From Planktomarina temperata RCA23 (lineage in GTDB: Bacteria > Pseudomonadota > Alphaproteobacteria > Rhodobacterales > Rhodobacteraceae), in NCBI RefSeq assembly GCF_000738435.1, contig NZ_CP003984.1, forward strand, positions 248,001 to 312,000: DNA of 64,000 nt, read 5' to 3'. Below the pieces are notes generated by a model. It searched no databases and was not told where the DNA came from. It saw nothing but the letters and a program-made list of their open reading frames with translations. This document shows, in pieces, positions 1 through 64,000 of this stretch (within the stretch, counting starts at the first letter, position 1; each line of letters opens with the position of its first letter). Made by a program: the position numbers and the translations under genes.

Positions 1-334
1 TGACTGCGGATCCGATCACGGAGGGCATGGATTGCCCGCCATATTGTTCCGGCATATCAATCCCAGCCCAGCCGCCAGATTTGAGCTCTTCAAAGGCTTG
101 CTTGAACCCAGCGGGCGTGCGCACCTTGCCTGCGTCCCATGTGCAGCCGTCACGATCACCAACCGCATTCAAGGGCGCCATGACGGCACTGGCCAGCTTG
201 CCAGATTCGTCTAATATTGCCTTGGTGAATGCTGGATCAAGATCGCTGTAGCCTGGAATATTGGACTGAGAGAGCCGCAGCACCTCGTGCAAGATGAATT
301 GCTGATCCTTGATGGGGGCGCTGTAGCTTGGCAT
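1..334 (-). CDS. Acyl-CoA dehydrogenase, N-terminal part (cut by window edge)
   Basis: Reading the minus strand from ATG at 334 gives about 111 residues, open to the window edge. It begins MPSYSAPIKDQQFILHEVL and contains LNAVGDRDGC and GGWAGIDMPEQYGGQ, which match the N-terminal domain of long bacterial acyl-CoA dehydrogenases (FadE type, about 590 residues with a C-terminal extension). These FAD enzymes oxidise acyl-CoA to 2-enoyl-CoA in the cytoplasm. An AAAGGA ribosome site lies just before the ATG. The gene follows two MerR regulators on the same strand with a 22-base gap, the usual order in Rhodobacterales ahead of thiolase and hydroxyacyl-CoA dehydrogenase genes. Family firm; substrate unknown because the catalytic half is outside the window. 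Confidence 0.85.
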   Translation of the reverse strand, partial: MPSYSAPIKDQQFILHEVLRLSQSNIPGYSDLDPAFTKAILDESGKLASAVMAPLNAVGDRDGCTWDAGKVRTPAGFKQAFEELKSGGWAGIDMPEQYGGQSMPSVIGSAV

Positions 335-356
335 GGGGGATCCTTTGGCTGGAAAC

Positions 357-746
357 TTAATCTGTGGCGCGCGTTTTTTGGTGCAGCAATTGGCGGCCCC
401 AGTCTAATTGGGCTTTCAATTCGTCAATTGCCTCATTGAGCTCATCGCGCTGGCGCTCCATATCCTCCAAGCGCGCGCAAGCAATGCGATAAGTCTCTTG
501 GAATTGCGTGACTTGCCCGTCTCCAATGTCATACATATCCAGGAGCTGGCGGATTTCCTCGAGGCTAAAGCCAAAGCGTTTTCCGCGCAGGATCAGCTTA
601 AGCCGGGCGCTGTCGCGGCGGGTGAAAAGGCGCCGGGTGCCCTCTCGCTTGGGAAACAGCAATTCTTTGGATTCGTAAAATCGTAAGGTGCGTGGCGTGA
701 CGCCGAAGGTCGCGCACATTTGCTGTATCGTTTGTGTCTCTTCCAT
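357..746 (-). CDS. MerR family transcriptional regulator
   Basis: A 129-residue protein with an N-terminal winged helix (TPRTLRFYESKELLFPKREG, residues 17-36), the wing residues RLFTRRD, and a long C-terminal dimerisation helix. It lacks the cysteine-rich metal-binding tail of MerR and CueR. It ends 22 bases before the acyl-CoA dehydrogenase start on the same strand, so it probably controls that gene set, as similar MerR proteins do in Rhodobacterales. A second, related MerR gene lies upstream on the same strand. The ligand may be an acyl-CoA, but this is inference from context only. Confidence 0.88.
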   Translation of the reverse strand: MEETQTIQQMCATFGVTPRTLRFYESKELLFPKREGTRRLFTRRDSARLKLILRGKRFGFSLEEIRQLLDMYDIGDGQVTQFQETYRIACARLEDMERQRDELNEAIDELKAQLDWGRQLLHQKTRATD

Positions 747-882
747 CTCTTCACCACCGAGGTTTCATCATAGGGCTGCTAGCAATGCCTTACGTTGACG
801 TTAATCAAGAGATAGGTAAAGCAAATTGGCATAATATACAAATTTTTGGCGGCATTTTGCCTATTTATTGTAAATTTTGAGC

Positions 883-1251
883 CTAGGACAGCTCTGCTGA
901 AATCGTGTCAATCATCGTCGAGAGATCTGTAATTGCGCCTTTGATGTCCTCTTGCTGCTGTTTCAACAGAGCTAATTTTTCTTGCGCGATTGGAATCCAG
1001 GCCTGCATCTGCGCCGTGCTGCCTTCTTTGTCGTAGATCTGCAACCATTGGCGCAGTTCTTCCAGACTAAAACCAAATCGGCGGCCGCGCATAATCAAAG
1101 TCATGCGCGCCACTTCGCGCGGGCTGTAAAAGCGGGCGCGACCAACCCTTTGGGGCTGCAAAAGCTCAATGTATTCATAATAGCGCAGAGTGCGCGGGGT
1201 CACATCGAAATGCGCGCACATGTCTTTGAATGTTAGGTTTTCTTGTGTCAT
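883..1251 (-). CDS. MerR family transcriptional regulator (second copy)
   Basis: The start is placed at the ATG at 1251 (MTQENLTFKDMCAHFDVTPR) because GGGGGAAAC sits just before it; an in-frame extension to 1278 lacks such a site. The 122-residue protein has the winged helix (TPRTLRYYEYIELLQPQR), then a coiled-coil-like dimerisation helix. It resembles the MerR protein at 357-746 over its whole length, including RRFGFSLEELRQWL against KRFGFSLEEIRQLL, so the two are probably an old duplication. The 136-base gap between them is AT-rich and may hold a promoter for the downstream copy. Confidence 0.87.
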   Translation of the reverse strand: MTQENLTFKDMCAHFDVTPRTLRYYEYIELLQPQRVGRARFYSPREVARMTLIMRGRRFGFSLEELRQWLQIYDKEGSTAQMQAWIPIAQEKLALLKQQQEDIKGAITDLSTMIDTISAELS

Positions 1252-1298
1252 GTTTCCCCCACTCGCATAGTATTGCACTGAAATGGACGGTCAAGAGA

Positions 1299-2441
1299 TC
1301 AGTTCATGAAGCCAGGTGCGAGGATGTAAAACCCATAAGCCACCACAAGAGCCGGGATGGCCGAATAGCCTGTGGCAATTAGAGCTGCACGTGGATTGAG
1401 CGCAATGGCTGGGAAGAGCGCATCACCGTCATTAGAGATCGCATTGCCGATCAACGCCGCGAAGGGCAAGACGCCATTAAGGTAGAGCGTGGCGACCAAA
1501 ACCTGCGGTCCGCATCCTGGAACAAACCCAACCAAGACCGCAATCAGCGGCAACAGCACCCCGATGGTTCCAAAGGCGGCCCGCAGGTCAAACCCGCCAA
1601 AGGTTTCGGCGTAACTATAGCTGAGATAGGCGATGATCACCCAGATGGAGATAAAGGAGGTCTCCTCTGCGACGCGGGTCAATGGGTGATCGGCAATATT
1701 TGTCATGGCTTTGAGCGGAGAGGTTGCCCAGATGAAAAGCCCGAGAAAACTGCCAGCAAGAGCGACGGAGAAAATCAAACCAGTGCCATAAAGTGCAAAA
1801 ATGTCTGCTCCCGCCACTTGGGTGACGCCAAAGATTAATCCGGGCAGAGCCAGGCCGACATATGCGTAGTCTTGCCAGCGTGTGCGCCCAATGACCGGCG
1901 CAATTTCGCAATGTCCAGAGGTGTTCGGTGTGAGATCAAACCGATTGAAGCGATCGACAAGCCATCCTGACAGAATGCCGACGACAAAGGACAGGGGCAA
2001 AACAACCAGCGCCGCATCTGGACGGGTTGCGATCAACAGAAAGGCGGCATCCCCCATGGTTGCGGTCAGCGTTGCGACCACGGCGCCAAAGCTGACATTG
2101 CCCGAAGAATAAGCCGCCACCACAACCACAGCGCCGCCGCAGCCGGGCGTGGTGCCCAGAAGTGCCGCCATAGGCACTTGAAACCCTTTGGATTTTTTCA
2201 GCGCTGACCCGATATCAAATCGAAACGCCCGTTCCGCACCGTAAAACAACAGCAAGGTTGCGGCGACAAATGCTGAGACCTGCACATAGGCATCCACCAT
2301 CAAGCCACGGGTGAGATGCCCGACGGGTCCTGGAGCGAGCGCGAGAGCCAAAAATACACATAAGACCAGCAGTCTTCGGCTTCGAAATGGGCCGAGCATA
2401 TCTGACGCGATGAATGTCTGCGCATTGGAGTCTGTGGTCAT
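1299..2441 (-). CDS. Putative 10-TM heavy-metal (manganese) exporter, ArsP_2-like
   Basis: A 380-residue, strongly hydrophobic protein with about ten membrane segments. Two internal repeats each carry a Pro-Gly-Cys-Gly turn: GTTPGCGGA near residue 96 and GFVPGCGPQ near residue 307, with a conserved GDAAF/GDALF-type acidic motif after each. This arrangement fits the family annotated as putative manganese transporter or ArsP_2 (PF11449). The protein probably moves a divalent metal across the inner membrane; the metal itself cannot be read from the sequence. It stands alone between MerR and a divergent thioesterase gene. No recognisable riboswitch fits in the 86-base divergent gap. Confidence 0.7.
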   Translation of the reverse strand: MTTDSNAQTFIASDMLGPFRSRRLLVLCVFLALALAPGPVGHLTRGLMVDAYVQVSAFVAATLLLFYGAERAFRFDIGSALKKSKGFQVPMAALLGTTPGCGGAVVVVAAYSSGNVSFGAVVATLTATMGDAAFLLIATRPDAALVVLPLSFVVGILSGWLVDRFNRFDLTPNTSGHCEIAPVIGRTRWQDYAYVGLALPGLIFGVTQVAGADIFALYGTGLIFSVALAGSFLGLFIWATSPLKAMTNIADHPLTRVAEETSFISIWVIIAYLSYSYAETFGGFDLRAAFGTIGVLLPLIAVLVGFVPGCGPQVLVATLYLNGVLPFAALIGNAISNDGDALFPAIALNPRAALIATGYSAIPALVVAYGFYILAPGFMN

Positions 2442-2527
2442 GACAGCTTTCGTATTTCAATTGAGAATAATTCGCAAGTGCAAATAAAGCGCTTGGCAAT
2501 CACCGGCGCAGGCACAATAACCGCTGT

Positions 2528-2956
2528 ATGACACAAGACCAGATGACAGCCGCGCGTCAGTTCATTGATGCAATCCCGCATTCTCGCCGATTGGGCATGC
2601 AGCTCGAAGAGCTGGGTGATGGTCGTGCGATTATTTCCATGCCCTATGATTCCGCCCTGATTGGCGACCCGGTGACAAAGGTGATTCACGGCGGCGCAGT
2701 GTCTGCTTTGATGGATACGGCGGGTGGGGCCGCGGTGGTGGCACATCCTCTTGCGGGGCTGGGCACGGCAACTTTGGATTTGCGCATTGATTATATGCGG
2801 CCTGCAACGCCAGGCCAGACCATCACGGCCACTGCGGAGTGCTATCATGTCACCCGAACGGTGGCCTTTGTGCGTGCCACGGCCTGCGATGAAGACACAG
2901 GCCGCCCCGTCGCTACGGCGACGGGTGCTTTTACTGTTGCGAAGGCCAGCGCATGA
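2528..2956 (+). CDS. PaaI-type hotdog thioesterase
   Basis: A 142-residue single-domain hotdog protein. The HGGAVSALMDTAGG motif (residues 55-68) holds the Gly-Gly and Asp typical of PaaI-like acyl-CoA thioesterases, and LRIDYMRP is the usual following strand. It probably hydrolyses a small or aromatic acyl-CoA in the cytoplasm. The stop overlaps the start of a second thioesterase gene by four bases (ATGA), so the two are co-translated and may form a heteromeric pair. Substrate unknown. Confidence 0.85.
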   Translation: MTQDQMTAARQFIDAIPHSRRLGMQLEELGDGRAIISMPYDSALIGDPVTKVIHGGAVSALMDTAGGAAVVAHPLAGLGTATLDLRIDYMRPATPGQTITATAECYHVTRTVAFVRATACDEDTGRPVATATGAFTVAKASA

Positions 2957-3453
2957 GCCGGCCAGAACCTGTCACCCAAGTCAAACGTCGTCGCGATCTC
3001 GCCTTGTCCGTAATCGTCAGCCAAGTGCCCTATATCGAGTTTCTGGGCGTGCGCTTTGACCGGCATGGCGATGAGTTGACGGCAACCATGGGGTTCCATG
3101 ACAATCTGATTGGCAACCCGATGCTGCCCGCGCTCCATGGGGGCGCAACCGCGGCCTTTTTGGAGATCACCGCGATCATCGGCTTGGCCTGGAGCACGCT
3201 TTGGGATGATATCGAAGCGGAGAGATTGGATGTCGAGGCGGTCCAAAACGGCGCCTTGGTCCTGCCAAAAACCATTGATTTTACCGTTGACTACCTACGC
3301 ACCGGCCTGCCGCGTGATGCCTATGCAAGGGCACGGGTCAACCGTTCGGGCCGGCGCTATGCTTCGGTGCATGTCGAGGCTTGGCAAGACAATCGAGATC
3401 GCCTCTTCGCGCAAGCATCTGGACATTTCTTGATGCCGCAGAGCAATGGCTGA
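2953..3453 (+). CDS. PaaI-type hotdog thioesterase (partner)
   Basis: A 166-residue hotdog-fold protein with HGGATAAFLEITAI near residue 57 and FTVDYLRTGLPRDAYARA after it. The catalytic-position Asp of the upstream paralogue is Glu here (HGGAT..FLE), a substitution seen within this family. It starts inside the stop of the preceding thioesterase and overlaps the MATE gene by eight bases, so all three form one tight unit. Probably an acyl-CoA thioesterase; no specific substrate can be named. Confidence 0.82.
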   Translation: MSRPEPVTQVKRRRDLALSVIVSQVPYIEFLGVRFDRHGDELTATMGFHDNLIGNPMLPALHGGATAAFLEITAIIGLAWSTLWDDIEAERLDVEAVQNGALVLPKTIDFTVDYLRTGLPRDAYARARVNRSGRRYASVHVEAWQDNRDRLFAQASGHFLMPQSNG

Positions 3454-4768
3454 CCCGACATATGGCATAACGCATCGGCGTGTTTTGTCGATTGCCCTGC
3501 CGATCGTGATTTCCAATGCGACCGTGCCGATCTTAGGTGCGGTAGATACCGGCGTGATTGGCCAATTGGGCGGAGCGGCGCCCATCGGTGCGGTTGGCAT
3601 TGGCGCCATCATTTTGGGCGCGCTCTATTGGATCTTTGGTTTTTTGCGCATGGGCACCGTGGGTCTGACCAGCCAAGCATTGGGCGGCGGGGACGCGCAA
3701 GAGGTCCGCGCGCTGTTCTTTCGCAGCGCAGGTATTGGCGTACTCGCCGGACTAGGTTTTATCGCGTTTCAGATCCCCATTTTTGCTGCTGCCTTTTGGA
3801 TTGCCCCAGCCTCTGAGGAAGTTGAGGGTTTGGCGCGGGCCTATATGTCTATTCGTGTTTGGTCGGCACCGGCGGCGATTGCAATTTATGGCCTCAGCGG
3901 GTGGCTGATTGCACAAGAGCGCACCCGCGCTGTGCTGATGATTCAGCTTTTCATGAATGTGACAAATATCATTTTGGATTTCTGGTTCGTACTCGGATTG
4001 GGCTTTGGGGTCGAAGGGGTGGCCGTGGCGACTTTGATTGCCGAATGGGGCGGGCTGGTATTGGGCCTCTACCTCTGCCGACAGGTCTTTCGCGGTTTGG
4101 CGCTGTTTTTGTGGCAGCAGATCGTTAACCGGCGGCGTGTGATCTATATGATGCAGGTGAATGGCGATATTCTAATCCGCTCAGTGCTCCTGCAAGCGGG
4201 CTTCGTTAGCTTTTTATTCTTTGGGGCCGAACTCGGGGATGCGACCTTGGCGGCCAATCAAGTCTTGCTGCAATTTGTTTATCTGGCCTCCTATGCCATG
4301 GATGGCTTTGTCTTTGCGGCAGAGTCTTTGGTGGGCCAAGCTATGGGTGCCAAGGCTGTAGCGCAATTGCGACGGGGCGCATCGGTGACGGCGGTTTGGG
4401 CCTTTGGCTCGGCCATTGTCATGGCCGCTGGATTTTGGATCGTCGGGCCCTTTGTGATTGATGTGATGGCCAAAGATCCCGCTGTGCAGCAGGCGGCACG
4501 TTTGTATCTGCCGCATATGGCGCTCGCGCCCCTTTTGGGCGCTTTGGCCTGGATGCTTGATGGGGTTTTTATCGGCGCCACCCGCACAAAGGACATGCGC
4601 AACATGATGATCCTGTCGTTTTTAGGTTACTGCGGTCTTGTGCTCTTGCTCTTGCCGAGTTTCGGCAACCATGGGCTTTGGATGGCGATGAATGGGTTTT
4701 TCATTCTGCGCGGTGTCAGTTTGGCGCTTCGCTATCCCGCGCTGGAACGGGTTGCCGCCGCGCCTTAA
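3446..4768 (+). CDS. MATE family efflux transporter (DinF-like)
   Basis: A 440-residue protein with about twelve membrane segments arranged as two related halves. The N-terminal LSIALPIVISNATVPILGAVDTGVIG segment (given here in part: PIVISNATVPILGAVDT) is the MATE signature; LGGAAPIGAVGIGAII follows. It is likely a cation- or proton-driven exporter of organic cations or metabolites in the inner membrane, nearest to the DinF branch by length and motif. It overlaps the upstream thioesterase gene by eight bases and converges on pyrD with only 20 bases between the stops. Confidence 0.9.
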   Translation: MADPTYGITHRRVLSIALPIVISNATVPILGAVDTGVIGQLGGAAPIGAVGIGAIILGALYWIFGFLRMGTVGLTSQALGGGDAQEVRALFFRSAGIGVLAGLGFIAFQIPIFAAAFWIAPASEEVEGLARAYMSIRVWSAPAAIAIYGLSGWLIAQERTRAVLMIQLFMNVTNIILDFWFVLGLGFGVEGVAVATLIAEWGGLVLGLYLCRQVFRGLALFLWQQIVNRRRVIYMMQVNGDILIRSVLLQAGFVSFLFFGAELGDATLAANQVLLQFVYLASYAMDGFVFAAESLVGQAMGAKAVAQLRRGASVTAVWAFGSAIVMAAGFWIVGPFVIDVMAKDPAVQQAARLYLPHMALAPLLGALAWMLDGVFIGATRTKDMRNMMILSFLGYCGLVLLLLPSFGNHGLWMAMNGFFILRGVSLALRYPALERVAAAP

Positions 4769-4788
4769 TCATCAGCCGGCTTTTGGCT

Positions 4789-5850
4789 TTAGAGCCAGTC
4801 TTGCGTGGTGGTGCCAATGGCTTGATCGAGCCGCTCATGGCCGTCCTGGGCCAAAAGCTGATCCAGGCCATTTGCAATGCGCGGCACCAAGGATAGACCC
4901 TGGTAGACCATGGCCGAATAGATTTGCACGGCGCAGGCCCCGGCCGTGATTTTCGCATAGGCGTCCTGTGCAGATCCAATACCACCCACGCCCACCAGAT
5001 CGATCTCGCCCTGTGTGGCCTGGCGCATTTTGGCCAGAATGCGAGTGGATTTTTCAAACAAAGGTCGCCCCGACAGGCCGCCTGTTTCTTTGCGCTGCGC
5101 AGAGGCAAGCCCGTCCCGGTCCAGCGTGGTATTGGTGCAGATAATCGCCGCAAGCCCGGCTGCGCGCGCCAGATCGGCGATGTCCTGGATTTCTGCATCC
5201 GTCAGATCAGGTGCGATTTTCAGGAAGATAGGCAGGGGGTTGGTCAGATTTGCATTGGCTGCGTTCACTCGGCCCAACAGATCTTCTAGGGCCGCTTTTC
5301 CCTGAAGATCGCGGAGCTTTTCGGTATTGGGTGAAGAGATGTTCACCGTTGCGAAATCAATATGGGCTGCGGCCTGTGTGAGTACCTGGCCAAAATCATC
5401 GGCTCGGTCTGCGCTGTCTTTGTTGGCACCAAGATTCAAACCGCGTGGTATGGCGGTTGGGTTTTGCGCGAGACGGGCGGCGATTTCGGCGATGCCTTGA
5501 TTGTTGAAGCCAAAGCGGTTGATGACCGCCTGGTCTTTGGTCAGACGAAACAGCCTGGGCTTGGGATTGCCGGGCTGTGGCCTCGGGGTTGCCGCGCCCA
5601 CTTCTAAAAACCCAAATCCCGCCTTGGCCATTTGCGCCAGCGCCTCGGCGTTTTTGTCATAGCCCGCGGCCAAACCAACTGGGTTGTGCAGGGCAATGCC
5701 GCCCATAGAGGTTTCAAGGCGCGCCCGTTGAACCGGGCCGCCGTGCAGCGGGGCCAGTCCCAGCTTTAGCGCTTGAATTGACAATCCATGTGCACGCTCT
5801 GGATCCAACTGATGCAGAAGCTTCAGGCCCAATTTTTCCCGCAGGCTCAT
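4789..5850 (-). CDS. pyrD: Quinone-dependent dihydroorotate dehydrogenase (class 2)
   Basis: A 353-residue enzyme of pyrimidine biosynthesis that oxidises dihydroorotate to orotate and passes electrons to membrane quinone. The N-terminal helical region (residues 1-40) is the membrane- and quinone-binding extension of class 2 enzymes. FMN-site motifs are visible: [34 protein letters not shown] with the class 2 catalytic serine, [10 protein letters not shown], and LVGVGGI near the C terminus. The length is normal for class 2. It overlaps the upstream DUF952 gene by four bases. Confidence 0.95.
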
Positions 5851-6185
5851 GTCAGGCCTTCGGGAAATTTATGGCGTCCATCCACCAGCGGCAGGGGCTG
5901 GCACCAAAGAACATTTGTTAATTTGAGTGTGGCATAGAGGTGGGGAAATTCAGCGCCGCCGCGCGAGACTTCCCATTTTATCGCAGGGCCCAGAGCGTCA
6001 GTTTCGACCGCTGCCAGAAAGAGATTTTCCGCATTGGCAAAATGTTTGTCGGCTGTGTCTTGGGCCTGCTGGGCTGTGGAGAAATGGATATAGCCGTCTG
6101 CGATATCGACGGGAGCCCCAAGGGTCTCGCCCTGTGTCTGCAGGGCCTGCCATTCAACGGCACGGAATATTTTGTAAATCATCAT
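5847..6185 (-). CDS. DUF952 domain protein
   Basis: A 112-residue protein spanning one DUF952 domain: [12 protein letters not shown] at the start, [11 protein letters not shown] at residues 30-40, and [10 protein letters not shown] near the end. The DGYIHFST motif is the hallmark of the family, whose biochemical role is not established, although a fold related to ADP-ribosyltransferases has been suggested. The stop overlaps the pyrD start (ATGA), so it is translated with pyrD. No function can be assigned. Confidence 0.85.
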
Positions 6186-6316
6186 CCCCCACCTGTGCCG
6201 TGTCAGGGGAAAATCGTCAACCGTCCTTTCGGGGCAGGGGCTTTTCCAGCAGTTGGAATTGACTCGACTCAGCAGATGTGGGCCGATGGCTCATTGATTA
6301 ACTCAGGGGGATGACG

Positions 6317-7892
6317 ATGATGAAAACATTGCTGGCCAGCGCAGCTGCTGTGGCCTTAAGTGCCGGGATGGCTGTCGCCGATTATAAAGATAACAATTTT
6401 ACACACCAATGACTTCCATGCACGTTTTGAGCCGGTGTCAAAATATGACAGCGGCTGCGGTGAGGAAGATAATGCAGAAGGCAAGTGCTTTGGCGGTTCG
6501 GCCCGATTGGTCACGGCCATTAACGAAGCGCGCGCCAGATCCGACAACTCGATTTTGGTGGATGGTGGGGACCAATTCCAAGGCACTTTGTTTTATACCT
6601 ACTATAAGGGGAAACTGGCCGCCGAGATGATGAACAAAATGGGCTATACGGCAATGACCGTTGGCAACCATGAGTTTGACGATGGGCCAGAAGTGCTGCG
6701 CGGCTTTGTCGATGCGGTGAATTTCCCGATCCTAATGTCCAATGCCGATATCAGCGGCGAGGCGCTGCTGCGCGATGTGATCCAGAAGTCAGTGGTCATT
6801 GAGCAGGCTGGTGAGAAAATTGGTCTGATCGGGCTCACCCCTGAGGATACCGACGAGCTGGCAAGCCCCGGCCCGAATGTGATCTTCTCCGATCCGTCAG
6901 AAGCGGTGCAGGGCGAGGTGGATCGTCTGACGGCGATGGGCGTCAATAAGATCATTGTGCTGTCGCATTCCGGCTATCTGGTCGATCAGCGGGTCGCGGC
7001 CAATACCACGGGCGTCGATGTGATCGTCGGCGGGCATTCCAACACATTGCTGTCCAACACAAATGACCGTGCTGATGGGGCTTATCCAACAATGGTTGGG
7101 GATACGGCGATTGTGCAAGCCTATGCCTACGGCAAGTTTTTAGGTGAATTGAATGTCACCTTTGATGATGCCGGCCGCATCCTTGAGGCCATTGGTGAGC
7201 CGCTGATCATGGATGGATCTGTGGATGAAGATGGGGCCACAAAGGACCGCATTGCCGAGGCGGCCGAGCCGTTGGAGGCGATCCGCAATCAAGTCGTGGC
7301 GATGTCTGCGGCCGCGATTGAAGGCGACCGCTCAGTCTGCCGCGTGCAAGAATGTGAGATGGGCAACCTGGTGGCGGATGCGATGCTTGCGCGCGTGGCC
7401 GATCAGGGCGTGCAAATTGCCATTGCCAATTCAGGCGGTCTGCGCGCCAGCATTGATGCTGGAGAGGTGACCATGGGCGAAGTTCTCACCGTGCTGCCGT
7501 TTCAAAACACTTTGGCAACGTTCCAGATTTCTGGGCAGGGGGTGATTGACGCGCTTGAAAATTCTGTCAGCCAAGTCGAGGAGGTCGCGGGCCGTTTTGC
7601 GCAGGTGGCCGGTCTGAAATACACTTGGGACCCAAAGGTTGCACCCAATGAGGGGCGCATCGTTGAGGTACTCGTCGCGCAAGATGGCGGCTATGTGCCG
7701 ATTGATCCTGCGGCGCTCTACTCTGTTGTGACGAATAACTATGTGCGCAATGGCGGAGACGGGTACAAAATGTTTCGGGACGGGTTGAATGCCTATGATT
7801 ACGGCCCGGGTCTCGAAGTGGTTTTGGCCGAATATATGGCCGAGCAGGGCAGCTATGCGCCCTATCTTGATGGCCGTATTTCGGTGAAATAA
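6317..7892 (+). CDS. Periplasmic 5'-nucleotidase / metallophosphatase, leader frameshifted
   Basis: The body, readable from a GTG at 6360, has all UshA-type metal motifs: TILHTNDFHA, DGGDQFQG, GNHEFD, LSHSGY and GGHSNT in the N-terminal metallophosphatase domain, then NSGGLRASIDAG in the nucleotidase C-terminal domain. A good signal peptide (MMKTLLASAAAVALSAGMAVA) is encoded at 6317-6379 in another frame, behind an AGGGGGATGACG ribosome site. The two frames join if one extra base near 6389 is removed, giving ADYKITILHTND. So the gene is either a recent frameshift mutant or carries a sequence error. Translation from 6360 alone would give a protein without an export signal. The family hydrolyses nucleotides in the periplasm. 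Confidence 0.8.
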
Positions 7893-7896
7893 CAAA

Positions 7897-7920
7897 ATGC
7901 GGGGCCACTGGGCCTCGCAT
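7897..7920 (+). terminator. Hairpin after the 5'-nucleotidase gene
   Basis: ATGCGGGGCC and GGCCTCGCAT form a ten-pair stem (one G-T pair) around the loop ACTG, starting four bases after the stop. There is no clear T run, and a second small hairpin (CGCCCTTTGGGCG) follows at once. It separates two convergent genes, so it may stop transcription from either side. Confidence 0.45.
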
Positions 7921-7963
7921 GTCCCGCCCTTTGGGCGTTAGACTTGAAAATACTTGTGGCCGG

Positions 7964-9721
7964 TTATGGCCAGCATGAAATCAAGGCGACGGTTTCTTGC
8001 GCAAGATTGGCGAGATCCACAGGCTCCAACTTAACCGTCTCCGTTTCGGTGCTGGCGGCTGCATTGGCCGCGATCAATGTCTCAGAAATCAAGGGCCAAT
8101 TGGCCATAAACTGCACGTTTGCAGGCAGTTGGCGAGATCCCTGCGGCGGTGGCGGCAACAGTATTCCAATCACAGATCCATAGTGATCATAAATCGGCCC
8201 ACCGATATCGCCCGGCAGGCTGTCGATCTCCAATCGGGAAACACCGGCACGGCCTGTGAGGTCGGTCAGCGCTTGCAATTGGCCCATGGTGATGGAGGGC
8301 GCGCCGAGTTTGCCACCATAGGAATAACCGCCCAGAGCAACATATTGCGGCGCATAGGGGCTCCGGGTCTCAAACTGGCCAATCGAGGGGGCCGCCGCGT
8401 CCTGCGCGGGAACCAAGACCGCAAGTTCCGCGTTTTGAGCCGCGATGCTGAGCGGGAGGCCATCTTGCAGTTGTAATTTTCCGCATTCCGAAAAGTCTTG
8501 AGCCGCCGTGAGAACATGACCCTCGCGGCTGATGAAGACGCCCGATTGCGAGAAGCTTGGCTGGCGAATGGTCAAGCCTCCCAGAGACTCTTGTGGTGTG
8601 AGACCGGCGCTAAGAATGGGCGCCTCGCCCAGCGTGCCGGAAAGAGATGTAAAGCTTGTGAAGATTTCCTCTTCCACCCGCGCGCGGCGGGCCGTGTCCC
8701 CGCGCGGCCACACGAAAATCAGGCCTTTGATGTCACCGCCTTGCAATGTGGCAAAGCCGGTGGTGTGGAGCCGGTCGTCATAGGCTTCGATCGTGAAGCT
8801 GGATTTCGCCAGATTGCGCGGGCCGGTTTCGGGCAGGATGCTCAAGGTTTGCATCACCTCATAGAGGGCTGCAAGCCGGTCTCTATCGCCGCGTTGACTG
8901 ATGAGGATCACCTGCGCCAAGCCTGTGTCTTTGGCGGCATAGGTGGCAAAGGGCGGATCGTAGGAGGCCGGGGCCAAAAGGGCGCTGGGCAGGCGCAGCG
9001 TGATTCCAGCCTGCGCATCAACCACGTCTTCAAATCCTAAACCGGCCAGTAAAAACTGATAATCTGCGATAAGCTCAGCTCTTTGTGCGGCGGTTAGAAC
9101 ACCGGTTGCGTTATAGCCATTGGCATATTGCCAGCTCTTCATAGCAGCGCGTGTGCCCGAACCATAAAGCCCATCAATGGCACTTTCATAAAACCCTGCC
9201 CAAGCGAGTGCCCGTTGCAGGTATTTTTTCTCGGCCTCTGTCATAGCACTTTCTGAGGCTTTGGCTTGCTTCAGCTGCTCGGCCGGGCTGATTGGCTGTT
9301 CTGCTGCGGGCTCTTCGGTGGGCGGCGCGGTTTGGGGGGCCGTGTTTGCGGCCCTATCAGTGTCTGCGGCGGGTTGAGCCGCCACAGCCGGCGGATAGAA
9401 GCGCGCGCCAAAGGACGCGCCGGTTGTGGTGAAGCTGGTGCGGGGGATCACCCCTTCGGCGCGGAATTTTTGTAAAGCGGCATCGGCCTGTTCTGGATCA
9501 TATGGGCCGATGGCCACGCCGAACCAGCCTCCATTGATTTCAAATCCGTTTACGTTGTCCAAGTCGCGGGCATAGATCTCAATACTGTCCAAACTGGCCT
9601 CGAGATTCAGTCGGGTCTCAATCTGAATCCAAACCTGCCGGGGCAGAGTGGATTGCGCCAAAGCGGCCTGTGCCCAGGTCAACATCAAAGCCATGAGGCT
9701 GTAGAGAAGCGATGATCTCAT
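7964..9721 (-). CDS. Secreted trypsin-fold protein with peptidoglycan-binding domain; protease triad absent
   Basis: A 585-residue protein. Residues 1-22 are a signal peptide. Residues 28-110 look like a SPOR-type region (FGVAIGPYDPEQADAAL). A proline- and alanine-rich linker follows. Residues 164-215 are a PG_binding_1 domain (LQRALAWAGFYESAIDGLYG). Residues 380-575 have the layout of a trypsin-like domain. The catalytic residues are not there: the usual TAAH is TAAQ (Gln408), the DLAVL Asp position reads AELAVL (Glu432), and GDSGGP is GDIGGP (Ile506). It should therefore bind rather than cut. A periplasmic scaffold or a cell-wall-linked sensor is possible; the real role is unknown. Confidence 0.8.
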   Translation of the reverse strand: MRSSLLYSLMALMLTWAQAALAQSTLPRQVWIQIETRLNLEASLDSIEIYARDLDNVNGFEINGGWFGVAIGPYDPEQADAALQKFRAEGVIPRTSFTTTGASFGARFYPPAVAAQPAADTDRAANTAPQTAPPTEEPAAEQPISPAEQLKQAKASESAMTEAEKKYLQRALAWAGFYESAIDGLYGSGTRAAMKSWQYANGYNATGVLTAAQRAELIADYQFLLAGLGFEDVVDAQAGITLRLPSALLAPASYDPPFATYAAKDTGLAQVILISQRGDRDRLAALYEVMQTLSILPETGPRNLAKSSFTIEAYDDRLHTTGFATLQGGDIKGLIFVWPRGDTARRARVEEEIFTSFTSLSGTLGEAPILSAGLTPQESLGGLTIRQPSFSQSGVFISREGHVLTAAQDFSECGKLQLQDGLPLSIAAQNAELAVLVPAQDAAAPSIGQFETRSPYAPQYVALGGYSYGGKLGAPSITMGQLQALTDLTGRAGVSRLEIDSLPGDIGGPIYDHYGSVIGILLPPPPQGSRQLPANVQFMANWPLISETLIAANAAASTETETVKLEPVDLANLAQETVALISCWP

Positions 9722-9884
9722 CTTTGAACCTTTTGAAAATTTGCCCTGTTATTTGTGGGATTGGCGCGTAAATCAAGCCGGTGCAGGAAAGTTTTGGCAT
9801 TTGCGCTGATTTGGCATCGGTGGCTTGATTGACGCTGGCCCGTGCAGCGCCTATTCAGGCGCCAGATCAGCGGCCGAGGAACAC

Positions 9885-10799
9885 ATGAGCACTCCAAAAT
9901 CATTCCAAGAGATAATTTTGCGCCTTCAAACCTATTGGGCCGCGCAGGGCTGCGCCATTTTGCAACCCTATGACATGGAGGTGGGCGCTGGGACGTTTCA
10001 CCCGGCCACCACGCTGCGGGCTTTGGGCTCCAAGCCATGGGCGGCTGCCTATGTGCAGCCATCGCGCCGTCCGACTGATGGGCGTTATGGGGAAAATCCA
10101 AACCGCTTGCAGCATTATTACCAATATCAAGTGCTCATCAAACCCAGCCCGCCGAATTTGCAAGAGCTCTATTTGGGCAGTCTCAAAGCCATTGGCATCG
10201 ATATGGCCCTGCATGACATCCGCTTTGTAGAGGATGATTGGGAAAGCCCGACCTTGGGGGCTTGGGGCTTGGGCTGGGAAGTGTGGTGTGACGGTATGGA
10301 AGTGTCGCAGTTCACTTATTTCCAGCAGGTCGGAGGTCATGATTGTCACCCGATTTCTGGGGAGCTGACCTATGGTCTGGAGCGTTTGGCAATGTATGTG
10401 TTGGGTGTGGATCATGTGATGGACATGCCCTTTAATGACCCTTCCGCCCCTATCGCTTTGACCTATGGCGACATTTTCCGCCAAACCGAGGAAGAATACG
10501 CCCGTTGGAACTTTGATGTGGCCAATACCGAGGTCTTGCTGCGCCAGTTTGAAGAGGCTGAGGCAGAATGCGAGACTATTTTGGCGCAAGAGGCGATTGA
10601 CCCCAAAACCGGCAAGCGGATTATCATGGCCCATCCGGCCTATGATCAATGTATCAAAGCCAGCCATATGTTTAACCTTCTGGATGCGCGCGGCGTCATC
10701 TCCGTCACCGAACGACAGGCCTATATCGGCCGGGTTCGGAGTTTGGCGACCAAATGCGCCAATGCCTTCGTGCAGACTTCAGCAGCGGGAGCGGCCTGA
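9885..10799 (+). CDS. glyQ: Glycine--tRNA ligase alpha subunit
   Basis: A 304-residue subunit of the bacterial (alpha-beta)2 glycyl-tRNA synthetase. The start at 9885 ([18 protein letters not shown]) follows a GAGGA site; an in-frame extension to 9825 has no family support. Class II core motifs are present: [38 protein letters not shown], and [18 protein letters not shown]. It forms glycyl adenylate and works with the beta subunit encoded two genes on. Its stop shares one base with the next start (TGATG). Confidence 0.97.
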
Positions 10800-11317
10800 T
10801 GGCTGTCAGTGGAAAAGTGATCAGCGGCGGAATTTTAGGAATAACAGCAGCCTTCGGGATTGGCGTCTATTATGCGCAGGTCTATGGCTATTATGAAACC
10901 TTCACCGAGGGCGAGGTGGCCTTGACCTCAATCGTCAGTGGCGCGCCAACACGCATTCCGGTGACGGAGTTTGAGGGCATTGACGCAGACAGCAGCCCAA
11001 TCCGCTATCGCGCCTGTTTTAAAACACCTTTGAGCACGGCCATGCTAACCGAAACATTCACCACGCTGGAGCGTTCGGAGCCGCGCAACGCGCCGGAGTG
11101 GTTTGGATGTTTCGACGCGGCCCAAATCGCCGCTGACATCGACGCCGGCATTGCGACCGCCTATTTGGGGGCCGCGAATTTCGAGTTTGGGATCGACCGG
11201 ATTGTGGCAATTTACGATGACGGGCGCGGCTTTGTTTGGCATCAAATCAACGAGTGTGGCGACAAACTGTATGACGGCTCACAGGCCTCTGACGATTGTC
11301 CGGAAAGGGATCAATAA
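10799..11317 (+). CDS. DUF6446-like membrane-anchored protein between glyQ and glyS
   Basis: A 172-residue protein with one N-terminal membrane segment (residues 8-26, GGILGITAAFGIGVYYAQV) and a C-terminal domain of about 140 residues that is probably periplasmic. It carries YRACFKTPLS and a pair of late cysteines (WFGCFD, INECGDKL). Its start and stop each overlap a glycyl-tRNA synthetase gene by one base, so it is strictly co-translated with them. A protein of this type at this spot is a Rhodobacterales trait as far as I know. No biochemical role is known, and it has no visible tRNA-related domain. Confidence 0.78.
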   Translation: MAVSGKVISGGILGITAAFGIGVYYAQVYGYYETFTEGEVALTSIVSGAPTRIPVTEFEGIDADSSPIRYRACFKTPLSTAMLTETFTTLERSEPRNAPEWFGCFDAAQIAADIDAGIATAYLGAANFEFGIDRIVAIYDDGRGFVWHQINECGDKLYDGSQASDDCPERDQ

Positions 11318-13374
11318 TGGCGGATCTTCTCATTGAACTCTTTTCGGAAGAAATACCCGCAGGTTTGCAAGCCCCTGCGGCTCAGAACCTCAAGAAACTG
11401 TTGACCAATGGGATGGTTGAGGCGGGCTTGACCTATGCCAATGCGTCAGCCTTTCACACAGCGCGACGCCTCACTTTGGTTGTGGAAGGTTTGCTCGACG
11501 CCAGCCCCACGGTGCAAGAAGAGCGTAAGGGTCCGAAAGTCGGCGCGCCAGAGCAGGCGATCAATGGATTTTTGCGCGGTGCGGGCTTGTCTATGGATGA
11601 CCTGGAAGTGCGCGATGACAAAAAAGGTCAGGTCTATTTTGCCAAGATCACCAAGCCCGGGCGCCCCGCGGCTGAGATTGTGGCAGAGGTGTTAGAAGCG
11701 ACTATTCGCAATTTCCCTTGGCCAAAATCGATGCGCTGGGGGTCTGGGAGTCTGCGCTGGGTGCGGCCTTTGCAATCGATCCTTTGTGTCTTGTCCAATG
11801 AGGCCGAAGTCTCGGTTGTCCCTCTCGACGTGGACGGCATTAAAGCTGGCAACCAGACCCGCGGTCACCGTTTCATGGCGCCAGATGCCTTTGCGGTGAG
11901 TGGTTTTGAGGATTACGAAACCAAGCTGAAGCGCGCCAAAGTGATCCTGCGGGCCGATGAGCGGCAAGCTGCGATTTGGCAGGAAGCCCAGACCCAAGCT
12001 TTTGCGCTCGGCCAGAGCGTGGTGGAAGACACCGGCTTGTTGGCTGAGGTGGCAGGACTCGTGGAATGGCCCGTTGTTCTGATGGGTCAAATTGATGAGG
12101 AATTTTTGGATCTGCCCCCGGAGGTTTTGAAAACCTCCATGAAGGAACATCAAAAATTCTTCTCGGTCTCCAACCCGAAAACAGGCCGCATTGAGCGCTT
12201 TGTCACCGTGGCCAATATCGAGGCGGCCGATCAGGGCGCCACGATATTGAAGGGTAATCAAAAGGTGCTGGCTGCGCGTCTTGCCGATGCGAAATTCTTT
12301 TGGGAGAACGATCTGCGCGAAGCAAAAGCGGGCATGGGAAACTGGCAGGCGGCTTTGGAAAACGTCACCTTTCACAACAAGCTGGGCAGTCAGGCCGCGC
12401 GAATCAAGCGTATTGCAGCATTGGCCCGTGACTTGGCGCCAGTGGTGGGCGCTGATCCGGATATGGCAGAGCAGGCCGCTTTGGTGGCGAAGGCGGATCT
12501 GAGCTCACAAATGGTCTATGAATTTCCTGAATTGCAGGGGCTCATGGGGCGCTATTATGCCGAAAAAGCGGGCATGTCGGCTGACATTGCGGCGGCCTGT
12601 GAAGCGCATTACTCGCCACTTGGGCCTTCTGACGATGTGCCGACTGCGCCCGTTTCTGTTGCTGTGGCGCTGGCCGACAAGCTTGACATGTTGACCGGGT
12701 TTTGGGCGATTGATGAAAAGCCGACTGGCTCGAAAGACCCGTTTGCTCTGCGCCGCGCAGCCTTGGGGGTGATCCGCTTGATTTTGGACAATCACCTCAC
12801 TTTGCCTTTAGCGGATCGCCTGGCCGCTGCCGACGCGGGTGCTGGAGCCGCGGATTTGCTCGGATTTTTCCAAGATCGCCTCAAAACCTACCTGCGTGAC
12901 CGGGGCATTCGCCATGATGTGATTGATGCCTGCATCGCCATGCCGCAAAGTGACGATCTGGCACTTTTGGTCAAGCGGGCAGAGGCCCTGCAAGGGGCGC
13001 TGGGCACAGATGATGGCGAAAATTTGATCCAAGGTTTCAAACGTGCCAATAATATCTTGAGCCAAGCCGAAGAGAAGGATGGGGTTGAATATAGCTTTGG
13101 CGCCGATGTGAAATATGCGGAAAACGAGGCGGAGAAGGTGCTTTTCGCGGCGTTGGATTCGGCGGATAAGACGATTCAACCCGCCATGGCAACACAGGAT
13201 TTTGCCGCCGCTATGGCAGCTATGGCCACATTGCGTGGTCCGATCGATGCGTTTTTCGAAGCGGTAAAGATCAATGCGGATAGTACATTGGTCCGTCGCA
13301 ATCGGCTGAACCTTTTGAGCCGGATTCGCACAACCTGCCTGTCGGTTGCTGATTTGACCAAAGTCGAAGGCTGA
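11317..13374 (+). CDS. glyS: Glycine--tRNA ligase beta subunit
   Basis: A 685-residue beta subunit that recognises tRNA-Gly for the alpha subunit. It begins MADLLIELFSEEIPAGLQAP, the family start, on an ATG that overlaps the stop of the preceding gene by one base. Other family motifs are FPWPKSMRWG, TRGHRFMAP, SMKEHQKFFSV and an HD-like region at YEFPELQGLMGRYYA; the anticodon-binding DALR-like region is at the C terminus. Length is normal. Confidence 0.97.
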   Translation: MADLLIELFSEEIPAGLQAPAAQNLKKLLTNGMVEAGLTYANASAFHTARRLTLVVEGLLDASPTVQEERKGPKVGAPEQAINGFLRGAGLSMDDLEVRDDKKGQVYFAKITKPGRPAAEIVAEVLEATIRNFPWPKSMRWGSGSLRWVRPLQSILCVLSNEAEVSVVPLDVDGIKAGNQTRGHRFMAPDAFAVSGFEDYETKLKRAKVILRADERQAAIWQEAQTQAFALGQSVVEDTGLLAEVAGLVEWPVVLMGQIDEEFLDLPPEVLKTSMKEHQKFFSVSNPKTGRIERFVTVANIEAADQGATILKGNQKVLAARLADAKFFWENDLREAKAGMGNWQAALENVTFHNKLGSQAARIKRIAALARDLAPVVGADPDMAEQAALVAKADLSSQMVYEFPELQGLMGRYYAEKAGMSADIAAACEAHYSPLGPSDDVPTAPVSVAVALADKLDMLTGFWAIDEKPTGSKDPFALRRAALGVIRLILDNHLTLPLADRLAAADAGAGAADLLGFFQDRLKTYLRDRGIRHDVIDACIAMPQSDDLALLVKRAEALQGALGTDDGENLIQGFKRANNILSQAEEKDGVEYSFGADVKYAENEAEKVLFAALDSADKTIQPAMATQDFAAAMAAMATLRGPIDAFFEAVKINADSTLVRRNRLNLLSRIRTTCLSVADLTKVEG

Positions 13375-13436
13375 CAAGTGCCTCTTGCACTACGCAGTCA
13401 AGGGCCTATGCTGCAGCAGAACATGAGGATGCCGCA

Positions 13437-15977
13437 GTGCAGAACGATCAAACTTTCGCCCCTGTTGTATTGGTTACCAATACAGCCCCAATGACCGCCG
13501 CCGCCTATGGCGGGCGGGCCAAATGCGCGCAGCGCCTGATCCGGCTGGATATGCCGGTTCCAACAACGGTCGCCCTTTCCTTTAAGGCGGTGCATGATTT
13601 GGCACAGGGCCATGCTTTGGATCTTGGCTTGGTCCTGCCACATTTCGGCGCGGCGCCCTTGCTCTCCGTGCGGCCGTCTTCTGGAAGCCCTGATTGGGGT
13701 GGGCCGGGCGCGATTTTGAATATTGGCATGAATGATCGGAAATTCTCAGAGCTCTGCGAAAGCCACGGTGAAACGGCGGCGGCCACCCTCTATCTGCGGT
13801 TTATCAACGCCTATGCGACCCATGTGGCGCGGCTGGATCCAGACGCTTTCGATGATCCTGAAACGCCGACCGCGGGCGATGTGATGAAGGCTTTGACCAC
13901 CTATTGCGACGAGGCCGATGAGCCCTTCCCGCAGGAGGTGGATGTGCAATTGGCCCATGTGTTGCGCTCTATGGCTCGGGCTTGGGAAGGCACCAGTGCC
14001 CGGCTTTTGCGCCAGGCGAAGGGTGCCCCCGCGGATGCGGGGCTTGGGCTTGTCGTTCAGGCGATGGCCATTGGGGTTGGCCGCGGCGAATGTGGCTCGG
14101 GTGTGATACAATTTGCCTCGTCCGACACGGGCCTGCCCGAGATTCACGGGCGCTACCTGCGACAATCTCAGGGGCGGGAGGCTTTGGATCGTCAGGTTGG
14201 ATCTTTATATCTGACCAAGGATCCGCGTGGCCCGTCCTTTGAAGAAACCTGCCCCGAGGCTTTTAAACAGCTTTTGGACTATTCAGTTTTGGCCCGGCAG
14301 CGCCTGCGTGAAGAGATGCAAATTGAATTCACGCTCGAAAGTGGCAAGCTGGCGATTTTGGATGCGGTGCGTATCGTGCGATCTTCAAGCGCAGCGGTGC
14401 ATATTGCCGTGGACCTGGCCCGCGACGGGATCATCCCGCGCGAAGATGCCCTTATGCGGGTTGACCCAAAGGCTTTGTCTGAACTGTTGCACCGGCAAGT
14501 GGCGCCCAATGCACCGCGCAGCGTATTGGCCAAGGGGATTGCCGCAAGCCCCGGGGCGGCGACCGGAAAGATCGTCTTTACAGCCTCCGACGCGCAAGCC
14601 AGTGCCGCGCGCGGCGAGGCGGCTGTTTTGGTGCGTCGTGAAACCGGTCCAGAAGATATTCGCGGCATGCACTCTGTGGTTGCGGTTCTCACCGAACGGG
14701 GCGGGGTCACAAGCCATGCCGCAGTGATCGGGCGTGGTCTTGGCTTACCCTGCGTGGTTGGCGCCTCGGACATGCGCATCGACGGGCAAAAGAAGACGGT
14801 CATTGGTCGCAACCAACAGATTTTGCGCGAAGGGGATGTCATCACTGTGGACGGCACCCATGGTGAGGTATTGGTGGGGCATGTGGAGACGGTGGAAGCC
14901 GGTCTCAACACCGCTGTCACAACCTTACTGGGCTGGGCAGATGAGTTGCGCGATATTGGGATCAGAGCCAATGCGGATACGCCGCGTGATGCGCAAACGG
15001 CCAAAAATTTTATGGCGGACGGCATTGGCCTGTGCCGCAGTGAGCATATGTTCTTTGAAGCGGACCGCTTAACTGTGATGCGGGAGATGATTTTTGCGGA
15101 AAACGAAGCGGACCGCGCCGCTTCTTTGGAACGACTCTTGCCCATGCAACGGGCCGATTTCACCGAATTGTTCCAAATAATGGAGGGGCGCCCGGTTTGC
15201 ATTCGGTTGCTTGACCCGCCTTTGCACGAGTTTTTGCCTGCCGATCGTAGCGGGTTGCGCGATTTGGCCGAAGCTCTCAGCCTGCCACTGTCGCGGGTGA
15301 CCGAAAGGGTGGAGCAATTGTCGGAATATAACCCGATGCTCGGTCTGCGCGGGGTGCGGCTTGGGATCACGGTTCCCGAAATCTACGAGATGCAGGCGCG
15401 GGCGATATTTGAAGCGGCGATCGACAGTGGCGTTGATGCCTCACCAGAGATTATGATTCCATTGGTCTCGGCCTGTCGTGAGGTTGAATTGGTCAAAGCG
15501 CGCATTGATGCCGCCGCCGCCGCGGTGCGGGTCGAACGTGGACAAAGCTTTAGCTATTCTCTTGGGGTCATGGTCGAAACCCCGCGTGCGGCTTTGCGAG
15601 CCGGTGAAATTGCCGCCTATTCGCAGTTTTTGAGCTTTGGCACCAATGATTTGACACAGATGACCTATGGGTTGTCGCGCGATGATGCGGGGCGGTTTAT
15701 GTCCTCTTATGTTCAGCAGGGGGTCTATGAAGAAGATCCGTTTCACCGCTTGGACAAAGAAGGTGTCGGCGAGTTGCTGACGCTTGGAGCCGAGCGTGGC
15801 CGAGCTGCGCGGCCTGAAGTGGTCCTGTCCATCTGTGGGGAGCATGGGGGCGATCCGGAGGCGATTGCCTTTATCCGGCAATGTGGGTTCACCTATGTGT
15901 CTTGCTCGCCGTTTCGTGTGCCCGTTGCCCGTCTGGCCGCTGCGCAATGTGCTATTGCAGATAAGATAAAGAACTGA
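13437..15977 (+). CDS. PEP-utilising enzyme, divergent pyruvate phosphate dikinase-like protein
   Basis: An 846-residue protein with PPDK order: ATP-grasp-like part (1-310), swivelling phosphohistidine domain (about 365-475), PEP/pyruvate TIM barrel (about 490-840). The swivel histidine (GGVTSHAAV, His427), the barrel motif IRLLDPPLHEFLP and the C-terminal catalytic cysteine (YVSCSPFR, near 823) are kept. The ATP-grasp part is altered: the usual GGKGANL loop reads GGRAKCA, and the usual SGARASMPGMMDT stretch reads SSGSPDWGGPGA. Classic dikinase activity is therefore uncertain. The start is GTG at 13437 behind GAGGA; no ATG is in frame nearby. It follows glyS closely and may share its transcript. 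Confidence 0.8.
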   Translation: MQNDQTFAPVVLVTNTAPMTAAAYGGRAKCAQRLIRLDMPVPTTVALSFKAVHDLAQGHALDLGLVLPHFGAAPLLSVRPSSGSPDWGGPGAILNIGMNDRKFSELCESHGETAAATLYLRFINAYATHVARLDPDAFDDPETPTAGDVMKALTTYCDEADEPFPQEVDVQLAHVLRSMARAWEGTSARLLRQAKGAPADAGLGLVVQAMAIGVGRGECGSGVIQFASSDTGLPEIHGRYLRQSQGREALDRQVGSLYLTKDPRGPSFEETCPEAFKQLLDYSVLARQRLREEMQIEFTLESGKLAILDAVRIVRSSSAAVHIAVDLARDGIIPREDALMRVDPKALSELLHRQVAPNAPRSVLAKGIAASPGAATGKIVFTASDAQASAARGEAAVLVRRETGPEDIRGMHSVVAVLTERGGVTSHAAVIGRGLGLPCVVGASDMRIDGQKKTVIGRNQQILREGDVITVDGTHGEVLVGHVETVEAGLNTAVTTLLGWADELRDIGIRANADTPRDAQTAKNFMADGIGLCRSEHMFFEADRLTVMREMIFAENEADRAASLERLLPMQRADFTELFQIMEGRPVCIRLLDPPLHEFLPADRSGLRDLAEALSLPLSRVTERVEQLSEYNPMLGLRGVRLGITVPEIYEMQARAIFEAAIDSGVDASPEIMIPLVSACREVELVKARIDAAAAAVRVERGQSFSYSLGVMVETPRAALRAGEIAAYSQFLSFGTNDLTQMTYGLSRDDAGRFMSSYVQQGVYEEDPFHRLDKEGVGELLTLGAERGRAARPEVVLSICGEHGGDPEAIAFIRQCGFTYVSCSPFRVPVARLAAAQCAIADKIKN

Positions 15978-16077
15978 TTCAAAATCATTTATTAAATCGC
16001 TTTGCGCAAATTATGCGGTCGCTGGACGAAGCCCTCATATTTGAGTAAAGCATCCCGAATTGTTGGGAGTGGTATAA

Positions 16078-16761
16078 ATGGGGTTTGGAGCTTCACGCAC
16101 CGCGGTCATGTCGATCTGTATTGGGCTGGCTTTGCAGGTTTTCGCCCTGCAGCCGGGCATGGCCAGTGATCGATCCGCTGCAGTTCCATCGGTGCAGTTA
16201 GAAGCCGCCCTGCGCCATGAAAATGCTATGGTGTCGGCAATGCCCTTGAGCCGCGTCGCTGTGTTGACTTCCCCGCGCCCTGAAGAGCGTCCAAAGGGCT
16301 CTAAGGTGCGATATTCTGGCCGCTGGCTGCGCAGTTTGGCAAAGCCAACTGGCGGCAAGCAATGGGCTTGTTTGGCGGAAGCGATTTATTTCGAAGCGCG
16401 CGGGGAACCGGTCGAAGGGCAATTTGCGGTGGCGGAAGTGATTCTCAATCGCGTCGACAGCCCAAAGTTTCCAAACAGCATTTGCAAAGTGGTGCGCCAA
16501 GGCACGGGGCGCAAACATGCGTGCCAATTTAGTTATAATTGTGATGGCAAGTTGGAATATATCGCCAATGGGTCAGCCTATGATAAAGCCAAACGCGTTG
16601 CGCGGGTATCGATGGACCGCAAGACACGGCCTTTGACCAAAGGAGCCACTTTTTATCACGCCACTTTCATTTCCCCGTCTTGGGCGCGGAGTTTTCAGCA
16701 TGTGGCCACAATCGGGGTACACAAATTCTATAAACCCGTTAGACGCGTTGCTGAGAAATAA
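16078..16761 (+). CDS. Cell wall hydrolase, SleB-like (Hydrolase_2)
   Basis: A 227-residue protein with an N-terminal signal-like hydrophobic stretch (residues 5-25). Its C-terminal domain has CLAEAIYFEARGEPVEGQ with the glutamate expected for catalysis, AVAEVILNRVDSPKFP, and CQFSYNCDGK. These are typical of the SleB/CwlJ family (PF07486), which cuts peptidoglycan glycan strands. In this Gram-negative setting it is probably a periplasmic lytic transglycosylase-like enzyme for wall turnover. A GGGAGTGG ribosome site precedes the start. Confidence 0.88.
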   Translation: MGFGASRTAVMSICIGLALQVFALQPGMASDRSAAVPSVQLEAALRHENAMVSAMPLSRVAVLTSPRPEERPKGSKVRYSGRWLRSLAKPTGGKQWACLAEAIYFEARGEPVEGQFAVAEVILNRVDSPKFPNSICKVVRQGTGRKHACQFSYNCDGKLEYIANGSAYDKAKRVARVSMDRKTRPLTKGATFYHATFISPSWARSFQHVATIGVHKFYKPVRRVAEK

Positions 16762-16810
16762 TGTTTGCGCTACGCCCGACGGGGCAAGAGGAAAAGGCAA
16801 GAGGCCGAAA

Positions 16811-17737
16811 ATGACCGATGATGATCTAAAACATGCTTTTGCTCATCCCTCCGCCCGGTCAGAGGCGACAGCAGAGGCGCCTTGTGACAGAATTTCTGTA
16901 CGCGACCACATTCTGACCGTTGAAATTGGTGCGTTCCAAGCTGAACGCGGCACCACGCAACGTATTCGGTTTGATGTGGTGGTGGAAGTGCAGCCCTTGA
17001 GCGATGAGATCGACGATGATGTGGATCGCATTCTGTCTTATGATCGGGTCACAGAGGCCATAGAAGCGGCCCTATCCGAAGAGCGCTTGAATTTGCTGGA
17101 AACTTTGGCGGAACGTGTTGCAGAGCGTATATTGCTCGCGCCGCAAGCGCAGCGGGTCTTTGTGCGGATTGAAAAGCTGGATCGTGGGCCCGGCAATTTG
17201 GGTGTGGAGATTGTACGTTCAAAGTCATGCGTCTTTGATGCGAACCTTCGGGGACTCGAAGAAACGCCGCATCCGATTGTTCTATTTTTGGCAAATAATG
17301 TGATCGACGAGGGGCATTTGGAGGCCTGGCTCTCTGCGGCTGAAGACAACACCCGCCCGGTCATCATATGCGTCGGCATGCCCGAGGCGAGAGCGCCGCA
17401 GGTGGCGGCGCATCGTATGGTTCAGCGCCGTATTGATCTTTTGGCGATTGAACAAAATGCTTGGATTTTTGCCAGCCACGATCCGCGCTGTGTGGTGGTG
17501 GGAACCAAGACAGAATTGGATTGGGGGATGCGCCACGACCAGATCAGCCTCTGGGCGCCGTCAAAGATCGTTTTGGACGCCGTCGATGGTCCGCCAACAG
17601 ATATGGTCGATATTTCTGCTCTGGTCGAATGGTTTGCGCAGGAAATGCAGGCCGCGCAGCTGGTATTTGTCGGCGCAACTCCGACAGGGAATTTGCCTAT
17701 TGCCCGCCAGGCTCAGGCAGATTTGGCATTGCTATGA
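16811..17737 (+). CDS. folB: FolB-like dihydroneopterin aldolase with C-terminal extension
   Basis: A 308-residue protein. Residues 25-140 form a FolB domain: ISVRDHILTVEIGAFQAERG, then LNLLETLAERVAERIL with the glutamate used by dihydroneopterin aldolase. The remaining 160 residues are an extra domain of unknown role, seen with FolB in Rhodobacterales. The start at 16811 follows AAGAGG; a longer in-frame reading has no support. It overlaps folP by four bases (ATGA), which supports a place in folate synthesis: dihydroneopterin to hydroxymethyl-dihydropterin. The usual FolB length is about 120, so this is a fusion. Confidence 0.82.
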   Translation: MTDDDLKHAFAHPSARSEATAEAPCDRISVRDHILTVEIGAFQAERGTTQRIRFDVVVEVQPLSDEIDDDVDRILSYDRVTEAIEAALSEERLNLLETLAERVAERILLAPQAQRVFVRIEKLDRGPGNLGVEIVRSKSCVFDANLRGLEETPHPIVLFLANNVIDEGHLEAWLSAAEDNTRPVIICVGMPEARAPQVAAHRMVQRRIDLLAIEQNAWIFASHDPRCVVVGTKTELDWGMRHDQISLWAPSKIVLDAVDGPPTDMVDISALVEWFAQEMQAAQLVFVGATPTGNLPIARQAQADLALL

Positions 17738-18720
17738 CGCTGTATTATCGGCCCTTGGTCGAAGAGCAGGGCACGCATGTGCTTGCAGGGGGCTGGTGCC
17801 GTTTTTCCAAGGTTGAAGTTCTATCGCGGCAGGGGCGGGCGGCGCTCATATCTGCCGATGAGGTGCCGCAAGACATATTGCATCGATTAACCTCTGCGCG
17901 TTCTGATTTGGGGACAAAAGCAAGCGCAGGGCCGCAGGTCATGGGTATTTTGAACACCACGCCGGATAGTTTTTCCGATGGTGGGCAATTTGGCAACCCT
18001 GCAAGCGCGCGCGCCCATGCTGTGCGCTTGCTGCAAGAGGGGGCAGATATTATTGACATCGGGGGCGAAAGCACCCGGCCCGGCGCCGATCTGGTGGCAT
18101 TGGAGGAGGAAATCTCCCGGACCAAGCCCACCATTCTTGATCTGCGGCAGGTGTCGTCTTTGCCTTTGTCAATTGATACGCGCAAAGCGCCTGTGGCGGC
18201 GGCCGCGTTGGAGGCGGGCGTCGATTGGATCAATGATGTCTCTGCTTTGAGTTTTGACAGTGAGATGGCGCAGGTGGCGGCCCGCAGTGGCGCGCCACTG
18301 TGCCTGATGCACGCACCCAGTGATCCCAAAACGATGCAGCAAAAGGCGGATTACGAAGATGTCCTACTCGATGTCTATGATTATTTGGCCGCACGGATAG
18401 AGTTTGCGCTGTCACAGGGTATTTTGCGGCAAAATATTATTGTTGATCCCGGCATTGGGTTTGGGAAAACCTTGGAGCATAATTTGGCGCTATTGCGCGG
18501 TCTTGCGGTATTCCACGGCTTAGGGTGCCCCATTCTCTTGGGCGCGTCCCGCAAGCGCTTTATTGGCACGATTTCTGGCGCAGAGAAGGCGCAGGACCGT
18601 ATGGCAGGCTCGGTTGCGGTGGCCCTGGCCGCCGCTGGGCAAGGCGCGCAGATCTTGCGTGTGCATGACGTGCGCGAAACGGTTCAGGCGCTCAAACTTT
18701 GGGCGGCTGTCCGCGGTTGA
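17734..18720 (+). CDS. folP: Dihydropteroate synthase
   Basis: A 328-residue enzyme that joins p-aminobenzoate to hydroxymethyl-dihydropterin diphosphate, the sulfonamide target. Motifs in order: MGILNTTPDSFSDGG, IIDIGGESTRPGA, PLSIDTRKAPVA, WINDVSAL, DPGIGFGKTLEHN, LLGASRKRFIG. The start at 17734 overlaps the FolB stop; about 70 residues precede the pterin-binding barrel, an N-terminal extension found in alphaproteobacterial relatives. The 3' end overlaps the convergent EamA gene by 29 bases. Confidence 0.96.
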   Translation: MTLYYRPLVEEQGTHVLAGGWCRFSKVEVLSRQGRAALISADEVPQDILHRLTSARSDLGTKASAGPQVMGILNTTPDSFSDGGQFGNPASARAHAVRLLQEGADIIDIGGESTRPGADLVALEEEISRTKPTILDLRQVSSLPLSIDTRKAPVAAAALEAGVDWINDVSALSFDSEMAQVAARSGAPLCLMHAPSDPKTMQQKADYEDVLLDVYDYLAARIEFALSQGILRQNIIVDPGIGFGKTLEHNLALLRGLAVFHGLGCPILLGASRKRFIGTISGAEKAQDRMAGSVAVALAAAGQGAQILRVHDVRETVQALKLWAAVRG

Positions 18721-19615
18721 AGATGCGGCGCAAGACACCTGCTTGAATAATCGCCACCCCCAACAAGATCAAAGCCAGAGCGACAAAGAGTGTCGCCGGA
18801 AGGGTTTCCCCTAGAAAGAGGCTGCCCGCGAGTACGGACCAAACGGGGACTTGGTAATTTGTGAGTGTCATGAATGAGGGCCCCGCGCTTCGGATCACGG
18901 CAACTTTGATGATAAAGGCCAATGCGGTGGGAATGAGGCCCAGATAGCCAATCGCGAGTAAACCCGAGATACTGGGCAGGTTGGGCGGGCCTTCGACCAG
19001 CAGGGCGATCGGCAGTAAGACCATAGCGGCCAAAATGAGCGAGCCGGTGGAGAGGGCCAGCTCATTAATCGGCGGGCATTGTCGCGTGGCGATAGATCCG
19101 CAGGCATAGCAGAAAGCGGCCGCCACGCAGGCGAAACGCGCCAGCGTTTCCACGGGACCTTCTGCCACGCCAAGCCCGCTTGTGCCGATCAGGAGCATGG
19201 CGCCCAGGAAACCCACGCCAAAGCCGATGAGTTTGCGTAAAAAAATCCGCTCGCCCGGCACAAAGAAATGAGCCAGCGGCAAAACGAAAATAGGCAGCGC
19301 TGCCATGGTCATGCCGGCAAAGGCGGAGGGCACATGTTGTTGGCCCCAACTGAGCAGTGCGAAGGGGATTGCGCTGGACAGCAGCCCAACCAAAAGGACA
19401 AAGCGCCAGAGGGCGATGTCTTTGAAGCTGGGCAAAGCAATGCCGCGCCAACGCATCAGGCCATAGAGCGCGATGGCGCCGATGGTGATCCGCCCTGCCG
19501 CCAGGGTCAGCGGTTGGAAATCACGCAGCGCCATACGCACCACCATAAAGGCGCCGCCCCAAATCATTGCGATAAAGGCAATACGAAGCCAATTGATCAC
19601 TCCGGGAGATGTCAT
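18692..19615 (-). CDS. EamA/DMT family transporter
   Basis: A 307-residue protein of ten membrane segments made of two EamA repeats. The first begins FIAMIWGGAFMVVRMALRD, and the second has the TALAFIIKVAVIRSAGPSF and GSLFLGETL motifs usual in RhaT/YdcZ-like drug/metabolite transporters. The start at 19615 (MTSPGVINWL) is the family-like start. The ilvC terminator lies just before it, so it probably has its own promoter or is read at low level from ilvC. The substrate cannot be told. Confidence 0.87.
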   Translation of the reverse strand: MTSPGVINWLRIAFIAMIWGGAFMVVRMALRDFQPLTLAAGRITIGAIALYGLMRWRGIALPSFKDIALWRFVLLVGLLSSAIPFALLSWGQQHVPSAFAGMTMAALPIFVLPLAHFFVPGERIFLRKLIGFGVGFLGAMLLIGTSGLGVAEGPVETLARFACVAAAFCYACGSIATRQCPPINELALSTGSLILAAMVLLPIALLVEGPPNLPSISGLLAIGYLGLIPTALAFIIKVAVIRSAGPSFMTLTNYQVPVWSVLAGSLFLGETLPATLFVALALILLGVAIIQAGVLRRIFNRGQPPKV

Positions 19616-19641
19616 GCGCGCGCTTTCGTGGAAGGCAAAAG

Positions 19642-19673
19642 AAAAGGGGCCCGGCCAGTCGCGCCGCGCCCCC
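19642..19673 (-). terminator. Terminator after ilvC
   Basis: On the minus strand a GC-rich stem (GGGG ... CCCC arms at 19670-19673 and 19646-19649, with further pairs inside) is followed by TTTTCTTTT. It lies 34 bases after the ilvC stop and just before the EamA gene start, so it should separate the two transcripts. Confidence 0.6.
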
Positions 19674-19706
19674 AAGGTCTAATGTGAGCCATAGCCCATC
19701 ACAAGC

Positions 19707-20741
<1,035 letters not shown>

Positions 20742-20863
20742 TCATAGTTGGGTGTTCTGGAGCGTGTCTATCAGTTTGAACCGCAAGCGTAAGGATGTAT
20801 TTTGCTAAATAAAACGGCATTATACATGTTTTAATTCGTATTATTTTAATATATGAAAATTTC

Positions 20864-21319
20864 ATGCTTGATGATCTTGATCGACGCATTTTGCGGTTTT
20901 TACAATCTGACCCTACAGCACCGCTATCGGAGCTGGCGGAACGCTGCCGCTCTCAGCCGGCCACTGTGGCGCGCCGATTGGATCGGTTGAAGGCAGACGG
21001 CGTATTGCGCGGTTTGCACGCGGTGATTGATTGGGCGGTGTTGGGGTATGGGGTTGAGGTCAGCCTGCGTTTTACTTTGGACAAAACAAATTCAAAGGCT
21101 TTTGATGAGTTTCTAGCCGCAGCACGCCGGATCAAACAAGTGATTGCCATACAAACCTTTTCGGGCCGCGTGGATGTGCGCCTTTCGGTGATTGCGAAAG
21201 ACATGCCAGATTATCAAAAGCTGTATCGCAGTGAGATTCTCAATCTGCCACATATCGCGGAGCTCGAGGCATTGATGCATGTGGCGACGCTGAAAACTGC
21301 GGAAGCTCTGCCCCTATGA
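20864..21319 (+). CDS. Lrp/AsnC family regulator (first of pair)
   Basis: A 151-residue protein: helix-turn-helix (DDLDRRILRFLQSDPTAPLS, RCRSQPATVARRLDRLKADG) followed by the RAM/AsnC ligand domain with IQTFSGRVDVRLSVIAKD. It is divergent from ilvC, shares four bases with a second AsnC-family gene, and lies two genes before a class V aminotransferase. This points to a regulator that senses an amino acid and controls these neighbours. There is no strong ribosome site before the ATG. Confidence 0.9.
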   Translation: MLDDLDRRILRFLQSDPTAPLSELAERCRSQPATVARRLDRLKADGVLRGLHAVIDWAVLGYGVEVSLRFTLDKTNSKAFDEFLAAARRIKQVIAIQTFSGRVDVRLSVIAKDMPDYQKLYRSEILNLPHIAELEALMHVATLKTAEALPL

Positions 21320-21771
21320 GTGCCTGGGATGACAAGGATTTTGCGCTTCTGCGGGCTTTGTCGCGGGATGACACCCAATCGGCAGGTGTTTTGGGCCGTC
21401 AATTGGGGTTGAGCCAGCCGGCCACCTGGCGGCGCATTAAGCGGTTGCAGGCTGCGGGGGTTCTGGCCGGTCGTCGGGTGGATCTCAATGTCGAGGCATT
21501 GGGATTCGGGGTCACGGTTTTTTTGGGCGTAAAACTGGCCACGCGCGGGCAGGTCAGCCTTGAGGATTTTGAACGTGCCGTCACGGCCATCCCGGAGGTG
21601 CAAACCGTTCAGCATGTGCTCGGGCGCTATGATTACCGCTTGCGGGTTGTGGCGCGGGATATTTCGGACTTTGAGCGGGTCCTGCGCCACCGCATTATGA
21701 CCGTGCGCGGTATCGGCGATGTGGAGGCGAATGTGCTTTTGAGTGAAGAGCGTCTGCTTGGCCCGCTCTAG
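21316..21771 (+). CDS. Lrp/AsnC family regulator (second of pair)
   Basis: A 151-residue protein with the same architecture as its upstream partner: DKDFALLRALSRDDTQSAG, GLSQPATWRRIKRLQAAGVL, then an AsnC ligand domain with VLGRYDYRLRVVARDISDFE. It begins inside the stop codon of the first regulator (ATGA). Equal lengths and the overlap suggest they act together, possibly as a hetero-oligomer. The nearest downstream gene is the aminotransferase at 21846. Confidence 0.9.
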   Translation: MSAWDDKDFALLRALSRDDTQSAGVLGRQLGLSQPATWRRIKRLQAAGVLAGRRVDLNVEALGFGVTVFLGVKLATRGQVSLEDFERAVTAIPEVQTVQHVLGRYDYRLRVVARDISDFERVLRHRIMTVRGIGDVEANVLLSEERLLGPL

Positions 21772-21845
21772 ATGCATACCAAAATAGACCGTGCATCCTG
21801 TGGCCAAGGTTTTTATAATGGGCCAACCTTAAAGGAGATGCCCAA

Positions 21846-22979
21846 ATGACCGCTTTGCTTGATACCGTAGATCCAGATGGCCTGCTTGAATATTCTGTTG
21901 TGTTTACAGATCGCTCGCTCAACCATATGAGCGCGAAATTTCAGGGTGTGATGCGTGATATCTCATCCATTCTAAAAGAGGTGTATTCTGCCGATGGCGT
22001 CGCTGTGATTCCCGGCGGCGGTACCTATGGGATGGAAGCGGTTGCGCGGCAGATTGCTGTGGGCAAAAATGTTATGGTGCTGCGCAATGGATGGTTTTCC
22101 TATCGCTGGACCCAGATTTTTGAAGCCGGCTCAATTCCTGCCAGCGAAACGGTCATGAAGGCCCGGCGGGTGGGCAATGGCGCGCAGGCGGCCTTTGCCC
22201 CTGCGCCGATCGATGAGGTTGTGGCCAAGATTTTGTCGGATCAACCTGATGTCGTTTTTGCACCACATGTCGAGACCTCAGCGGGTTTGATCTTGCCAGA
22301 TGACTACCTCAAAGCGGTCTCCGATGCGGTGCATAGTTACGGCGGATTGTTCGTTCTGGATTGTATCGCCTCAGGCTGTGCTTGGGTGGACATGCGCGCT
22401 GTCGGCGTTGATTTCTTGATTTCCGCGCCGCAAAAGGGGTGGTCAGCTTCTCCATCTGCGGGATTGGTGATGCTGTCCGAGGCCGGAATTGCAGCGGTGA
22501 AAGCCAGCCAGTCCAACAGCTTTGCTGTGGATCTGGGCAAGTGGTTGTCCATTATGGAGACCTATGAAGCCGGTGGTCATGCCTATCACGCCACAATGCC
22601 AACCGATGCTTTGACCGGGTTTCGCGATACAATGCTCGAAACCAAGGATTACGGTTTTGGCAAATTGGCCGATGCTCAATGGGAGCAAGGCAATCGGGTG
22701 CGTGCAGCCCTGGCGGAGCGCGGCATTGCCTCCGTTGCCGCTGATGGATTTGGCGCCCCCGGTGTCGTTGTGAGTTTCGCAAGCAGCCCAGAGATGCAAT
22801 CTGGCAAACCTTTTGCCGCGCTTGGGATGCAGATCGCGGCCGGTGTGCCGCTGCAATGTGACGAGGGTCCGGAGTATCGCAGTTTCCGTCTGGGATTGTT
22901 TGGCCTTGATAAGCTCTATGATGTAGACGCCAGCGTGGCGCGTCTAGAGCAGGCTTTGGATCAAGTCCTCGCCGCGTAA
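21846..22979 (+). CDS. Class V aminotransferase (alanine-glyoxylate/serine type)
   Basis: A 377-residue PLP enzyme. PGGGTYGMEAVARQ near residue 55 is the phosphate-side loop, FVLDCIASGCAWVDMRAVGVD carries the PLP-ring Asp region, and SAPQKGWSASPSAGLVMLS holds the Schiff-base lysine. It fits fold type I class V enzymes related to alanine-glyoxylate, serine-glyoxylate and aminoethylphosphonate aminotransferases. AAGGAGATG gives a strong ribosome site. Placed after two AsnC regulators and across from ilvC, it probably acts on an amino acid, but the substrate pair is not certain. Confidence 0.85.
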   Translation: MTALLDTVDPDGLLEYSVVFTDRSLNHMSAKFQGVMRDISSILKEVYSADGVAVIPGGGTYGMEAVARQIAVGKNVMVLRNGWFSYRWTQIFEAGSIPASETVMKARRVGNGAQAAFAPAPIDEVVAKILSDQPDVVFAPHVETSAGLILPDDYLKAVSDAVHSYGGLFVLDCIASGCAWVDMRAVGVDFLISAPQKGWSASPSAGLVMLSEAGIAAVKASQSNSFAVDLGKWLSIMETYEAGGHAYHATMPTDALTGFRDTMLETKDYGFGKLADAQWEQGNRVRAALAERGIASVAADGFGAPGVVVSFASSPEMQSGKPFAALGMQIAAGVPLQCDEGPEYRSFRLGLFGLDKLYDVDASVARLEQALDQVLAA

Positions 22980-22986
22980 GCCCGCG

Positions 22987-24174
22987 CTAGCGGATACCCA
23001 GCCCCAACTGCATGAGCTGGCGGCGTAGGGGCGTGATCCGGTGGATCGCGTCCAGCCCCAAGGCCCTGGCCTTGGCGGCGATGGGGCCCTCGGCCTTGGA
23101 GGCGCGGTTCAGCGCCCCGACGCCGAGCACCCGTGATTGCGCAATCGGCCGGCGGGCTTGATGGTAACGCTTTAGCATATCAGCCTCACCAATCTGCGCC
23201 GGTGCGGCCTTGGCAAGGTCAAGCAGCGCCTCAATATCCCCCAAGCTTAGGTTCAAGCCCTGCGCACCAATCGGCGGCACCACATGCGCAGCTTCTGCAA
23301 TGAAAGCGGTGCGCTCGGCAAAAAAATGATCCGACAGTTGGCTGATGATCGGCCAGGCGGTGCGCGCAGTGATCACCTCCAGTTGTCCCAAAACACCGGC
23401 GGAACGCTCGGTTATGGCCGCATTAAAGGCCTCTATGGATTGGGATTGCATCTCTTTTATCGCGCGGTTGCGGTCCATCCACACCACAGCGGAGGAGGGT
23501 TTGCCATTGAAATCGGGCAGGGGTACTAAGGTGAAAGGCCCGCCCGCTTTATGAACCTCTGTCGAGATATTTTCATGCGGGATGTCGTGGCTCACCGCAA
23601 AACTTAATGCCAATTGACCAAAATCTGTGCGTTTCGCGCGGATCTTTGCAGCGCGCCGAATGGGGCTATCGCGGCCGTCGGCCGCAATCAGCATTTTGCA
23701 ACAGACACGCTCTGAAGAGCTCAGAGTAACGCGCGCTTCGGTGCTGCGCGTCTGACTGCTGATTGTCGAAATGCCGGGCTGAAAGTCGACATTCGGAAGG
23801 GCGCCCAGCCGTGTCAAAAGCCCCTCGCGCATGTCCCAATTTCCCAGGTTCCAGCCAAATGGCGCATCTGAAATATCGGCCGCGTTAAAATCCTTACGGA
23901 CCAATGCCTCCCCGGCTGCATCCACAATGCGCATGATCTGAAGCGGTGCGCTGCGGTCTGCGACCAAAGGCCAAAGACCAATTTGCTGCAAAAAGGCCTG
24001 CGCGGGTTGCAAATAGGCGGTGGTGCGCAGATCGGCGCCTTGGTGGCTTCGGTCGGTGACAGGTGCGGTGGGATCGACGCCAAGCACCTCGAACCCAGCC
24101 TCGCCAAAGGCAACAGCGGCGGTCAGCCCGGCGATGCCGCCGCCAGAGATTATAATGTCTTTATATATGGCCAT
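22987..24174 (-). CDS. UbiH/UbiF/VisC-type FAD-dependent hydroxylase
   Basis: A 395-residue flavoprotein monooxygenase. Motifs in order: IIISGGGIAGLTAAVAFGEAG (dinucleotide fold; given in part), LRTTAYLQPAQAFLQQIGLW, ADGRDSPIRRAAKI (DG motif), and AEAAHVVPPIGAQGLNLSLGD (GD-like FAD motif). This pattern fits ubiquinone-ring hydroxylases. In the last motif the common GDAAH is EAAH. The start is taken at 24174; another ATG lies three codons upstream. The gene overlaps the end of the nucleotidase gene upstream. It probably hydroxylates a polyprenyl phenol at the inner membrane; which ring position is unknown. Confidence 0.85.
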   Translation of the reverse strand: MAIYKDIIISGGGIAGLTAAVAFGEAGFEVLGVDPTAPVTDRSHQGADLRTTAYLQPAQAFLQQIGLWPLVADRSAPLQIMRIVDAAGEALVRKDFNAADISDAPFGWNLGNWDMREGLLTRLGALPNVDFQPGISTISSQTRSTEARVTLSSSERVCCKMLIAADGRDSPIRRAAKIRAKRTDFGQLALSFAVSHDIPHENISTEVHKAGGPFTLVPLPDFNGKPSSAVVWMDRNRAIKEMQSQSIEAFNAAITERSAGVLGQLEVITARTAWPIISQLSDHFFAERTAFIAEAAHVVPPIGAQGLNLSLGDIEALLDLAKAAPAQIGEADMLKRYHQARRPIAQSRVLGVGALNRASKAEGPIAAKARALGLDAIHRITPLRRQLMQLGLGIR

Positions 24175-24859
24175 GAGCTTCATGTAATCTGCCGCTTGGC
24201 TTTGAAAAGCAAGCTGCGACCAATTGCGACAAGAAGGCCTCCAAATCTTGATGCGCGGCGTCGACGTAATCAGGTGCGACCCTGTCGGGAGAGATGTAGA
24301 CCGTCCGCATCCCAAGGCCTGCGGGCACCTGCAAATTGCGGGAGTCATCCTCAAACATAGCGGCGGAATGCGGGGTCACTGCCGCGCGCGCAAAGACCTC
24401 TGCGAAGGCCTCAGCATGGGGTTTGGGCCGATAACTTGCGTGCTCTATCCCGTAGACGGCTTCAAAATTTTGCTCCAAGCCACGCGCCTGCAATACCTGG
24501 CGCGCATAGGGTTCCGTGCCATTGGTATAGACGATTTTCCGACCCGGCAGGGCGGAGATCAGCGATGAAAGCTCTGCCGAATGCGGCAATGGTGAAAAAT
24601 CTATGTCATGGACAAAATGCAAAAATGCCTCGGGTGGCATGGCATGTTGGTCCATCATTCCCGCTAGGGTTGTTCCGTGACTGCGCCAATACTGCGCGCG
24701 GAACACATCCGCCTCTTCAAGGCTAACATCCAGAAAATCAGAGACAAAAAGGCGCATTTTTTCTTCAATCTGATCAAAAAGCCGGACCTTAGGCGGGTAA
24801 AGCGTATTGTCGAGATCAAAGATCCAAGTGTCGATATGGGAAAACTGGTCAAAATCCAT
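24161..24859 (-). CDS. Pyrimidine 5'-nucleotidase, HAD family
   Basis: A 232-residue HAD phosphatase. The start at 24859 (MDFDQFSHIDTWIFDLDNTLY) matches the family; an upstream extension to 24931 looks non-homologous. HAD motif I is FDLDNTLYP, motif II KIVYTNGT, motif III lysine at SYRPKPH, motif IV FEDDSRNL. This is the layout of SDT1/YjjG-like pyrimidine nucleotidases, which dephosphorylate UMP or CMP. It overlaps the UbiH-like gene by 14 bases and is divergent from the GntR gene. No strong ribosome site is seen before the chosen ATG. Confidence 0.87.
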   Translation of the reverse strand: MDFDQFSHIDTWIFDLDNTLYPPKVRLFDQIEEKMRLFVSDFLDVSLEEADVFRAQYWRSHGTTLAGMMDQHAMPPEAFLHFVHDIDFSPLPHSAELSSLISALPGRKIVYTNGTEPYARQVLQARGLEQNFEAVYGIEHASYRPKPHAEAFAEVFARAAVTPHSAAMFEDDSRNLQVPAGLGMRTVYISPDRVAPDYVDAAHQDLEAFLSQLVAACFSKPSGRLHEAHGHI

Positions 24860-24963
24860 GGGGCAATTGGTACCAAATAGCGCGGCAGGTTCAATGGCGA
24901 AACGCTTGCGAGGCGCGGCCAGCTCGCCCATAGTTGACGAAAGGATCGATAAGGAGCCGATTT

Positions 24964-25620
24964 ATGCTAGAAACATCTGCATCCCGACCCGTTCAAGGGG
25001 ACGCTTATGGATTGATTTTGGAGGCGATTGACGTGGGCATCTACAAGCCCGGCAGTCGCTTGGTGGAAAGTGAATTGGCCGAACGTTTTGGCGTGTCACG
25101 CACACCGATCCGCGAGGCGCTGCAAAGGCTGGAGACGCAGAGCCTTTTGACCCGTGATGGCCGGAGTTTGATTGTTGCCTCTTTGGATCACAATCAAATG
25201 GCTGAGCTCTATGTGGTGCGCACAGAGCTTGAGGGGCTGGCGGCACGTTTGGCGGCGCAACATGCGTCGGTTGAAGAGATCAATGTGCTGCAACAAATGA
25301 TTGATGCAGACCGCGAGCGGGTGTCGGATGCCGCCGCTTTGGCGCGCTCGAATAAGAGGTTTCACAAGCAATTGCATTTGGCGTCGCACAACCGGTTTTT
25401 GGTGCAACAGCTGGATTTGGTTTATCGCTCCATGGCGCTCCTTGCGACGACCTCCCTTGCCGTCGAGGGGCGGGGACCTGTGGCCTTGGACGAGCATCAG
25501 GCGATTGTTTTGGCAATTTCGAATCGGGATGGGCCGGCGGCCTATGAGGCGGTGAAGCGGCATTTGAGCGAGGCCTTCGTCACCCGCCTGAAACATGATG
25601 CGGGCGCTCAGGCCTGGTAA
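24964..25620 (+). CDS. GntR family regulator, FCD subfamily
   Basis: A 218-residue regulator. Its winged helix carries GIYKPGSRLVESELAERFGV and SRTPIREALQRLE; the C-terminal all-helical FCD domain has VVRTELEGLAARLAAQH and HKQLHLASHNRF with metal-site histidines. The start at 24964 has AAGGAG nine bases before it. The nearest divergent gene is the pyrimidine nucleotidase. The 3' end overlaps the convergent glycosyltransferase gene by 41 bases. Effector unknown. Confidence 0.9.
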   Translation: MLETSASRPVQGDAYGLILEAIDVGIYKPGSRLVESELAERFGVSRTPIREALQRLETQSLLTRDGRSLIVASLDHNQMAELYVVRTELEGLAARLAAQHASVEEINVLQQMIDADRERVSDAAALARSNKRFHKQLHLASHNRFLVQQLDLVYRSMALLATTSLAVEGRGPVALDEHQAIVLAISNRDGPAAYEAVKRHLSEAFVTRLKHDAGAQAW

Positions 25621-27505
25621 GGGGAGCGGCCGGAGCAGTGGCAAGCGATATGCCATGGGCGGTTTTGTCCCAATAAAAGGGTTTGTAGAGCAACTCTAGA
25701 AAGCCTTTATAGGCGGCCATAGATCCCAGCGGGAAATAGAAATGCAGGCTGGGCACCCATTTGAGCAAATGGCGGTGCTTGGCCTGATTGCAGGCCAGCA
25801 TGCCAACGATGATGTTGATGACCTCGGACATCAAATAAATCCCGCCCAAAGTGTAGAAGGCCCAGCTTGGCATGAAGCCCGTCAGGGGATGAGGCAGAGC
25901 AAGAAAGGCCAGCCAGAAGGTCCAAAGCACTGGGGCCAATAGAAATTGTGACAGTGTTCCTGCGAAGAGCAATTGCACACCAAAAAATTGCCAAAGACCC
26001 AGGTCCCGCAGCAGGGTTTTTGGCGCGCGCATGTGCACCGCCCAGGTGACCGCATAGCCTTTGAGCCAGCGGCTGCGTTGGCGTATCCACGGCCAGCCGC
26101 GGCAATTGGCCTCCTCAAGGGTCACGGTGGGCAAGAGCTCTGTGTGATAGCCGAAACGTGTTAGGCGAATGCCAAGGTCTGCATCCTCCGTGACATTATG
26201 CGCGTCCCAACCACCGAGCTTTTCCAGGATATGCCGGCGAAAAAATAGGGTTGTTCCACCGAGTGGCACGGGGAGCTTGAGCCGGGCAAGACCCGGTAGC
26301 ACAATGCGAAACCAAGTGGCATATTCGATGGTGAAACAGCGTGACAACCAATTGGAGCGCGAATTGTAGAAATCCAAAGTGCCCTGAACGCAGGCCAATT
26401 TCTCGTCGCTTTCGGCAAAATGGCGGGCCACTTTGCGCAGTTGGCCCGGTTCGGGGGCATCTTCGGCATCATAGACGCCAATGATCGACCCTCGGCAGTG
26501 ATCCAAGGCGTAGTTGAGTGCCCTCGGCTTTGTTTTGATGGTCCCGTTTGGCACGTTGATCGTGGTGATCCACGGCGGGAGTTTGACGCCAGCGAGGGTC
26601 TTGGCTGTGGTGATGTCATCGCGTTCCATCACCAAAATCACCTGTAGCAGATTTTTCGGATAGTCGAGTTGGCGCAGATGCGTGAGCAGATGGCTCATCA
26701 TTGCGCTCTCTTTAAACAGGGGCACCATGATGGATATTTTGGGCAGGGGTGCATCGGTTGTGCGGCCCCTATATTTAAGATTGGCCAGCGCTCCGTGATG
26801 TAAAAACAGCATCGCGGTGGCGAGTTTTAGCGCCATATTGGCGATCAAAGTGAGGGTTCCCCACAGGGCGAAGACCAAAAATGTAATAGCAGGAGCGAAG
26901 GCACCCGCCAGGGCAACCAGCGCGATCAAGCTGCACAGGGCAACATGAAAGGTTTTGAAATTCAGATCGCGGCAGCTTTCACGCGCGGCAACGCGGTGTT
27001 CTGCCCGATGGATCAGCGCCGCGTCTTCGGTGGTGGTGATGTAGGATCTCATTTGATCCGGGCAGGTAAAGGCGCGGCGCAGCGGGCCAAATATTTGGCG
27101 CAAATAGGATTGGTTTTCATCAAAATGTTCGGGCCGATCGGTCAAGATGACAGTCACATCTGCGCTCAGGCGCCAAGGCAACACACCCATTTGCAGGGCG
27201 TTGGCCGGACCAAGAATTTTGAGCAAATCTGGGTTCGGTGGGAAATAGGTGAGATCGATATAACCCTCCCCCAAACGTTCCGCTTGCAATTGCGCCAAGC
27301 GGGTCGCGTCAATGAGGCCAAGGGAAATTAATGTGTCGCTCTCAGAGGCGTTGCCATCCATATCGCGGTTTTGCAATTGCAGATAGGCCGCGGGGGGCAG
27401 CAGGTTCGCTTCAGTCAGGAACTCCAGCAAATCCGGCGGATCCCAATGACCGGTGCGGGGGGGGTGCAATGCGCCGGTGGGGGAAGAAGGAGTGTTGTAA
27501 TCCAA
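25580..27505 (-). CDS. Membrane GT2 glycosyltransferase with N-terminal MshEN-like domain
   Basis: A 641-residue protein. Residues 25-170 resemble the GspE/MshEN N-terminal domain (a module that can bind c-di-GMP in other proteins). Two membrane segments lie near 185-235. The GT2 core carries the metal motif YDAEDAPEP (345-353), TEDADLG (439-445) and QRSRW (476-480), the signature of processive cellulose-synthase-like enzymes. Three or four membrane segments follow. It probably makes or starts a surface polysaccharide at the inner membrane. Translation starts at TTG 27505, placed by GGGAAGG eight bases before it. Product sugar unknown. Confidence 0.85.
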   Translation of the reverse strand: MDYNTPSSPTGALHPPRTGHWDPPDLLEFLTEANLLPPAAYLQLQNRDMDGNASESDTLISLGLIDATRLAQLQAERLGEGYIDLTYFPPNPDLLKILGPANALQMGVLPWRLSADVTVILTDRPEHFDENQSYLRQIFGPLRRAFTCPDQMRSYITTTEDAALIHRAEHRVAARESCRDLNFKTFHVALCSLIALVALAGAFAPAITFLVFALWGTLTLIANMALKLATAMLFLHHGALANLKYRGRTTDAPLPKISIMVPLFKESAMMSHLLTHLRQLDYPKNLLQVILVMERDDITTAKTLAGVKLPPWITTINVPNGTIKTKPRALNYALDHCRGSIIGVYDAEDAPEPGQLRKVARHFAESDEKLACVQGTLDFYNSRSNWLSRCFTIEYATWFRIVLPGLARLKLPVPLGGTTLFFRRHILEKLGGWDAHNVTEDADLGIRLTRFGYHTELLPTVTLEEANCRGWPWIRQRSRWLKGYAVTWAVHMRAPKTLLRDLGLWQFFGVQLLFAGTLSQFLLAPVLWTFWLAFLALPHPLTGFMPSWAFYTLGGIYLMSEVINIIVGMLACNQAKHRHLLKWVPSLHFYFPLGSMAAYKGFLELLYKPFYWDKTAHGISLATAPAAPLTRPERPHHVSGG

Positions 27506-27576
27506 AGTGACCTTCCCTCAAACTGCGGTTGGCTGCGACAGTTTGAGGGCTGGATGTTAAGGTAAGGTTTAAGAAA

Positions 27577-28740
27577 TTAGGCCGCGCGAGACTTTTCCAT
27601 TTCAGCTGCGAAATTTTCAAACAGATAGAAACTGTCCTGGGGTCCCGGGCTGGCTTCAGGGTGATATTGCACCGAGAAGACCGGACGATCCGCCATGCGA
27701 ATGCCGCAATTGGAGCCATCAAATAGCGATATATGAGTTTCCAAAACACCCTCAGGCAGAGATTGGCTGTCCACGGTAAACCCGTGGTTCATAGAGGTGA
27801 TCTCGACCTTATTGCTTTGCACATCCTTCACAGGATGGTTCGCGCCATGATGTCCGTGGTTCATCTTGATGGTTTTTGCACCCAATGCCAAAGCCAGCAT
27901 TTGATGACCCAAGCAAATGCCAAACACGGGGATTGTGCTTTGTGCCAGTACCGCCTGGATCATCGGCACAGCATAGCTTCCTGTGGCGGCGGGATCGCCT
28001 GGGCCATTGGAAAGGAAAAGCCCATCGGGCTGGTGCGCCAAAACATCTTCTGCGGTGGCCGATGCGGGCAGCACAGTGACATCGCAGCCCACGGAGGCCA
28101 GACAGCGCAAGATATTACGCTTTGCGCCATAATCAATGGCGACAACCTTATATTTGGGCGCCTCTTCGGCAACATAGCCTTCCGGCCAAGCCCAGCGTTT
28201 CTCATTCCATTTGTAGGACTGTGTGCAGCTGACATCCTTGGCCAGGTCCAAACCTTCGAGACCGGCGAATTCTTCGGCCTGCGCCAGAAGGTCGTCCAGA
28301 TCGAACACGCCGTCTGGACTGTGGCACAGAGCCACGTGCGGCGCACCTTGTTGGCGGATGGCGCGGGTGAGGCGGCGGGTATCAATGCCACCTATCGCGA
28401 TGCGCCCGCGCGCGGCAAGCCAAGGGGCGAGCTCTTCGCGTGCGCGCCAGCTTGAGGGCTCGGTTGGATCCCATTTCACCACCATGCCAGCGGCAAAAGG
28501 ATCTGCGGTCTCATCATCTTCTGATGTGATCCCAGTGTTGCCAATATGCGGGAAGGTGAAGGTGACGACTTGGCCGGCATAGGAGGGGTCTGTCATGATC
28601 TCCTGATAGCCTGTCATAGCGGTGTTGAAACAAAGCTCGGCAACGGTGGTACCGGTGGCTCCAAAGCCGTGGCCGTAAAAAATGGATCCGTCCGCAAGCA
28701 CAAGGCAAGCAGTCGGTTTTTGGTTCGATGACATTGTCAT
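27577..28740 (-). CDS. carA: Carbamoyl-phosphate synthase small subunit
   Basis: A 387-residue glutamine amidotransferase subunit that feeds ammonia to CarB for arginine and pyrimidine synthesis. The N-terminal CPSase domain has TGYQEIMTDPSYAGQ and FTFPHIGNTG; the class I amidotransferase domain has SNGPGDP, PVFGICLGHQMLALALG with the nucleophile Cys, MNHGHHGANHPV, and QYHPEASPGP with the catalytic His and Glu. The length is standard. It is followed at 27505 by an unrelated glycosyltransferase; carB is not in the window. Confidence 0.97.
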   Translation of the reverse strand: MTMSSNQKPTACLVLADGSIFYGHGFGATGTTVAELCFNTAMTGYQEIMTDPSYAGQVVTFTFPHIGNTGITSEDDETADPFAAGMVVKWDPTEPSSWRAREELAPWLAARGRIAIGGIDTRRLTRAIRQQGAPHVALCHSPDGVFDLDDLLAQAEEFAGLEGLDLAKDVSCTQSYKWNEKRWAWPEGYVAEEAPKYKVVAIDYGAKRNILRCLASVGCDVTVLPASATAEDVLAHQPDGLFLSNGPGDPAATGSYAVPMIQAVLAQSTIPVFGICLGHQMLALALGAKTIKMNHGHHGANHPVKDVQSNKVEITSMNHGFTVDSQSLPEGVLETHISLFDGSNCGIRMADRPVFSVQYHPEASPGPQDSFYLFENFAAEMEKSRAA

Positions 28741-28879
28741 GAAAATACCCCTGGCAGATTGCGCTGGTGTTAGTCCTTGACGCGTCGGGGGTCAAGGGTC
28801 AGGCGGCGCCATCGGCGTTGTAAAACGATTGTTCAGCGGTTATAGACTGTGATCTTAACAGATCGAGGATGATTGGATC

Positions 28880-29338
28880 ATGAGTTTGCGGGATCGTTTG
28901 AGCGTATCGCTGAAAGAAGCGATGAAGGCCAAGGATGCAACGCGATTGATGACACTGCGTCTCATCAATGCGGCGATTAAAGATCGCGACATTGATGCGC
29001 GGTCAGAGGGAACCGATGCGGGGGTCTCTGATGACGATTTATTGGCTATTTTGAGCAAAATGGTCAAACAACGCCAAGAAAGTGCGCGGGCCTATGAAGA
29101 GGGCGGGCGGCTTGAATTGGCGGAAAAAGAACGGGCTGAGATCGTCATTGTTGAAGAATTCTTGCCGCGGCAATTGAGCGAGCAAGAGGTGGAAAAGGCG
29201 ATTGCCGAGGCCATCACCGCATCCGGGGCGAATTCGATTCGCGATATGGGCAAGGTCATGAGCGTTTTGAAGTCCAAATACACAGGCCAGCTTGATTTTG
29301 GAAAAGTTGGCGGCATGGTGAAAGCGCAACTGAGCTGA
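28880..29338 (+). CDS. GatB/YqeY domain protein
   Basis: A 152-residue YqeY-type protein: MSLRDRLSVSLKEAMKAKD, TLRLINAAIKDRDIDAR, EEFLPRQLSEQEVEKAI, and the final GKVGGMVKAQLS. The fold matches the C-terminal tRNA-binding region of GatB and may act in tRNA-dependent amidation or RNA binding; the exact function of stand-alone copies is not established. It is transcribed divergently from carA, a common alphaproteobacterial neighbour. Confidence 0.93.
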   Translation: MSLRDRLSVSLKEAMKAKDATRLMTLRLINAAIKDRDIDARSEGTDAGVSDDDLLAILSKMVKQRQESARAYEEGGRLELAEKERAEIVIVEEFLPRQLSEQEVEKAIAEAITASGANSIRDMGKVMSVLKSKYTGQLDFGKVGGMVKAQLS

Positions 29339-29378
29339 TCGGCCCGCATCTTTCGCAGGGGCTGATTGAGCCCCTCAG

Positions 29379-29906
29379 TCACACTTGCCTTGCAGCGTTG
29401 AGAAAGGCCGATTGCAAATCAGCGGCCAAAAGCGGCCGCTCTTCTTGCGACAAAAATGCGCCAATTTCCACCACACGCCCACCACCGCGCAGGGTGAGAT
29501 AGTCTGGAACGGGCCCATCATCCTTGCTCATGTGAACCTCCACCCAATAGGGGTTAGCGCGCCATTCTTGCAACTGACCATTGGGGTTGATGCGGCGCAA
29601 AATGGCCAGATCACTCCAAAGTTCAAACTCTTCACGCACTTGACCGCGTCGCCAACTGGCTTTGAGGGCCAGCCAAATCGCGCAAAGGGCGCTCCCAAGG
29701 GCTGCGGCGATGACCCAAAGCACCGTATGGCCTAAAAACGCCAAGAGCGGCACAGCCATGAGGGCCGCAGTGGCGCCAATGAACCCAGCAAACCCTTCCC
29801 GGCTGAGCGCATTATGTGCGCTGAGCGACAGCCGAAGACCGGGCTGGTGACTGGATGCCGCGCCAAGCTGCGCGCATTCTGGAGGGCTGGACCATTCATA
29901 GGGCAT
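29379..29906 (-). CDS. DUF2244 family membrane protein
   Basis: A 175-residue protein with two membrane segments (residues about 42-82, FIGATAALMAVPLLAFLG and VIAAALGSALCAIWLAL) and a C-terminal domain with FELWSDLAILRR and WVEVHM. This fits DUF2244, whose genes tend to sit close to cytochrome c oxidase genes in alphaproteobacteria, as here downstream of ctaD. A role in oxidase assembly has been suggested by such context only. Confidence 0.8.
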   Translation of the reverse strand: MPYEWSSPPECAQLGAASSHQPGLRLSLSAHNALSREGFAGFIGATAALMAVPLLAFLGHTVLWVIAAALGSALCAIWLALKASWRRGQVREEFELWSDLAILRRINPNGQLQEWRANPYWVEVHMSKDDGPVPDYLTLRGGGRVVEIGAFLSQEERPLLAADLQSAFLNAARQV

Positions 29907-30109
29907 GGCCTGAAGGTAAACTGAAAACCTCTAAGATCCACTGCGCCATAATGTCATAAAGGCCTCTGCGTAACTCAACCGCCAGGCCAAAACACTTTGC
30001 CCGGTGGCCACACGATGCGCCCGCCCAGGCCGGCGCTGCCCTCATTTTTTGTTGAAATGGCGTCATACAGAGGTTTTTCATAAGACCCCAGTGTTTGAGG
30101 CATGACATG

Positions 30110-30138
30110 AAAAAGGCCCCGGAAATCCGAGGCCTTTT
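30110..30138 (-). terminator. Rho-independent terminator after ctaD
   Basis: On the minus strand AAAAGGCCTCGG pairs with CCGGGGCCTTTT across a short loop, with a further T at the end. It lies 24 bases after the ctaD stop, the expected place. Its arms are symmetric enough to work in both directions. Confidence 0.75.
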
Positions 30139-30161
30139 CTATCGCTTCAAGCACATGGCGA

Positions 30162-31835
30162 TTAATGCGCGGAGCTTTTATCCCAATCTTCCTGTTTTGG
30201 AAGAATTTCGAAAGTGTGCTCAGGCGGTGGTGATGGGATGGTCCATTCCAACGTATCGGCCCATTCGTTCCATGGGTTGTTCGCGGTGACCCGGCGCCCT
30301 GCAAAGACTGCATAGGCGATGACGCCGATGAACAACAAGAAGGAGGCGAAGGAGAGGAAGGCGCCCCAGCTTGACCAATAGTTCCAATAGGCAAAAGCCT
30401 CAGGATAATCGATATAGCGGCGTGGCATACCTTGACGCCCGAGGAAGTGCTGCGGGAAGAAGGTGATGTTTGTGCCGATGAAGAACATCCAGAAGTGAAT
30501 CTTGCCAAGGGTTTCATTGTACCAACGGCCAGCCATTTTTGGCAGGTAGAAATAGACCCCTGCGAAAATGCCAAAGGCGGCCGCAATTGCCATCACATAA
30601 TGGAAGTGTGCCACCACATAGTAGGTGTCGTGATAGGCCCGGTCGACCGCAGCCTGCGACAGAACGATGCCGGTCACGCCGCCGACGGTAAACATGAAGA
30701 CAAACCCCGTTGCAAAGAGCATTGGTGTTTTAAATTCGATTGAGCCGCCCCACATAGTCGCGATCCAAGAGAAGATTTTCACCCCAGTCGGCACCGCGAT
30801 GACCATTGTGGCCAACATGAAGTAGGATTGCTGCGTAAGTGACATGCCCACGGTGTACATGTGGTGTGCCCAAACAACGAAGCCCAGAGCGCCAATTGCG
30901 ATAATCGCCCAGACCATCGGCAGATAGCCGAAGACAGGTTTTTTCGAGAAGGTAGCAATGACATGGGATACGATGCCGAAAGCAGGCAGGATCACAATGT
31001 AAACCTCTGGATGCCCAAAGAACCACAGAATATGTTGGTAAAGAATGGGATCCCCACCGCCGGCCGGATCAAAGAAAGCCGTGCCGAAGTTGCGGTCCGT
31101 CAACAACATGGTGATCGCACCGGCCAGAACAGGCAGGGCTAAGAGGATCAGCCAAGAGGTCACAAAGATTGACCAAGAAAACAGCGGGACTTTGAACAGG
31201 GTCATGCCGGGTGTGCGCATGTTCAGGAAAGTTGTGATCATATTGATCGCGCCCAGAATGGAAGAGGCCCCGGAGAGGTGGACCGCAAAAATGGCAAAGT
31301 CCATAGACATGCCGCCTTCATTGACCGAGAGCGGCGGATAGAGCACCCAGCCCACGCCCGAGCCGGCTTGTCCATTCCCGCCGGGGGTGATCACAGAGAG
31401 CACCGCCATCGTGGTCCCAGCAACATACATCCAGTAGGATAGGTTGTTCATGCGTGGGAAGGCCATATCAGGCGCGCCGATTTGCAAGGGCATGAAATAG
31501 TTTCCAAATCCACCAAATAGCGCTGGAATCACCACGAAGAACATCATCAAGATACCGTGGCCGGTGATCAAGACATTCCACAGGTGACCGTTGGGTGTAC
31601 AATCGCCCACGGCAGCGGCGGTGAGCCGCGCGCCCTCCATGCACATATATTGCACGCCTGGCTCCATAAGCTCCATCCGCATGTAAACGGTGAAGGCGAC
31701 GGAAATGAAACCGGCCAAGCCGCCGGTCAAAAGGTAAAGGATACCAATATCTTTGTGATTGGTGGACATGAACCAACGTGTGAAGAAACCGCGGTTATCT
31801 TCGTGGTCGTGTCCGTGTACGGCTGCATCGGCCAT
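30162..31835 (-). CDS. ctaD: Cytochrome c oxidase subunit I (aa3 type)
   Basis: A 557-residue, twelve-segment haem-copper oxidase core. It starts at 31835 ([20 protein letters not shown]) behind GGAGAG. Motifs include [30 protein letters not shown] with a haem ligand, [18 protein letters not shown] with the cross-linked His-Tyr, WAHHMYTVG with the copper ligands, and [13 protein letters not shown] with haem ligands. It reduces oxygen in the inner membrane and pumps protons. It is monocistronic here: the terminator follows and other cox genes are not in the window. Confidence 0.97.
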
Positions 31836-32037
31836 CAGGCTCTCCCGTTTATTGACTACCAAAACAGAACAGCCGACTCGCAGCTGTCCCGCCTCTTTCT
31901 GCTATAGTCTCTACATTCCACAAGCCCGCAGCGCAACGCGGTGATGGAGGTTTTCTATGGGTTAAAATGGCGCAGGGGGTAGGCCCGCGCCGCCCGATAG
32001 GTTTGCGCCAAATCTCAAGCGCCGATTTCGATGCGCG

Positions 32038-32700
32038 TTACGTGGCGGCTTGCTCTGAAAATACCGCGTCAAAGCTGCGGCGCAGGGCGAGATCAACATC
32101 GGCAAGGGTGACCGGCAGGCCAAGATCTACGAGGGACGTCACCCCGTGCTCCGCGATGCCACAGGGGACAATGCCGGAAAAATGCTCCAGATCGGGTTCA
32201 ACATTGATGGAAATTCCATGGAAGCTGATCCATTTGCGCAGGCGGATACCGATGGCCGCGATTTTATCCTCTGCCAGAGCGCCGCTGGGGCGCAGAGGCT
32301 TGTCGGGCCTTGTGACCCATACGCCGACCCGGCCGGGGCGAATCTCGCCTGTGACGTTGAACTCGGCCAAGGTTCGGATGACCCAATCTTCCAATTGCTG
32401 CACAAACTTGCGCACGTCCCGCCCGCGCTTTCCAACATCGAGCAGCACATAGATCACCCTCTGGCCGGGCCCGTGATAGGTATATTGCCCGCCCCGCTGC
32501 GCTTGAAACACGTCAAAGCGATCCGGATCTGTGAGATCCTTGGCATCGGCGCTGGTGCCAGCCGTGTAAAGAGGAGGGTGCTCCAAAAGCCAAATCGCCT
32601 CAGAGGCGCGGCCCGCCAAAATATCCGCAACCCGCGCTTCCATCCAGCGCACGGCCTCTTCATATCCCACTGGATTTTCCGAGGTGATCCATTCGACCAT
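32038..32700 (-). CDS. lipB: Octanoyltransferase (lipoyl synthesis)
   Basis: A 220-residue enzyme that moves octanoyl from acyl carrier protein to lipoyl domains. Motifs: [52 protein letters not shown] with the catalytic lysine, and [17 protein letters not shown] with the catalytic cysteine. It starts at ATG 32700, sharing one base with the stop of the LytTR gene; GTG at 32703 is a less likely start. The length is normal. Confidence 0.95.
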
Positions 32701-33497
32701 CACACAATGCCTTTCGCACGCAAACGTGGCATGTGGCTCCGGCTGACCGGGACAGATGCGCCGCCTGCTAAGATTAGGCGGGCACCGTCCCCTCGGCGCT
32801 CGGCTTTGTCAATGGCATCAAAGCTGACCCAATGGGAACGGTGCACTTGCAAACCTGGGGTGGGTGCCACCTCCTGCAGCGCGTCAGAAAACCGCAACAG
32901 CACAAGGCAGCTGCCTTGAGAGGTTGTGACACGGGTATAATGATCCTCCGCGGATAAATGTTGGATCGCGCCGCGCATGTCCGATGGCAGCCGGTTGAGC
33001 AGCGCGGGGGGCACCGGAGCCTTTGGCGGCTGCGGCGGGCTTGAGGCTGTCGCAACTGGCGCTTGGATCATATGGATCAAAATGGTGATGAGCGCCGCCA
33101 CGGGCACGGCACTGCCGGTCAGAACGCGCCAGCGTTCCAGCTCCCAAATGCCCCAGCCGAGGAACACAATATTCAGCGCATAGGCTAAAACCGTCACGGC
33201 TATGCCCATTGCGCAGGCGGCCGCCAGGGCGGCGCTCCAGCGGTGGCGAAAGAGAGCCGCGCAGGCGGCGCTGATCACAAATCCCAGAGGAAATGTCACG
33301 GCAATGATCAACAGCCAGTACATCAGGGTGAGACCTATCGGGCCCGGGACATGAAACCCGAAGGGTTGGACGATCGTGACCAGGACCGCGGCCAAGCCAA
33401 GGCCTCCAAAAGTTCTTGGTCGTCCCAACACCCGCCGCATGTCGCGCATCGCCTGTTGCGTTGAGCTGTCGTTCACGAATGCCTCCGAGCGGTTCAC
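32700..33497 (-). CDS. LytTR-type regulator with membrane domain
   Basis: A 265-residue protein with four membrane segments (residues about 30-150) and a cytoplasmic LytTR DNA-binding domain (about 165-262): [28 protein letters not shown] and [14 protein letters not shown]. It is thus a one-component membrane regulator. Translation probably begins at GTG 33497. It is divergent from a DUF2306-like membrane gene 68 bases away, a pairing that suggests control of that neighbour. Confidence 0.85.
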
Positions 33498-33565
33498 GCC
33501 ATTTTACTTGGGGTGGTTATGCGGATGTGTGATGGATTTTAAGAATTAAAAACAGGAGAGTAAAG

Positions 33566-34084
33566 ATGAATTTCCAAGAATTTTTCAACTCTGATCCCGT
33601 GATTGTGGTGCATGTCATCTGTGGACTTTGCGCCTTTATCGTCGGCCCCATCGCGCTCTACAGCAATGCGCGGCAGGCGCTGCACCGGGCGGCGGGATAC
33701 CTTTGGGTTTTCTCGATGATCCTCTTGGCCGGAACGTCCTTTTTCATCGAAGGCTTGAAGGCCTTTGGACGCTTTGGCCCGATCCATTTACTGTCAGTCC
33801 TAACACTTTGGTCAATTTTTGAGGCGATGCGGCAGATTTATCGGGGCAACATGATCCTGCACCGGCGCATCATGACCAATCTCTATTGGTATGGGCTGGT
33901 GATTGCGGGGCTATTTAATTTTTTGCCGGGGCGCCTCGTCAATAGAGCGGTATTGGGCGATGCAAGCGCGGATATGGGTTATGTGGTGATCATATCTGGT
34001 GCGGCCTGCCTCTTGGGATGGCACCTGAAGGATCGCCGCAAATTTCTGGCGCGTGCCGCGGTGGCGGGAGGGCGTAAGTTTTGA
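33566..34084 (+). CDS. DUF2306-like membrane protein
   Basis: A 172-residue membrane protein of four or more segments. The early HVICGLCAFIVGPIALYSNAR and LHRAAGYLWVFSMILLAG, and later LHRRIMTNLYWYGLVIAGLF, resemble DUF2306/YozB-type proteins with conserved His-Arg at membrane boundaries. An ACAGGAGAG site precedes the start. It is divergent from the LytTR gene, its probable regulator. Function unknown. Confidence 0.75.
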   Translation: MNFQEFFNSDPVIVVHVICGLCAFIVGPIALYSNARQALHRAAGYLWVFSMILLAGTSFFIEGLKAFGRFGPIHLLSVLTLWSIFEAMRQIYRGNMILHRRIMTNLYWYGLVIAGLFNFLPGRLVNRAVLGDASADMGYVVIISGAACLLGWHLKDRRKFLARAAVAGGRKF

Positions 34085-34144
34085 GGTGGCGCAATTTTCC
34101 CTCTTGAGCCTCCGGCAGCCCTCGACTATGCAGCGTCAAACCAC

Positions 34145-34231
34145 GCGGTCGTGGCGGAATTGGTAGACGCGCAGCGTTGAGGTCGCTGTGAGGTAACACT
34201 CGTGGGGGTTCGAGTCCCCCCGACCGCACCA
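34145..34231 (+). tRNA. tRNA-Leu (GAG)
   Basis: An 87-base tRNA with encoded CCA. The acceptor arms are GCGGTCG and CGACCGC, then A and CCA. The anticodon arm is CAGCG-TTGAGGT-CGCTG, giving anticodon GAG. A long variable arm follows, as in class II tRNA, and the T arm is GGGGGTTCGAGTCCCCC. It reads CUC and CUU leucine codons. A run of seven T lies about 10 bases after the CCA and may help end transcription. Confidence 0.96.
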
Positions 34232-34481
34232 ATACTTCTCTTTTTTTGCTGGGCCACCGTTTGCGCGTAGAGCGGCTGATGGATGGGCAAGGCACTGCTC
34301 TTTTCGAAATGGGTAGGGGTGTATAGTATTATTTTACACTCTTGTGTTTGATACGCTGCGAGGTTTGACGCAAAATTGCCCGAATTTTTGAATGTCAGCT
34401 GGGCAATTCACATCTTATCTTGCCATAAACCTTACACACTGACATATGTGGAAGAGTAACACACTTAGGAAAGGGAATAAT

Positions 34482-34610
34482 ATGTCTAAAATTGGATCCA
34501 TGCTTCTGGTATGCGCGACCCTCGTTTTGTCCGCTTGCTCCGCAAACAACGGTGCCGACAGCGGCGCAGCGCGCACGGTTGCAGCTGAACCAACAATGAA
34601 CAAAATGTAA
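34482..34610 (+). CDS. Small predicted lipoprotein (42 residues)
   Basis: AGGAAAGGGAATAAT precedes an ATG at 34482. The 42-residue product has a short basic start, a hydrophobic core and a lipobox LSAC (Cys at 19), then a polar tail ending NKM. This is a small entericidin-like lipoprotein plan. The tail is mostly Ala, Asn, Gly and Thr. Its role is unknown. The good ribosome site, the lipobox and the hairpin shortly after favour a real gene. Confidence 0.6.
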   Translation: MSKIGSMLLVCATLVLSACSANNGADSGAARTVAAEPTMNKM

Positions 34611-34654
34611 TAATCCAAAAGGTAAGCGCCTGCTTGCCGCTTTGGAATTACGCA

Positions 34655-34680
34655 TTTTAGCCCGTTTCGATGGGCTAAAA
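34655..34680. terminator. Hairpin after the small lipoprotein gene
   Basis: TTTTAGCCC and GGGCTAAAA form a perfect nine-pair stem with an eight-base loop. The T- and A-rich outer pairs allow it to act in either direction, between the small lipoprotein gene and the convergent genes at 34688 onward. Confidence 0.5.
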
Positions 34681-34687
34681 TAACCTC

Positions 34688-34846
34688 TTAAACAGAGCTC
34701 TCATCGGCGCCTTCCCCAGATTTTGCCGAGATTTCCGCCTGCGAGCGATAGCCGTCAGAGGCAAAGCTGCCCTTCTGGCCCACCGGTGGTTGCCTATCTT
34801 CTTGATCCGCCACAGGCATATGATACGGCACAGAGACCCCAAACAT
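34688..34846 (-). CDS. Possible 52-residue protein after the sulfatase gene
   Basis: An open frame from ATG 34846 (MFGVSVPYHMPVADQEDRQP) to TAA at 34688, 39 bases after the sulfatase stop on the same strand. The product is hydrophilic, Ser/Glu/Asp rich towards the end, and has no known motif. It fills the gap between the sulfatase and a hairpin exactly, which is the main reason to list it. It may be chance. Confidence 0.3.
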   Translation of the reverse strand: MFGVSVPYHMPVADQEDRQPPVGQKGSFASDGYRSQAEISAKSGEGADESSV

Positions 34847-34885
34847 GTGTGCCGATAGATTTGTGTTTCGACGGGTGAGCCTCGG

Positions 34886-36544
34886 TCAACCTTCGTCTGG
34901 CCGCGTCACGGTCTTGCCCTTCACCGTCCCGCGATATTTCGACAACAACTCCGCATCCACCTCGGTTCCATCGGCCAAAAAGGGCAATATTCCGCGCCGA
35001 AGAGAGAGGCCACGCATGGCCTTGATATCCTCATCTGATTTGGTCACCCGCTGGCTCATCCTTCGGCCCCATTGTGCGAGCATCCCATAGAGCCGTTCAA
35101 TCTCTGCTTGGTGCCCATCGCTTTTGGCCAGGTCGATAAACTCATCGGGATCGGTTTTCAGATCAAACAGCATCGGGCGAAAGCCACCTTCTGCATGCAT
35201 CAGTTTGAAACGCCCGTCAAAGACCATAAAAAGGCGTGCGTCGCGGGGCTCTAGCCCGAGTTTCACCGCCTGCGGTGTGGCGGAATAGTCATATTCGCTG
35301 ATCGCAAAGGAGCGCCAGTCAGGGCGGTTCCCATGCAGCCAGGGGATGAGGCTCTGGCCCTCAATGATATGCGCCGGCACTTTCCCGCCTGCCGCCTCGA
35401 CAAAGGTTGCGGCTAAATCAATGGATTCCACCAGCGCATCGCAAGTCGTGCCGCGCGCCTTGTCTGCCGCGGGGCGTGGGTCATAGATGATCATCGGAAT
35501 TTTCGCCGATGCGTCGTGAAACAGGTCTTTCTCGCCGAGCCAGTGGTCGCCCAAGTAATCTCCATGATCCGATGTCAGCACGATCATCGTGTCTTCAAGG
35601 CGGCCACTGTTCTCAAGATAGGTGAGCAGCCGGCCCAGCTGATCATCGCATTGTTTGATCAATCCCATATAGGCAGGGATCACCTTTTGGCGGACCTCGT
35701 CTTTTTGGAAGGCTTGCGCAATCTTATTGCCCTGATAGGCGCCAAAAACCGGGTGGGGGTCTTCTTGCTCCATCGCGTGGCGCTTGGCCGGAGGCACATG
35801 GCGGGCGTCATACATATTGTGATAGGGCGCAGGCACGATATAGGGCCAATGCGGCTTGATATAGCTGACATGAGCCATCCAAGGGGTCGCTTTGTCCCGG
35901 GTTTCGATGAACTCGATCGTCTTGCTGGTTAACCAAGGCGTTTCGCTGTGCTCTTCGGCAATATTGGCTGGTTTATCGGCATTTCTGAAAATCCAACCGC
36001 TGGCAATTTCATCGCCACCCACCCCGGCATTGGCAAAATCAGCCCATGGGTTTTCTGATTGGTAGCCTTGGGATCTGAGATATTCATTATAGGGCGAGCG
36101 TTTTTCGTCATAAAACCCATCAGGACCATAGGCCCAAAGCCCATCGTCCCGGATCCAAGTGTCAAAGCCGCATTCTGCCTGACGTGCTCCGATCACGCTG
36201 TCGGGGCTCAACCCCAGCCGAGCCATGCCCGCGGCATCGGCTTTCATATGGGTTTTGCCGATCAGCCAGCAGTCCATGCCGGAATTGCGCAGGTGATCGC
36301 CCATGGTCATTTCGCCGACCCTGAGAGGGAAGCCGTTCCACTGCGCCCCGTGGGATGAGGCGTAACGACCGGTGTAAAAACACATGCGCGAGCCACCGCA
36401 AATCGGCGATTGGACATAGGCATTGGTAAACCTGACGCCCATGGCGGCCACGCGGTCAAAATTTGGGGTGTGCAAATGCGGGTGGCCGGCGCAAGATAGG
36501 TAGTCAAAGCGCAATTGGTCATACATGATGAACAAAATATTCAT
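34886..36544 (-). CDS. Sulfatase / phosphonate monoester hydrolase-like protein
   Basis: A 552-residue member of the alkaline phosphatase superfamily. Early metal residues lie in MYDQLRFDYLSCAGH; the nucleophile region is SPICGGSRMCFYTGRY; later VLTSDHGDYLGDHWLGEKD gives the Asp-His metal pair. In sulfatases and phosphonate monoester hydrolases the nucleophile motif is C-x-P/A-x-R, with Cys turned to formylglycine. Here it reads C-G-G-S-R (residues 49-53), lacking the Pro or Ala. No signal peptide is visible, so it is cytoplasmic. It may hydrolyse a sulfate or phosphonate/phosphate ester linked to the sugar-acid genes next to it. Confidence 0.82.
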   Translation of the reverse strand: MNILFIMYDQLRFDYLSCAGHPHLHTPNFDRVAAMGVRFTNAYVQSPICGGSRMCFYTGRYASSHGAQWNGFPLRVGEMTMGDHLRNSGMDCWLIGKTHMKADAAGMARLGLSPDSVIGARQAECGFDTWIRDDGLWAYGPDGFYDEKRSPYNEYLRSQGYQSENPWADFANAGVGGDEIASGWIFRNADKPANIAEEHSETPWLTSKTIEFIETRDKATPWMAHVSYIKPHWPYIVPAPYHNMYDARHVPPAKRHAMEQEDPHPVFGAYQGNKIAQAFQKDEVRQKVIPAYMGLIKQCDDQLGRLLTYLENSGRLEDTMIVLTSDHGDYLGDHWLGEKDLFHDASAKIPMIIYDPRPAADKARGTTCDALVESIDLAATFVEAAGGKVPAHIIEGQSLIPWLHGNRPDWRSFAISEYDYSATPQAVKLGLEPRDARLFMVFDGRFKLMHAEGGFRPMLFDLKTDPDEFIDLAKSDGHQAEIERLYGMLAQWGRRMSQRVTKSDEDIKAMRGLSLRRGILPFLADGTEVDAELLSKYRGTVKGKTVTRPDEG

Positions 36545-36792
36545 GGTGGATGTCGGTCCTTTTGCGGCGCGCGCGGCGCCGGCAGCTGATTCTTACTCTA
36601 AGAGTGCCGAGTCCGCGTCGCCAACGCAAACCTACTGTTCAAATGGCCTAGCATAAGCCGGGGGCAAACGGGTCGCGGACCCTGGCAGGGAAATAACGGT
36701 TTGCTATTTTGCAACTTAATTTGCAAGCTGGTGGAGGTTTCCAATGTGTTCAATTGGGAGCGTTTAATCTATGAAAAAGGGGCGCGATCCAG

Positions 36793-37923
36793 ATGGCCAG
36801 TCAGTTATTTTCACCCATTACTCTGGCCGGCATTGAGCTGCGCAACAGGATCATTGTGGCGCCCATGTGCCAATATAGTGCCGATGAGGGCGCCGCGACG
36901 GATTGGCATTTGATGCACCTGGGGCAATATGCGGTCTCTGGCGTTGGCTTGATTATTACCGAAGCGGTGGGCGTAGACATGGCGGGCCGGATTTCACCGG
37001 GCTGTTTGAGCCTTTGCACAGATGCGCAGGAAGCCAGTCTGAAACGCGTCGTCGATTTTTGTCAAACATTTGGCAACACCACGATGGGCATTCAGTTGAG
37101 CCATGCGGGCCGCAAGGGCTCGACCGATCTGCCTTGGCTCGGGGGCAAGCCAATTCCTGCCTCCGACCCAAGAGGCTGGGCCACCGAGGCCCCATCGGCC
37201 ACGCCCTATGCACCTGTTGGCTGGGAGACTCCAGCGGCCCTAGATGAGGCGGGGCTGGCTCGGATCAAGGCGGCCTTCGTTGATGCGGCTGTTCGGGCTG
37301 ATCGTATTGGGTTTGAGGTGGCTGAGTTGCATGCGGCGCATGGGTATCTTTTGCATCAATTCCTGTCCCCCTTGAGCAATCTGCGCACTGATGCCTATGG
37401 CGGCAGTTTGGAAAAAAGAATGCGCTTTCCGCTGGAGGTTTTTGACGCTGTGGCCGCAGTTTGGCCCAAGCATAAAGCCCTTGGCGTGCGCTTTTCCGCG
37501 ACAGATTGGGTGGCGCGTTCCAGCTGGGATATCGCAGAATCCACCCAATTCGCAGCGGCATTGAAAGCGCGTGGCTGTGACTTTATCGACGTCTCAAGCG
37601 CGGGCAATTCGCCCGAGCAAACTATCGAGGTTGGGCCCGGTTATCAGACGGGATTTGCCGCGGAGATTCGCCGCCAGACGCAAATGCCGACGATGGCTGT
37701 TGGGCAGATCACCGAGCCGCATCAGGCAGAGGCGGTGATCCGTTCAGGGCAGGCCGATATGGTGGCTCTCGCGCGCGGCATGCTCAACAACCCGCGTTGG
37801 GCCTGGCATGCAGCAGAAGCCTTGAACGCCGAGGCCGCCTACGCGCCGCAATATATGCGCTCCAACAAAGCATTGCGCGGCCTGCCCATACCGGGCAACC
37901 CGCCTGTTGCGGTGAAAACGTAA
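36793..37923 (+). CDS. NADH:flavin oxidoreductase, Old Yellow Enzyme (YqjM-like)
   Basis: A 376-residue FMN TIM barrel. It starts LFSPITLAGIELRNRIIVAPM with the conserved Pro-Met-Cys-Gln-Tyr following, as in thermophilic-like OYEs. HAGRKGS, the substrate pair HAAHGYLLHQFLSPLSN with the expected His-xx-His, and GLVALARGML-like VALARGMLNNPRW are visible. Such enzymes reduce activated alkenes. The start has AAAGGGG nine bases upstream. The physiological substrate is unknown. Confidence 0.9.
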   Translation: MASQLFSPITLAGIELRNRIIVAPMCQYSADEGAATDWHLMHLGQYAVSGVGLIITEAVGVDMAGRISPGCLSLCTDAQEASLKRVVDFCQTFGNTTMGIQLSHAGRKGSTDLPWLGGKPIPASDPRGWATEAPSATPYAPVGWETPAALDEAGLARIKAAFVDAAVRADRIGFEVAELHAAHGYLLHQFLSPLSNLRTDAYGGSLEKRMRFPLEVFDAVAAVWPKHKALGVRFSATDWVARSSWDIAESTQFAAALKARGCDFIDVSSAGNSPEQTIEVGPGYQTGFAAEIRRQTQMPTMAVGQITEPHQAEAVIRSGQADMVALARGMLNNPRWAWHAAEALNAEAAYAPQYMRSNKALRGLPIPGNPPVAVKT

Positions 37924-37960
37924 AAGCCGCGCGCCAGGTTTGGCCCAGGTTCGGCGAGGC

Positions 37961-39001
37961 CTAAAACTGGAGCTGCACTTTCATCGCCTGGCTGCGGTCG
38001 CTGGCGGTCGTGAAAGCTTGCACGGCTTCGCTGACTGGGAAGCTATGGGTGATGAGGTGATCCACGGTGATTGCGCCAGATTGCATCAGCTTGACGGCGG
38101 TGAAAAACTCCTCATGGAAACGAAATGAGCCCCGCAGAGTGATCTCTTTGGCGGTCAGCGCCTGCATCGGCACGGTCATATCGCCGCCGAGCCCCAGCTG
38201 AACCAAGATGCCACGCGGCCGCAAACAGGCCACGCCCGCAGCCAGTGCCGCCGGCGCGCCAGAGCATTCTAAATGCACGTCCACCTGGCCTTTGTCTGCT
38301 TGAAACTCCTCCAAAGCTTGTGGATTTATTGCTGTATTGAGCGGGGTATCAGCGCCACAAAGCTGGGCCATAGTGAGGGTGTAATCGGATAGATCGGTTG
38401 CGATGACGCGCGCGGCGCCGGCGTGGCGGGCTGCCAAAATACACAGCGCACCGATTGGGCCACAGCCGGTGATCAGCACCGTTTTGCCGGTCAAATCCCC
38501 AGCCTGCGCAACGGCGTGGAGGCACACGGCCAGAGGTTCCGCCATGGCGGCCTGTGCCGCTGACAACCCGTCTGCTGGGGCGCATTGGGCCGCGCTGACG
38601 ACCAGGTGCTCTTGAAAGGCGCCTTGGATATGAGGAAAGGGCATGGCGCTGCCGTAAAAGCGCATGTTCAGGCAATGGTTGTGCTGCCCTTTCGTGCAAA
38701 AGGCGCAGGAATGACAGGGCCGGGAGGGGGATATGGCCACCAGCTGGCCCTCCTGCAGATCGCCGGTGTCTGTTCCGAGCGCGCCAATTATGCCAGAGAC
38801 CTCATGGCCCAATACCATCGGCTCGCGCAGTTTGATCGGTCCAAACCCACCATTATGATAATAGTGGAGATCAGAGCCGCAGATGCCGCCCGCCTGCATT
38901 TGGATCAACACCTCACCAGCGCCCGGGGTGGCCACCTCTTGTGGTTCAATGCGCAGGTCACCCGCGGCATGGATGACGATTGATGAGCAGCTGTGCAACA
39001 T
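37961..39001 (-). CDS. idnD: Zinc-dependent L-idonate 5-dehydrogenase-like protein
   Basis: A 346-residue MDR-family alcohol dehydrogenase. The start at 39001 (MLHSCSSIVIHAAGDLR) matches the family; longer readings do not. The catalytic zinc site is in GGICGSDLHYYHNGG and LGHEVSG, the structural zinc cysteines in PCHSCAFCTKGQHNHC, and the nucleotide fold in ITGCGPIGALCIL. It resembles IdnD, which oxidises L-idonate to 5-ketogluconate. The divergent gene 70 bases away is a gluconate 5-dehydrogenase homologue, which acts on 5-ketogluconate, so the two fit one pathway. Confidence 0.82.
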   Translation of the reverse strand: MLHSCSSIVIHAAGDLRIEPQEVATPGAGEVLIQMQAGGICGSDLHYYHNGGFGPIKLREPMVLGHEVSGIIGALGTDTGDLQEGQLVAISPSRPCHSCAFCTKGQHNHCLNMRFYGSAMPFPHIQGAFQEHLVVSAAQCAPADGLSAAQAAMAEPLAVCLHAVAQAGDLTGKTVLITGCGPIGALCILAARHAGAARVIATDLSDYTLTMAQLCGADTPLNTAINPQALEEFQADKGQVDVHLECSGAPAALAAGVACLRPRGILVQLGLGGDMTVPMQALTAKEITLRGSFRFHEEFFTAVKLMQSGAITVDHLITHSFPVSEAVQAFTTASDRSQAMKVQLQF

Positions 39002-39071
39002 TCGTGTTTCTCCAGATGATGTTTCCCCGTAGACTAGAGCTTGAATGAGGAATGCACCAAAGGAAAATGCA

Positions 39072-39839
39072 ATGTCGCTTGAAATGTTCAACTTATCAGG
39101 AAAACGCGCGCTGATCACCGGATCCAGCCAAGGCATTGGTTTTGCTCTGGCTCGGGGACTGGCCGGGGCGGGGGCGGAAATTATCCTTAATGGACGCGAT
39201 GAAGCCAAGCTTGAGGCCGCGCGGCAAGAGCTGGGCGATGAAGGCGCAACTGTGCACTCCCTAGCGTTTGACGCAACAGATCACGAAGCTGTACGGCGTG
39301 CAGTGGATGGCTTTGAGGCGGAGGTCGGCGCGATTGACATTTTGATCAACAACGCTGGCATGCAGCATCGCACCGAGTTGCATAATTTTCCACCCGATGC
39401 TTTTGAGCGCCTGTTGCAGACCAATATCGCCTCGGTCTTTCATGTCGGACAGGCTGTTGCCCGTCATATGATCGCGCGCAAAGGCGGTAAAATCATCAAT
39501 ATCGCATCCGTGCAGACCGCGCTCGCGCGCCCCGGCATCGCCCCCTATACAGCGACCAAAGGCGCCGTGGGCAATTTGACCAAGGGCATGGCAACCGATT
39601 GGGCGCAATATGGGCTCAATTGCAACGCTATCGCGCCGGGCTATTTCGACACGCCTTTGAATGCGGCATTGGTGGCGGATCCAGATTTCAGCACATGGCT
39701 TGCCAAACGCACCCCGGCCGGGCGCTGGGGCGCGGTTGAGGAGTTGGTCGGCGCGGCGGTGTTTTTGTCCTCCGATGCGGCGAGCTTCGTCAACGGGCAT
39801 ATCCTTTATGTGGACGGTGGAATTACAGCATCGCTCTAA
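39072..39839 (+). CDS. idnO: Gluconate 5-dehydrogenase-like SDR
   Basis: A 255-residue short-chain dehydrogenase. TGSSQGIGFALARGLAGAG is the nucleotide motif, NNAGMQHR the NNAG motif, and PYTATKGAVGNLTKGMATDW holds the catalytic Tyr-x-x-x-Lys. The wording of these motifs is close to IdnO/Gno, which reduces 5-ketogluconate to gluconate. The start at 39072 has AAAGGAAAA upstream. Its divergent partner is the IdnD homologue. Confidence 0.85.
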   Translation: MSLEMFNLSGKRALITGSSQGIGFALARGLAGAGAEIILNGRDEAKLEAARQELGDEGATVHSLAFDATDHEAVRRAVDGFEAEVGAIDILINNAGMQHRTELHNFPPDAFERLLQTNIASVFHVGQAVARHMIARKGGKIINIASVQTALARPGIAPYTATKGAVGNLTKGMATDWAQYGLNCNAIAPGYFDTPLNAALVADPDFSTWLAKRTPAGRWGAVEELVGAAVFLSSDAASFVNGHILYVDGGITASL

Positions 39840-40036
39840 CGCGGGGCTCTCGTGGAAAACACTTGCGAGAGCTCAAAAAATCAATTTACCTATATGTACT
39901 TAACTGGGCAGCGGGGTGTCTTCCGGACCCGCCCGGCGCTGAGACATGCGCGTGAAATCCCCGTGAATTTGATGCGCTATGCATCGGTTTTATCTGTAGG
40001 AGCCTCTGCGCGCCTGCATATTACGGGAGAAAAATT

Positions 40037-40939
40037 ATGAAGACTGTAGGAGTTGTTGGACTGGGCGATATGGGCAGCGGTTTGGCGAAGAATTTATTGA
40101 AACATGGGTTTCAAGTGCAAGGGGCCGATCTTTTGCCCCAGCGCCAAGACGCATTTCGCGCGATGGGTGGGCAGCTTGGTGACTGCCCCGCTGATGTGGG
40201 GCGCGGGGCTGATGCGGTCTTTGTGATGGTCATGACGGGAGAGCAGGCGAAAACTGTTATATTTGCGCCTGACGGTCTGCTTGCAACTTTGCCGCAATGC
40301 AGTGCGATTGTATTATCAGCGACGATCAAACCTCAGGAAGCGCGCGATATTGGCGCGCAAATGCAAGGCTCTGGGGTGCATTTGATCGACAGCCCGGTCT
40401 CAGGTGGATTTCCCGGGGCGCAGGGGGGCAGCCTTACCCTTATGGCCGCCGCGCCACCTGATATTTTGGATCGCTTCCTCCCTATTCTTGAAGCGGTCTC
40501 TGCCAATATTCACCGGGTCGGCGAGCGTCCGGGCGATGGGCAGACGGTGAAGGCCTGCCTGCAATCGCTGATCGGTGCGCAATTTTCGGCAACATTTGAG
40601 GCGGCCGCTCTGGCGGCAAAGGCTGGCGTGTCAGGGCAGGTGCTGCTTGATGTGTTCTCCACCTCTTCGGCGGGCTGTGGGGTGGTGAACAATGCGCTGG
40701 AAAAGATTATTGATCGGCAATTTGAGGGCACGGGCAGTCACATCAATACGATGCATAAGGATCTGACGATTGCTATGGCATTGGGTGAGGCGCTGGGCGT
40801 GCCGCTTCATACGGCCGGCTCTGCGATGCAAATTTTTCACGCTGGGAAAGCCAAGTACCCCAATGGCGACAACTGGGTCTGCACAAGGGTCATTGAGGAG
40901 ATTGTTGGCGCCGAGTTGCACCGCGAGGTGGCGCCATGA
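40037..40939 (+). CDS. LtnD-like 2-hydroxy acid dehydrogenase (HIBADH family)
   Basis: A 300-residue protein. The nucleotide fold is VGVVGLGDMGSGLAKNLLKHG, the substrate loop IDSPVSGGFPGAQGG, and the catalytic lysine is in GDGQTVKACLQSLIGAQ. The Lys-x-x-x-Gln spacing is that of L-threonate dehydrogenase (LtnD) relatives rather than hydroxyisobutyrate dehydrogenase, which has Asn. It overlaps the TIM-barrel gene by four bases, as in threonate/erythronate gene sets. It probably oxidises a four-carbon or related aldonic acid at C2. Confidence 0.78.
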   Translation: MKTVGVVGLGDMGSGLAKNLLKHGFQVQGADLLPQRQDAFRAMGGQLGDCPADVGRGADAVFVMVMTGEQAKTVIFAPDGLLATLPQCSAIVLSATIKPQEARDIGAQMQGSGVHLIDSPVSGGFPGAQGGSLTLMAAAPPDILDRFLPILEAVSANIHRVGERPGDGQTVKACLQSLIGAQFSATFEAAALAAKAGVSGQVLLDVFSTSSAGCGVVNNALEKIIDRQFEGTGSHINTMHKDLTIAMALGEALGVPLHTAGSAMQIFHAGKAKYPNGDNWVCTRVIEEIVGAELHREVAP

Positions 40940-41799
40940 AGCTCGGGGTTATTTGCGACGGGATCAGCCGCGATTTGCGCCATGCCGTCGATGTGATGGA
41001 TGAGTTTGATTTGGACTATGCCGAGCTGCAATATGTTGGCGATACGGAAGTGGGGGATCATACCCCGCAGGAAATCGCGGCGATAGATCAGCTGTTGCGC
41101 GATCGCGGCAAGCCGGTCTCTTGCCTGTCGCGGCATATATTCGCCGGCATGAGTGCCGCCAATCGCCCCGGGGATGCGCTACATGTGTCACATATGGATG
41201 CGCTCAAGCGGGTGATTGAGATGGCGCATATTGTCGGATCGCCCTTGGTGCGGATCATGACCCAGCGCAAGGAACAAATTTTGTGGGGCAAGAATGGGGC
41301 GGAGCGTTGGAACGTCGCCCATGGGGCCTGGGACAGCATGCCCCCCCTGATCGCGCCAGCGGTTGAGCTGGCCAAAGCCGAAGGGGTGGTCTTGGTGGTG
41401 GAAACCGGCAATGGCACTTTGGTGAATTCCAACTATACGGCGCGCCGTTTGATTGACGAATTAGACGCCAAAGCGCACCTAAAGGTCCTTTGGGATCCTG
41501 GTAATAATTGTTGGTGTCATGAATTGGCCTATCCAGATGGTTATGAGACACTGCGGGGCGGATATCTTGGGCATATCCATATCAAGGATGTCAAAGTCGA
41601 CACGCCACGCGCCTTGCTCGAAGTGCGGCGCATGGGGGAGGGGCAATTGGCCGAGCTATTCGCGCCCATCGCCGCGGCCCTGCGGGCGGATGACTATGAT
41701 GGGGTGGTGTCGTTTGAAAGTGTATACCACCCGGGCAATGGCGATTTTGAAGCCGGGTTTCGCTTGTGTATTGATCGTTTTAAAAGTTTGTTTTTGTGA
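40936..41799 (+). CDS. TIM-barrel sugar isomerase/epimerase family protein
   Basis: A 287-residue AP_endonuc_2 (xylose isomerase-like) barrel. Metal-site residues are visible at VVETGNGTLVNSN (Glu), LKVLWDPGNNCW (Asp), GHIHIKDVKV (His), and GVVSFESVYHPGNG (Glu), the full set for a metal-dependent isomerase or epimerase. Its start overlaps the stop of the LtnD-like gene, so the pair is co-translated. A role as 2-oxo-tetronate isomerase (OtnI-like) or sugar epimerase is possible; it is not resolved. Confidence 0.82.
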   Translation: MKLGVICDGISRDLRHAVDVMDEFDLDYAELQYVGDTEVGDHTPQEIAAIDQLLRDRGKPVSCLSRHIFAGMSAANRPGDALHVSHMDALKRVIEMAHIVGSPLVRIMTQRKEQILWGKNGAERWNVAHGAWDSMPPLIAPAVELAKAEGVVLVVETGNGTLVNSNYTARRLIDELDAKAHLKVLWDPGNNCWCHELAYPDGYETLRGGYLGHIHIKDVKVDTPRALLEVRRMGEGQLAELFAPIAAALRADDYDGVVSFESVYHPGNGDFEAGFRLCIDRFKSLFL

Positions 41800-41803
41800 T
41801 GTG

Positions 41804-41835
41804 TATTGCGGCCTGAAGGGGTGCAGGCCGCAATA
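41804..41835. terminator. Bidirectional terminator
   Basis: TATTGCGGCCTG and CAGGCCGCAATA form a perfect twelve-pair stem with an eight-base loop, placed in the 39-base gap between two convergent genes. T-rich flanks on both strands (ATATTT after it, and ACACAT before) suit termination both ways. Confidence 0.7.
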
Positions 41836-41838
41836 TAT

Positions 41839-42765
41839 TTAAAGATCTGCACATTCCGGCACGGGTGTCATCACAGTGCCATCTTTGAGATGCTGGAGCA
41901 GATTGTCGACGGTGAGCGCACCCATGGCCGCCCGGGTTTCGACTGTGGCGCTGCCCACATGCGGCAATAATACAGTATTTGGCAGATCGCGCAGCGCCTG
42001 AGGCACCACGGGCTCGGCTTCAAAGACATCAAGCCCGGCCCAGCCCAGCTTGCCGCTTGTCAGTGCCGCGATCAAAGCGGCCTCATCGACGACAGATCCT
42101 CGGCTGACATTGATCAACGTCCCATGTGGCCCCAGGGCCTCCAATACCTCGGCATTGACGATTTTATGGGTGGAGGGCCCGCCGGGTGTGATGCAGATGA
42201 GCGCATCACAGGCGCGTGCCATTTCGGTCAGGTTGTCAAAGTAGCGGTAGGGCACATCTTTTTTCCTGCGAGAGTGGTATACAACTGTGGCATCCCAGGG
42301 CGCGAGCTTGTTGGCAATGGCCTGACCAATGCGGCCAAGTCCCAAAATTCCAACGGTCTGTTTGTCCATCGAACGGGTGAGCGGGGCGTTGCCCTTGGCC
42401 TGCCAATCGCCAGATCGGACATAGGCATCATCACGCAGAAGTTCGCGGTAGCAGGCCAGCAATAGCAAAAGCGCGGTTGTCGCAACCTCTTGGTTCAACA
42501 CATTTGGCGTATGAGCGACAAGGATATTGCGCCGCACCGCCTCGGTGACGTCAATCGCATCATAACCGACGCCGTAACCGCTGATGACTTTGAGATTGAT
42601 CAGCGAGGTCATGAGCTCCGGGTTCACGCCATCATGGCCATTTGTGATCACATGGGTGATGGCGGTCGGGTCAAAATCATCCAATTGATAGATCGTGAAT
42701 GCCGCTTCAAGCCGCTCTCGCATGTCTGGGGTGATGCCCCCTATTTGTAGAAGATGATGGGTCAT
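41839..42765 (-). CDS. D-isomer-specific 2-hydroxyacid dehydrogenase (hydroxypyruvate/glyoxylate reductase-like)
   Basis: A 308-residue enzyme. VGILGLGRIGQAIANKL is the nucleotide motif, INVSRGSVVDEAAL carries the catalytic Arg, DVFEAEPVVPQ the Glu, and LLPHVGSATVETR the His. The substrate loop ISGYGVGYDAID is usual for glyoxylate/hydroxypyruvate reductases. It starts inside the stop of the gntR remnant upstream (ATGA), which shows that the two were once an operon before the breakpoint at 42,955. Confidence 0.88.
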   Translation of the reverse strand: MTHHLLQIGGITPDMRERLEAAFTIYQLDDFDPTAITHVITNGHDGVNPELMTSLINLKVISGYGVGYDAIDVTEAVRRNILVAHTPNVLNQEVATTALLLLLACYRELLRDDAYVRSGDWQAKGNAPLTRSMDKQTVGILGLGRIGQAIANKLAPWDATVVYHSRRKKDVPYRYFDNLTEMARACDALICITPGGPSTHKIVNAEVLEALGPHGTLINVSRGSVVDEAALIAALTSGKLGWAGLDVFEAEPVVPQALRDLPNTVLLPHVGSATVETRAAMGALTVDNLLQHLKDGTVMTPVPECADL

Positions 42766-42956
42766 TCTGCGTCACTTTCTGAGGCTAATGTGGCGGTTTG
42801 GCCGGTCAAATGTCGTGCCAAATGGTCATGAATCCGTTTGCGGGTCAAGGCTTCGTCTGCGGCTAGGGCGGCTTCTAATATGTCGCTGTGCTGCTGAATA
42901 TTGTTGGATATGAAATCAAATCTGCGATCTGCCTTCATCAATTGCTGACGAAACTG
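42762..42956 (-). pseudogene. 3' remnant of a GntR/FCD regulator gene, cut at the island edge
   Basis: Read upstream from the TGA at 42762, the minus strand encodes about 64 residues ending in a typical FCD C-terminal helix: HSDILEAALAADEALTRKRI then HDHLARHLTG. The reading holds up to the codon at 42954-42956. Two more codons lead to an in-frame stop, and there is no start. On the other strand azlC homology begins at exactly this point. So the DNA-binding half of the regulator gene has been removed by a rearrangement. Confidence 0.75.
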
Positions 42957-43687
42957 CTCCTTTCATTCTGATTGTCGTGCCTTATTCGATGCTGTTTGGT
43001 GTAGTCGCCCGCGACGCAGGGCTGGACATATTGCAGACAATTGCAATGTCGGTACTGGTGATTGCTGGCGCATCGCAGTTCACAGCCCTCGCACTCCTGC
43101 AAGATCAGGCTCCAGTCTTTGTCGCGCTCGCGACTGCACTTGCGGTGAACCTGCGCATGGCGATGTATTCAGCTGCTCTCGTCCCGCAGATCGGTCATGC
43201 GCGGCTGGGTCTACGCGCCATAATGGCCTACCTGATGGTGGATCAGGCATTTGCCGTCGCTGTGCGCACCTAAGAGGACAGGCCCGAAATGACACCGCCG
43301 ACCAAGGTGGCCTACTACTTTGGCTGCATGGCCCTGATCTGTCCATTCTGGTACGGATTCACGCTAATGGGCGCCCTGGTCGGTCAGGCGATCCCGACAG
43401 CGTTCAGTCTTGATTTCGCGGCGCCTGTCTGTTTCATCGCGCTTACAGCGCCACTTGTGCGGTCAGGGCCTCGTGTTATTGCAGCACTAGTCGCAGGCAT
43501 CACGGCGCTTGCTTTTGCATGGGTTCCTTGGTCACTTGGCCTGTTAATCGCCGCCGTGCTCGGTGTCTTTGTAGGGGGCAGGCCGAAATTCTTCTGGCTC
43601 GTCGGGCCAGATGTTCGGTTCCAGCGCGATGTCGGCGTGAAGCCTTTGCTGCGAGCCGTCGTGGCACGAGTTGGGTGGGGTATCTAG
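42956..43687 (+). pseudogene. azlC: azlC (branched-chain amino acid exporter subunit), 5'-truncated with a nonsense codon
   Basis: From 42956 the plus strand reads APFILIVVPYSMLFGVVARD and continues with typical AzlC membrane segments, including ALAVNLRMAMYSAALVPQ. About 15-20 N-terminal codons and the start are missing. TAA at 43271-43273 stands where relatives have a Tyr codon; beyond it the same frame continues as EDRPEMTPPTKVAYYFG and more AzlC segments to 43687. The last 30 residues no longer resemble the family. azlD, its normal partner, is absent. AzlC-AzlD exports branched-chain amino acids; this copy should be dead. Confidence 0.8.
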
Positions 43688-43885
43688 ACGTGTGGCATCA
43701 CAGGCTCGTAAGGCCGGCGCATTGGTTACGATAAAGAGTGCCAAAGCATTGGCTCTATGCGCAGCACCTTCGGAGCGCCGGTACCGTCGGGGTGGTAATT
43801 ATAGTCGATCTGGCTGCCTGCAGCCGCCTCTTACAAGGGGCTTCCGAAAGAAATCTGATTGCGCTGCTGGTGGCCGACAGTAGGA

Positions 43886-45832
43886 TTATTGTTCAGCCAT
43901 TTCTTTCGCCGCAGCGACAATTGCCTCCTCGGTGATTCCGAAATGCTGGTAGAGCTGAGGCGCCCTGGCTGAAGCGCCGTACCCCGTCATGCCGATGAAC
44001 CGGTCAGAATATCTGAGCCAGCGCTCCCATCCGAACTTTAACGCGGCCTCGATGGCGATGCGCGGGGCCCCGCCGAGTATCTGCAAGCGATAGGAATGGG
44101 GTTGAACCTCGAACAGTTCCCAGCAGGGCATGGAGACCACGGTGGTTTTTATGCCTAGGGCCTCAAGCGTCTTTCGAGCATGGAGGGCCAGCCCGACCTC
44201 GGTCCCCGTGGCAATCAGGGTCACGTCGCGATTTTGTTCGGACCCAGCCAGAATATATGCCCCCCGCCGAGTTAGATTTTTGGAAGTGTCGCGGCGCACC
44301 TGAACCGCGTCCTGCCGCGACAAGGCCATCATCGACGGACCATCCGGGGTTTCCAGCGCAATCTGCCACGCTTCGCTTGTCTCCACCGTATCAGCAGGAC
44401 GGAATACTCGCATGCCCGGCATCGCGCGGTAGCTTGCCAGTGTCTCGACTGGTTGGTGGGTCGCCCCGTTGCTGCCCGCGCCAATTGAATCGTGACTGAA
44501 AACGAACGTTGTAGGCAATGCCATAAGGGCGGCCATGCGCATCGCGGGTCGTTCGTAGTCGGCAAAGGCCAGGTAGGTCACATTGACTGGGCGCAGTCCG
44601 CCGTGCGCGGCAATCCCATACGCCATCGCCCCCATCAAGTGCTCGCGTACGCCGCAGTGCAGGTAGCTTCCTGAGCGGTTTTCGGGGGTAAAGGCCGCGC
44701 GGCTGCGCTTGTGATTGGTCGGCGCTTCGAGATCGGCACACAGCACGATGGTTTCTGGCAGGGTATCGGCCAATGCATCGCACACGTCGCCGGAGGACAT
44801 GATCGTGGCGCGCGGCTCCATGCAAGGGCCGGGCAGGGCATCGGCCCACCCGTCAGGCAGGGTGCCTGACATCCAGCGGGTGAACTCCTCGCTTTCAGGG
44901 TGTACGGCCAGACGCGTGGACCAGTCGGTGCGGGCCTGCGCGCCTCTGTCCATCGCGCCGTGCCAGTCGTCGTAGACCTCTTGCGGTATGTAAAAGGCTG
45001 GGTGCGACCAGCCGCGTGCAGCCCGCGCTTCCTCGGCGTCCTGCGAGGTCAATGGCGCGCTGTGCCCGCCGCGTTGGCCCTGCAGGCGCGGGATGCCCCG
45101 TGCAATCGTCGTCCGACAGGCAATGAGCGACGGGCGCGGATCAGTCTTCGCGGCGGTGATGGCGGCATCGACCGCAACAATGTCGTGCCCATCAACCACC
45201 AGAACATGCCAGCCTGCGGCGCGAAACCGGGCCGGTATGTCCTCGGAAATCGACAACGCGGTTTCGCCGTCATCGGTGATCCGGTTGTCGTCCCACAGGA
45301 ATGTCAGCCGCCCCAGATGCAGGTGCCCGGCCAGCGAGATCGCCTCTTGCCCCATGCCTTCCTGCAGACACCCGTCACCAACAAAGGCCCAGGTGCGGTG
45401 ATCCACCAGATCACGGCCAAAGCGGGCGGCAAGCCGTTCCTCGGCTACGGCCATGCCGACGGCGCTGGCAATACCCTGTCCCAGCAGACCGCTGGTGATC
45501 TCGATCCCCGCATCCTGTTCGATCTCGGGATGGCCCGCGCAGACCGAGTGAAGTGTGCGAAACGACTTGAGCGCCTCAAGCGAGACCTTGTCATAACCCG
45601 ACAGGTGCAGCAGCGCGTAAAGCAGCATGGAGCCATGCCCGTTCGAGAGCACCACCCGGTCCCGGTCAGGCCAAAGCGGGTCTTTCGGCGCGGCCCTGAG
45701 GTGGTTGGCGTAGAGGGTCGCGGCAATCTCTGCCATGCCGAGGGGCACGCCCTGATGGCCTTCGCCTGCGTTCAGGATCGCGTTGATGGCAAGAAAACGG
45801 ATTGCATCCGCCATGGTCTGGATGTTCGGCAT
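43886..45832 (-). CDS. tkt: Transketolase, full length
   Basis: A 648-residue thiamine-diphosphate enzyme. It starts at 45832 (MPNIQTMADAIRFLAINAIL). The ThDP domain has GHQGVPLGMAEIAATLYANH, LSNGHGSMLLYALLHLSGY and GDGCLQEGMGQEAISLAGH; the pyrimidine domain has HCGVREHLMGAMAYGIAAHGG and FVFSHDSIGAGSNGATHQP. It moves two-carbon ketol units between sugar phosphates. It lies one base after the SAF-domain oxidoreductase gene on the same strand. As a second type of transketolase also lies in this module, it is probably dedicated to a catabolic pathway rather than the housekeeping copy. Confidence 0.92.
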   Translation of the reverse strand: MPNIQTMADAIRFLAINAILNAGEGHQGVPLGMAEIAATLYANHLRAAPKDPLWPDRDRVVLSNGHGSMLLYALLHLSGYDKVSLEALKSFRTLHSVCAGHPEIEQDAGIEITSGLLGQGIASAVGMAVAEERLAARFGRDLVDHRTWAFVGDGCLQEGMGQEAISLAGHLHLGRLTFLWDDNRITDDGETALSISEDIPARFRAAGWHVLVVDGHDIVAVDAAITAAKTDPRPSLIACRTTIARGIPRLQGQRGGHSAPLTSQDAEEARAARGWSHPAFYIPQEVYDDWHGAMDRGAQARTDWSTRLAVHPESEEFTRWMSGTLPDGWADALPGPCMEPRATIMSSGDVCDALADTLPETIVLCADLEAPTNHKRSRAAFTPENRSGSYLHCGVREHLMGAMAYGIAAHGGLRPVNVTYLAFADYERPAMRMAALMALPTTFVFSHDSIGAGSNGATHQPVETLASYRAMPGMRVFRPADTVETSEAWQIALETPDGPSMMALSRQDAVQVRRDTSKNLTRRGAYILAGSEQNRDVTLIATGTEVGLALHARKTLEALGIKTTVVSMPCWELFEVQPHSYRLQILGGAPRIAIEAALKFGWERWLRYSDRFIGMTGYGASARAPQLYQHFGITEEAIVAAAKEMAEQ

Positions 45833-45833
45833 G

Positions 45834-47174
45834 TCAGCTTTCCAGCAGTTGGTTTTGCTCGGTGCGCAGGGCGTGGATGTCCAGATCGTCGATGACCTCC
45901 ACATCATCCAGCGTCACGATCTGATCGCGGGTGATCGCCCTTTTTAGTTTGACGTGATGGGCAAGGCCAATAGGCAGCGCACCAAGGTCGACGGCCTGCG
46001 CAGCGGGGATCGCCTTGGCCCAGACCTTGAAGCCGCCTTCGCCGTCCAGCATATCGCCTGCGGCAAAATCGCCCTTGGCTGTGGCCACGGCATCGGCGCG
46101 GTAGCGTTTCGATATGCCCGTTGGTTCCCGGCGCAACGCCGCCGACAGAACCGACACAGACGTTTCCAGCCCGATCAGGTGGAACGGCCGCCACATACTG
46201 CCGTACCAGCCGGATTTGTCGGTCAACAGACCGTATTGGTTGAAGCACTGGCGCGTGTATTCGTTCGGTGCGCGGAAGGTGACGAACATGCCATACTGGA
46301 TGTTGTTCAGCACCATGCGGCCATCCGGTTCGCGGCTTGCGGCGATGTCCACGATACCCGATTTTTCCAGGCGTCCGCCCTCGCTGACTGGTTTGAACAC
46401 CTCCGCCAGATCCTGCAGCCCTGCGGGCGGGAAGGCCAGCCCATCGGACGGGCAGTCCATCCCAGTTGCATTGGCCACGGCGGCCATTTCAATGGCGGCC
46501 TTGGTCCCGTCGGTGAAGGAGTTGTACATCTTGGGATTGAAGTCACCCGAATTGACCTGTTCCTCGGTGAAATCGAAGTAGTCCCAGACCGTGTCAGGCG
46601 TCGAATAGCGGTAGCCGGGGCAGAAGTTCATGCCCTTACCGGCGGCGACCAGTTCGAAGCCGCAGGAATGCACCCAATCCACCAGTTCGCAGATCGCGGC
46701 GGGTTGGTCGCCATAGGCCATCGAATAAACGACGCCCGCCTTGCGCGCCCGCTCGGCTAAAGCCGGGCCGCACATCACGTCGGCCTCCACGTTCACCATG
46801 ACGACATGTTTGCCAGCATCAATGGCCGCGAGGGCGTGGCGAACGCCGGCGATGGGATGGCCGGTCGCTTCGATCACCACTTCGATCTCGGAACAGGCAA
46901 AAAGGTCTGCTGTATCGTCCGTGACGCACGTCTCACCGGATGATACGGCCGCGTCGAGAGTGCCCGCTGAGAACTGCTCCTCATCCCATTGCACCCGCGC
47001 GAGCGATGCCCTGGCCTTTTCCACATCCAGATCGGCGATCCCGACGACGTGCAGACCTGCGATGTGCCGGGCCTGAGCCAGCACCATCGAGCCGAATTTG
47101 CCAGCTCCGATCAATCCGATCCGCACCGGGTGCCCGTCGGCCGCACGTTCTTCCAATAGTGTGGACAAATTCAT
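45834..47174 (-). CDS. NAD(P)-dependent oxidoreductase with C-terminal SAF domain (homoserine dehydrogenase-like)
   Basis: A 446-residue protein. The Rossmann fold begins RIGLIGAGKFGSMVLAQARH; GDQPAAICELVDWV and GKGMNFCPGYRYSTPD follow; the last 90 residues form an SAF-type domain (KAIPAAQAVDLGALPIGLAH, AITRDQIVTLDDVEV). This architecture matches COG4091-type predicted homoserine dehydrogenase-like proteins found in sugar and polyol gene sets, not biosynthetic homoserine dehydrogenase. The start at 47174 follows AAAGGAG. It is divergent from the split transketolase. It may oxidise an aldose or polyol; substrate unknown. Confidence 0.78.
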   Translation of the reverse strand: MNLSTLLEERAADGHPVRIGLIGAGKFGSMVLAQARHIAGLHVVGIADLDVEKARASLARVQWDEEQFSAGTLDAAVSSGETCVTDDTADLFACSEIEVVIEATGHPIAGVRHALAAIDAGKHVVMVNVEADVMCGPALAERARKAGVVYSMAYGDQPAAICELVDWVHSCGFELVAAGKGMNFCPGYRYSTPDTVWDYFDFTEEQVNSGDFNPKMYNSFTDGTKAAIEMAAVANATGMDCPSDGLAFPPAGLQDLAEVFKPVSEGGRLEKSGIVDIAASREPDGRMVLNNIQYGMFVTFRAPNEYTRQCFNQYGLLTDKSGWYGSMWRPFHLIGLETSVSVLSAALRREPTGISKRYRADAVATAKGDFAAGDMLDGEGGFKVWAKAIPAAQAVDLGALPIGLAHHVKLKRAITRDQIVTLDDVEVIDDLDIHALRTEQNQLLES

Positions 47175-47236
47175 GGCATTGCTCCTTTGAAATGATGTTG
47201 CACGCAATATACGAGGGGAGGGGGCGTCAAACCATC

Positions 47237-47256
47237 ACAATATCGCACAGTATTGT
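47237..47256. promoter_or_regulatory. Inverted repeat in the divergent promoter, candidate LysR site
   Basis: ACAATA and TATTGT are separated by eight bases (ACAATA-N8-TATTGT). It sits in the 181-base region between the divergent SAF oxidoreductase and split transketolase genes. Spacing and AT-rich arms suit a LysR-type site; the LysR gene at 50930-51907 is the obvious candidate. This is inference. Confidence 0.4.
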
Positions 47257-47355
47257 TAAGCTGTGCTTCATAGTCGTTAACGAGTTCCCGCTTGTGTGAA
47301 CCCACCGCGGTGGCAATATAGCCAAAATTGACCGTGCCATAGGGAGGCGACCCGT

Positions 47356-48207
47356 TTGCCAAATCGAAGCAAAATGAATGGTTCCAACGTGAGCCTGGCC
47401 AGCCGTGCCTGGGCAATCCGGCGCTATGCCCTGCAGATGGCAGAGGTGCAGGGGCAAGGCTATATCGGACAGGCGCTTGGTGTCGCGGATGTGCTGGCGG
47501 CGTCCTATTTTCACGCCATGGACTACCGCGCAGAAGATCCCGAATGGGAGGGGCGCGACCGCTTCTATCTGTCTATCGGCCATTACGCGATCGCACTTTA
47601 CGCAGCACTGCTCGAGGCCGGTATCCTGCCCGAAGACGAGATCGAGACCTACGGCATGGACGACAGCCGGATGCCGATGTCGGGTATGGCGGCCTATACG
47701 CCGGGGATGGAGATCACCGGCGGGTCATTGGGCCACGGTCTGGGTATCGCCGTGGGGGCCGCTCTTGGGCTGAAACGAAAGCAGTCTAACGCGTTCGTCT
47801 ACAACATGCTGTCGGACGGTGAACTGGGGGAGGGATCGACCTGGGAAGCAGTCATGTCAGCGGTACAATGGAAACTCGACAACCTGATTGCCATCGTTGA
47901 TTTCAACAACCAGCAGGCCGATGGGCCGACGCTGGAAGTGCTGGCGACGCAAGAGGAAGCGCCGAAATGGGCAGCCTTTGGCTGGTACGCCCAAGAGGTC
48001 GATGGCAACGATCTGAACGCGCTGGTTCGGGCCTTCGACAACGCACGCAACCACGATGGTGCACAGCCACGCGTCATCATCTGCCGGACCAAGATGTGCA
48101 AGGGCATTCCGTTTCTGGAACAGCGCGAAAGCACACACTTCATCCGTGTCGAGGCGGATGAGTGGACCAAGGCAATTGCCCTTCTGGACGAGGATAAACC
48201 GCTATGA
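47356..48207 (+). CDS. Split transketolase, N-terminal (ThDP-binding) subunit
   Basis: A 283-residue subunit covering the first transketolase domain: SIGHYAIALYAALLEAG, GGSLGHGLGIAVGAALG, SDGELGEGSTWEAVMSA and IAIVDFNNQQADGPT with the ThDP-Mg motif GDG/N written SDGELxxG...N. TTG at 47356 is chosen as start because AGGGAGG lies eight bases before it; ATG at 47374 has no such site. It overlaps the C-terminal subunit gene by four bases. Split enzymes of this kind include apulose-4-phosphate transketolase (AptA); whether this copy shares that activity is unproven. Confidence 0.85.
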   Translation: MPNRSKMNGSNVSLASRAWAIRRYALQMAEVQGQGYIGQALGVADVLAASYFHAMDYRAEDPEWEGRDRFYLSIGHYAIALYAALLEAGILPEDEIETYGMDDSRMPMSGMAAYTPGMEITGGSLGHGLGIAVGAALGLKRKQSNAFVYNMLSDGELGEGSTWEAVMSAVQWKLDNLIAIVDFNNQQADGPTLEVLATQEEAPKWAAFGWYAQEVDGNDLNALVRAFDNARNHDGAQPRVIICRTKMCKGIPFLEQRESTHFIRVEADEWTKAIALLDEDKPL

Positions 48208-49247
48208 CCATTCCCGCCTTCTCGCGCCGCAAATCAAAATATACGCCCCGCACGGTGGCTGGTGGCGACAGGGTTGCCACCAGCGCCATGATCGCGTCGC
48301 TGGATGCCGAAGGGCGCGATACCGTGGCGGCCCCGTTCGGGCACGCACTGGTCGATCTTGCGAAATCGCGCGACGATATCGTCGGCCTGTCGGCGGACCT
48401 GTCGAAATATACCGATCTGCATATCTTTGCCGAGGCCCATCCCGACCGTTTCTATCAGATGGGTATGGCGGAGGCGCTGCTAATGTCTGCCGCCGCCGGT
48501 CTGGCGCGTGAGGGCTTCGTGCCTTTCGCCACGACTTACGCCGTGTTCGCAGCGCGCCGCGCCTACGACTTCATCGCCATGGCAATTGCCGAGGAAAACC
48601 TGCCGGTCAAAATTTGCTGCGCGCTGCCCGGTTTGTCCACTGGGTACGGCCCCAGTCATCAGGCGACTGAGGATCTGGCGATCATGCGCGGGATGCCGAA
48701 CCTGACGGTGCTGGACCCGTGCGATGCAGTCGAGATTGATCAGGCGACGCGCGCAATCGCGAACTCGCCCGGCCCTGTCTACATGCGGCTGTTGCGTGGC
48801 AAGGTGCCGAACGTGCTGGGCGAATACGGCTACCAGTTCAAACTTGGCAAGGCGCAGATGATACATGATGGGTCGGATGTGCTGATCATCTCTTCAGGGT
48901 TCATGACAATGCGCGCGCTGGATGCGGCCAAGGCGCTGGCCGCCGATGGCGTCTCCTGTGCAGTGCTGCATTCACCGACGATCAAACCACTGGACGCAGA
49001 GATGATTTGTGCCGAGGCAGGCAAGGGCGGACGGCTGGTCGTGACGGCCGAGAATCACTCGATCACCGGCGGACTTGGCGAAGCAGTCGCGGGTGCGTTG
49101 ATGCGGGCGCAGGTGCATGTGCCCTTCCGACAGATCGCGCTGCCGGATGAATTCCTTGACGCGGGCGCGCTGCCCACACTGCACGATCAGTACGGTATCA
49201 CGGTCGAGCGGATCACTGCACAGATCAAAATATGGATGGATGACTAA
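48204..49247 (+). CDS. Split transketolase, C-terminal (pyrimidine-binding) subunit
   Basis: A 347-residue subunit: GLSADLSKYTDLHIFAEAHP, FYQMGMAEALLMSAAAGLA with the conserved ThDP-activating Glu, GYGPSHQATEDLAIMRGMPN, and the C-terminal LVVTAENHSITGGLGEAVAG. It completes the active site with the subunit encoded just upstream, whose stop it overlaps (ATGA). The form is related to AptB and to the DXS-like beta subunits. With the nearby dehydrogenases it may take two-carbon units from an unusual ketose phosphate. Confidence 0.88.
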   Translation: MTIPAFSRRKSKYTPRTVAGGDRVATSAMIASLDAEGRDTVAAPFGHALVDLAKSRDDIVGLSADLSKYTDLHIFAEAHPDRFYQMGMAEALLMSAAAGLAREGFVPFATTYAVFAARRAYDFIAMAIAEENLPVKICCALPGLSTGYGPSHQATEDLAIMRGMPNLTVLDPCDAVEIDQATRAIANSPGPVYMRLLRGKVPNVLGEYGYQFKLGKAQMIHDGSDVLIISSGFMTMRALDAAKALAADGVSCAVLHSPTIKPLDAEMICAEAGKGGRLVVTAENHSITGGLGEAVAGALMRAQVHVPFRQIALPDEFLDAGALPTLHDQYGITVERITAQIKIWMDD

Positions 49248-49248
49248 A

Positions 49249-50171
49249 ATGGGTGGTACTGCGATTATCGGGCTGGGTGCAATGGGGCAGGGCATGGCCC
49301 GCAACATTATGCAGGCGGGCATTTCGCTGCGTGGTTTTGACTTGTCGACAGCCGCGCGAGATCGGTTCGCTGGCGCCGGGGGAATCGCCGAGGACAGCGC
49401 GGTGGATGCAGTCTCGGGTTGTGACCTGTTGCTTGTGATGGTGGCGACAGCCGCGCAGGCCGAGGCAGCGCTTTTCGATGGCGTTTTGGATGCGCTGGCA
49501 AAAGACGCCGTGGTCATCCTGTCCTCCACGGTTGCCCCATCAGAGGCACGGGCGATTGCGGCGCGATTGAACGATGCAGGACACCTGATGCTGGATGCGC
49601 CGGTGTCTGGCGGTCATGTCGGCGCAGACGGCGGTACACTCACCATCATGGCATCCGGCCCCGACACTGCGTTTGATCGGGCCGAGGCGGTGCTGGCGGC
49701 AATATCGAAAAAGGTTCACCGTCTTGGTGACGCACCGGGCATGGGGCAACCTATAAGGTCGTGCATCAACTGGCTGCCGGAGTGCATCTGGTGGCCGCTG
49801 CGGAACTGATGGCATTTGGCACCAAGGCGGGTTGCGATCCGAAAACGCTCCTAGACATCGTCTCGAGCTCTGCTGGCCAAAGCTGGATGTTGGACGACCG
49901 CGCACCGCGCATGATGCAGACCGATCCGGTCCCAACCTCGACTGTCGACATATTTATCAAGGATCTGGGCCTTGTCGTACAATCCGCACGCGATAGTGGC
50001 GCGCCGGTACCTTTGGCTGCGGCGGCCTATCAGATGATGGTGGGCGCGGGTGGCATGGGACTGGGACGGTCAGACGACAGCGCCGTGATCCGCGCCTATG
50101 AGGCACTGACCGGGTGCAGAGTTACCGAAACTGAAGCGGAAATTTCCGCGACAAAGGACGCCAACACATGA
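49249..50171 (+). pseudogene. LtnD-like dehydrogenase, broken by a one-base frameshift
   Basis: From ATG 49249 the first frame gives AIIGLGAMGQGMARNIMQAG, LDAPVSGGHVGADGGTL and VHRLGDAPGMG, then leaves homology. A second frame resumes at once with HQLAAGVHLVAAAELMAFG and runs to 50171. Adding one G to the run of four G at 49743-49746 restores GMGATYKVVHQLAAGVH, the LtnD-type Lys-x-x-His-Gln catalytic stretch. So this is an L-threonate dehydrogenase-like gene (about 307 residues) with a deletion in a homopolymer, or a sequence error. It starts two bases after the transketolase stop and overlaps the SDR gene by four bases. Confidence 0.78.
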
Positions 50172-50920
50172 AACTTCTCGACGGACAAACGGCAATCATT
50201 ACTGGCGCAGCGAGCGCACGCGGTCTTGGCAAGGCGATGGCGAAACTCTTTGCAGAACACGGTGCCAGGATCGTGATCCTTGATCTGGACGCGGCGCAGG
50301 CAGAGGATGCGGCTGCTGAGATCGGCCATGGGCACATTGGTCTGGCCTGCGATGTGACGCGCAAGCAGGATTGTGATGATGCCGTGGCAACCGTGCTCAA
50401 GGCACTGGGGCAGATTGATATCCTCGTGAACAATGCGGGCATCACGCAGCCGCTGAAGATCATGGATATCAGCCACGAGAATTATGACGCGGTGATGGAC
50501 GTAAACCTGCTTGGCACACTTAACATGAGCCAGTCCGTCATCCCACATATGCGCGAGCGCAAGACGGGCAAGCTGATAAACATGTCGTCCGTGTCCGCAC
50601 AGCGCGGCGGTGGGATTTTCGGTGGACCGCATTATTCGGCCGCCAAGGCCGGCATTCTGGGGCTGACCAAAGCGATGGCGCGGGAACTCGCGCCTGATGG
50701 CATCCGCTCCAACGCGATCTGTCCGGGTTTCATCGCCACGGATATCACAGGGGGCAAGTTGACCGCCGAGATGATGGACATGATACTTGAGGGTATTCCC
50801 ATGGGCCGGGCCGGTGAGGCGTCGGATGTTGCAGGCTGTGCCTTGTTCCTTGCTTCCGATTTGTCGGCCTATGTCACAGGGTCTGAAGTGGACGTGAATG
50901 GCGGATCGCTCATTCATTAG
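50168..50920 (+). CDS. Short-chain dehydrogenase/reductase
   Basis: A 250-residue SDR. TGAASARGLGKAMAKLFAEHG is the nucleotide motif (the Ser-Ala-Arg-Gly form), with NNAGIT, MSSVSAQRGGG and HYSAAKAGILGLTKAMAREL (catalytic Tyr and Lys), and the common end GSEVDVNGGSLIH. It overlaps the LtnD-like gene and is last in the split-transketolase operon. It probably oxidises a sugar or sugar acid hydroxyl; the substrate is not known. The convergent LysR gene ends nine bases after it. Confidence 0.88.
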   Translation: MKLLDGQTAIITGAASARGLGKAMAKLFAEHGARIVILDLDAAQAEDAAAEIGHGHIGLACDVTRKQDCDDAVATVLKALGQIDILVNNAGITQPLKIMDISHENYDAVMDVNLLGTLNMSQSVIPHMRERKTGKLINMSSVSAQRGGGIFGGPHYSAAKAGILGLTKAMARELAPDGIRSNAICPGFIATDITGGKLTAEMMDMILEGIPMGRAGEASDVAGCALFLASDLSAYVTGSEVDVNGGSLIH

Positions 50921-50929
50921 GATAAGAAG

Positions 50930-51907
50930 CTATCGCGCCGCCAGTTGGCCGTGATCAAGATCGAATGCCTCGATCGTCAATCCGTGTTGGTCGAGCACTG
51001 TTTCGATCTGCGCAGTATGTTCCGACACTGCGGTATCCAGCCAGCCGAGAAAAAGCTTTACGGGACGGCGGTTGAGAAAACGGGCCGGGCAGATTGCCCA
51101 ATACGACGGAAACATCAGCACCGGTATCTCCGGCAGGACAGGAACAAGCCGGCCCTCAGTCACTTCCGGCAATGCAAGTGCAAGCGATTCCAACACGATG
51201 CCTGCCCCGTCCAGGGCTAGTTGCAGCGCCATAGAAGAGCGGTCCATCAGGATCGACTTAGTGTTGCCACGGGTTTCGATCCCGTTGTGCATCAGCCAGA
51301 AGTCCCATTGGCAGATCGCCCGTGCGCTGTCGATCAGACGAGCCTGATCGAGCATCTCGGCAGGGTCATCCAATGCGTCCAAACTTTCAAGATATGCCGG
51401 GCTGCACAGGGGTAGCACATGGTCGTGCACAACAGCGCGGGCGTGCAAACCATGCCAGTCGCCCGTGCCATACCGGATGTCGAGGTCCATCACCTCGCGT
51501 TCGAAATCAGTGGGGTCCGGTGCTGCATCGACGCGTAATTCCCAGTCAGGGTGGCGCGCTACGAAGTCAGCCAGACGCGGCCCCAGCCACCGCACTCCGA
51601 AACTGGGCGTGACCCGCAGATTAAGGCGATGGGTATCGCGCGTCTTGCCCAGATGCCGGTCGGCATCGCGCAGCATCCTAAGGGCGGTGTTGGAAGTCTG
51701 GAACAACTGCTCCCCCTCCAGGGTCAGACTGAGCAAGCGCCCGTCACGGCGAAAGAGCTTGACCCCAAGCCGCTGCTCCAGAAGTTTTACCTGCTGGCTG
51801 ACAGCGGAAGGGGAGACCGAAAGCTCCTCGGCGGCGCGGGTAAGCGTGCCGCGCCGTGCGACTGTCTCGAAATAGAGATATGCGTTGAGGTTGGGTGTCA
51901 ATGGCAT
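50930..51907 (-). CDS. LysR family transcriptional regulator (GcvA-like)
   Basis: A 325-residue regulator. The winged helix is near residues 8-65 (FETVARRGTLTRAAEELSVS, PSAVSQQVKLLEQRLGVKLF), and the periplasmic-binding-protein-like effector domain fills the rest (LRVTPSFGVRWLGPRLADFV, DIRYGTGDWHGLHA). The last two motifs are characteristic of the GcvA/AmpR branch. It is the only regulator in the 43.9-51.9 kb module and the likely controller of the divergent promoter at 47.2 kb. Confidence 0.9.
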   Translation of the reverse strand: MPLTPNLNAYLYFETVARRGTLTRAAEELSVSPSAVSQQVKLLEQRLGVKLFRRDGRLLSLTLEGEQLFQTSNTALRMLRDADRHLGKTRDTHRLNLRVTPSFGVRWLGPRLADFVARHPDWELRVDAAPDPTDFEREVMDLDIRYGTGDWHGLHARAVVHDHVLPLCSPAYLESLDALDDPAEMLDQARLIDSARAICQWDFWLMHNGIETRGNTKSILMDRSSMALQLALDGAGIVLESLALALPEVTEGRLVPVLPEIPVLMFPSYWAICPARFLNRRPVKLFLGWLDTAVSEHTAQIETVLDQHGLTIEAFDLDHGQLAAR

Positions 51908-52039
51908 CGATCAGAATACCACTATCTGGAATGCATCGAGACCGTTACTTCGCTGCTTCATTGTCATTCCCCTCGCTTTGACGTGTCGCCGCTTGTGCCT
52001 TCACGAAAGTCCGCTTATCCCCAAACTTCGGCCTACATC

Positions 52040-52711
52040 CTAATCTGTCACTGCCTTCAAATTTTGACCTTCATGGGAGATCACGCTAATGATATCTCGT
52101 GATAGTTGATCCAAGTGCTTTCCGATGGCAGCATCAAGGGCCAAAGGCTCTCTATTACGCAATGCCATTAGAATAGCAGTATGTTCCGCTATCACATTAC
52201 TACGATTCCGACGCTTAACTGCAGCAAGAAAACGCGCTCGCCAAAGACGCGCCAAGAAACGAGTGTGGATTTCTGCGATGGGCTCATTATGCGATGCTTT
52301 AGCAATTGCAGAATGAAAACTCATGTCGATTTCGAACATGTCGACGGTGTCTATAGTGCTATAGTTTTCGGACATATGCTGCGTGATTGCAGCAATTTCA
52401 TCAATGTCTTTGTTAGTCGCACGCTCACATGCTAATTTGCCTGATAGCTTTTCAATTGATATCAAAACCTCGACATCGTCGGTAACGGCTTTGATATCCG
52501 GGATTGCAATTATGGGACTACGCGAAGGTCGTAAGGTGATCAGACCTTCGCGCGCTACGATACGGATTGCTTCGCGCATTGGTGTTCGGCTAACGCCAAG
52601 ATCATTAGCTCTGGTGCGCTCTTTTACAGAATCTCCAGGAGTGAGATTACCTCGCAAGATGTCGCGGCGCAGCTGATTTGCAAGTTTTTCTGGCAAAGTT
52701 TGATCCGACAT
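52040..52711 (-). CDS. GntR family regulator, FCD subfamily, of the apionate-type cluster
   Basis: A 223-residue regulator (start at 52711, MSDQTLPEKLANQLRRDIL, with AAGGG six bases before; ATGs at 52726 and 52738 are alternatives). The winged helix has GNLTPGDSVKERTRANDLGV and SRTPMREAIRIVAREGL; the FCD domain has FEIDMSFHSAIAKASHNEPI and a late His in NVIAEHTAIL, giving a likely metal and sugar-acid effector site. It is divergent from the TRAP genes. Palindromes with core TGGTATACCA near the TRAP, denD/dehydrogenase and decayed promoters are its likely operators. Confidence 0.88.
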   Translation of the reverse strand: MSDQTLPEKLANQLRRDILRGNLTPGDSVKERTRANDLGVSRTPMREAIRIVAREGLITLRPSRSPIIAIPDIKAVTDDVEVLISIEKLSGKLACERATNKDIDEIAAITQHMSENYSTIDTVDMFEIDMSFHSAIAKASHNEPIAEIHTRFLARLWRARFLAAVKRRNRSNVIAEHTAILMALRNREPLALDAAIGKHLDQLSRDIISVISHEGQNLKAVTD

Positions 52712-52766
52712 TTGGGGCCCTTGCATTATTCCCAGCATTTTTTCTGATAAGTTGAAATTTCGAAAG

Positions 52767-52776
52767 TTGTATACCG
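52767..52776. promoter_or_regulatory. Degenerate GntR operator before the regulator gene
   Basis: TTGTATACCG at 52767-52776 matches eight of ten bases of the TGGTATACCA core found three more times in the cluster. It is 28 bases upstream of the longest gntR reading, which suits weak self-control. Confidence 0.4.
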
Positions 52777-52839
52777 AAATTTGTTGCGTGTCGATTTAGA
52801 AATGAGTGAAATCTGTTGCGTGCCGATTTGGAAATGAGT
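52776..52839. repeat. Tandem 32-base duplication in the TRAP promoter region
   Basis: Units 52776-52807 and 52808-52839 are adjacent, each 32 bases, and differ only at three transitions. Each unit holds the string TGTTGCGTG and ends GAAATGAGT. The repeat ends 13 bases before the operator palindrome. It may be a duplicated activator or promoter element, or a replication-slippage product. Confidence 0.75.
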
Positions 52840-52852
52840 AGGGTATCTCCTG

Positions 52853-52868
52853 AGATGGTATACCATCT
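52853..52868. promoter_or_regulatory. GntR operator palindrome upstream of the TRAP operon
   Basis: AGATGGTATACCATCT is a perfect 16-base palindrome, 69 bases before the start of the TRAP binding-protein gene. It shares the core TGGTATACCA with 60948-60959 and 62618-62633. FCD-type GntR proteins such as NanR bind GGTATA-type sequences. Confidence 0.7.
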
Positions 52869-52937
52869 TAAATCACTAACTCCAAAGTTTAGTGAGAATA
52901 ATTAGGCGTAAAGTGCCTCAAAGGGAGAGAAACGAAT

Positions 52938-53951
52938 ATGAAGCTTAAAACATTACTTATGACCGCCGTCGCCGGTGCTACATTGGCTAGCGCGGCATTC
53001 GCACAGGACGTAACCTTACGCATCCAAACACACTATGCTACTGAGCATCCTACAGGTAAGATGTTGGCTCAATGGGTAGATGACGTCCAAACTATGTCTG
53101 GAGGCGAGATCTCTATTGAGATGTTCTATTCATCGTCTGTTGTTGCTACTGTTGAAACATTCGATGCTGCAATCAATGGCATTCTTGATTGTGATGCAAC
53201 AGGCGGCGCTTACCAAACTGGTAAAAACCCCGCGTTCCAATTCGTTGGCGACATCATGGGCGGGTACGACACCCCTTGGCAGCAGTATAGCTGGCTATAC
53301 TATGGCGACGGCTACGAAGCGGCTCAGGAGCTCTACAACGCTCAGGGCATGCAGTTGATTGGGTGGGCGGTTTATGGTCAGGAGTCGTTTGCGTCTTCTA
53401 AGCCAATTGCTGGCCCTGCAGATCTTGTAGGTTGGAAATTCCGTTCACCTCCAGGCATGGAGACAGAGATATTCGAAAAAATGGGTGCGTCACCAATCGT
53501 GATGGACTTTACTGAGATCTTTACTGCGCTTGAAACGGGTATCATCGACGGTGCGGATGCATCTGGCTTGGCCAACAACGTGGGACTAGGTCTTTACGAC
53601 ATCGTGAAGCACGCGAACTATCCTGGTTTCCATTCTATGCCATCAGACCACCTCGCTTGTAATCAAGCTGTGTGGGAAGGCCTGACCGAACAACAGCGCC
53701 GCATCATGGAGACGGCCTGGCAAAAGTTATCGTTCCAAATAGCAATGTTGAATGAGAAGGCAAATACTGAGGCGGCTGCTATGCTCCAAGAGCAGGGAGT
53801 CACCCTATATGATTGGTCAACTGAAGATAAAGCTGCATTCCGCGTTGCAGCGCAGGCCGCTTGGGACGATTGGGCCACACGTAGTCCGGAGGCAGCAGCG
53901 CTAGTTGAAAGCCACAAGGTTTACCTTCGCCAGCTGGGTCTCATCAAGTAA
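52938..53951 (+). CDS. dctP: TRAP transporter substrate-binding protein (DctP family)
   Basis: A 337-residue periplasmic binding protein with signal peptide (cut likely after AAFA, residue 22). LRIQTHYATEHPTGKMLAQW opens the mature part; GWKFRSPPGMETEIFEKMGA and ETGIIDGADASGLANN follow, the second with the conserved Arg that binds the carboxylate of the ligand (RSPPG). The gene heads the TRAP operon behind GGGAGAG and is followed by an internal terminator, which would keep it more abundant than the membrane subunits. The ligand is probably a sugar acid, perhaps D-apionate, by gene context. Confidence 0.9.
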   Translation: MKLKTLLMTAVAGATLASAAFAQDVTLRIQTHYATEHPTGKMLAQWVDDVQTMSGGEISIEMFYSSSVVATVETFDAAINGILDCDATGGAYQTGKNPAFQFVGDIMGGYDTPWQQYSWLYYGDGYEAAQELYNAQGMQLIGWAVYGQESFASSKPIAGPADLVGWKFRSPPGMETEIFEKMGASPIVMDFTEIFTALETGIIDGADASGLANNVGLGLYDIVKHANYPGFHSMPSDHLACNQAVWEGLTEQQRRIMETAWQKLSFQIAMLNEKANTEAAAMLQEQGVTLYDWSTEDKAAFRVAAQAAWDDWATRSPEAAALVESHKVYLRQLGLIK

Positions 53952-53985
53952 TATTGGATGACCGCCCCTAACACTTAATGATCAA

Positions 53986-54014
53986 GGCGGGTGCAGTCCG
54001 TGCCCGCCTTTTTT
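53986..54014 (+). terminator. Intra-operon hairpin with T run between dctP and dctQ
   Basis: GGCGGGTGC and GTGCCCGCC pair (with wobble pairs at the loop side) around AGTCC and are followed by TTTTTT. It lies 34 bases after the binding-protein stop. Partial termination here would raise the ratio of binding protein to membrane subunits. Confidence 0.7.
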
Positions 54015-54059
54015 GACCCGAATTTGATGTCCAATCACAGAAAGATTAGGAAGCAAAAA

Positions 54060-54872
54060 ATGCAGATAGAATCGCTTTTTTTAGGGCGCATGAGAGCGCC
54101 GATCAAGACGGGAATGATCGTCTTTTGTGGCCTCACACTTTTGCTTTATCTGTTTCTTGTTGGGCAGCGAATGTTCGCAGTAGAACCCTACGGTATGTTT
54201 GAGATGATACGTCCTGCGGGAAAGCCGCTGGTACAGGTAACACTCACTTGTTTAGCAATATCATTAATCTTTGCATCAATCTTTTTGTCCGACACTAAAG
54301 GCGCAATTGAAACGCCTCCTGACGGTTTTTTTGATCTTGTGTCCGTGGTTTTGGGGCGCCTTGCGATGATTATGACAGCTTTTATTGTGCTAGTAATGTT
54401 CTACGAGGTCGTTTCGCGCTACGTATTCTCGCGGCCAACACTTTGGGCCAATGAACTGTCCCTGTGGATCGGATGTTTCGTTTTTTTGTTTGCAGGACTT
54501 TACGCCATGCAACAACGTAGCCATATCCGAATTTACATCATTTACGACACAATGCCTTGGTGGATGCAAAAAACATCTGACTGTATCTCCGTCCTGTTGA
54601 TCGTTGCCTTCACCTTCGCCCTTGTTTGGGGTGGCTATACCGATGCCGAGAACCGCTTCATGCGGATGGAGACCTTTGGCACGGCTTGGGATCCGCCTAT
54701 CCCTGGTATTGTCAAACCCGCACTACTAATCATTGTTGTCTTGGTCTGCATTCAAGCTGTTTCTAACTTGTTCGCCGATTGGAATAAGGCACCGCAGTCG
54801 CACACACCGGCCGACGAGATCGATGAAATGGAAATCGAAAACATCCGCCGTACTCTTGAGGAAAAGAACTAA
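54060..54872 (+). CDS. dctQ: TRAP transporter small membrane subunit (DctQ family), enlarged
   Basis: A 270-residue protein, start at 54060 behind AGGAAG. Residues 95-230 are a normal DctQ domain of four segments with EVVSRYVFSRPTLWANELSLW near residue 116. About 95 residues are added in front, with two more membrane segments (about 16-38 and 58-77); ordinary DctQ is about 160-190 residues. Its stop overlaps the DctM start (TAATG). It supports the large subunit in importing the ligand of the binding protein. Confidence 0.88.
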   Translation: MQIESLFLGRMRAPIKTGMIVFCGLTLLLYLFLVGQRMFAVEPYGMFEMIRPAGKPLVQVTLTCLAISLIFASIFLSDTKGAIETPPDGFFDLVSVVLGRLAMIMTAFIVLVMFYEVVSRYVFSRPTLWANELSLWIGCFVFLFAGLYAMQQRSHIRIYIIYDTMPWWMQKTSDCISVLLIVAFTFALVWGGYTDAENRFMRMETFGTAWDPPIPGIVKPALLIIVVLVCIQAVSNLFADWNKAPQSHTPADEIDEMEIENIRRTLEEKN

Positions 54873-56467
54873 TGGTCGATATTGGCACACTATCTCTTAT
54901 CGTTCTTCTGGGTATGTTCGCCCTGTTGGCCATTGGTATGCCTCTTGGGTTTGCCTCGGCGTTCTTGGCTGTTGTCACCCTCTCTTTAAAGTTCCCACCT
55001 GATCTTTTATGGGGTGATTTTGGGCGTGGCCCGCTGTCTGTCCTGGGGCAGGCGGTCTATCGGCAAATGACGAATTATGTGCTCATATCGGTTCCGTTAT
55101 TTATATTCATGGCTGCAATGCTGGAGCGGTCTGGTATTGCGCGGGATATGTATTCGTCGCTCAACGTTTGGATGAGCCGGATGCGTGGCGGCATCGCCAT
55201 AGCTACGTCTATCATGGCGGTAATAATGGCCGCGATGTCTGGTATTATCGGCGGTGAAGTTGTGCTGCTTGGCTTAATCGCTTTGCCCCAGATGTTACGA
55301 CTTGGCTATGATCGCAATCTTGCTATTGGTACGATCTGTGCGTCTGGTTCACTGGGAACCATGATACCACCATCGATAGTTTTAATTTTTTACGGTCTTG
55401 TAACAGAGACATCTATCAAGGCGTTGTTCACCGCATCTTTTTTGCCAGGTTTTATGCTAGCATCGTTCTTCATTCTATATATTTTGATCCGCACGCGAGC
55501 GAACACATCATTAGCCCCCTTGCCAGATCCAATCCCGGGCGAGCCCGAAGGCTCAGAAAAGGGTTTGATGTTCCTCGGCTTTATCTCACGCTTTGCGATG
55601 TGGGTGTCGGGTGTTTTGTTCCTTCGCGCGGTCTTTTTTACCATGACAGGTGACAATACAATCCGCGAAAATGAAGACCCGATCACGTTGGGTATGGTCG
55701 CTGACATCCCTTGGATAGTTGGCGCGTTTGTGATCTTTGCTTTAATTGTGTTCGTGGTCGTTGGACGTGAACGTACCCAACGTGGTTGGAAAATGGGTAA
55801 AGGACTCATAGCCCCAATTGTTGTCATTGGTGTGGTCTTAGGGTCCATTTATGGTGGCATTACAGGTATCACTGAAGCTGCCGGCATGGGTGTGATCGCC
55901 GTATTCGCCATCGGTATCATCCGCCGCGAAATGACGTTTGATATCGTTTGGGACAGCTTGATCCGTACGCTTAAGTCGACAGGCACGATTATCTGGGTCA
56001 CAATCGGTGCAGCAGCTTTGGCTGCTGCCTATACGCTTGTTGGTGGACCAACCTATGTAGCTAACATGATCATTGGAGCAGAGCTGCCAACGATGGGTAT
56101 CATATTGATGATGATGCTTGTGTTTTTGATCATGGGCATGTTCATGGATTGGGTCGGTATCGTGCTCTTGATTATGCCGGTATTCCTACCCATCGTAGTA
56201 CGACTTCCAGTTGAGGAAATCGGGCTCTTCGGCAGCATAGAAGCACGCTACATTCCGATCTGGTTCGGCGTTGTATTCTGTATGAACATGCAAGTCAGCT
56301 TTTTGTCACCACCCTTTGGCCCCGCGGCTTTCTATCTAAAGTCTGTTGCGCCGCCCGAGATTTCGCTGACAGATATCTTCCGCGGTTTCTTGCCGTTCAT
56401 CTGTTTGCAACTGTTGGCACTTTCAACCCTGCTGATCTGGCCGAACATTATCACCATGTTCTTATGA
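54872..56467 (+). CDS. dctM: TRAP transporter large membrane subunit (DctM family), enlarged
   Basis: A 531-residue permease, against about 430 for typical DctM. Family motifs: GMPLGFASAFLAVVTLSL, IPLFIFMAAMLERSG-like VPLFIFMAAMLERSGIARD, ICASGSLGTMIPPSIVLIFYG, and late MGMFMDWVGIVLLIMPVFLP. About 100 extra residues (roughly 215-310) separate the two halves and hold two additional membrane segments. With the enlarged DctQ it forms a distinct TRAP subtype. It uses the sodium gradient to import the ligand. Confidence 0.92.
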   Translation: MVDIGTLSLIVLLGMFALLAIGMPLGFASAFLAVVTLSLKFPPDLLWGDFGRGPLSVLGQAVYRQMTNYVLISVPLFIFMAAMLERSGIARDMYSSLNVWMSRMRGGIAIATSIMAVIMAAMSGIIGGEVVLLGLIALPQMLRLGYDRNLAIGTICASGSLGTMIPPSIVLIFYGLVTETSIKALFTASFLPGFMLASFFILYILIRTRANTSLAPLPDPIPGEPEGSEKGLMFLGFISRFAMWVSGVLFLRAVFFTMTGDNTIRENEDPITLGMVADIPWIVGAFVIFALIVFVVVGRERTQRGWKMGKGLIAPIVVIGVVLGSIYGGITGITEAAGMGVIAVFAIGIIRREMTFDIVWDSLIRTLKSTGTIIWVTIGAAALAAAYTLVGGPTYVANMIIGAELPTMGIILMMMLVFLIMGMFMDWVGIVLLIMPVFLPIVVRLPVEEIGLFGSIEARYIPIWFGVVFCMNMQVSFLSPPFGPAAFYLKSVAPPEISLTDIFRGFLPFICLQLLALSTLLIWPNIITMFL

Positions 56468-56491
56468 CTACGGCTAATATGGAGAAATAAT

Positions 56492-57322
56492 ATGACTGAC
56501 AAACTGGTTCTTATGGGTGCTGGCGGCAAGATGGGTGTACGGAGTGCCGCCAACCTTGCGAGAACCGATTTCGACGTGGCGCATGTTGAAATCTCCGAAG
56601 CCGGACGCGCTCGATTGAAAGAGACTGTGGGCGTTGATTGCGTCGACATCGACAGTGCGATGGAGGGTGCAGACATCGTCCTGCTGGCCGTCCCAGATAC
56701 CGCTATCAAAGCCGTCGCCGCTACGATCATCGACAAAGTGCCAAGTGGCGCGATGGTTATCTGCCTTGATGCGGCGGGTCCATTTGCTGGCCATCTACCC
56801 GCTCGTGAAGACGTTACTTATTTTGTTACGCACCCTTGCCATCCCCCGATTTACAACGACGAAAAAACAGACGCTGGCCGGAAGGACTACTTCGGTGGGA
56901 TCGCCGCAGAACAGGGTATCGTAAACGCACTGATGCAAGGCCCGGAGAATCACTATGCTTTGGGTGAAAAAGTGGGTCGCGCCATCTATGCGCCTGTTGC
57001 GCGGAGCCACCGTGTCACGGTCGAACAGATGGCCTTGCTGGAGCCAGGCTTGTCCGAAACCGTTTGCGCATCCTTGCTAGACGTCATGCGTGAAGCCATG
57101 GACGAAGTTGTACGCCGTGGCGTGCCAAAGGAAGCTGCGCGTGACTTCTTACTCGGCCATATGAACATTCTTGGTGCTGTAATATTTGAGGAAGTTGATG
57201 GAGTGTTTTCAGACGCGTGCAACAAGGCGATTGAATTCGGCAAGCCTGTCCTGATGCGTGATGACTGGAAGCGGGTGTTCGAGCCAGACGAGATTGCCGC
57301 CAGTATTCAACGCATTACCTAA
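56492..57322 (+). CDS. apnO: D-apionate oxidoisomerase-like protein
   Basis: A 276-residue protein with an N-terminal Rossmann fold (LMGAGGKMGVRSAANLARTD) and a C-terminal all-helical domain of the PF16896 phosphogluconate dehydrogenase C-term type (FVTHPCHPPIYNDEKTDAG, ARSHRVTVEQMALLEPGLSE). ApnO of the known D-apionate pathways has this architecture and catalyses NAD-dependent oxidation with hydroxymethyl migration to 3-oxo-isoapionate. The following genes encode the next two enzyme types of that pathway, in order, which supports the call. Activity itself is inferred. Confidence 0.72.
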   Translation: MTDKLVLMGAGGKMGVRSAANLARTDFDVAHVEISEAGRARLKETVGVDCVDIDSAMEGADIVLLAVPDTAIKAVAATIIDKVPSGAMVICLDAAGPFAGHLPAREDVTYFVTHPCHPPIYNDEKTDAGRKDYFGGIAAEQGIVNALMQGPENHYALGEKVGRAIYAPVARSHRVTVEQMALLEPGLSETVCASLLDVMREAMDEVVRRGVPKEAARDFLLGHMNILGAVIFEEVDGVFSDACNKAIEFGKPVLMRDDWKRVFEPDEIAASIQRIT

Positions 57323-57335
57323 ACTGATAGATCTA

Positions 57336-58664
57336 ATGAATATTGGCGAAAAACCTGTTCTGGCGTGGCTGGGTGATGATTTTACTGGTGCCGCAGCCGT
57401 CATGGAAGTACTGGCGTTCGCTGGCTTGCCGGCAGTGTTGTTCTTGCGCCCGCCAACACCAGAACGGATGGAAGATTTTCCAGATATGCGTGGGATCGGT
57501 ATCGCCAGTATGGCACGTACGTTTGATGCTGATCGTATGGATGAAGAATTGCCAGTCCTATTCGATATTCTCGCAAAAACAGGTGCGACATTGGTGCAAT
57601 ACAAGACGTGCTCAACCCTCGATTCAGCACCTCATATTGGATCAATCGGCAAAGCTATGGACATCGGTTCAAAGGCGTTTGATACCAACACAATCCCGGT
57701 CATGATAGCAGCCCCTGAAATGCGCCGTTACCAAGCATTTGGGCAGCTGTTTGCAGGAACTGATGCAGGGGTTTTCCGTTTAGACAGACACCCCGTTATG
57801 GCTAGGCATCCCGTGACACCTATGGGCGAAGCGGATGTGGCAGTGCATTTGTCGGCACAAACCAAAATGGCGATGCACTGCCTCAATTTTGAAGTTTTGA
57901 GTGATCTGGAAGGCGCTAAGGCTGCGATGGACATTGCTCAGGGTGGGATCACTATTGATCAGATGACATCCGCAGATGTTACGTCTGCGGGTGAGCTGTT
58001 GTGGGGCGCTGGGCATCGGTTTGTAGTTGGCTCACAAGGGATCGCCTATGCATTGGTCGCGTATTTCCAAAAGACAGGTGTGCTTGCGGCGTCACCTGCC
58101 GTCAAAGGCATTGGCCGCGCCAAGCGGATGGCTGTGGTGTCAGGTTCGGTATCGCCAATTACGGGGGATCAAATTGCATGGGCGCTAGACAACGGATTTG
58201 TGGATATCAGATTGGATGTTGTACGGGCTTGTGAAGGTGATCTTGCTGCCGAAGAAATCCGTGTTTTGGCTGCTGCGAAAGCCGCGTTGGAGCGCGATCA
58301 AGTCCCGCTAATCTATACTGCGCGTGGCACAGATGACCTGGCTGTCATGCAATTACGAGAGGCGGCTGGCGACGATCTTGCACAAATAAACGATGAGATT
58401 GGCACTTCTCTTGGACGTATCCTTGCGCGGCTCGTCGATCAATCGGCACTTGATCGCGCTGTGGTTTCGGGTGGCGATACCTCGGGGCATGTGTGCAGGG
58501 CCTTGGGCATCGATGCACTTACCGCCGCCGCCCCTACCATTCCAGGCGCTGCAATTTGCTTTGCCCATGGCGGAACGCGGCCGCTTACGTTGGCACTGAA
58601 GGGCGGACAGATGGGCAGCCGCGATTACTTTGGATGGGTTCTGAATGGAGGTGGCCAAAAATGA
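57336..58664 (+). CDS. oiaK: 3-oxo-isoapionate kinase-like DUF1537 (four-carbon acid sugar kinase) protein
   Basis: A 442-residue two-domain kinase. The N-terminal substrate domain begins LAWLGDDFTGAAAVMEVLAF with the DDxTGA motif; the C-terminal nucleotide domain has VVSGGDTSGHVCRALGID and FAHGGTRPLTLALKGGQMGS. These define DUF1537 kinases (OtnK, DtnK, OiaK). It starts 13 bases after apnO and overlaps the RuBisCO-like gene by four bases. In this setting OiaK (phosphorylating 3-oxo-isoapionate at O4) is the best match; OtnK-type tetronate kinase is the alternative. Confidence 0.75.
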   Translation: MNIGEKPVLAWLGDDFTGAAAVMEVLAFAGLPAVLFLRPPTPERMEDFPDMRGIGIASMARTFDADRMDEELPVLFDILAKTGATLVQYKTCSTLDSAPHIGSIGKAMDIGSKAFDTNTIPVMIAAPEMRRYQAFGQLFAGTDAGVFRLDRHPVMARHPVTPMGEADVAVHLSAQTKMAMHCLNFEVLSDLEGAKAAMDIAQGGITIDQMTSADVTSAGELLWGAGHRFVVGSQGIAYALVAYFQKTGVLAASPAVKGIGRAKRMAVVSGSVSPITGDQIAWALDNGFVDIRLDVVRACEGDLAAEEIRVLAAAKAALERDQVPLIYTARGTDDLAVMQLREAAGDDLAQINDEIGTSLGRILARLVDQSALDRAVVSGGDTSGHVCRALGIDALTAAAPTIPGAAICFAHGGTRPLTLALKGGQMGSRDYFGWVLNGGGQK

Positions 58665-59920
58665 CACGTTTGAAAGCAACCTATGAAATCGAAAGCCCCG
58701 TGGGCGTACAGCGCGCCGCTGAAGTTATGGCTGGTGAGCAATCGACAGGCACCTTCATGCGTCTCGCATCTGAGACCGACGCATTGCGCGGCCGCTCCGC
58801 AGCGCGGTTGGATCATATTGAAATCACGGGCACCTCTAGTCATCCTGCTTTGCCGTGTAGGTTAAGTGCTGAGAACTATGAGCAAGGCCGCGTAACCATT
58901 AGTTGGCCGATGGAAAACTTTGGCCCGTCCTTGCCCAATATCCTTGCCACTGTTGCAGGTAATTTATTTGAACTGGCCGAACTTTCTGCGATCCGGCTTG
59001 TGGATCTTGGTATACCTAATGCGCTGGCAACAGGGTGTCCTGGCCCTCAGTTTGGGATCGCAGGCACGCGACAGCTGATGGGAGTGCCAAGCGGGCCGAT
59101 GATCGGGACGATTGTAAAGCCGAGCGTTGGATTAAGTGCTAAGCAAACGGCCGAACTTGTTAGTGATCTGGCGAAGGCGGACATCGATTTCATCAAGGAT
59201 GACGAGTTGCAAGGCAACGGACCCGCATGCCCGTTTGCTGATCGCGCCAAATTGGTGATGCAGGTTTTGAATAGTGCCGCGCAAAAGTCAGGGCGCAAGG
59301 TCATGTATGCCTTCAATATCACTGACGAGATTGACGCGATGCGTCGTAACATTGACCTGCTCGAAAGCCTTGGTGCGACCTGTGCAATGATATCGCTAAA
59401 CTCTATCGGCATGGCTGGCCTGAGGGCGATGCGCGACCACAGCCCGCTTCCGATCCATGCTCACCGCAATGGATGGGGTTTGATGTCGCGCTCGCCGCAC
59501 ATAGGGGTCGCCTATTCCGTAATGCAAAAACTGTGGCGGTTGGCGGGCAGCGATCATTTGCATGTGAACGGTCTCGCCAACAAGTTCACTGAGGATGATG
59601 ACGTCGTTACTAACTCCGCGCGCGCCGTGCAAGCGCCCCTGAGCGAGGCTAGGCCACACGTGGCTTTACCGGTATTTTCCTCTGGTCAAACCGCGTGGCA
59701 AGTAGGCCCCTCGATGGAACTGCTCGGGAATGACGATTTTCTGTTCTGCGCAGGCGGTGGGATCATGAGCCATCCGGACGGACCCGCTGCAGGTATTACT
59801 AGTTTACGCCAAGCTGCAGCCGCACAAAAGGCAGGCGAGCGAGTGGAAGATTACGCCAAAGATCACCCTGAGTTAGCGGCTGCGTTGGCAACATTTAAGA
59901 GCACTGTGAACCGGAATTAG
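58661..59920 (+). CDS. RuBisCO-like protein, probable 3-oxo-isoapionate-4-phosphate-cleaving enzyme
   Basis: A 419-residue RuBisCO large-subunit homologue. The start at 58661 overlaps the kinase stop. Active-site positions are kept: KPSVGL (Lys153), DFIKDDE with carbamate Lys179 and metal ligands Asp181 and Glu182, HAHR (His268, Arg269), His301, loop-6 Lys308, and the phosphate-binding CAGGGIMSHPDGPAAG. The known D-apionate pathways use RuBisCO-like proteins either as a decarboxylase or as a transcarboxylase/hydrolase giving 3-phosphoglycerate and glycolate. No erythrulose-phosphate isomerases are nearby, so the second is favoured. True CO2 fixation is unlikely. Confidence 0.8.
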   Translation: MTRLKATYEIESPVGVQRAAEVMAGEQSTGTFMRLASETDALRGRSAARLDHIEITGTSSHPALPCRLSAENYEQGRVTISWPMENFGPSLPNILATVAGNLFELAELSAIRLVDLGIPNALATGCPGPQFGIAGTRQLMGVPSGPMIGTIVKPSVGLSAKQTAELVSDLAKADIDFIKDDELQGNGPACPFADRAKLVMQVLNSAAQKSGRKVMYAFNITDEIDAMRRNIDLLESLGATCAMISLNSIGMAGLRAMRDHSPLPIHAHRNGWGLMSRSPHIGVAYSVMQKLWRLAGSDHLHVNGLANKFTEDDDVVTNSARAVQAPLSEARPHVALPVFSSGQTAWQVGPSMELLGNDDFLFCAGGGIMSHPDGPAAGITSLRQAAAAQKAGERVEDYAKDHPELAAALATFKSTVNRN

Positions 59921-60882
59921 TCGTTCGGTTTGTCGTCTTCCAAGTAGTAGCGAATATTGTCTTGAAATGTGTCGTCGGCGTTCAGGCCCAAACGAAGTGC
60001 TTTGTCCGCGTGGATGTCCCAACGCCAGCCTGACACGATCTGCTTAATATCGGGCTGCGGATCCCATTGGATTAGTTTAGCTGCTTCAGGGCCTGAAACG
60101 GCTGTCATTGCGTCGATGACTTGAGCAATGGACCATGTCTTGCCAGGCATTTGCATGACGCGGTTCTGGCCTATGTCTGCGGCGTTCAATTCGGCACCTT
60201 TGACCAGATTTTCAACGCAGCGGCGTGGACTAAGATAGTAGTGTAAGAAGTCCGCCTCAACGGGGCAGATCGCTTCTCGGCCGTTCAGCGGTTCTCGCAG
60301 AATTGATGACATGAAGCTGCTGGCTGCGCGGTTCGGCTTGCCGGGACGCACGGATATGGTCGGTAGACGGAAAGCTCGACCATCGATGAACCCTTTGCGC
60401 GAATAATCATTGATCAGCAACTCACCCGCTGCTTTTTGCATTCCATAAGACGTCTGTGGATTGGGGTAACTGTGATCGCCAAGTGGATCCTTCGCCTCGC
60501 CTCCATAGACAGCCATTGAAGAAGAGAACACCAACATGGGTACTGTTCCCAAGGCACGGCAGCGCTCGAGCACATTGTAGGTACCGAACAAGTTGATGTT
60601 CATACCTGCGTCAAAGTCTTCTTCTGCATGGGCGCTGACGATCGCGGCCAGCAGATAGATCACATCAATTTTTGCTGTCACACAGGTAGCAACTGACGCG
60701 GCATCGCTGATATCGCAAGTGACGGTTTGGACAGGAAAGGGGGCTTCGATTGTGGGCGGTTCCATGACGTCTGCCAACGTAACTTGTGTTATCGCCTTGC
60801 CCTTTAGCGTCGGGCTGGCACCTAATTTCAATGCCAGCTTTTGGCCCAAAAAACCGCCACCGCCTAGTATCAGAATGTTCAT
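59917..60882 (-). CDS. denD: D-erythronate dehydrogenase-like NAD-dependent epimerase/dehydratase
   Basis: A 321-residue extended SDR: ILGGGGFLGQKLALKLG at the start, VFSSSMAVYGGEAKD, TSYGMQKAAGELLINDY with the catalytic Tyr and Lys, and FRLPTISVRPGKPNRAASSF. The last motif is typical of DenD, which oxidises D-erythronate to 2-oxo-erythronate. It converges on the RuBisCO-like gene with a four-base overlap and is divergent from the dehydrogenase at 61016 across a GntR operator, so it belongs to the regulon. Its step in an apionate route is not obvious; it may oxidise a related acid. Confidence 0.75.
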   Translation of the reverse strand: MNILILGGGGFLGQKLALKLGASPTLKGKAITQVTLADVMEPPTIEAPFPVQTVTCDISDAASVATCVTAKIDVIYLLAAIVSAHAEEDFDAGMNINLFGTYNVLERCRALGTVPMLVFSSSMAVYGGEAKDPLGDHSYPNPQTSYGMQKAAGELLINDYSRKGFIDGRAFRLPTISVRPGKPNRAASSFMSSILREPLNGREAICPVEADFLHYYLSPRRCVENLVKGAELNAADIGQNRVMQMPGKTWSIAQVIDAMTAVSGPEAAKLIQWDPQPDIKQIVSGWRWDIHADKALRLGLNADDTFQDNIRYYLEDDKPND

Positions 60883-60947
60883 GTCATATTCCCCTATGTG
60901 CCTAGCACTGATGACATTATGTGCTTCGTGCTTGCAACGTTGCCGTG

Positions 60948-60959
60948 ATGGTATACCAT
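60948..60959. promoter_or_regulatory. GntR operator palindrome between denD and the 61016 dehydrogenase
   Basis: ATGGTATACCAT, a perfect 12-base palindrome with the shared core, lies midway in the 133-base divergent gap: 66 bases before denD and 57 before the other gene. One bound regulator could shut both promoters. Confidence 0.65.
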
Positions 60960-61015
60960 TTCATCAACGTGATTTAATGCGCCCTTGTCAAGGGCTCGCA
61001 CCTGGAGGAATAAAA

Positions 61016-61939
61016 ATGGCGCAAGATATGACAATTGGCTTTATTGGCGTGGGCTTTATGGGTCACGGGATGGCGAGTAATCTGATCAAATGTGGCTATC
61101 CGATGTGGATCAAAGGCAACCGTAACCGCGAGCCGCTCGAAAGTCTGATTGCCAAAGGCGCGCAAGAGGCGACGACCCCACGCGAGATGGCGCAGCACTG
61201 CGATATCATCCACCTGTGCCTGTCGAACTCACTACAAGTTGAGGCGGTGATCCGTGGCTGTGACGGTGTTCTTGCGGGAGCGCGCGACGGACTTATCGTT
61301 ATCGACGCCACGACGGCAGATCCCAACTCAACAGCGGTTTTGGTGGATGAGTTGGCAGAAAAAGGGGCTACGCTAGTTGATGCGCCGTTGGGGCGCACGC
61401 CGAAGGAAGCCGAGGCCGGTACGCTTGATGCAATGGTCGGCTGCGATGAGGCGACCTTTGCCAAGATCAAACCCGTGTTGGAATGCTGGGCAGGGAACAT
61501 CACCCATGTCGGCGGCACTGGTAGTGGCCACAAAATGAAACTGCTGATGAACTTCATTTCAATGGGTTACGCCGCGCTTTATGCTGAGGCGACCGTCTTA
61601 GGGGCTTCGGTTGGTTTGCAGCCTGCGAAAGTGCGCGAAGTGATTGGATCAAGTCGCTTGTCCAATGGGTTCTTTGATACATTCATGACTTACGCCGTCG
61701 ATCGGGATCGGGAGGTTCATAAATTTACAATCGAAAATGCGTCCAAAGACTTGCGCTATGTAAATACAATGGCTGCAGAGGCTGGCGTGGTAAACGTCAT
61801 GGCAGGGGCAGCCAAACATTACTTTACTCATGTAGAGGCCTTGGGGCAGGGCGCTGATTACGTTCCGATGCTGATTGATCATGTTGCGCGGATGAACGGC
61901 ATGGACATGGAGGTCGAGGCCGCCAAAGGCCGCGACTGA
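61016..61939 (+). CDS. HIBADH-family NAD(P)-dependent 2-hydroxy acid dehydrogenase
   Basis: A 307-residue protein starting at 61016 behind a strong GGAGGAAT site. The nucleotide motif is GFIGVGFMGHGMASNLIKCG, the substrate loop DAPLGRTPKEAEAGTL, and the catalytic lysine is in GTGSGHKMKLLMNFIS with the usual Asn four residues on. It fits the 2-hydroxy-3-oxopropionate reductase/3-hydroxyisobutyrate dehydrogenase family. It is divergent from denD across an operator, so it is part of the same regulon. It may process a product such as tartronate semialdehyde; inference only. Confidence 0.82.
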   Translation: MAQDMTIGFIGVGFMGHGMASNLIKCGYPMWIKGNRNREPLESLIAKGAQEATTPREMAQHCDIIHLCLSNSLQVEAVIRGCDGVLAGARDGLIVIDATTADPNSTAVLVDELAEKGATLVDAPLGRTPKEAEAGTLDAMVGCDEATFAKIKPVLECWAGNITHVGGTGSGHKMKLLMNFISMGYAALYAEATVLGASVGLQPAKVREVIGSSRLSNGFFDTFMTYAVDRDREVHKFTIENASKDLRYVNTMAAEAGVVNVMAGAAKHYFTHVEALGQGADYVPMLIDHVARMNGMDMEVEAAKGRD

Positions 61940-62034
61940 TCAGTTGTCCATTGTGGCACGGCCATCGCTCAGTAAATTAAATAATGCGTTGCTATTCGCT
62001 GAATCCGCTTCTGACGTTGGGTGCCATCGCGGTT

Positions 62035-62453
62035 TCAGCGGCGCCCACAACGTCTAGCTTTGAGACCACTCTCGAAATACGGCACGACGACAACACCGTA
62101 GATGTCGGCCATTGCAATGGTGCTGCTTTTTGCGAGTTGGTCGCCAAGGCTGGCATAAAGTCCGACATGCTTCGGCCAGTCGGCATAGGTCAATTGTGGC
62201 TCAAACCTTTGCACCACGCAGGCAAGTGGACGTTTTGTATGCTCACAAGGTATCGCATCGGGCTGTCTGCCATAAAACCGATGCCACCTTTTTGGATAAG
62301 CATCGCGAGAACCGTATCGCCTTCTTGCATGCCATGGACAGCATCTAATGTGACTAAGCTGCAACGTGCGTAGTTGTCGTTGACCGCATGGACCGCGATA
62401 AGCACGCCGATTAGTGATGAAAATGTGGGCTTCACGGCTATAACTCCAACCAT
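62035..62453 (-). pseudogene. Decayed RraA-family (aldolase/demethylmenaquinone methyltransferase-like) gene
   Basis: Two minus-strand frames carry pieces of one RraA-like protein. The first (from 62453) has VTLDAVHGMQEGDTVLAMLI and GIGFMADSPMRYLVSIQNV with PAWCKGLSH, matching the family's GDVLV and DG-x-RD-type motifs in order. It meets a TGA at 62190. The second continues with DWPKHVGLYASLGDQLA and MADIYGVVVVPYFESGL, the family's closing GVVVVP strand. Segments between are missing and key residues are changed, so the gene is dead. It would have been transcribed from the 62618 operator region. Confidence 0.6.
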
Positions 62454-62617
62454 ATGGCTCGCAAATGAACCCCTTCGGTCGGCATCTAAATGCAGAGATC
62501 CATGCTATGGTTGTGCGTGGAGAATTCATGCGCAAGGTCAGCTTTTTGGGCTTCCGATAATCAGTCGCCCCATGAATGGGGGCATCGCGCATTTTTTTGA
62601 CGGCGAATTATACTTGC

Positions 62618-62633
62618 ATTTGGTATACCAAAT
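62618..62633. promoter_or_regulatory. GntR operator palindrome between two decayed genes
   Basis: ATTTGGTATACCAAAT is a perfect 16-base palindrome with the shared TGGTATACCA core. It lies between the minus-strand RraA-like remnant and the plus-strand SDR remnant (57 bases before its ATG). The operator is intact although both genes are broken. Confidence 0.65.
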
Positions 62634-62689
62634 TGCCAACTTGTGAAAATACCGCCAATTCGGGGCTGCAATCATAAGGGGAGTTCACC

Positions 62690-62910
62690 ATGCCATCCAT
62701 TCTCATCACAGTTGCAGGCAGCGGCGTCGGCCGCGCAAGTGCCAAGGTGTTCTTGGCAGAGGGCTGGCATGTGGGCCTCGTTGGCCGACGCGAAGGACCG
62801 CTTGCAGCAAACTGCAGAGGAACATAACCAAGCTTTGGTGTTGCCCTGTGATATCACCAATGAAACCGAAGTTGACACCGCCTGCGCCAGAAGCCAACAT
62901 CCAGGTGGAC
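62690..62910 (+). pseudogene. 5' fragment of a short-chain dehydrogenase gene with frameshift
   Basis: AAGGGGAG precedes ATG at 62690. The first frame reads ILITVAGSGVGRASAKVFLA then GWHVGLVGRR, an SDR nucleotide fold in which the first TG is changed to TV. Homology then moves to another frame: DRLQQTAEEHNQALVLPCDI with NETEVDTA, the next SDR strand. After about 62900 similarity ends; the catalytic Tyr-Lys part is missing. The fragment keeps the operator, ribosome site and start, so it was cut recently. Confidence 0.65.
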
Positions 62911-62976
62911 CAAAGGCTAGTCATGCACTAACTTCCAAACTGGACCACCCAAGTGGGGCTGCTCATAAGGATTGAG

Positions 62977-64000
62977 ATGGATTTCGTACGATTGGACCGA
63001 GCCGATACGGTGGTGACGGCGACCCGCAGTTTATCCCCTGACAGTGAAGTTGAGCGGATCGCTATCCGTTCCGCGATCCCCTCCGGCCATAAGGTCGCCA
63101 CCCAAGCAATGGCCGCAGGGGATCCTGTGCGCAAATATGCCCAAATCATCGGCTATGCGTCCTGTGACATTTTGCCAGGTGATCACGTGCATACCCACAA
63201 CGTGGCCTTTCGCAATACTGATACAGACTATGAGTTCTCAACAGATTTACGCGCCGTGGCACCGGCCGCGACGCAGGATTATTTCATGGGCTATCGCCGT
63301 GAAAACGGCACGGTTGGCACACGCAATTACCTTGCCATCGTCACCTCGGTCAATTGCTCTGCCACTGCCGCGCGCATGATCGCGGATCATTTTACGGCGG
63401 ATGTGCTGGCGGAGTATCCAAATGTGGACGGTGTGGCCGCCTTTGTGCATGGCACGGGATGCGGCATGGCCGACTCTGGTGATGGGTTTGAGGCTCTACA
63501 GCGGGTGATGTGGGGCTATGCCAAACATCCCAACCATGCTGGGGTGCTCATGGTGGGCCTCGGCTGTGAGATGAACCAAATTGATTGGTTGCTTGAGGCC
63601 TATGGGCTTAAGCACAGCGAGACCTTTCAAACGATGAATATTCAAAAAGTTGCAGGCCTGCGGCAGACCGTTGAGCTCGGCATTGCCAAAATCAAAGCTA
63701 TGCTGCCAATTGCCAATCAAGCACGCCGCGAGCAGTGCCCGGCCTCTGACTTGATGGTCGCGTTGCAATGCGGCGGCTCTGATGCTTGGTCAGGCGTGAC
63801 CGCCAATCCGGCGCTCGGTTATGCCTGCGATCTGTTGACGGCCCAAGGTGCGACGGGCGTGTTGGCCGAAACCCCTGAAATCTATGGTGCTGAGCATCTG
63901 TTGACCCGCCGTGCAGTGACCCCGGCGGTGGGTGAGCGCTTGCTTGGTCTGATCAAATGGTGGGAGGATTACACGGCGCGCAACAATGGCTCCATGGATA
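62977..64000 (+). CDS. UxaA family sugar-acid dehydratase, N-terminal part (runs off window)
   Basis: From ATG 62977 (AAGGATTGAG before it) the frame is open for 341 codons to the window end. Residues 1-95 form an SAF domain (MDFVRLDRADTVVTATRSL, PGDHVHTHN). Then GYRRENGTVGTRNYLAIVTS with VNCSATAARMIADHF, HGTGCGM and LVALQCGGSD-like VALQCGGSDAWSGVTANPAL follow, as in altronate and galactarate dehydratases (about 500 residues). It eliminates water from an aldonic or aldaric acid using iron. Base and codon use resemble the region left of 42.9 kb, so it probably lies beyond the island and once joined the sugar-acid locus there. Confidence 0.85.
   Translation, partial: MDFVRLDRADTVVTATRSLSPDSEVERIAIRSAIPSGHKVATQAMAAGDPVRKYAQIIGYASCDILPGDHVHTHNVAFRNTDTDYEFSTDLRAVAPAATQDYFMGYRRENGTVGTRNYLAIVTSVNCSATAARMIADHFTADVLAEYPNVDGVAAFVHGTGCGMADSGDGFEALQRVMWGYAKHPNHAGVLMVGLGCEMNQIDWLLEAYGLKHSETFQTMNIQKVAGLRQTVELGIAKIKAMLPIANQARREQCPASDLMVALQCGGSDAWSGVTANPALGYACDLLTAQGATGVLAETPEIYGAEHLLTRRAVTPAVGERLLGLIKWWEDYTARNNGSMD

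Follow-up and report, generated by a model that had tools for sequence, protein, structure and literature searches.

The chemistry of the apionate pathway used here is reportedly that of Carter et al. (2018), and the catabolism of D-erythronate and L-threonate, with DenD, LtnD, OtnI, OtnK and OtnC, is said to have been worked out by Zhang et al. (2016). The degradation of D-apiose and D-apionate through the RuBisCO-like proteins (RLPs) OiaX and OiaT is attributed to Carter et al. (2018) in PMC6302742, while an L-threonate route is treated in PMC12540250. In a report on the Rhodobacteraceae strain LCG007 (PMC11747546), this marine bacterium is described as growing on D-apiose and as having a D-apiose cluster. 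Like the locus considered here, it has a D-apionate oxidoisomerase and a 3-oxoisoapionate kinase, but it is annotated with a lactonase, an apiose dehydrogenase and a decarboxylase (EC 4.1.1.121).

The locus lies in Planktomarina temperata RCA23 (GCF_000738435.1, NZ_CP003984.1, 248,001-312,000; genome of 3.29 Mb). The window is this whole stretch of 64,000 nt, all positions are window coordinates, and the region under study spans 52040-61939. With moderate confidence, we read it as a putative apionate module (ApnO, an OiaK-type kinase and an OiaT-type RLP) that sits inside an older locus for sugar acids in marine Rhodobacteraceae, immediately 3′ of the TRAP genes and under a GntR regulator. Apionate is a branched sugar acid that derives from plants. 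Its enzymes here belong to a known type, and they stand under the regulator and next to the importer of that older locus. The features are as follows:

52040-52738, minus strand: GntR/FCD-family regulator (Pfam GntR and FCD above cut-offs)
52855-52866, no strand: operator ATGGTATACCAT, a perfect palindrome (extended form AGATGGTATACCATCT at 52853-52868)
52938-53951, plus strand: TRAP solute-binding protein DctP (PF03480)
54060-54872, plus strand: TRAP small permease DctQ, 270 aa, N-terminally enlarged (PF04290 at residues 109-241)
54872-56467, plus strand: TRAP large permease DctM, enlarged, 531 aa (PF06808; the Pfam DctM model has 413 positions)
56492-57322, plus strand: PGDH_C protein of ApnO type, predicted D-apionate oxidoisomerase by orthology (PF16896, 245 bits)
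57336-58664, plus strand: DUF1537 kinase, on the OiaK side by NCBIfam scores
58661-59920, plus strand: RLP, probable OiaT type (PF00016, 224 bits; tree; residues)
59917-60882, minus strand: DenD-type D-erythronate dehydrogenase (NCBIfam NF043036, 388 bits against a cut-off of 325)
60948-60959, no strand: second operator ATGGTATACCAT, between denD (minus) and the HIBADH gene (plus), kept in Sulfitobacter locus L137
61016-61939, plus strand: beta-hydroxyacid dehydrogenase, HIBADH family (PF03446 and PF14833)
61980-62671, minus strand: broken remnant of an RraA-like gene (with intact relatives as queries, tblastn gives fragments spread over different frames, plus a stop)
62622-62631, no strand: third, shorter operator copy TGGTATACCA, preceding the broken SDR gene
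62690-62897, plus strand: broken remnant of an SDRb gene (tblastn pieces in different frames; gene order in L137)
62977-64000, plus strand: UxaA/GarD-family sugar-acid dehydratase, continuing beyond the window end

Family models confirmed the whole gene set named in the first-pass annotation (GntR/FCD regulator, enlarged TRAP system, ApnO-like protein, DUF1537 kinase and RLP). The coupled starts it described are also borne out, as DctQ and DctM overlap by 1 base and the kinase and RLP genes by 4 bases, with gaps of 24 bases between DctM and ApnO and 13 bases between ApnO and the kinase. The RLP and DenD genes are convergent and overlap by 4 bases.

The RLP is the sole PF00016 protein found in the genome. 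Its metal and phosphate-site residues had been described as complete, and the residue alignment shows every one of them (E26, N101, K153, K179, D181, E182, H268, R269, H301, K308, S341 and G365-G367), which we take to be equivalent to E60, N123, K175, K201, D203, E204, H294, R295, H327, K334, S379 and G403-405 of RuBisCO. A methionine-salvage enolase (MtnW or DK-MTP) is of the same superfamily, but this identity is strongly disfavoured and hardly credible: the scores of 143 bits against MtnW (TIGR03332) and 180 bits against the PRK09549 enolase are far under the cut-offs of 514 and 409 bits, and the neighbours of the RLP are sugar-acid genes. It is also improbable that the RLP acts as OiaX does, by simple decarboxylation, which would yield L-erythrulose 1-phosphate and CO2. 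Although OiaX (NF042437) is its best NCBIfam match, the score of 390 bits is far below the cut-off of 700; moreover, in the tree (from which L136, L145, L146, L148, L213, L072 and L073 were dropped) the RLP falls within a 106-row clade apart from the four OiaX rows (branch of 1.55), and these rows carry D, G, Q and Q where the window RLP has E26, N101, H299 and H301. Because it is far from both MtnW and the OiaX clade and has E, N and H against the D, G and Q of OiaX, an OiaT-type enzyme (transcarboxylase/hydrolase) appears likelier than OiaX. The features sought for OiaT, a complete RuBisCO-type active site and linkage to ApnO and an OiaK-side kinase, are both present. The same clade includes L168, a Xanthobacteraceae locus, and four Ancylobacter loci (L164, L176, L196 and L215), presumably of the same family. 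These Xanthobacteraceae rows served as stand-ins for the characterised OiaT of Xanthobacter autotrophicus, no Xanthobacter record being among the 20 listed, of 287 plasmid records, in the search for it. The contrast of E26, N101 and H301 with D, G and Q might provide a sequence test separating OiaT-type from OiaX-type RLPs. The best solved relative is the RLP of PDB 3nwr (402 bits over residues 4-412), whose listing gives no reaction.

The proposal that ApnO, the kinase and the RLP are apionate enzymes is supported by their match to D-apiose clusters. For instance, a D-apiose cluster of Roseibium (L033) comprises NanR, ApnL (919 bits, above the cut-off of 750), Gfo/Idh, ABC, ApnO, RLP and kinase genes, and its ApnO is 71% identical to that of the window. 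The trio is also present in D-apiose-type clusters within the family. The identity of the window ApnO reaches 81% in L064, 88-89% in L139-L141 and 95% in L137, and is 54-68% in L042, L158 and L142. Thus, a PGDH_C protein related to that of ApnL clusters (L033 and L064) is present, although no NCBIfam ApnO is among the matches listed for the window genes. The kinase, apart from which no DUF1537 protein was found in the genome, scores 408 bits against OiaK (NF042436; cut-off 700) and 161 bits against 3-oxo-tetronate kinase, and that of the ApnL-bearing Roseibium cluster is also under the OiaK cut-off (432 bits).

As in the D-apiose/D-apionate pathway, ApnO-, OiaK- and RLP-type enzymes are found in one operon, and relatives of the window RLP, from Roseibium and others, occur in clusters with ApnL. 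By contrast, the window genome has a TRAP instead of an ABC importer, its GntR and TRAP are shared with a sugar-acid locus, and its kinase and RLP are below the NCBIfam cut-offs. The oxidative D-apiose pair, ApsD and ApnL, is not found either: ApnL has no match in the genome at E 0.001 and ApsD has only distant Gfo/Idh matches (32-33% identity), in searches that covered this genome alone, with queries that detect relatives in other loci. Therefore, D-apiose was rejected as the entry substrate and apionate would be the entry point.

On this favoured reading, an acid ligand would free GntR from the ATGGTATACCAT operators, and the TRAP system would import sugar acids of the tetronate/aldonate class, among them D-apionate, which is chemically a 3-hydroxymethyl tetronate. 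ApnO would oxidise and rearrange D-apionate to 3-oxo-isoapionate, the kinase would convert the latter to its 4-phosphate, and the RLP would shift the carboxylate and hydrolyse the product to 3-phosphoglycerate and glycolate (for glycolate oxidase, the best GlcD match scores 454 bits, the cut-off being 568). The HIBADH-type enzyme and DenD may act on further acids that this regulon covers, or be leftovers from it.

The operator shared by the TRAP genes and DenD/HIBADH, already proposed in the first-pass annotation, is real: ATGGTATACCAT occurs at exactly two sites in the genome, ahead of the TRAP genes and in the denD-HIBADH gap, and none of 100 shuffled windows reaches two matches with at most one mismatch. 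Sulfitobacter L137 has the operator in the same positions. In the survey of relatives (L136, L145, L146, L148 and L213 were dropped from it and from the tests along the tree), TGGTATACCA was found in 17 of the 20 DctP stretches; it precedes LtnD, HAD2, LysE, IdnD/SDRa, SDRb (in L124 and L137), HIB, IlvD and TRAP genes, and it is ahead of an RLP operon in three loci (L042, L043, with a NanR-type gene first, and L158). In relatives, then, the operator serves tetronate and aldonate genes, plus the RLP operon of these three loci. Moreover, the same TRAP of Loktanella salsilacus has a divergent GntR gene, whose product shares 57% identity with the window GntR.

It had been claimed that the TRAP system imports D-apionate, and the shared operator, also found ahead of RLP operons, favours this; a dedicated role, however, is weakened by the distribution of its binding protein. 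A close DctP homologue is found in 81 of 295 family genomes, and it lies within 10 kb of such an RLP only in the window genome and in G070; among the 20 DctP stretches of relatives, none has the RLP and 14 have a UxaA-type gene. Without correction for kinship, DctP is present in 17 of the 25 genomes with this RLP type and in 64 of 270 others, the latter including four genomes with OiaX, four in which the VOC-linked type is the sole one, and G147, whose RLP is a fragment (245 bits). Similarly uncorrected, and once duplicates were removed, 33 of the 92 loci with RLP and ApnO have TRAP genes (a DctM-type match anywhere within the locus), as do 29 of the 86 that also have the kinase. A test along the tree for TRAP against ApsD/ApnL was not significant (median p 0.25), with as few as 9 informative pairs. 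Among solved structures, 4pe3 is the best sequence match to DctP (182 bits), and no ligand is given in its listing.

It thus seems unlikely that the TRAP is a dedicated D-apionate importer and that DenD and HIBADH form a variant apionate branch under the same operator. Such a reading would fit the adjacency of TRAP and trio under an operator with two genome sites, an arrangement that Sulfitobacter L137 retains with an extra DMT gene and Yoonia L138 retains without an adjacent apnO. It would also fit the absence of ApsD or ApnL from all 20 DenD loci, against 35/77 and 34/77 in others (counts that include places fetched twice, L063/L145, L064/L148, L066/L146 and L044/L213, and the window species twice, L002/L136). 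The corresponding tests along the tree gave a median p of 1, both for DenD against ApsD/ApnL and for DenD against HIB, each with few informative pairs (7 on supported branches and 7, respectively). Nevertheless, DctP and GntR often occur with no RLP next to them, so that the TRAP was rejected as a specialised apionate invention, and the operator is also ahead of tetronate and aldonate genes. The idea of a new branch found no support, since close relatives of both dehydrogenases (66-77% identity) are in RLP-free loci: DenD is 77% identical to that of Loktanella, where the 40 kb examined hold no RLP, and HIBADH, which is under the cut-off of every NCBIfam family listed, is 66-68% identical to proteins of the RLP-free DctP stretches L124 and L125. 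Both are best read as members of the older regulon, although DenD lies close to the RLP in each of the five nearest relatives from other species, which is likewise compatible with a shared pathway. More generally, the ligand of a TRAP system cannot necessarily be read from the catabolic trio beside it.

The D-erythronate/L-threonate system offers another comparison: the window DenD passes its family cut-off, and Loktanella has the same operator ahead of its LtnD-OtnK-OtnC-OtnI genes and TRAP; unlike that system, the window genome has neither a second DUF1537 kinase nor a convincing OtnC (best match 28% identical), and its kinase scores on the OiaK side. Because of that single kinase and missing OtnC, DenD may have been rewired in this genome. 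It could be proposed that DenD oxidises D-erythronate to the 2-oxo acid and that an OtnI-like isomerase (a 60% identical protein is present) turns this into the 3-oxo acid, which would then be phosphorylated by the kinase and decarboxylated by the RLP as a substitute for OtnC. Such a scheme gains some appeal from the intact DenD, which in relatives is close to the RLP, but we consider it quite improbable: it leaves without a role ApnO, the best conserved enzyme of the trio (82-95% identity in the five near relatives), and these relatives all have two or three DUF1537 kinases, so no substitute would be needed there.

We return to the putative apionate module within an existing sugar-acid regulon, which would make this locus, with its two-site operator, a marine case of apionate use through an RLP and in association with a TRAP system. 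Genes that are broken here are intact in Sulfitobacter L137, where an RraA-like gene (PF03737) is at the corresponding place and the gene order is HIBADH, RraA and SDRb, the latter two being those that remain as remnants between HIBADH and UxaA in the window.

The window, positions 248001-312000 of one 3.29-Mb contig, carries a regulator, three TRAP genes, an ApnO-type PGDH_C enzyme, a DUF1537 kinase, a RuBisCO-like protein (RLP), an oppositely oriented DenD gene and a HIBADH-type gene, in this order. Gene calls and family assignments thus bear out the gene set described in the first-pass annotation. One RLP and one DUF1537 protein were found in the whole genome, and an RLP 100% identical to the former, with the same surroundings, is present in a metagenome-assembled genome named Loktanella sp. 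bin.44.

When the RLP was placed in a tree of 120 sequences (a quick search, with SH-aLRT as the sole branch support), it fell within a clade of 106. This clade is apart both from the four sequences that exceed the cut-off for the decarboxylase OiaX, which form one clade on a branch of 1.55, and from a clade of eight associated with TRAP genes plus a VOC protein. Positions 26, 101 and 301 are E, N (G in one sequence) and H in the window RLP and in 107 others outside these two groups, and D, G and Q in the four OiaX sequences. As the eight VOC-linked RLPs also have E, N and H, these residues separate OiaX, but not the window RLP from the VOC group. All eight members of the latter (L037, L059, L061, L065, L067, L070, L071 and L078) are accompanied by TRAP genes, a VOC/glyoxalase-fold protein and a DUF1537 kinase, and ApnO was not found in the stretches read around them; perhaps they belong to another RLP pathway, with the VOC protein in the place of ApnO.

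The window ApnO shares 71% identity with its counterpart in Roseibium aggregatum, whose cluster also contains NanR, a lactonase, a Gfo/Idh enzyme, an ABC system, an RLP and a kinase. The Roseibium lactonase exceeds the D-apionate lactonase cut-off (919 vs 750 bits), and its kinase (432 bits, OiaK) and RLP (414 bits, OiaX) are both below theirs. Because this pair also misses the cut-offs, the scores of the window kinase (408 bits) and RLP (390 bits), both under the same cut-offs, do not remove them from apionate catabolism. In Yoonia sediminilitoris (L138), TRAP, DMT, kinase, RLP and DenD genes keep their order and no apnO stands among them; that genome encodes two ApnO homologues (82% and 68%) elsewhere.

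TRAP genes are present in 33 of the 92 non-duplicate loci with RLP and ApnO, including those of Halomonas and Ancylobacter, and neighbourhoods of TRAP, DUF1537 and RuBisCO-family genes had reportedly been named in the abstract of Zhang et al. 2016. In a literature search of little weight, with the key papers outside its reach, none of the papers joined apionate with a RuBisCO-like protein, and none joined apiose, catabolic and TRAP transporter. According to a review, A. radiobacter K84 and X. autotrophicus have RLPs that act on 3-oxo-isoapionate 4-phosphate by decarboxylation and by transcarboxylation/hydrolysis (PMC6302742). A marine relative, strain LCG007, is reported to grow on D-apiose (PMC11747546); its gene set carries an annotation for the decarboxylase.

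FCD-type regulators typically have operators of the general shape of the palindrome ATGGTATACCAT. This palindrome occurs at exactly two places in the genome, ahead of dctP and in the interval from denD to the HIBADH gene, so the earlier claim of a shared operator holds; the pattern read backwards has zero matches in the whole genome. Sulfitobacter FRAM18_bin033 (L137), which has an RLP of 87% identity, retains the two sites. From its position and symmetry, ATGGTATACCAT is the putative binding site of the GntR regulator. Directly ahead of it, in the regulator-dctP interval, there are two tandem 32-base repeats that are 91% alike (52776-52839). Across the loci compared, the form TGGTATACCA was found at 35 sites in 2.2 Mb, whereas eight control palindromes gave between 0 and 5 sites each. 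TGGTATACCA also stands ahead of LtnD, HAD2, LysE, IdnD/SDRa, SDRb, HIB and IlvD genes, and it precedes the RLP operon in L042, L043 (where a NanR-type gene comes first) and L158. Among 122 RLP loci, it is present somewhere in 12 of the 13 that have a close DenD vs 4 of the other 109, kinship being uncorrected.

The earlier proposal that the TRAP system imports D-apionate comes out weakened. Of 295 family genomes, 81 encode a close homologue of DctP (E no higher than 1e-80). Judged by gene positions, 17 of the 81 also have this RLP type, and at least two have it within 10 kb (the window genome and G070; contig ends may hide others). Of 20 DctP surroundings examined, about 20 kb each, none contained an RLP (that of G070 lies outside its stretch), 14 contained a UxaA-type gene, and 17 contained TGGTATACCA, each time close to the DctP or GntR start. 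Likewise, no RLP was found in the 40 kb around the TRAP genes of Loktanella salsilacus (DctP 81% identity). Since DctP relatives stand mostly without a nearby RLP, the importer looks as if it descended from another sugar-acid locus. On the other side, DctP is present in 17 of 25 family genomes with this RLP type (16 of 24 without the window genome) vs 64 of 270 others, uncorrected for kinship. This co-occurrence and the site counts, with the same reservation about kinship, argue that the TRAP regulon and the trio of ApnO, kinase and RLP are genuinely linked.

The older locus resumes behind the trio with a UxaA/GarD-family dehydratase, Gfo/Idh, HIBADH-type, DMT and PfkB kinase genes, a fructuronate-reductase-like enzyme (232 bits vs a cut-off of 603) and a glucuronate isomerase that exceeds its own cut-off. 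The HIBADH-UxaA interval holds broken pieces of an RraA-like gene and an SDR gene, and in L137 the RraA-like and SDRb genes are intact and likewise follow the HIBADH gene in that order. Another HIBADH/LtnD-type gene of this locus (49117-50171) is spread across two frames and is apparently broken.

In all five nearest relatives of other species (L137-L141), DenD lies close to the RLP. Among 97 loci with RLP and ApnO, some of them fetched twice, DenD is found in 20, ApsD in 35 and ApnL in 34; none of the 20 contains ApsD or ApnL (Fisher p 4e-5 and 1e-4, uncorrected). Significance was not reached when pairs were tested along the tree. The suggestion that DenD and the HIBADH-type enzyme mark a variant apionate branch fares poorly: because both have close relatives in stretches that lack an RLP and carry the same operator, the simplest reading is that these two enzymes would serve tetronates or other acids. 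Against this reading, a second DUF1537 kinase was not found in the window genome, and its best OtnC match is 28% identical, while an OtnI-like protein is present; for these reasons, DenD would be either left over or rewired there. The five near relatives keep more DUF1537 kinases, two each (G296, G298, G299 and G300) or three (G297). In four further loci (L165, L178, L188 and L207), varying sets of tetronate genes (LtnD, OtnK, OtnC, OtnI) adjoin an RLP, which suggests that tetronate and apionate catabolism have been paired repeatedly.
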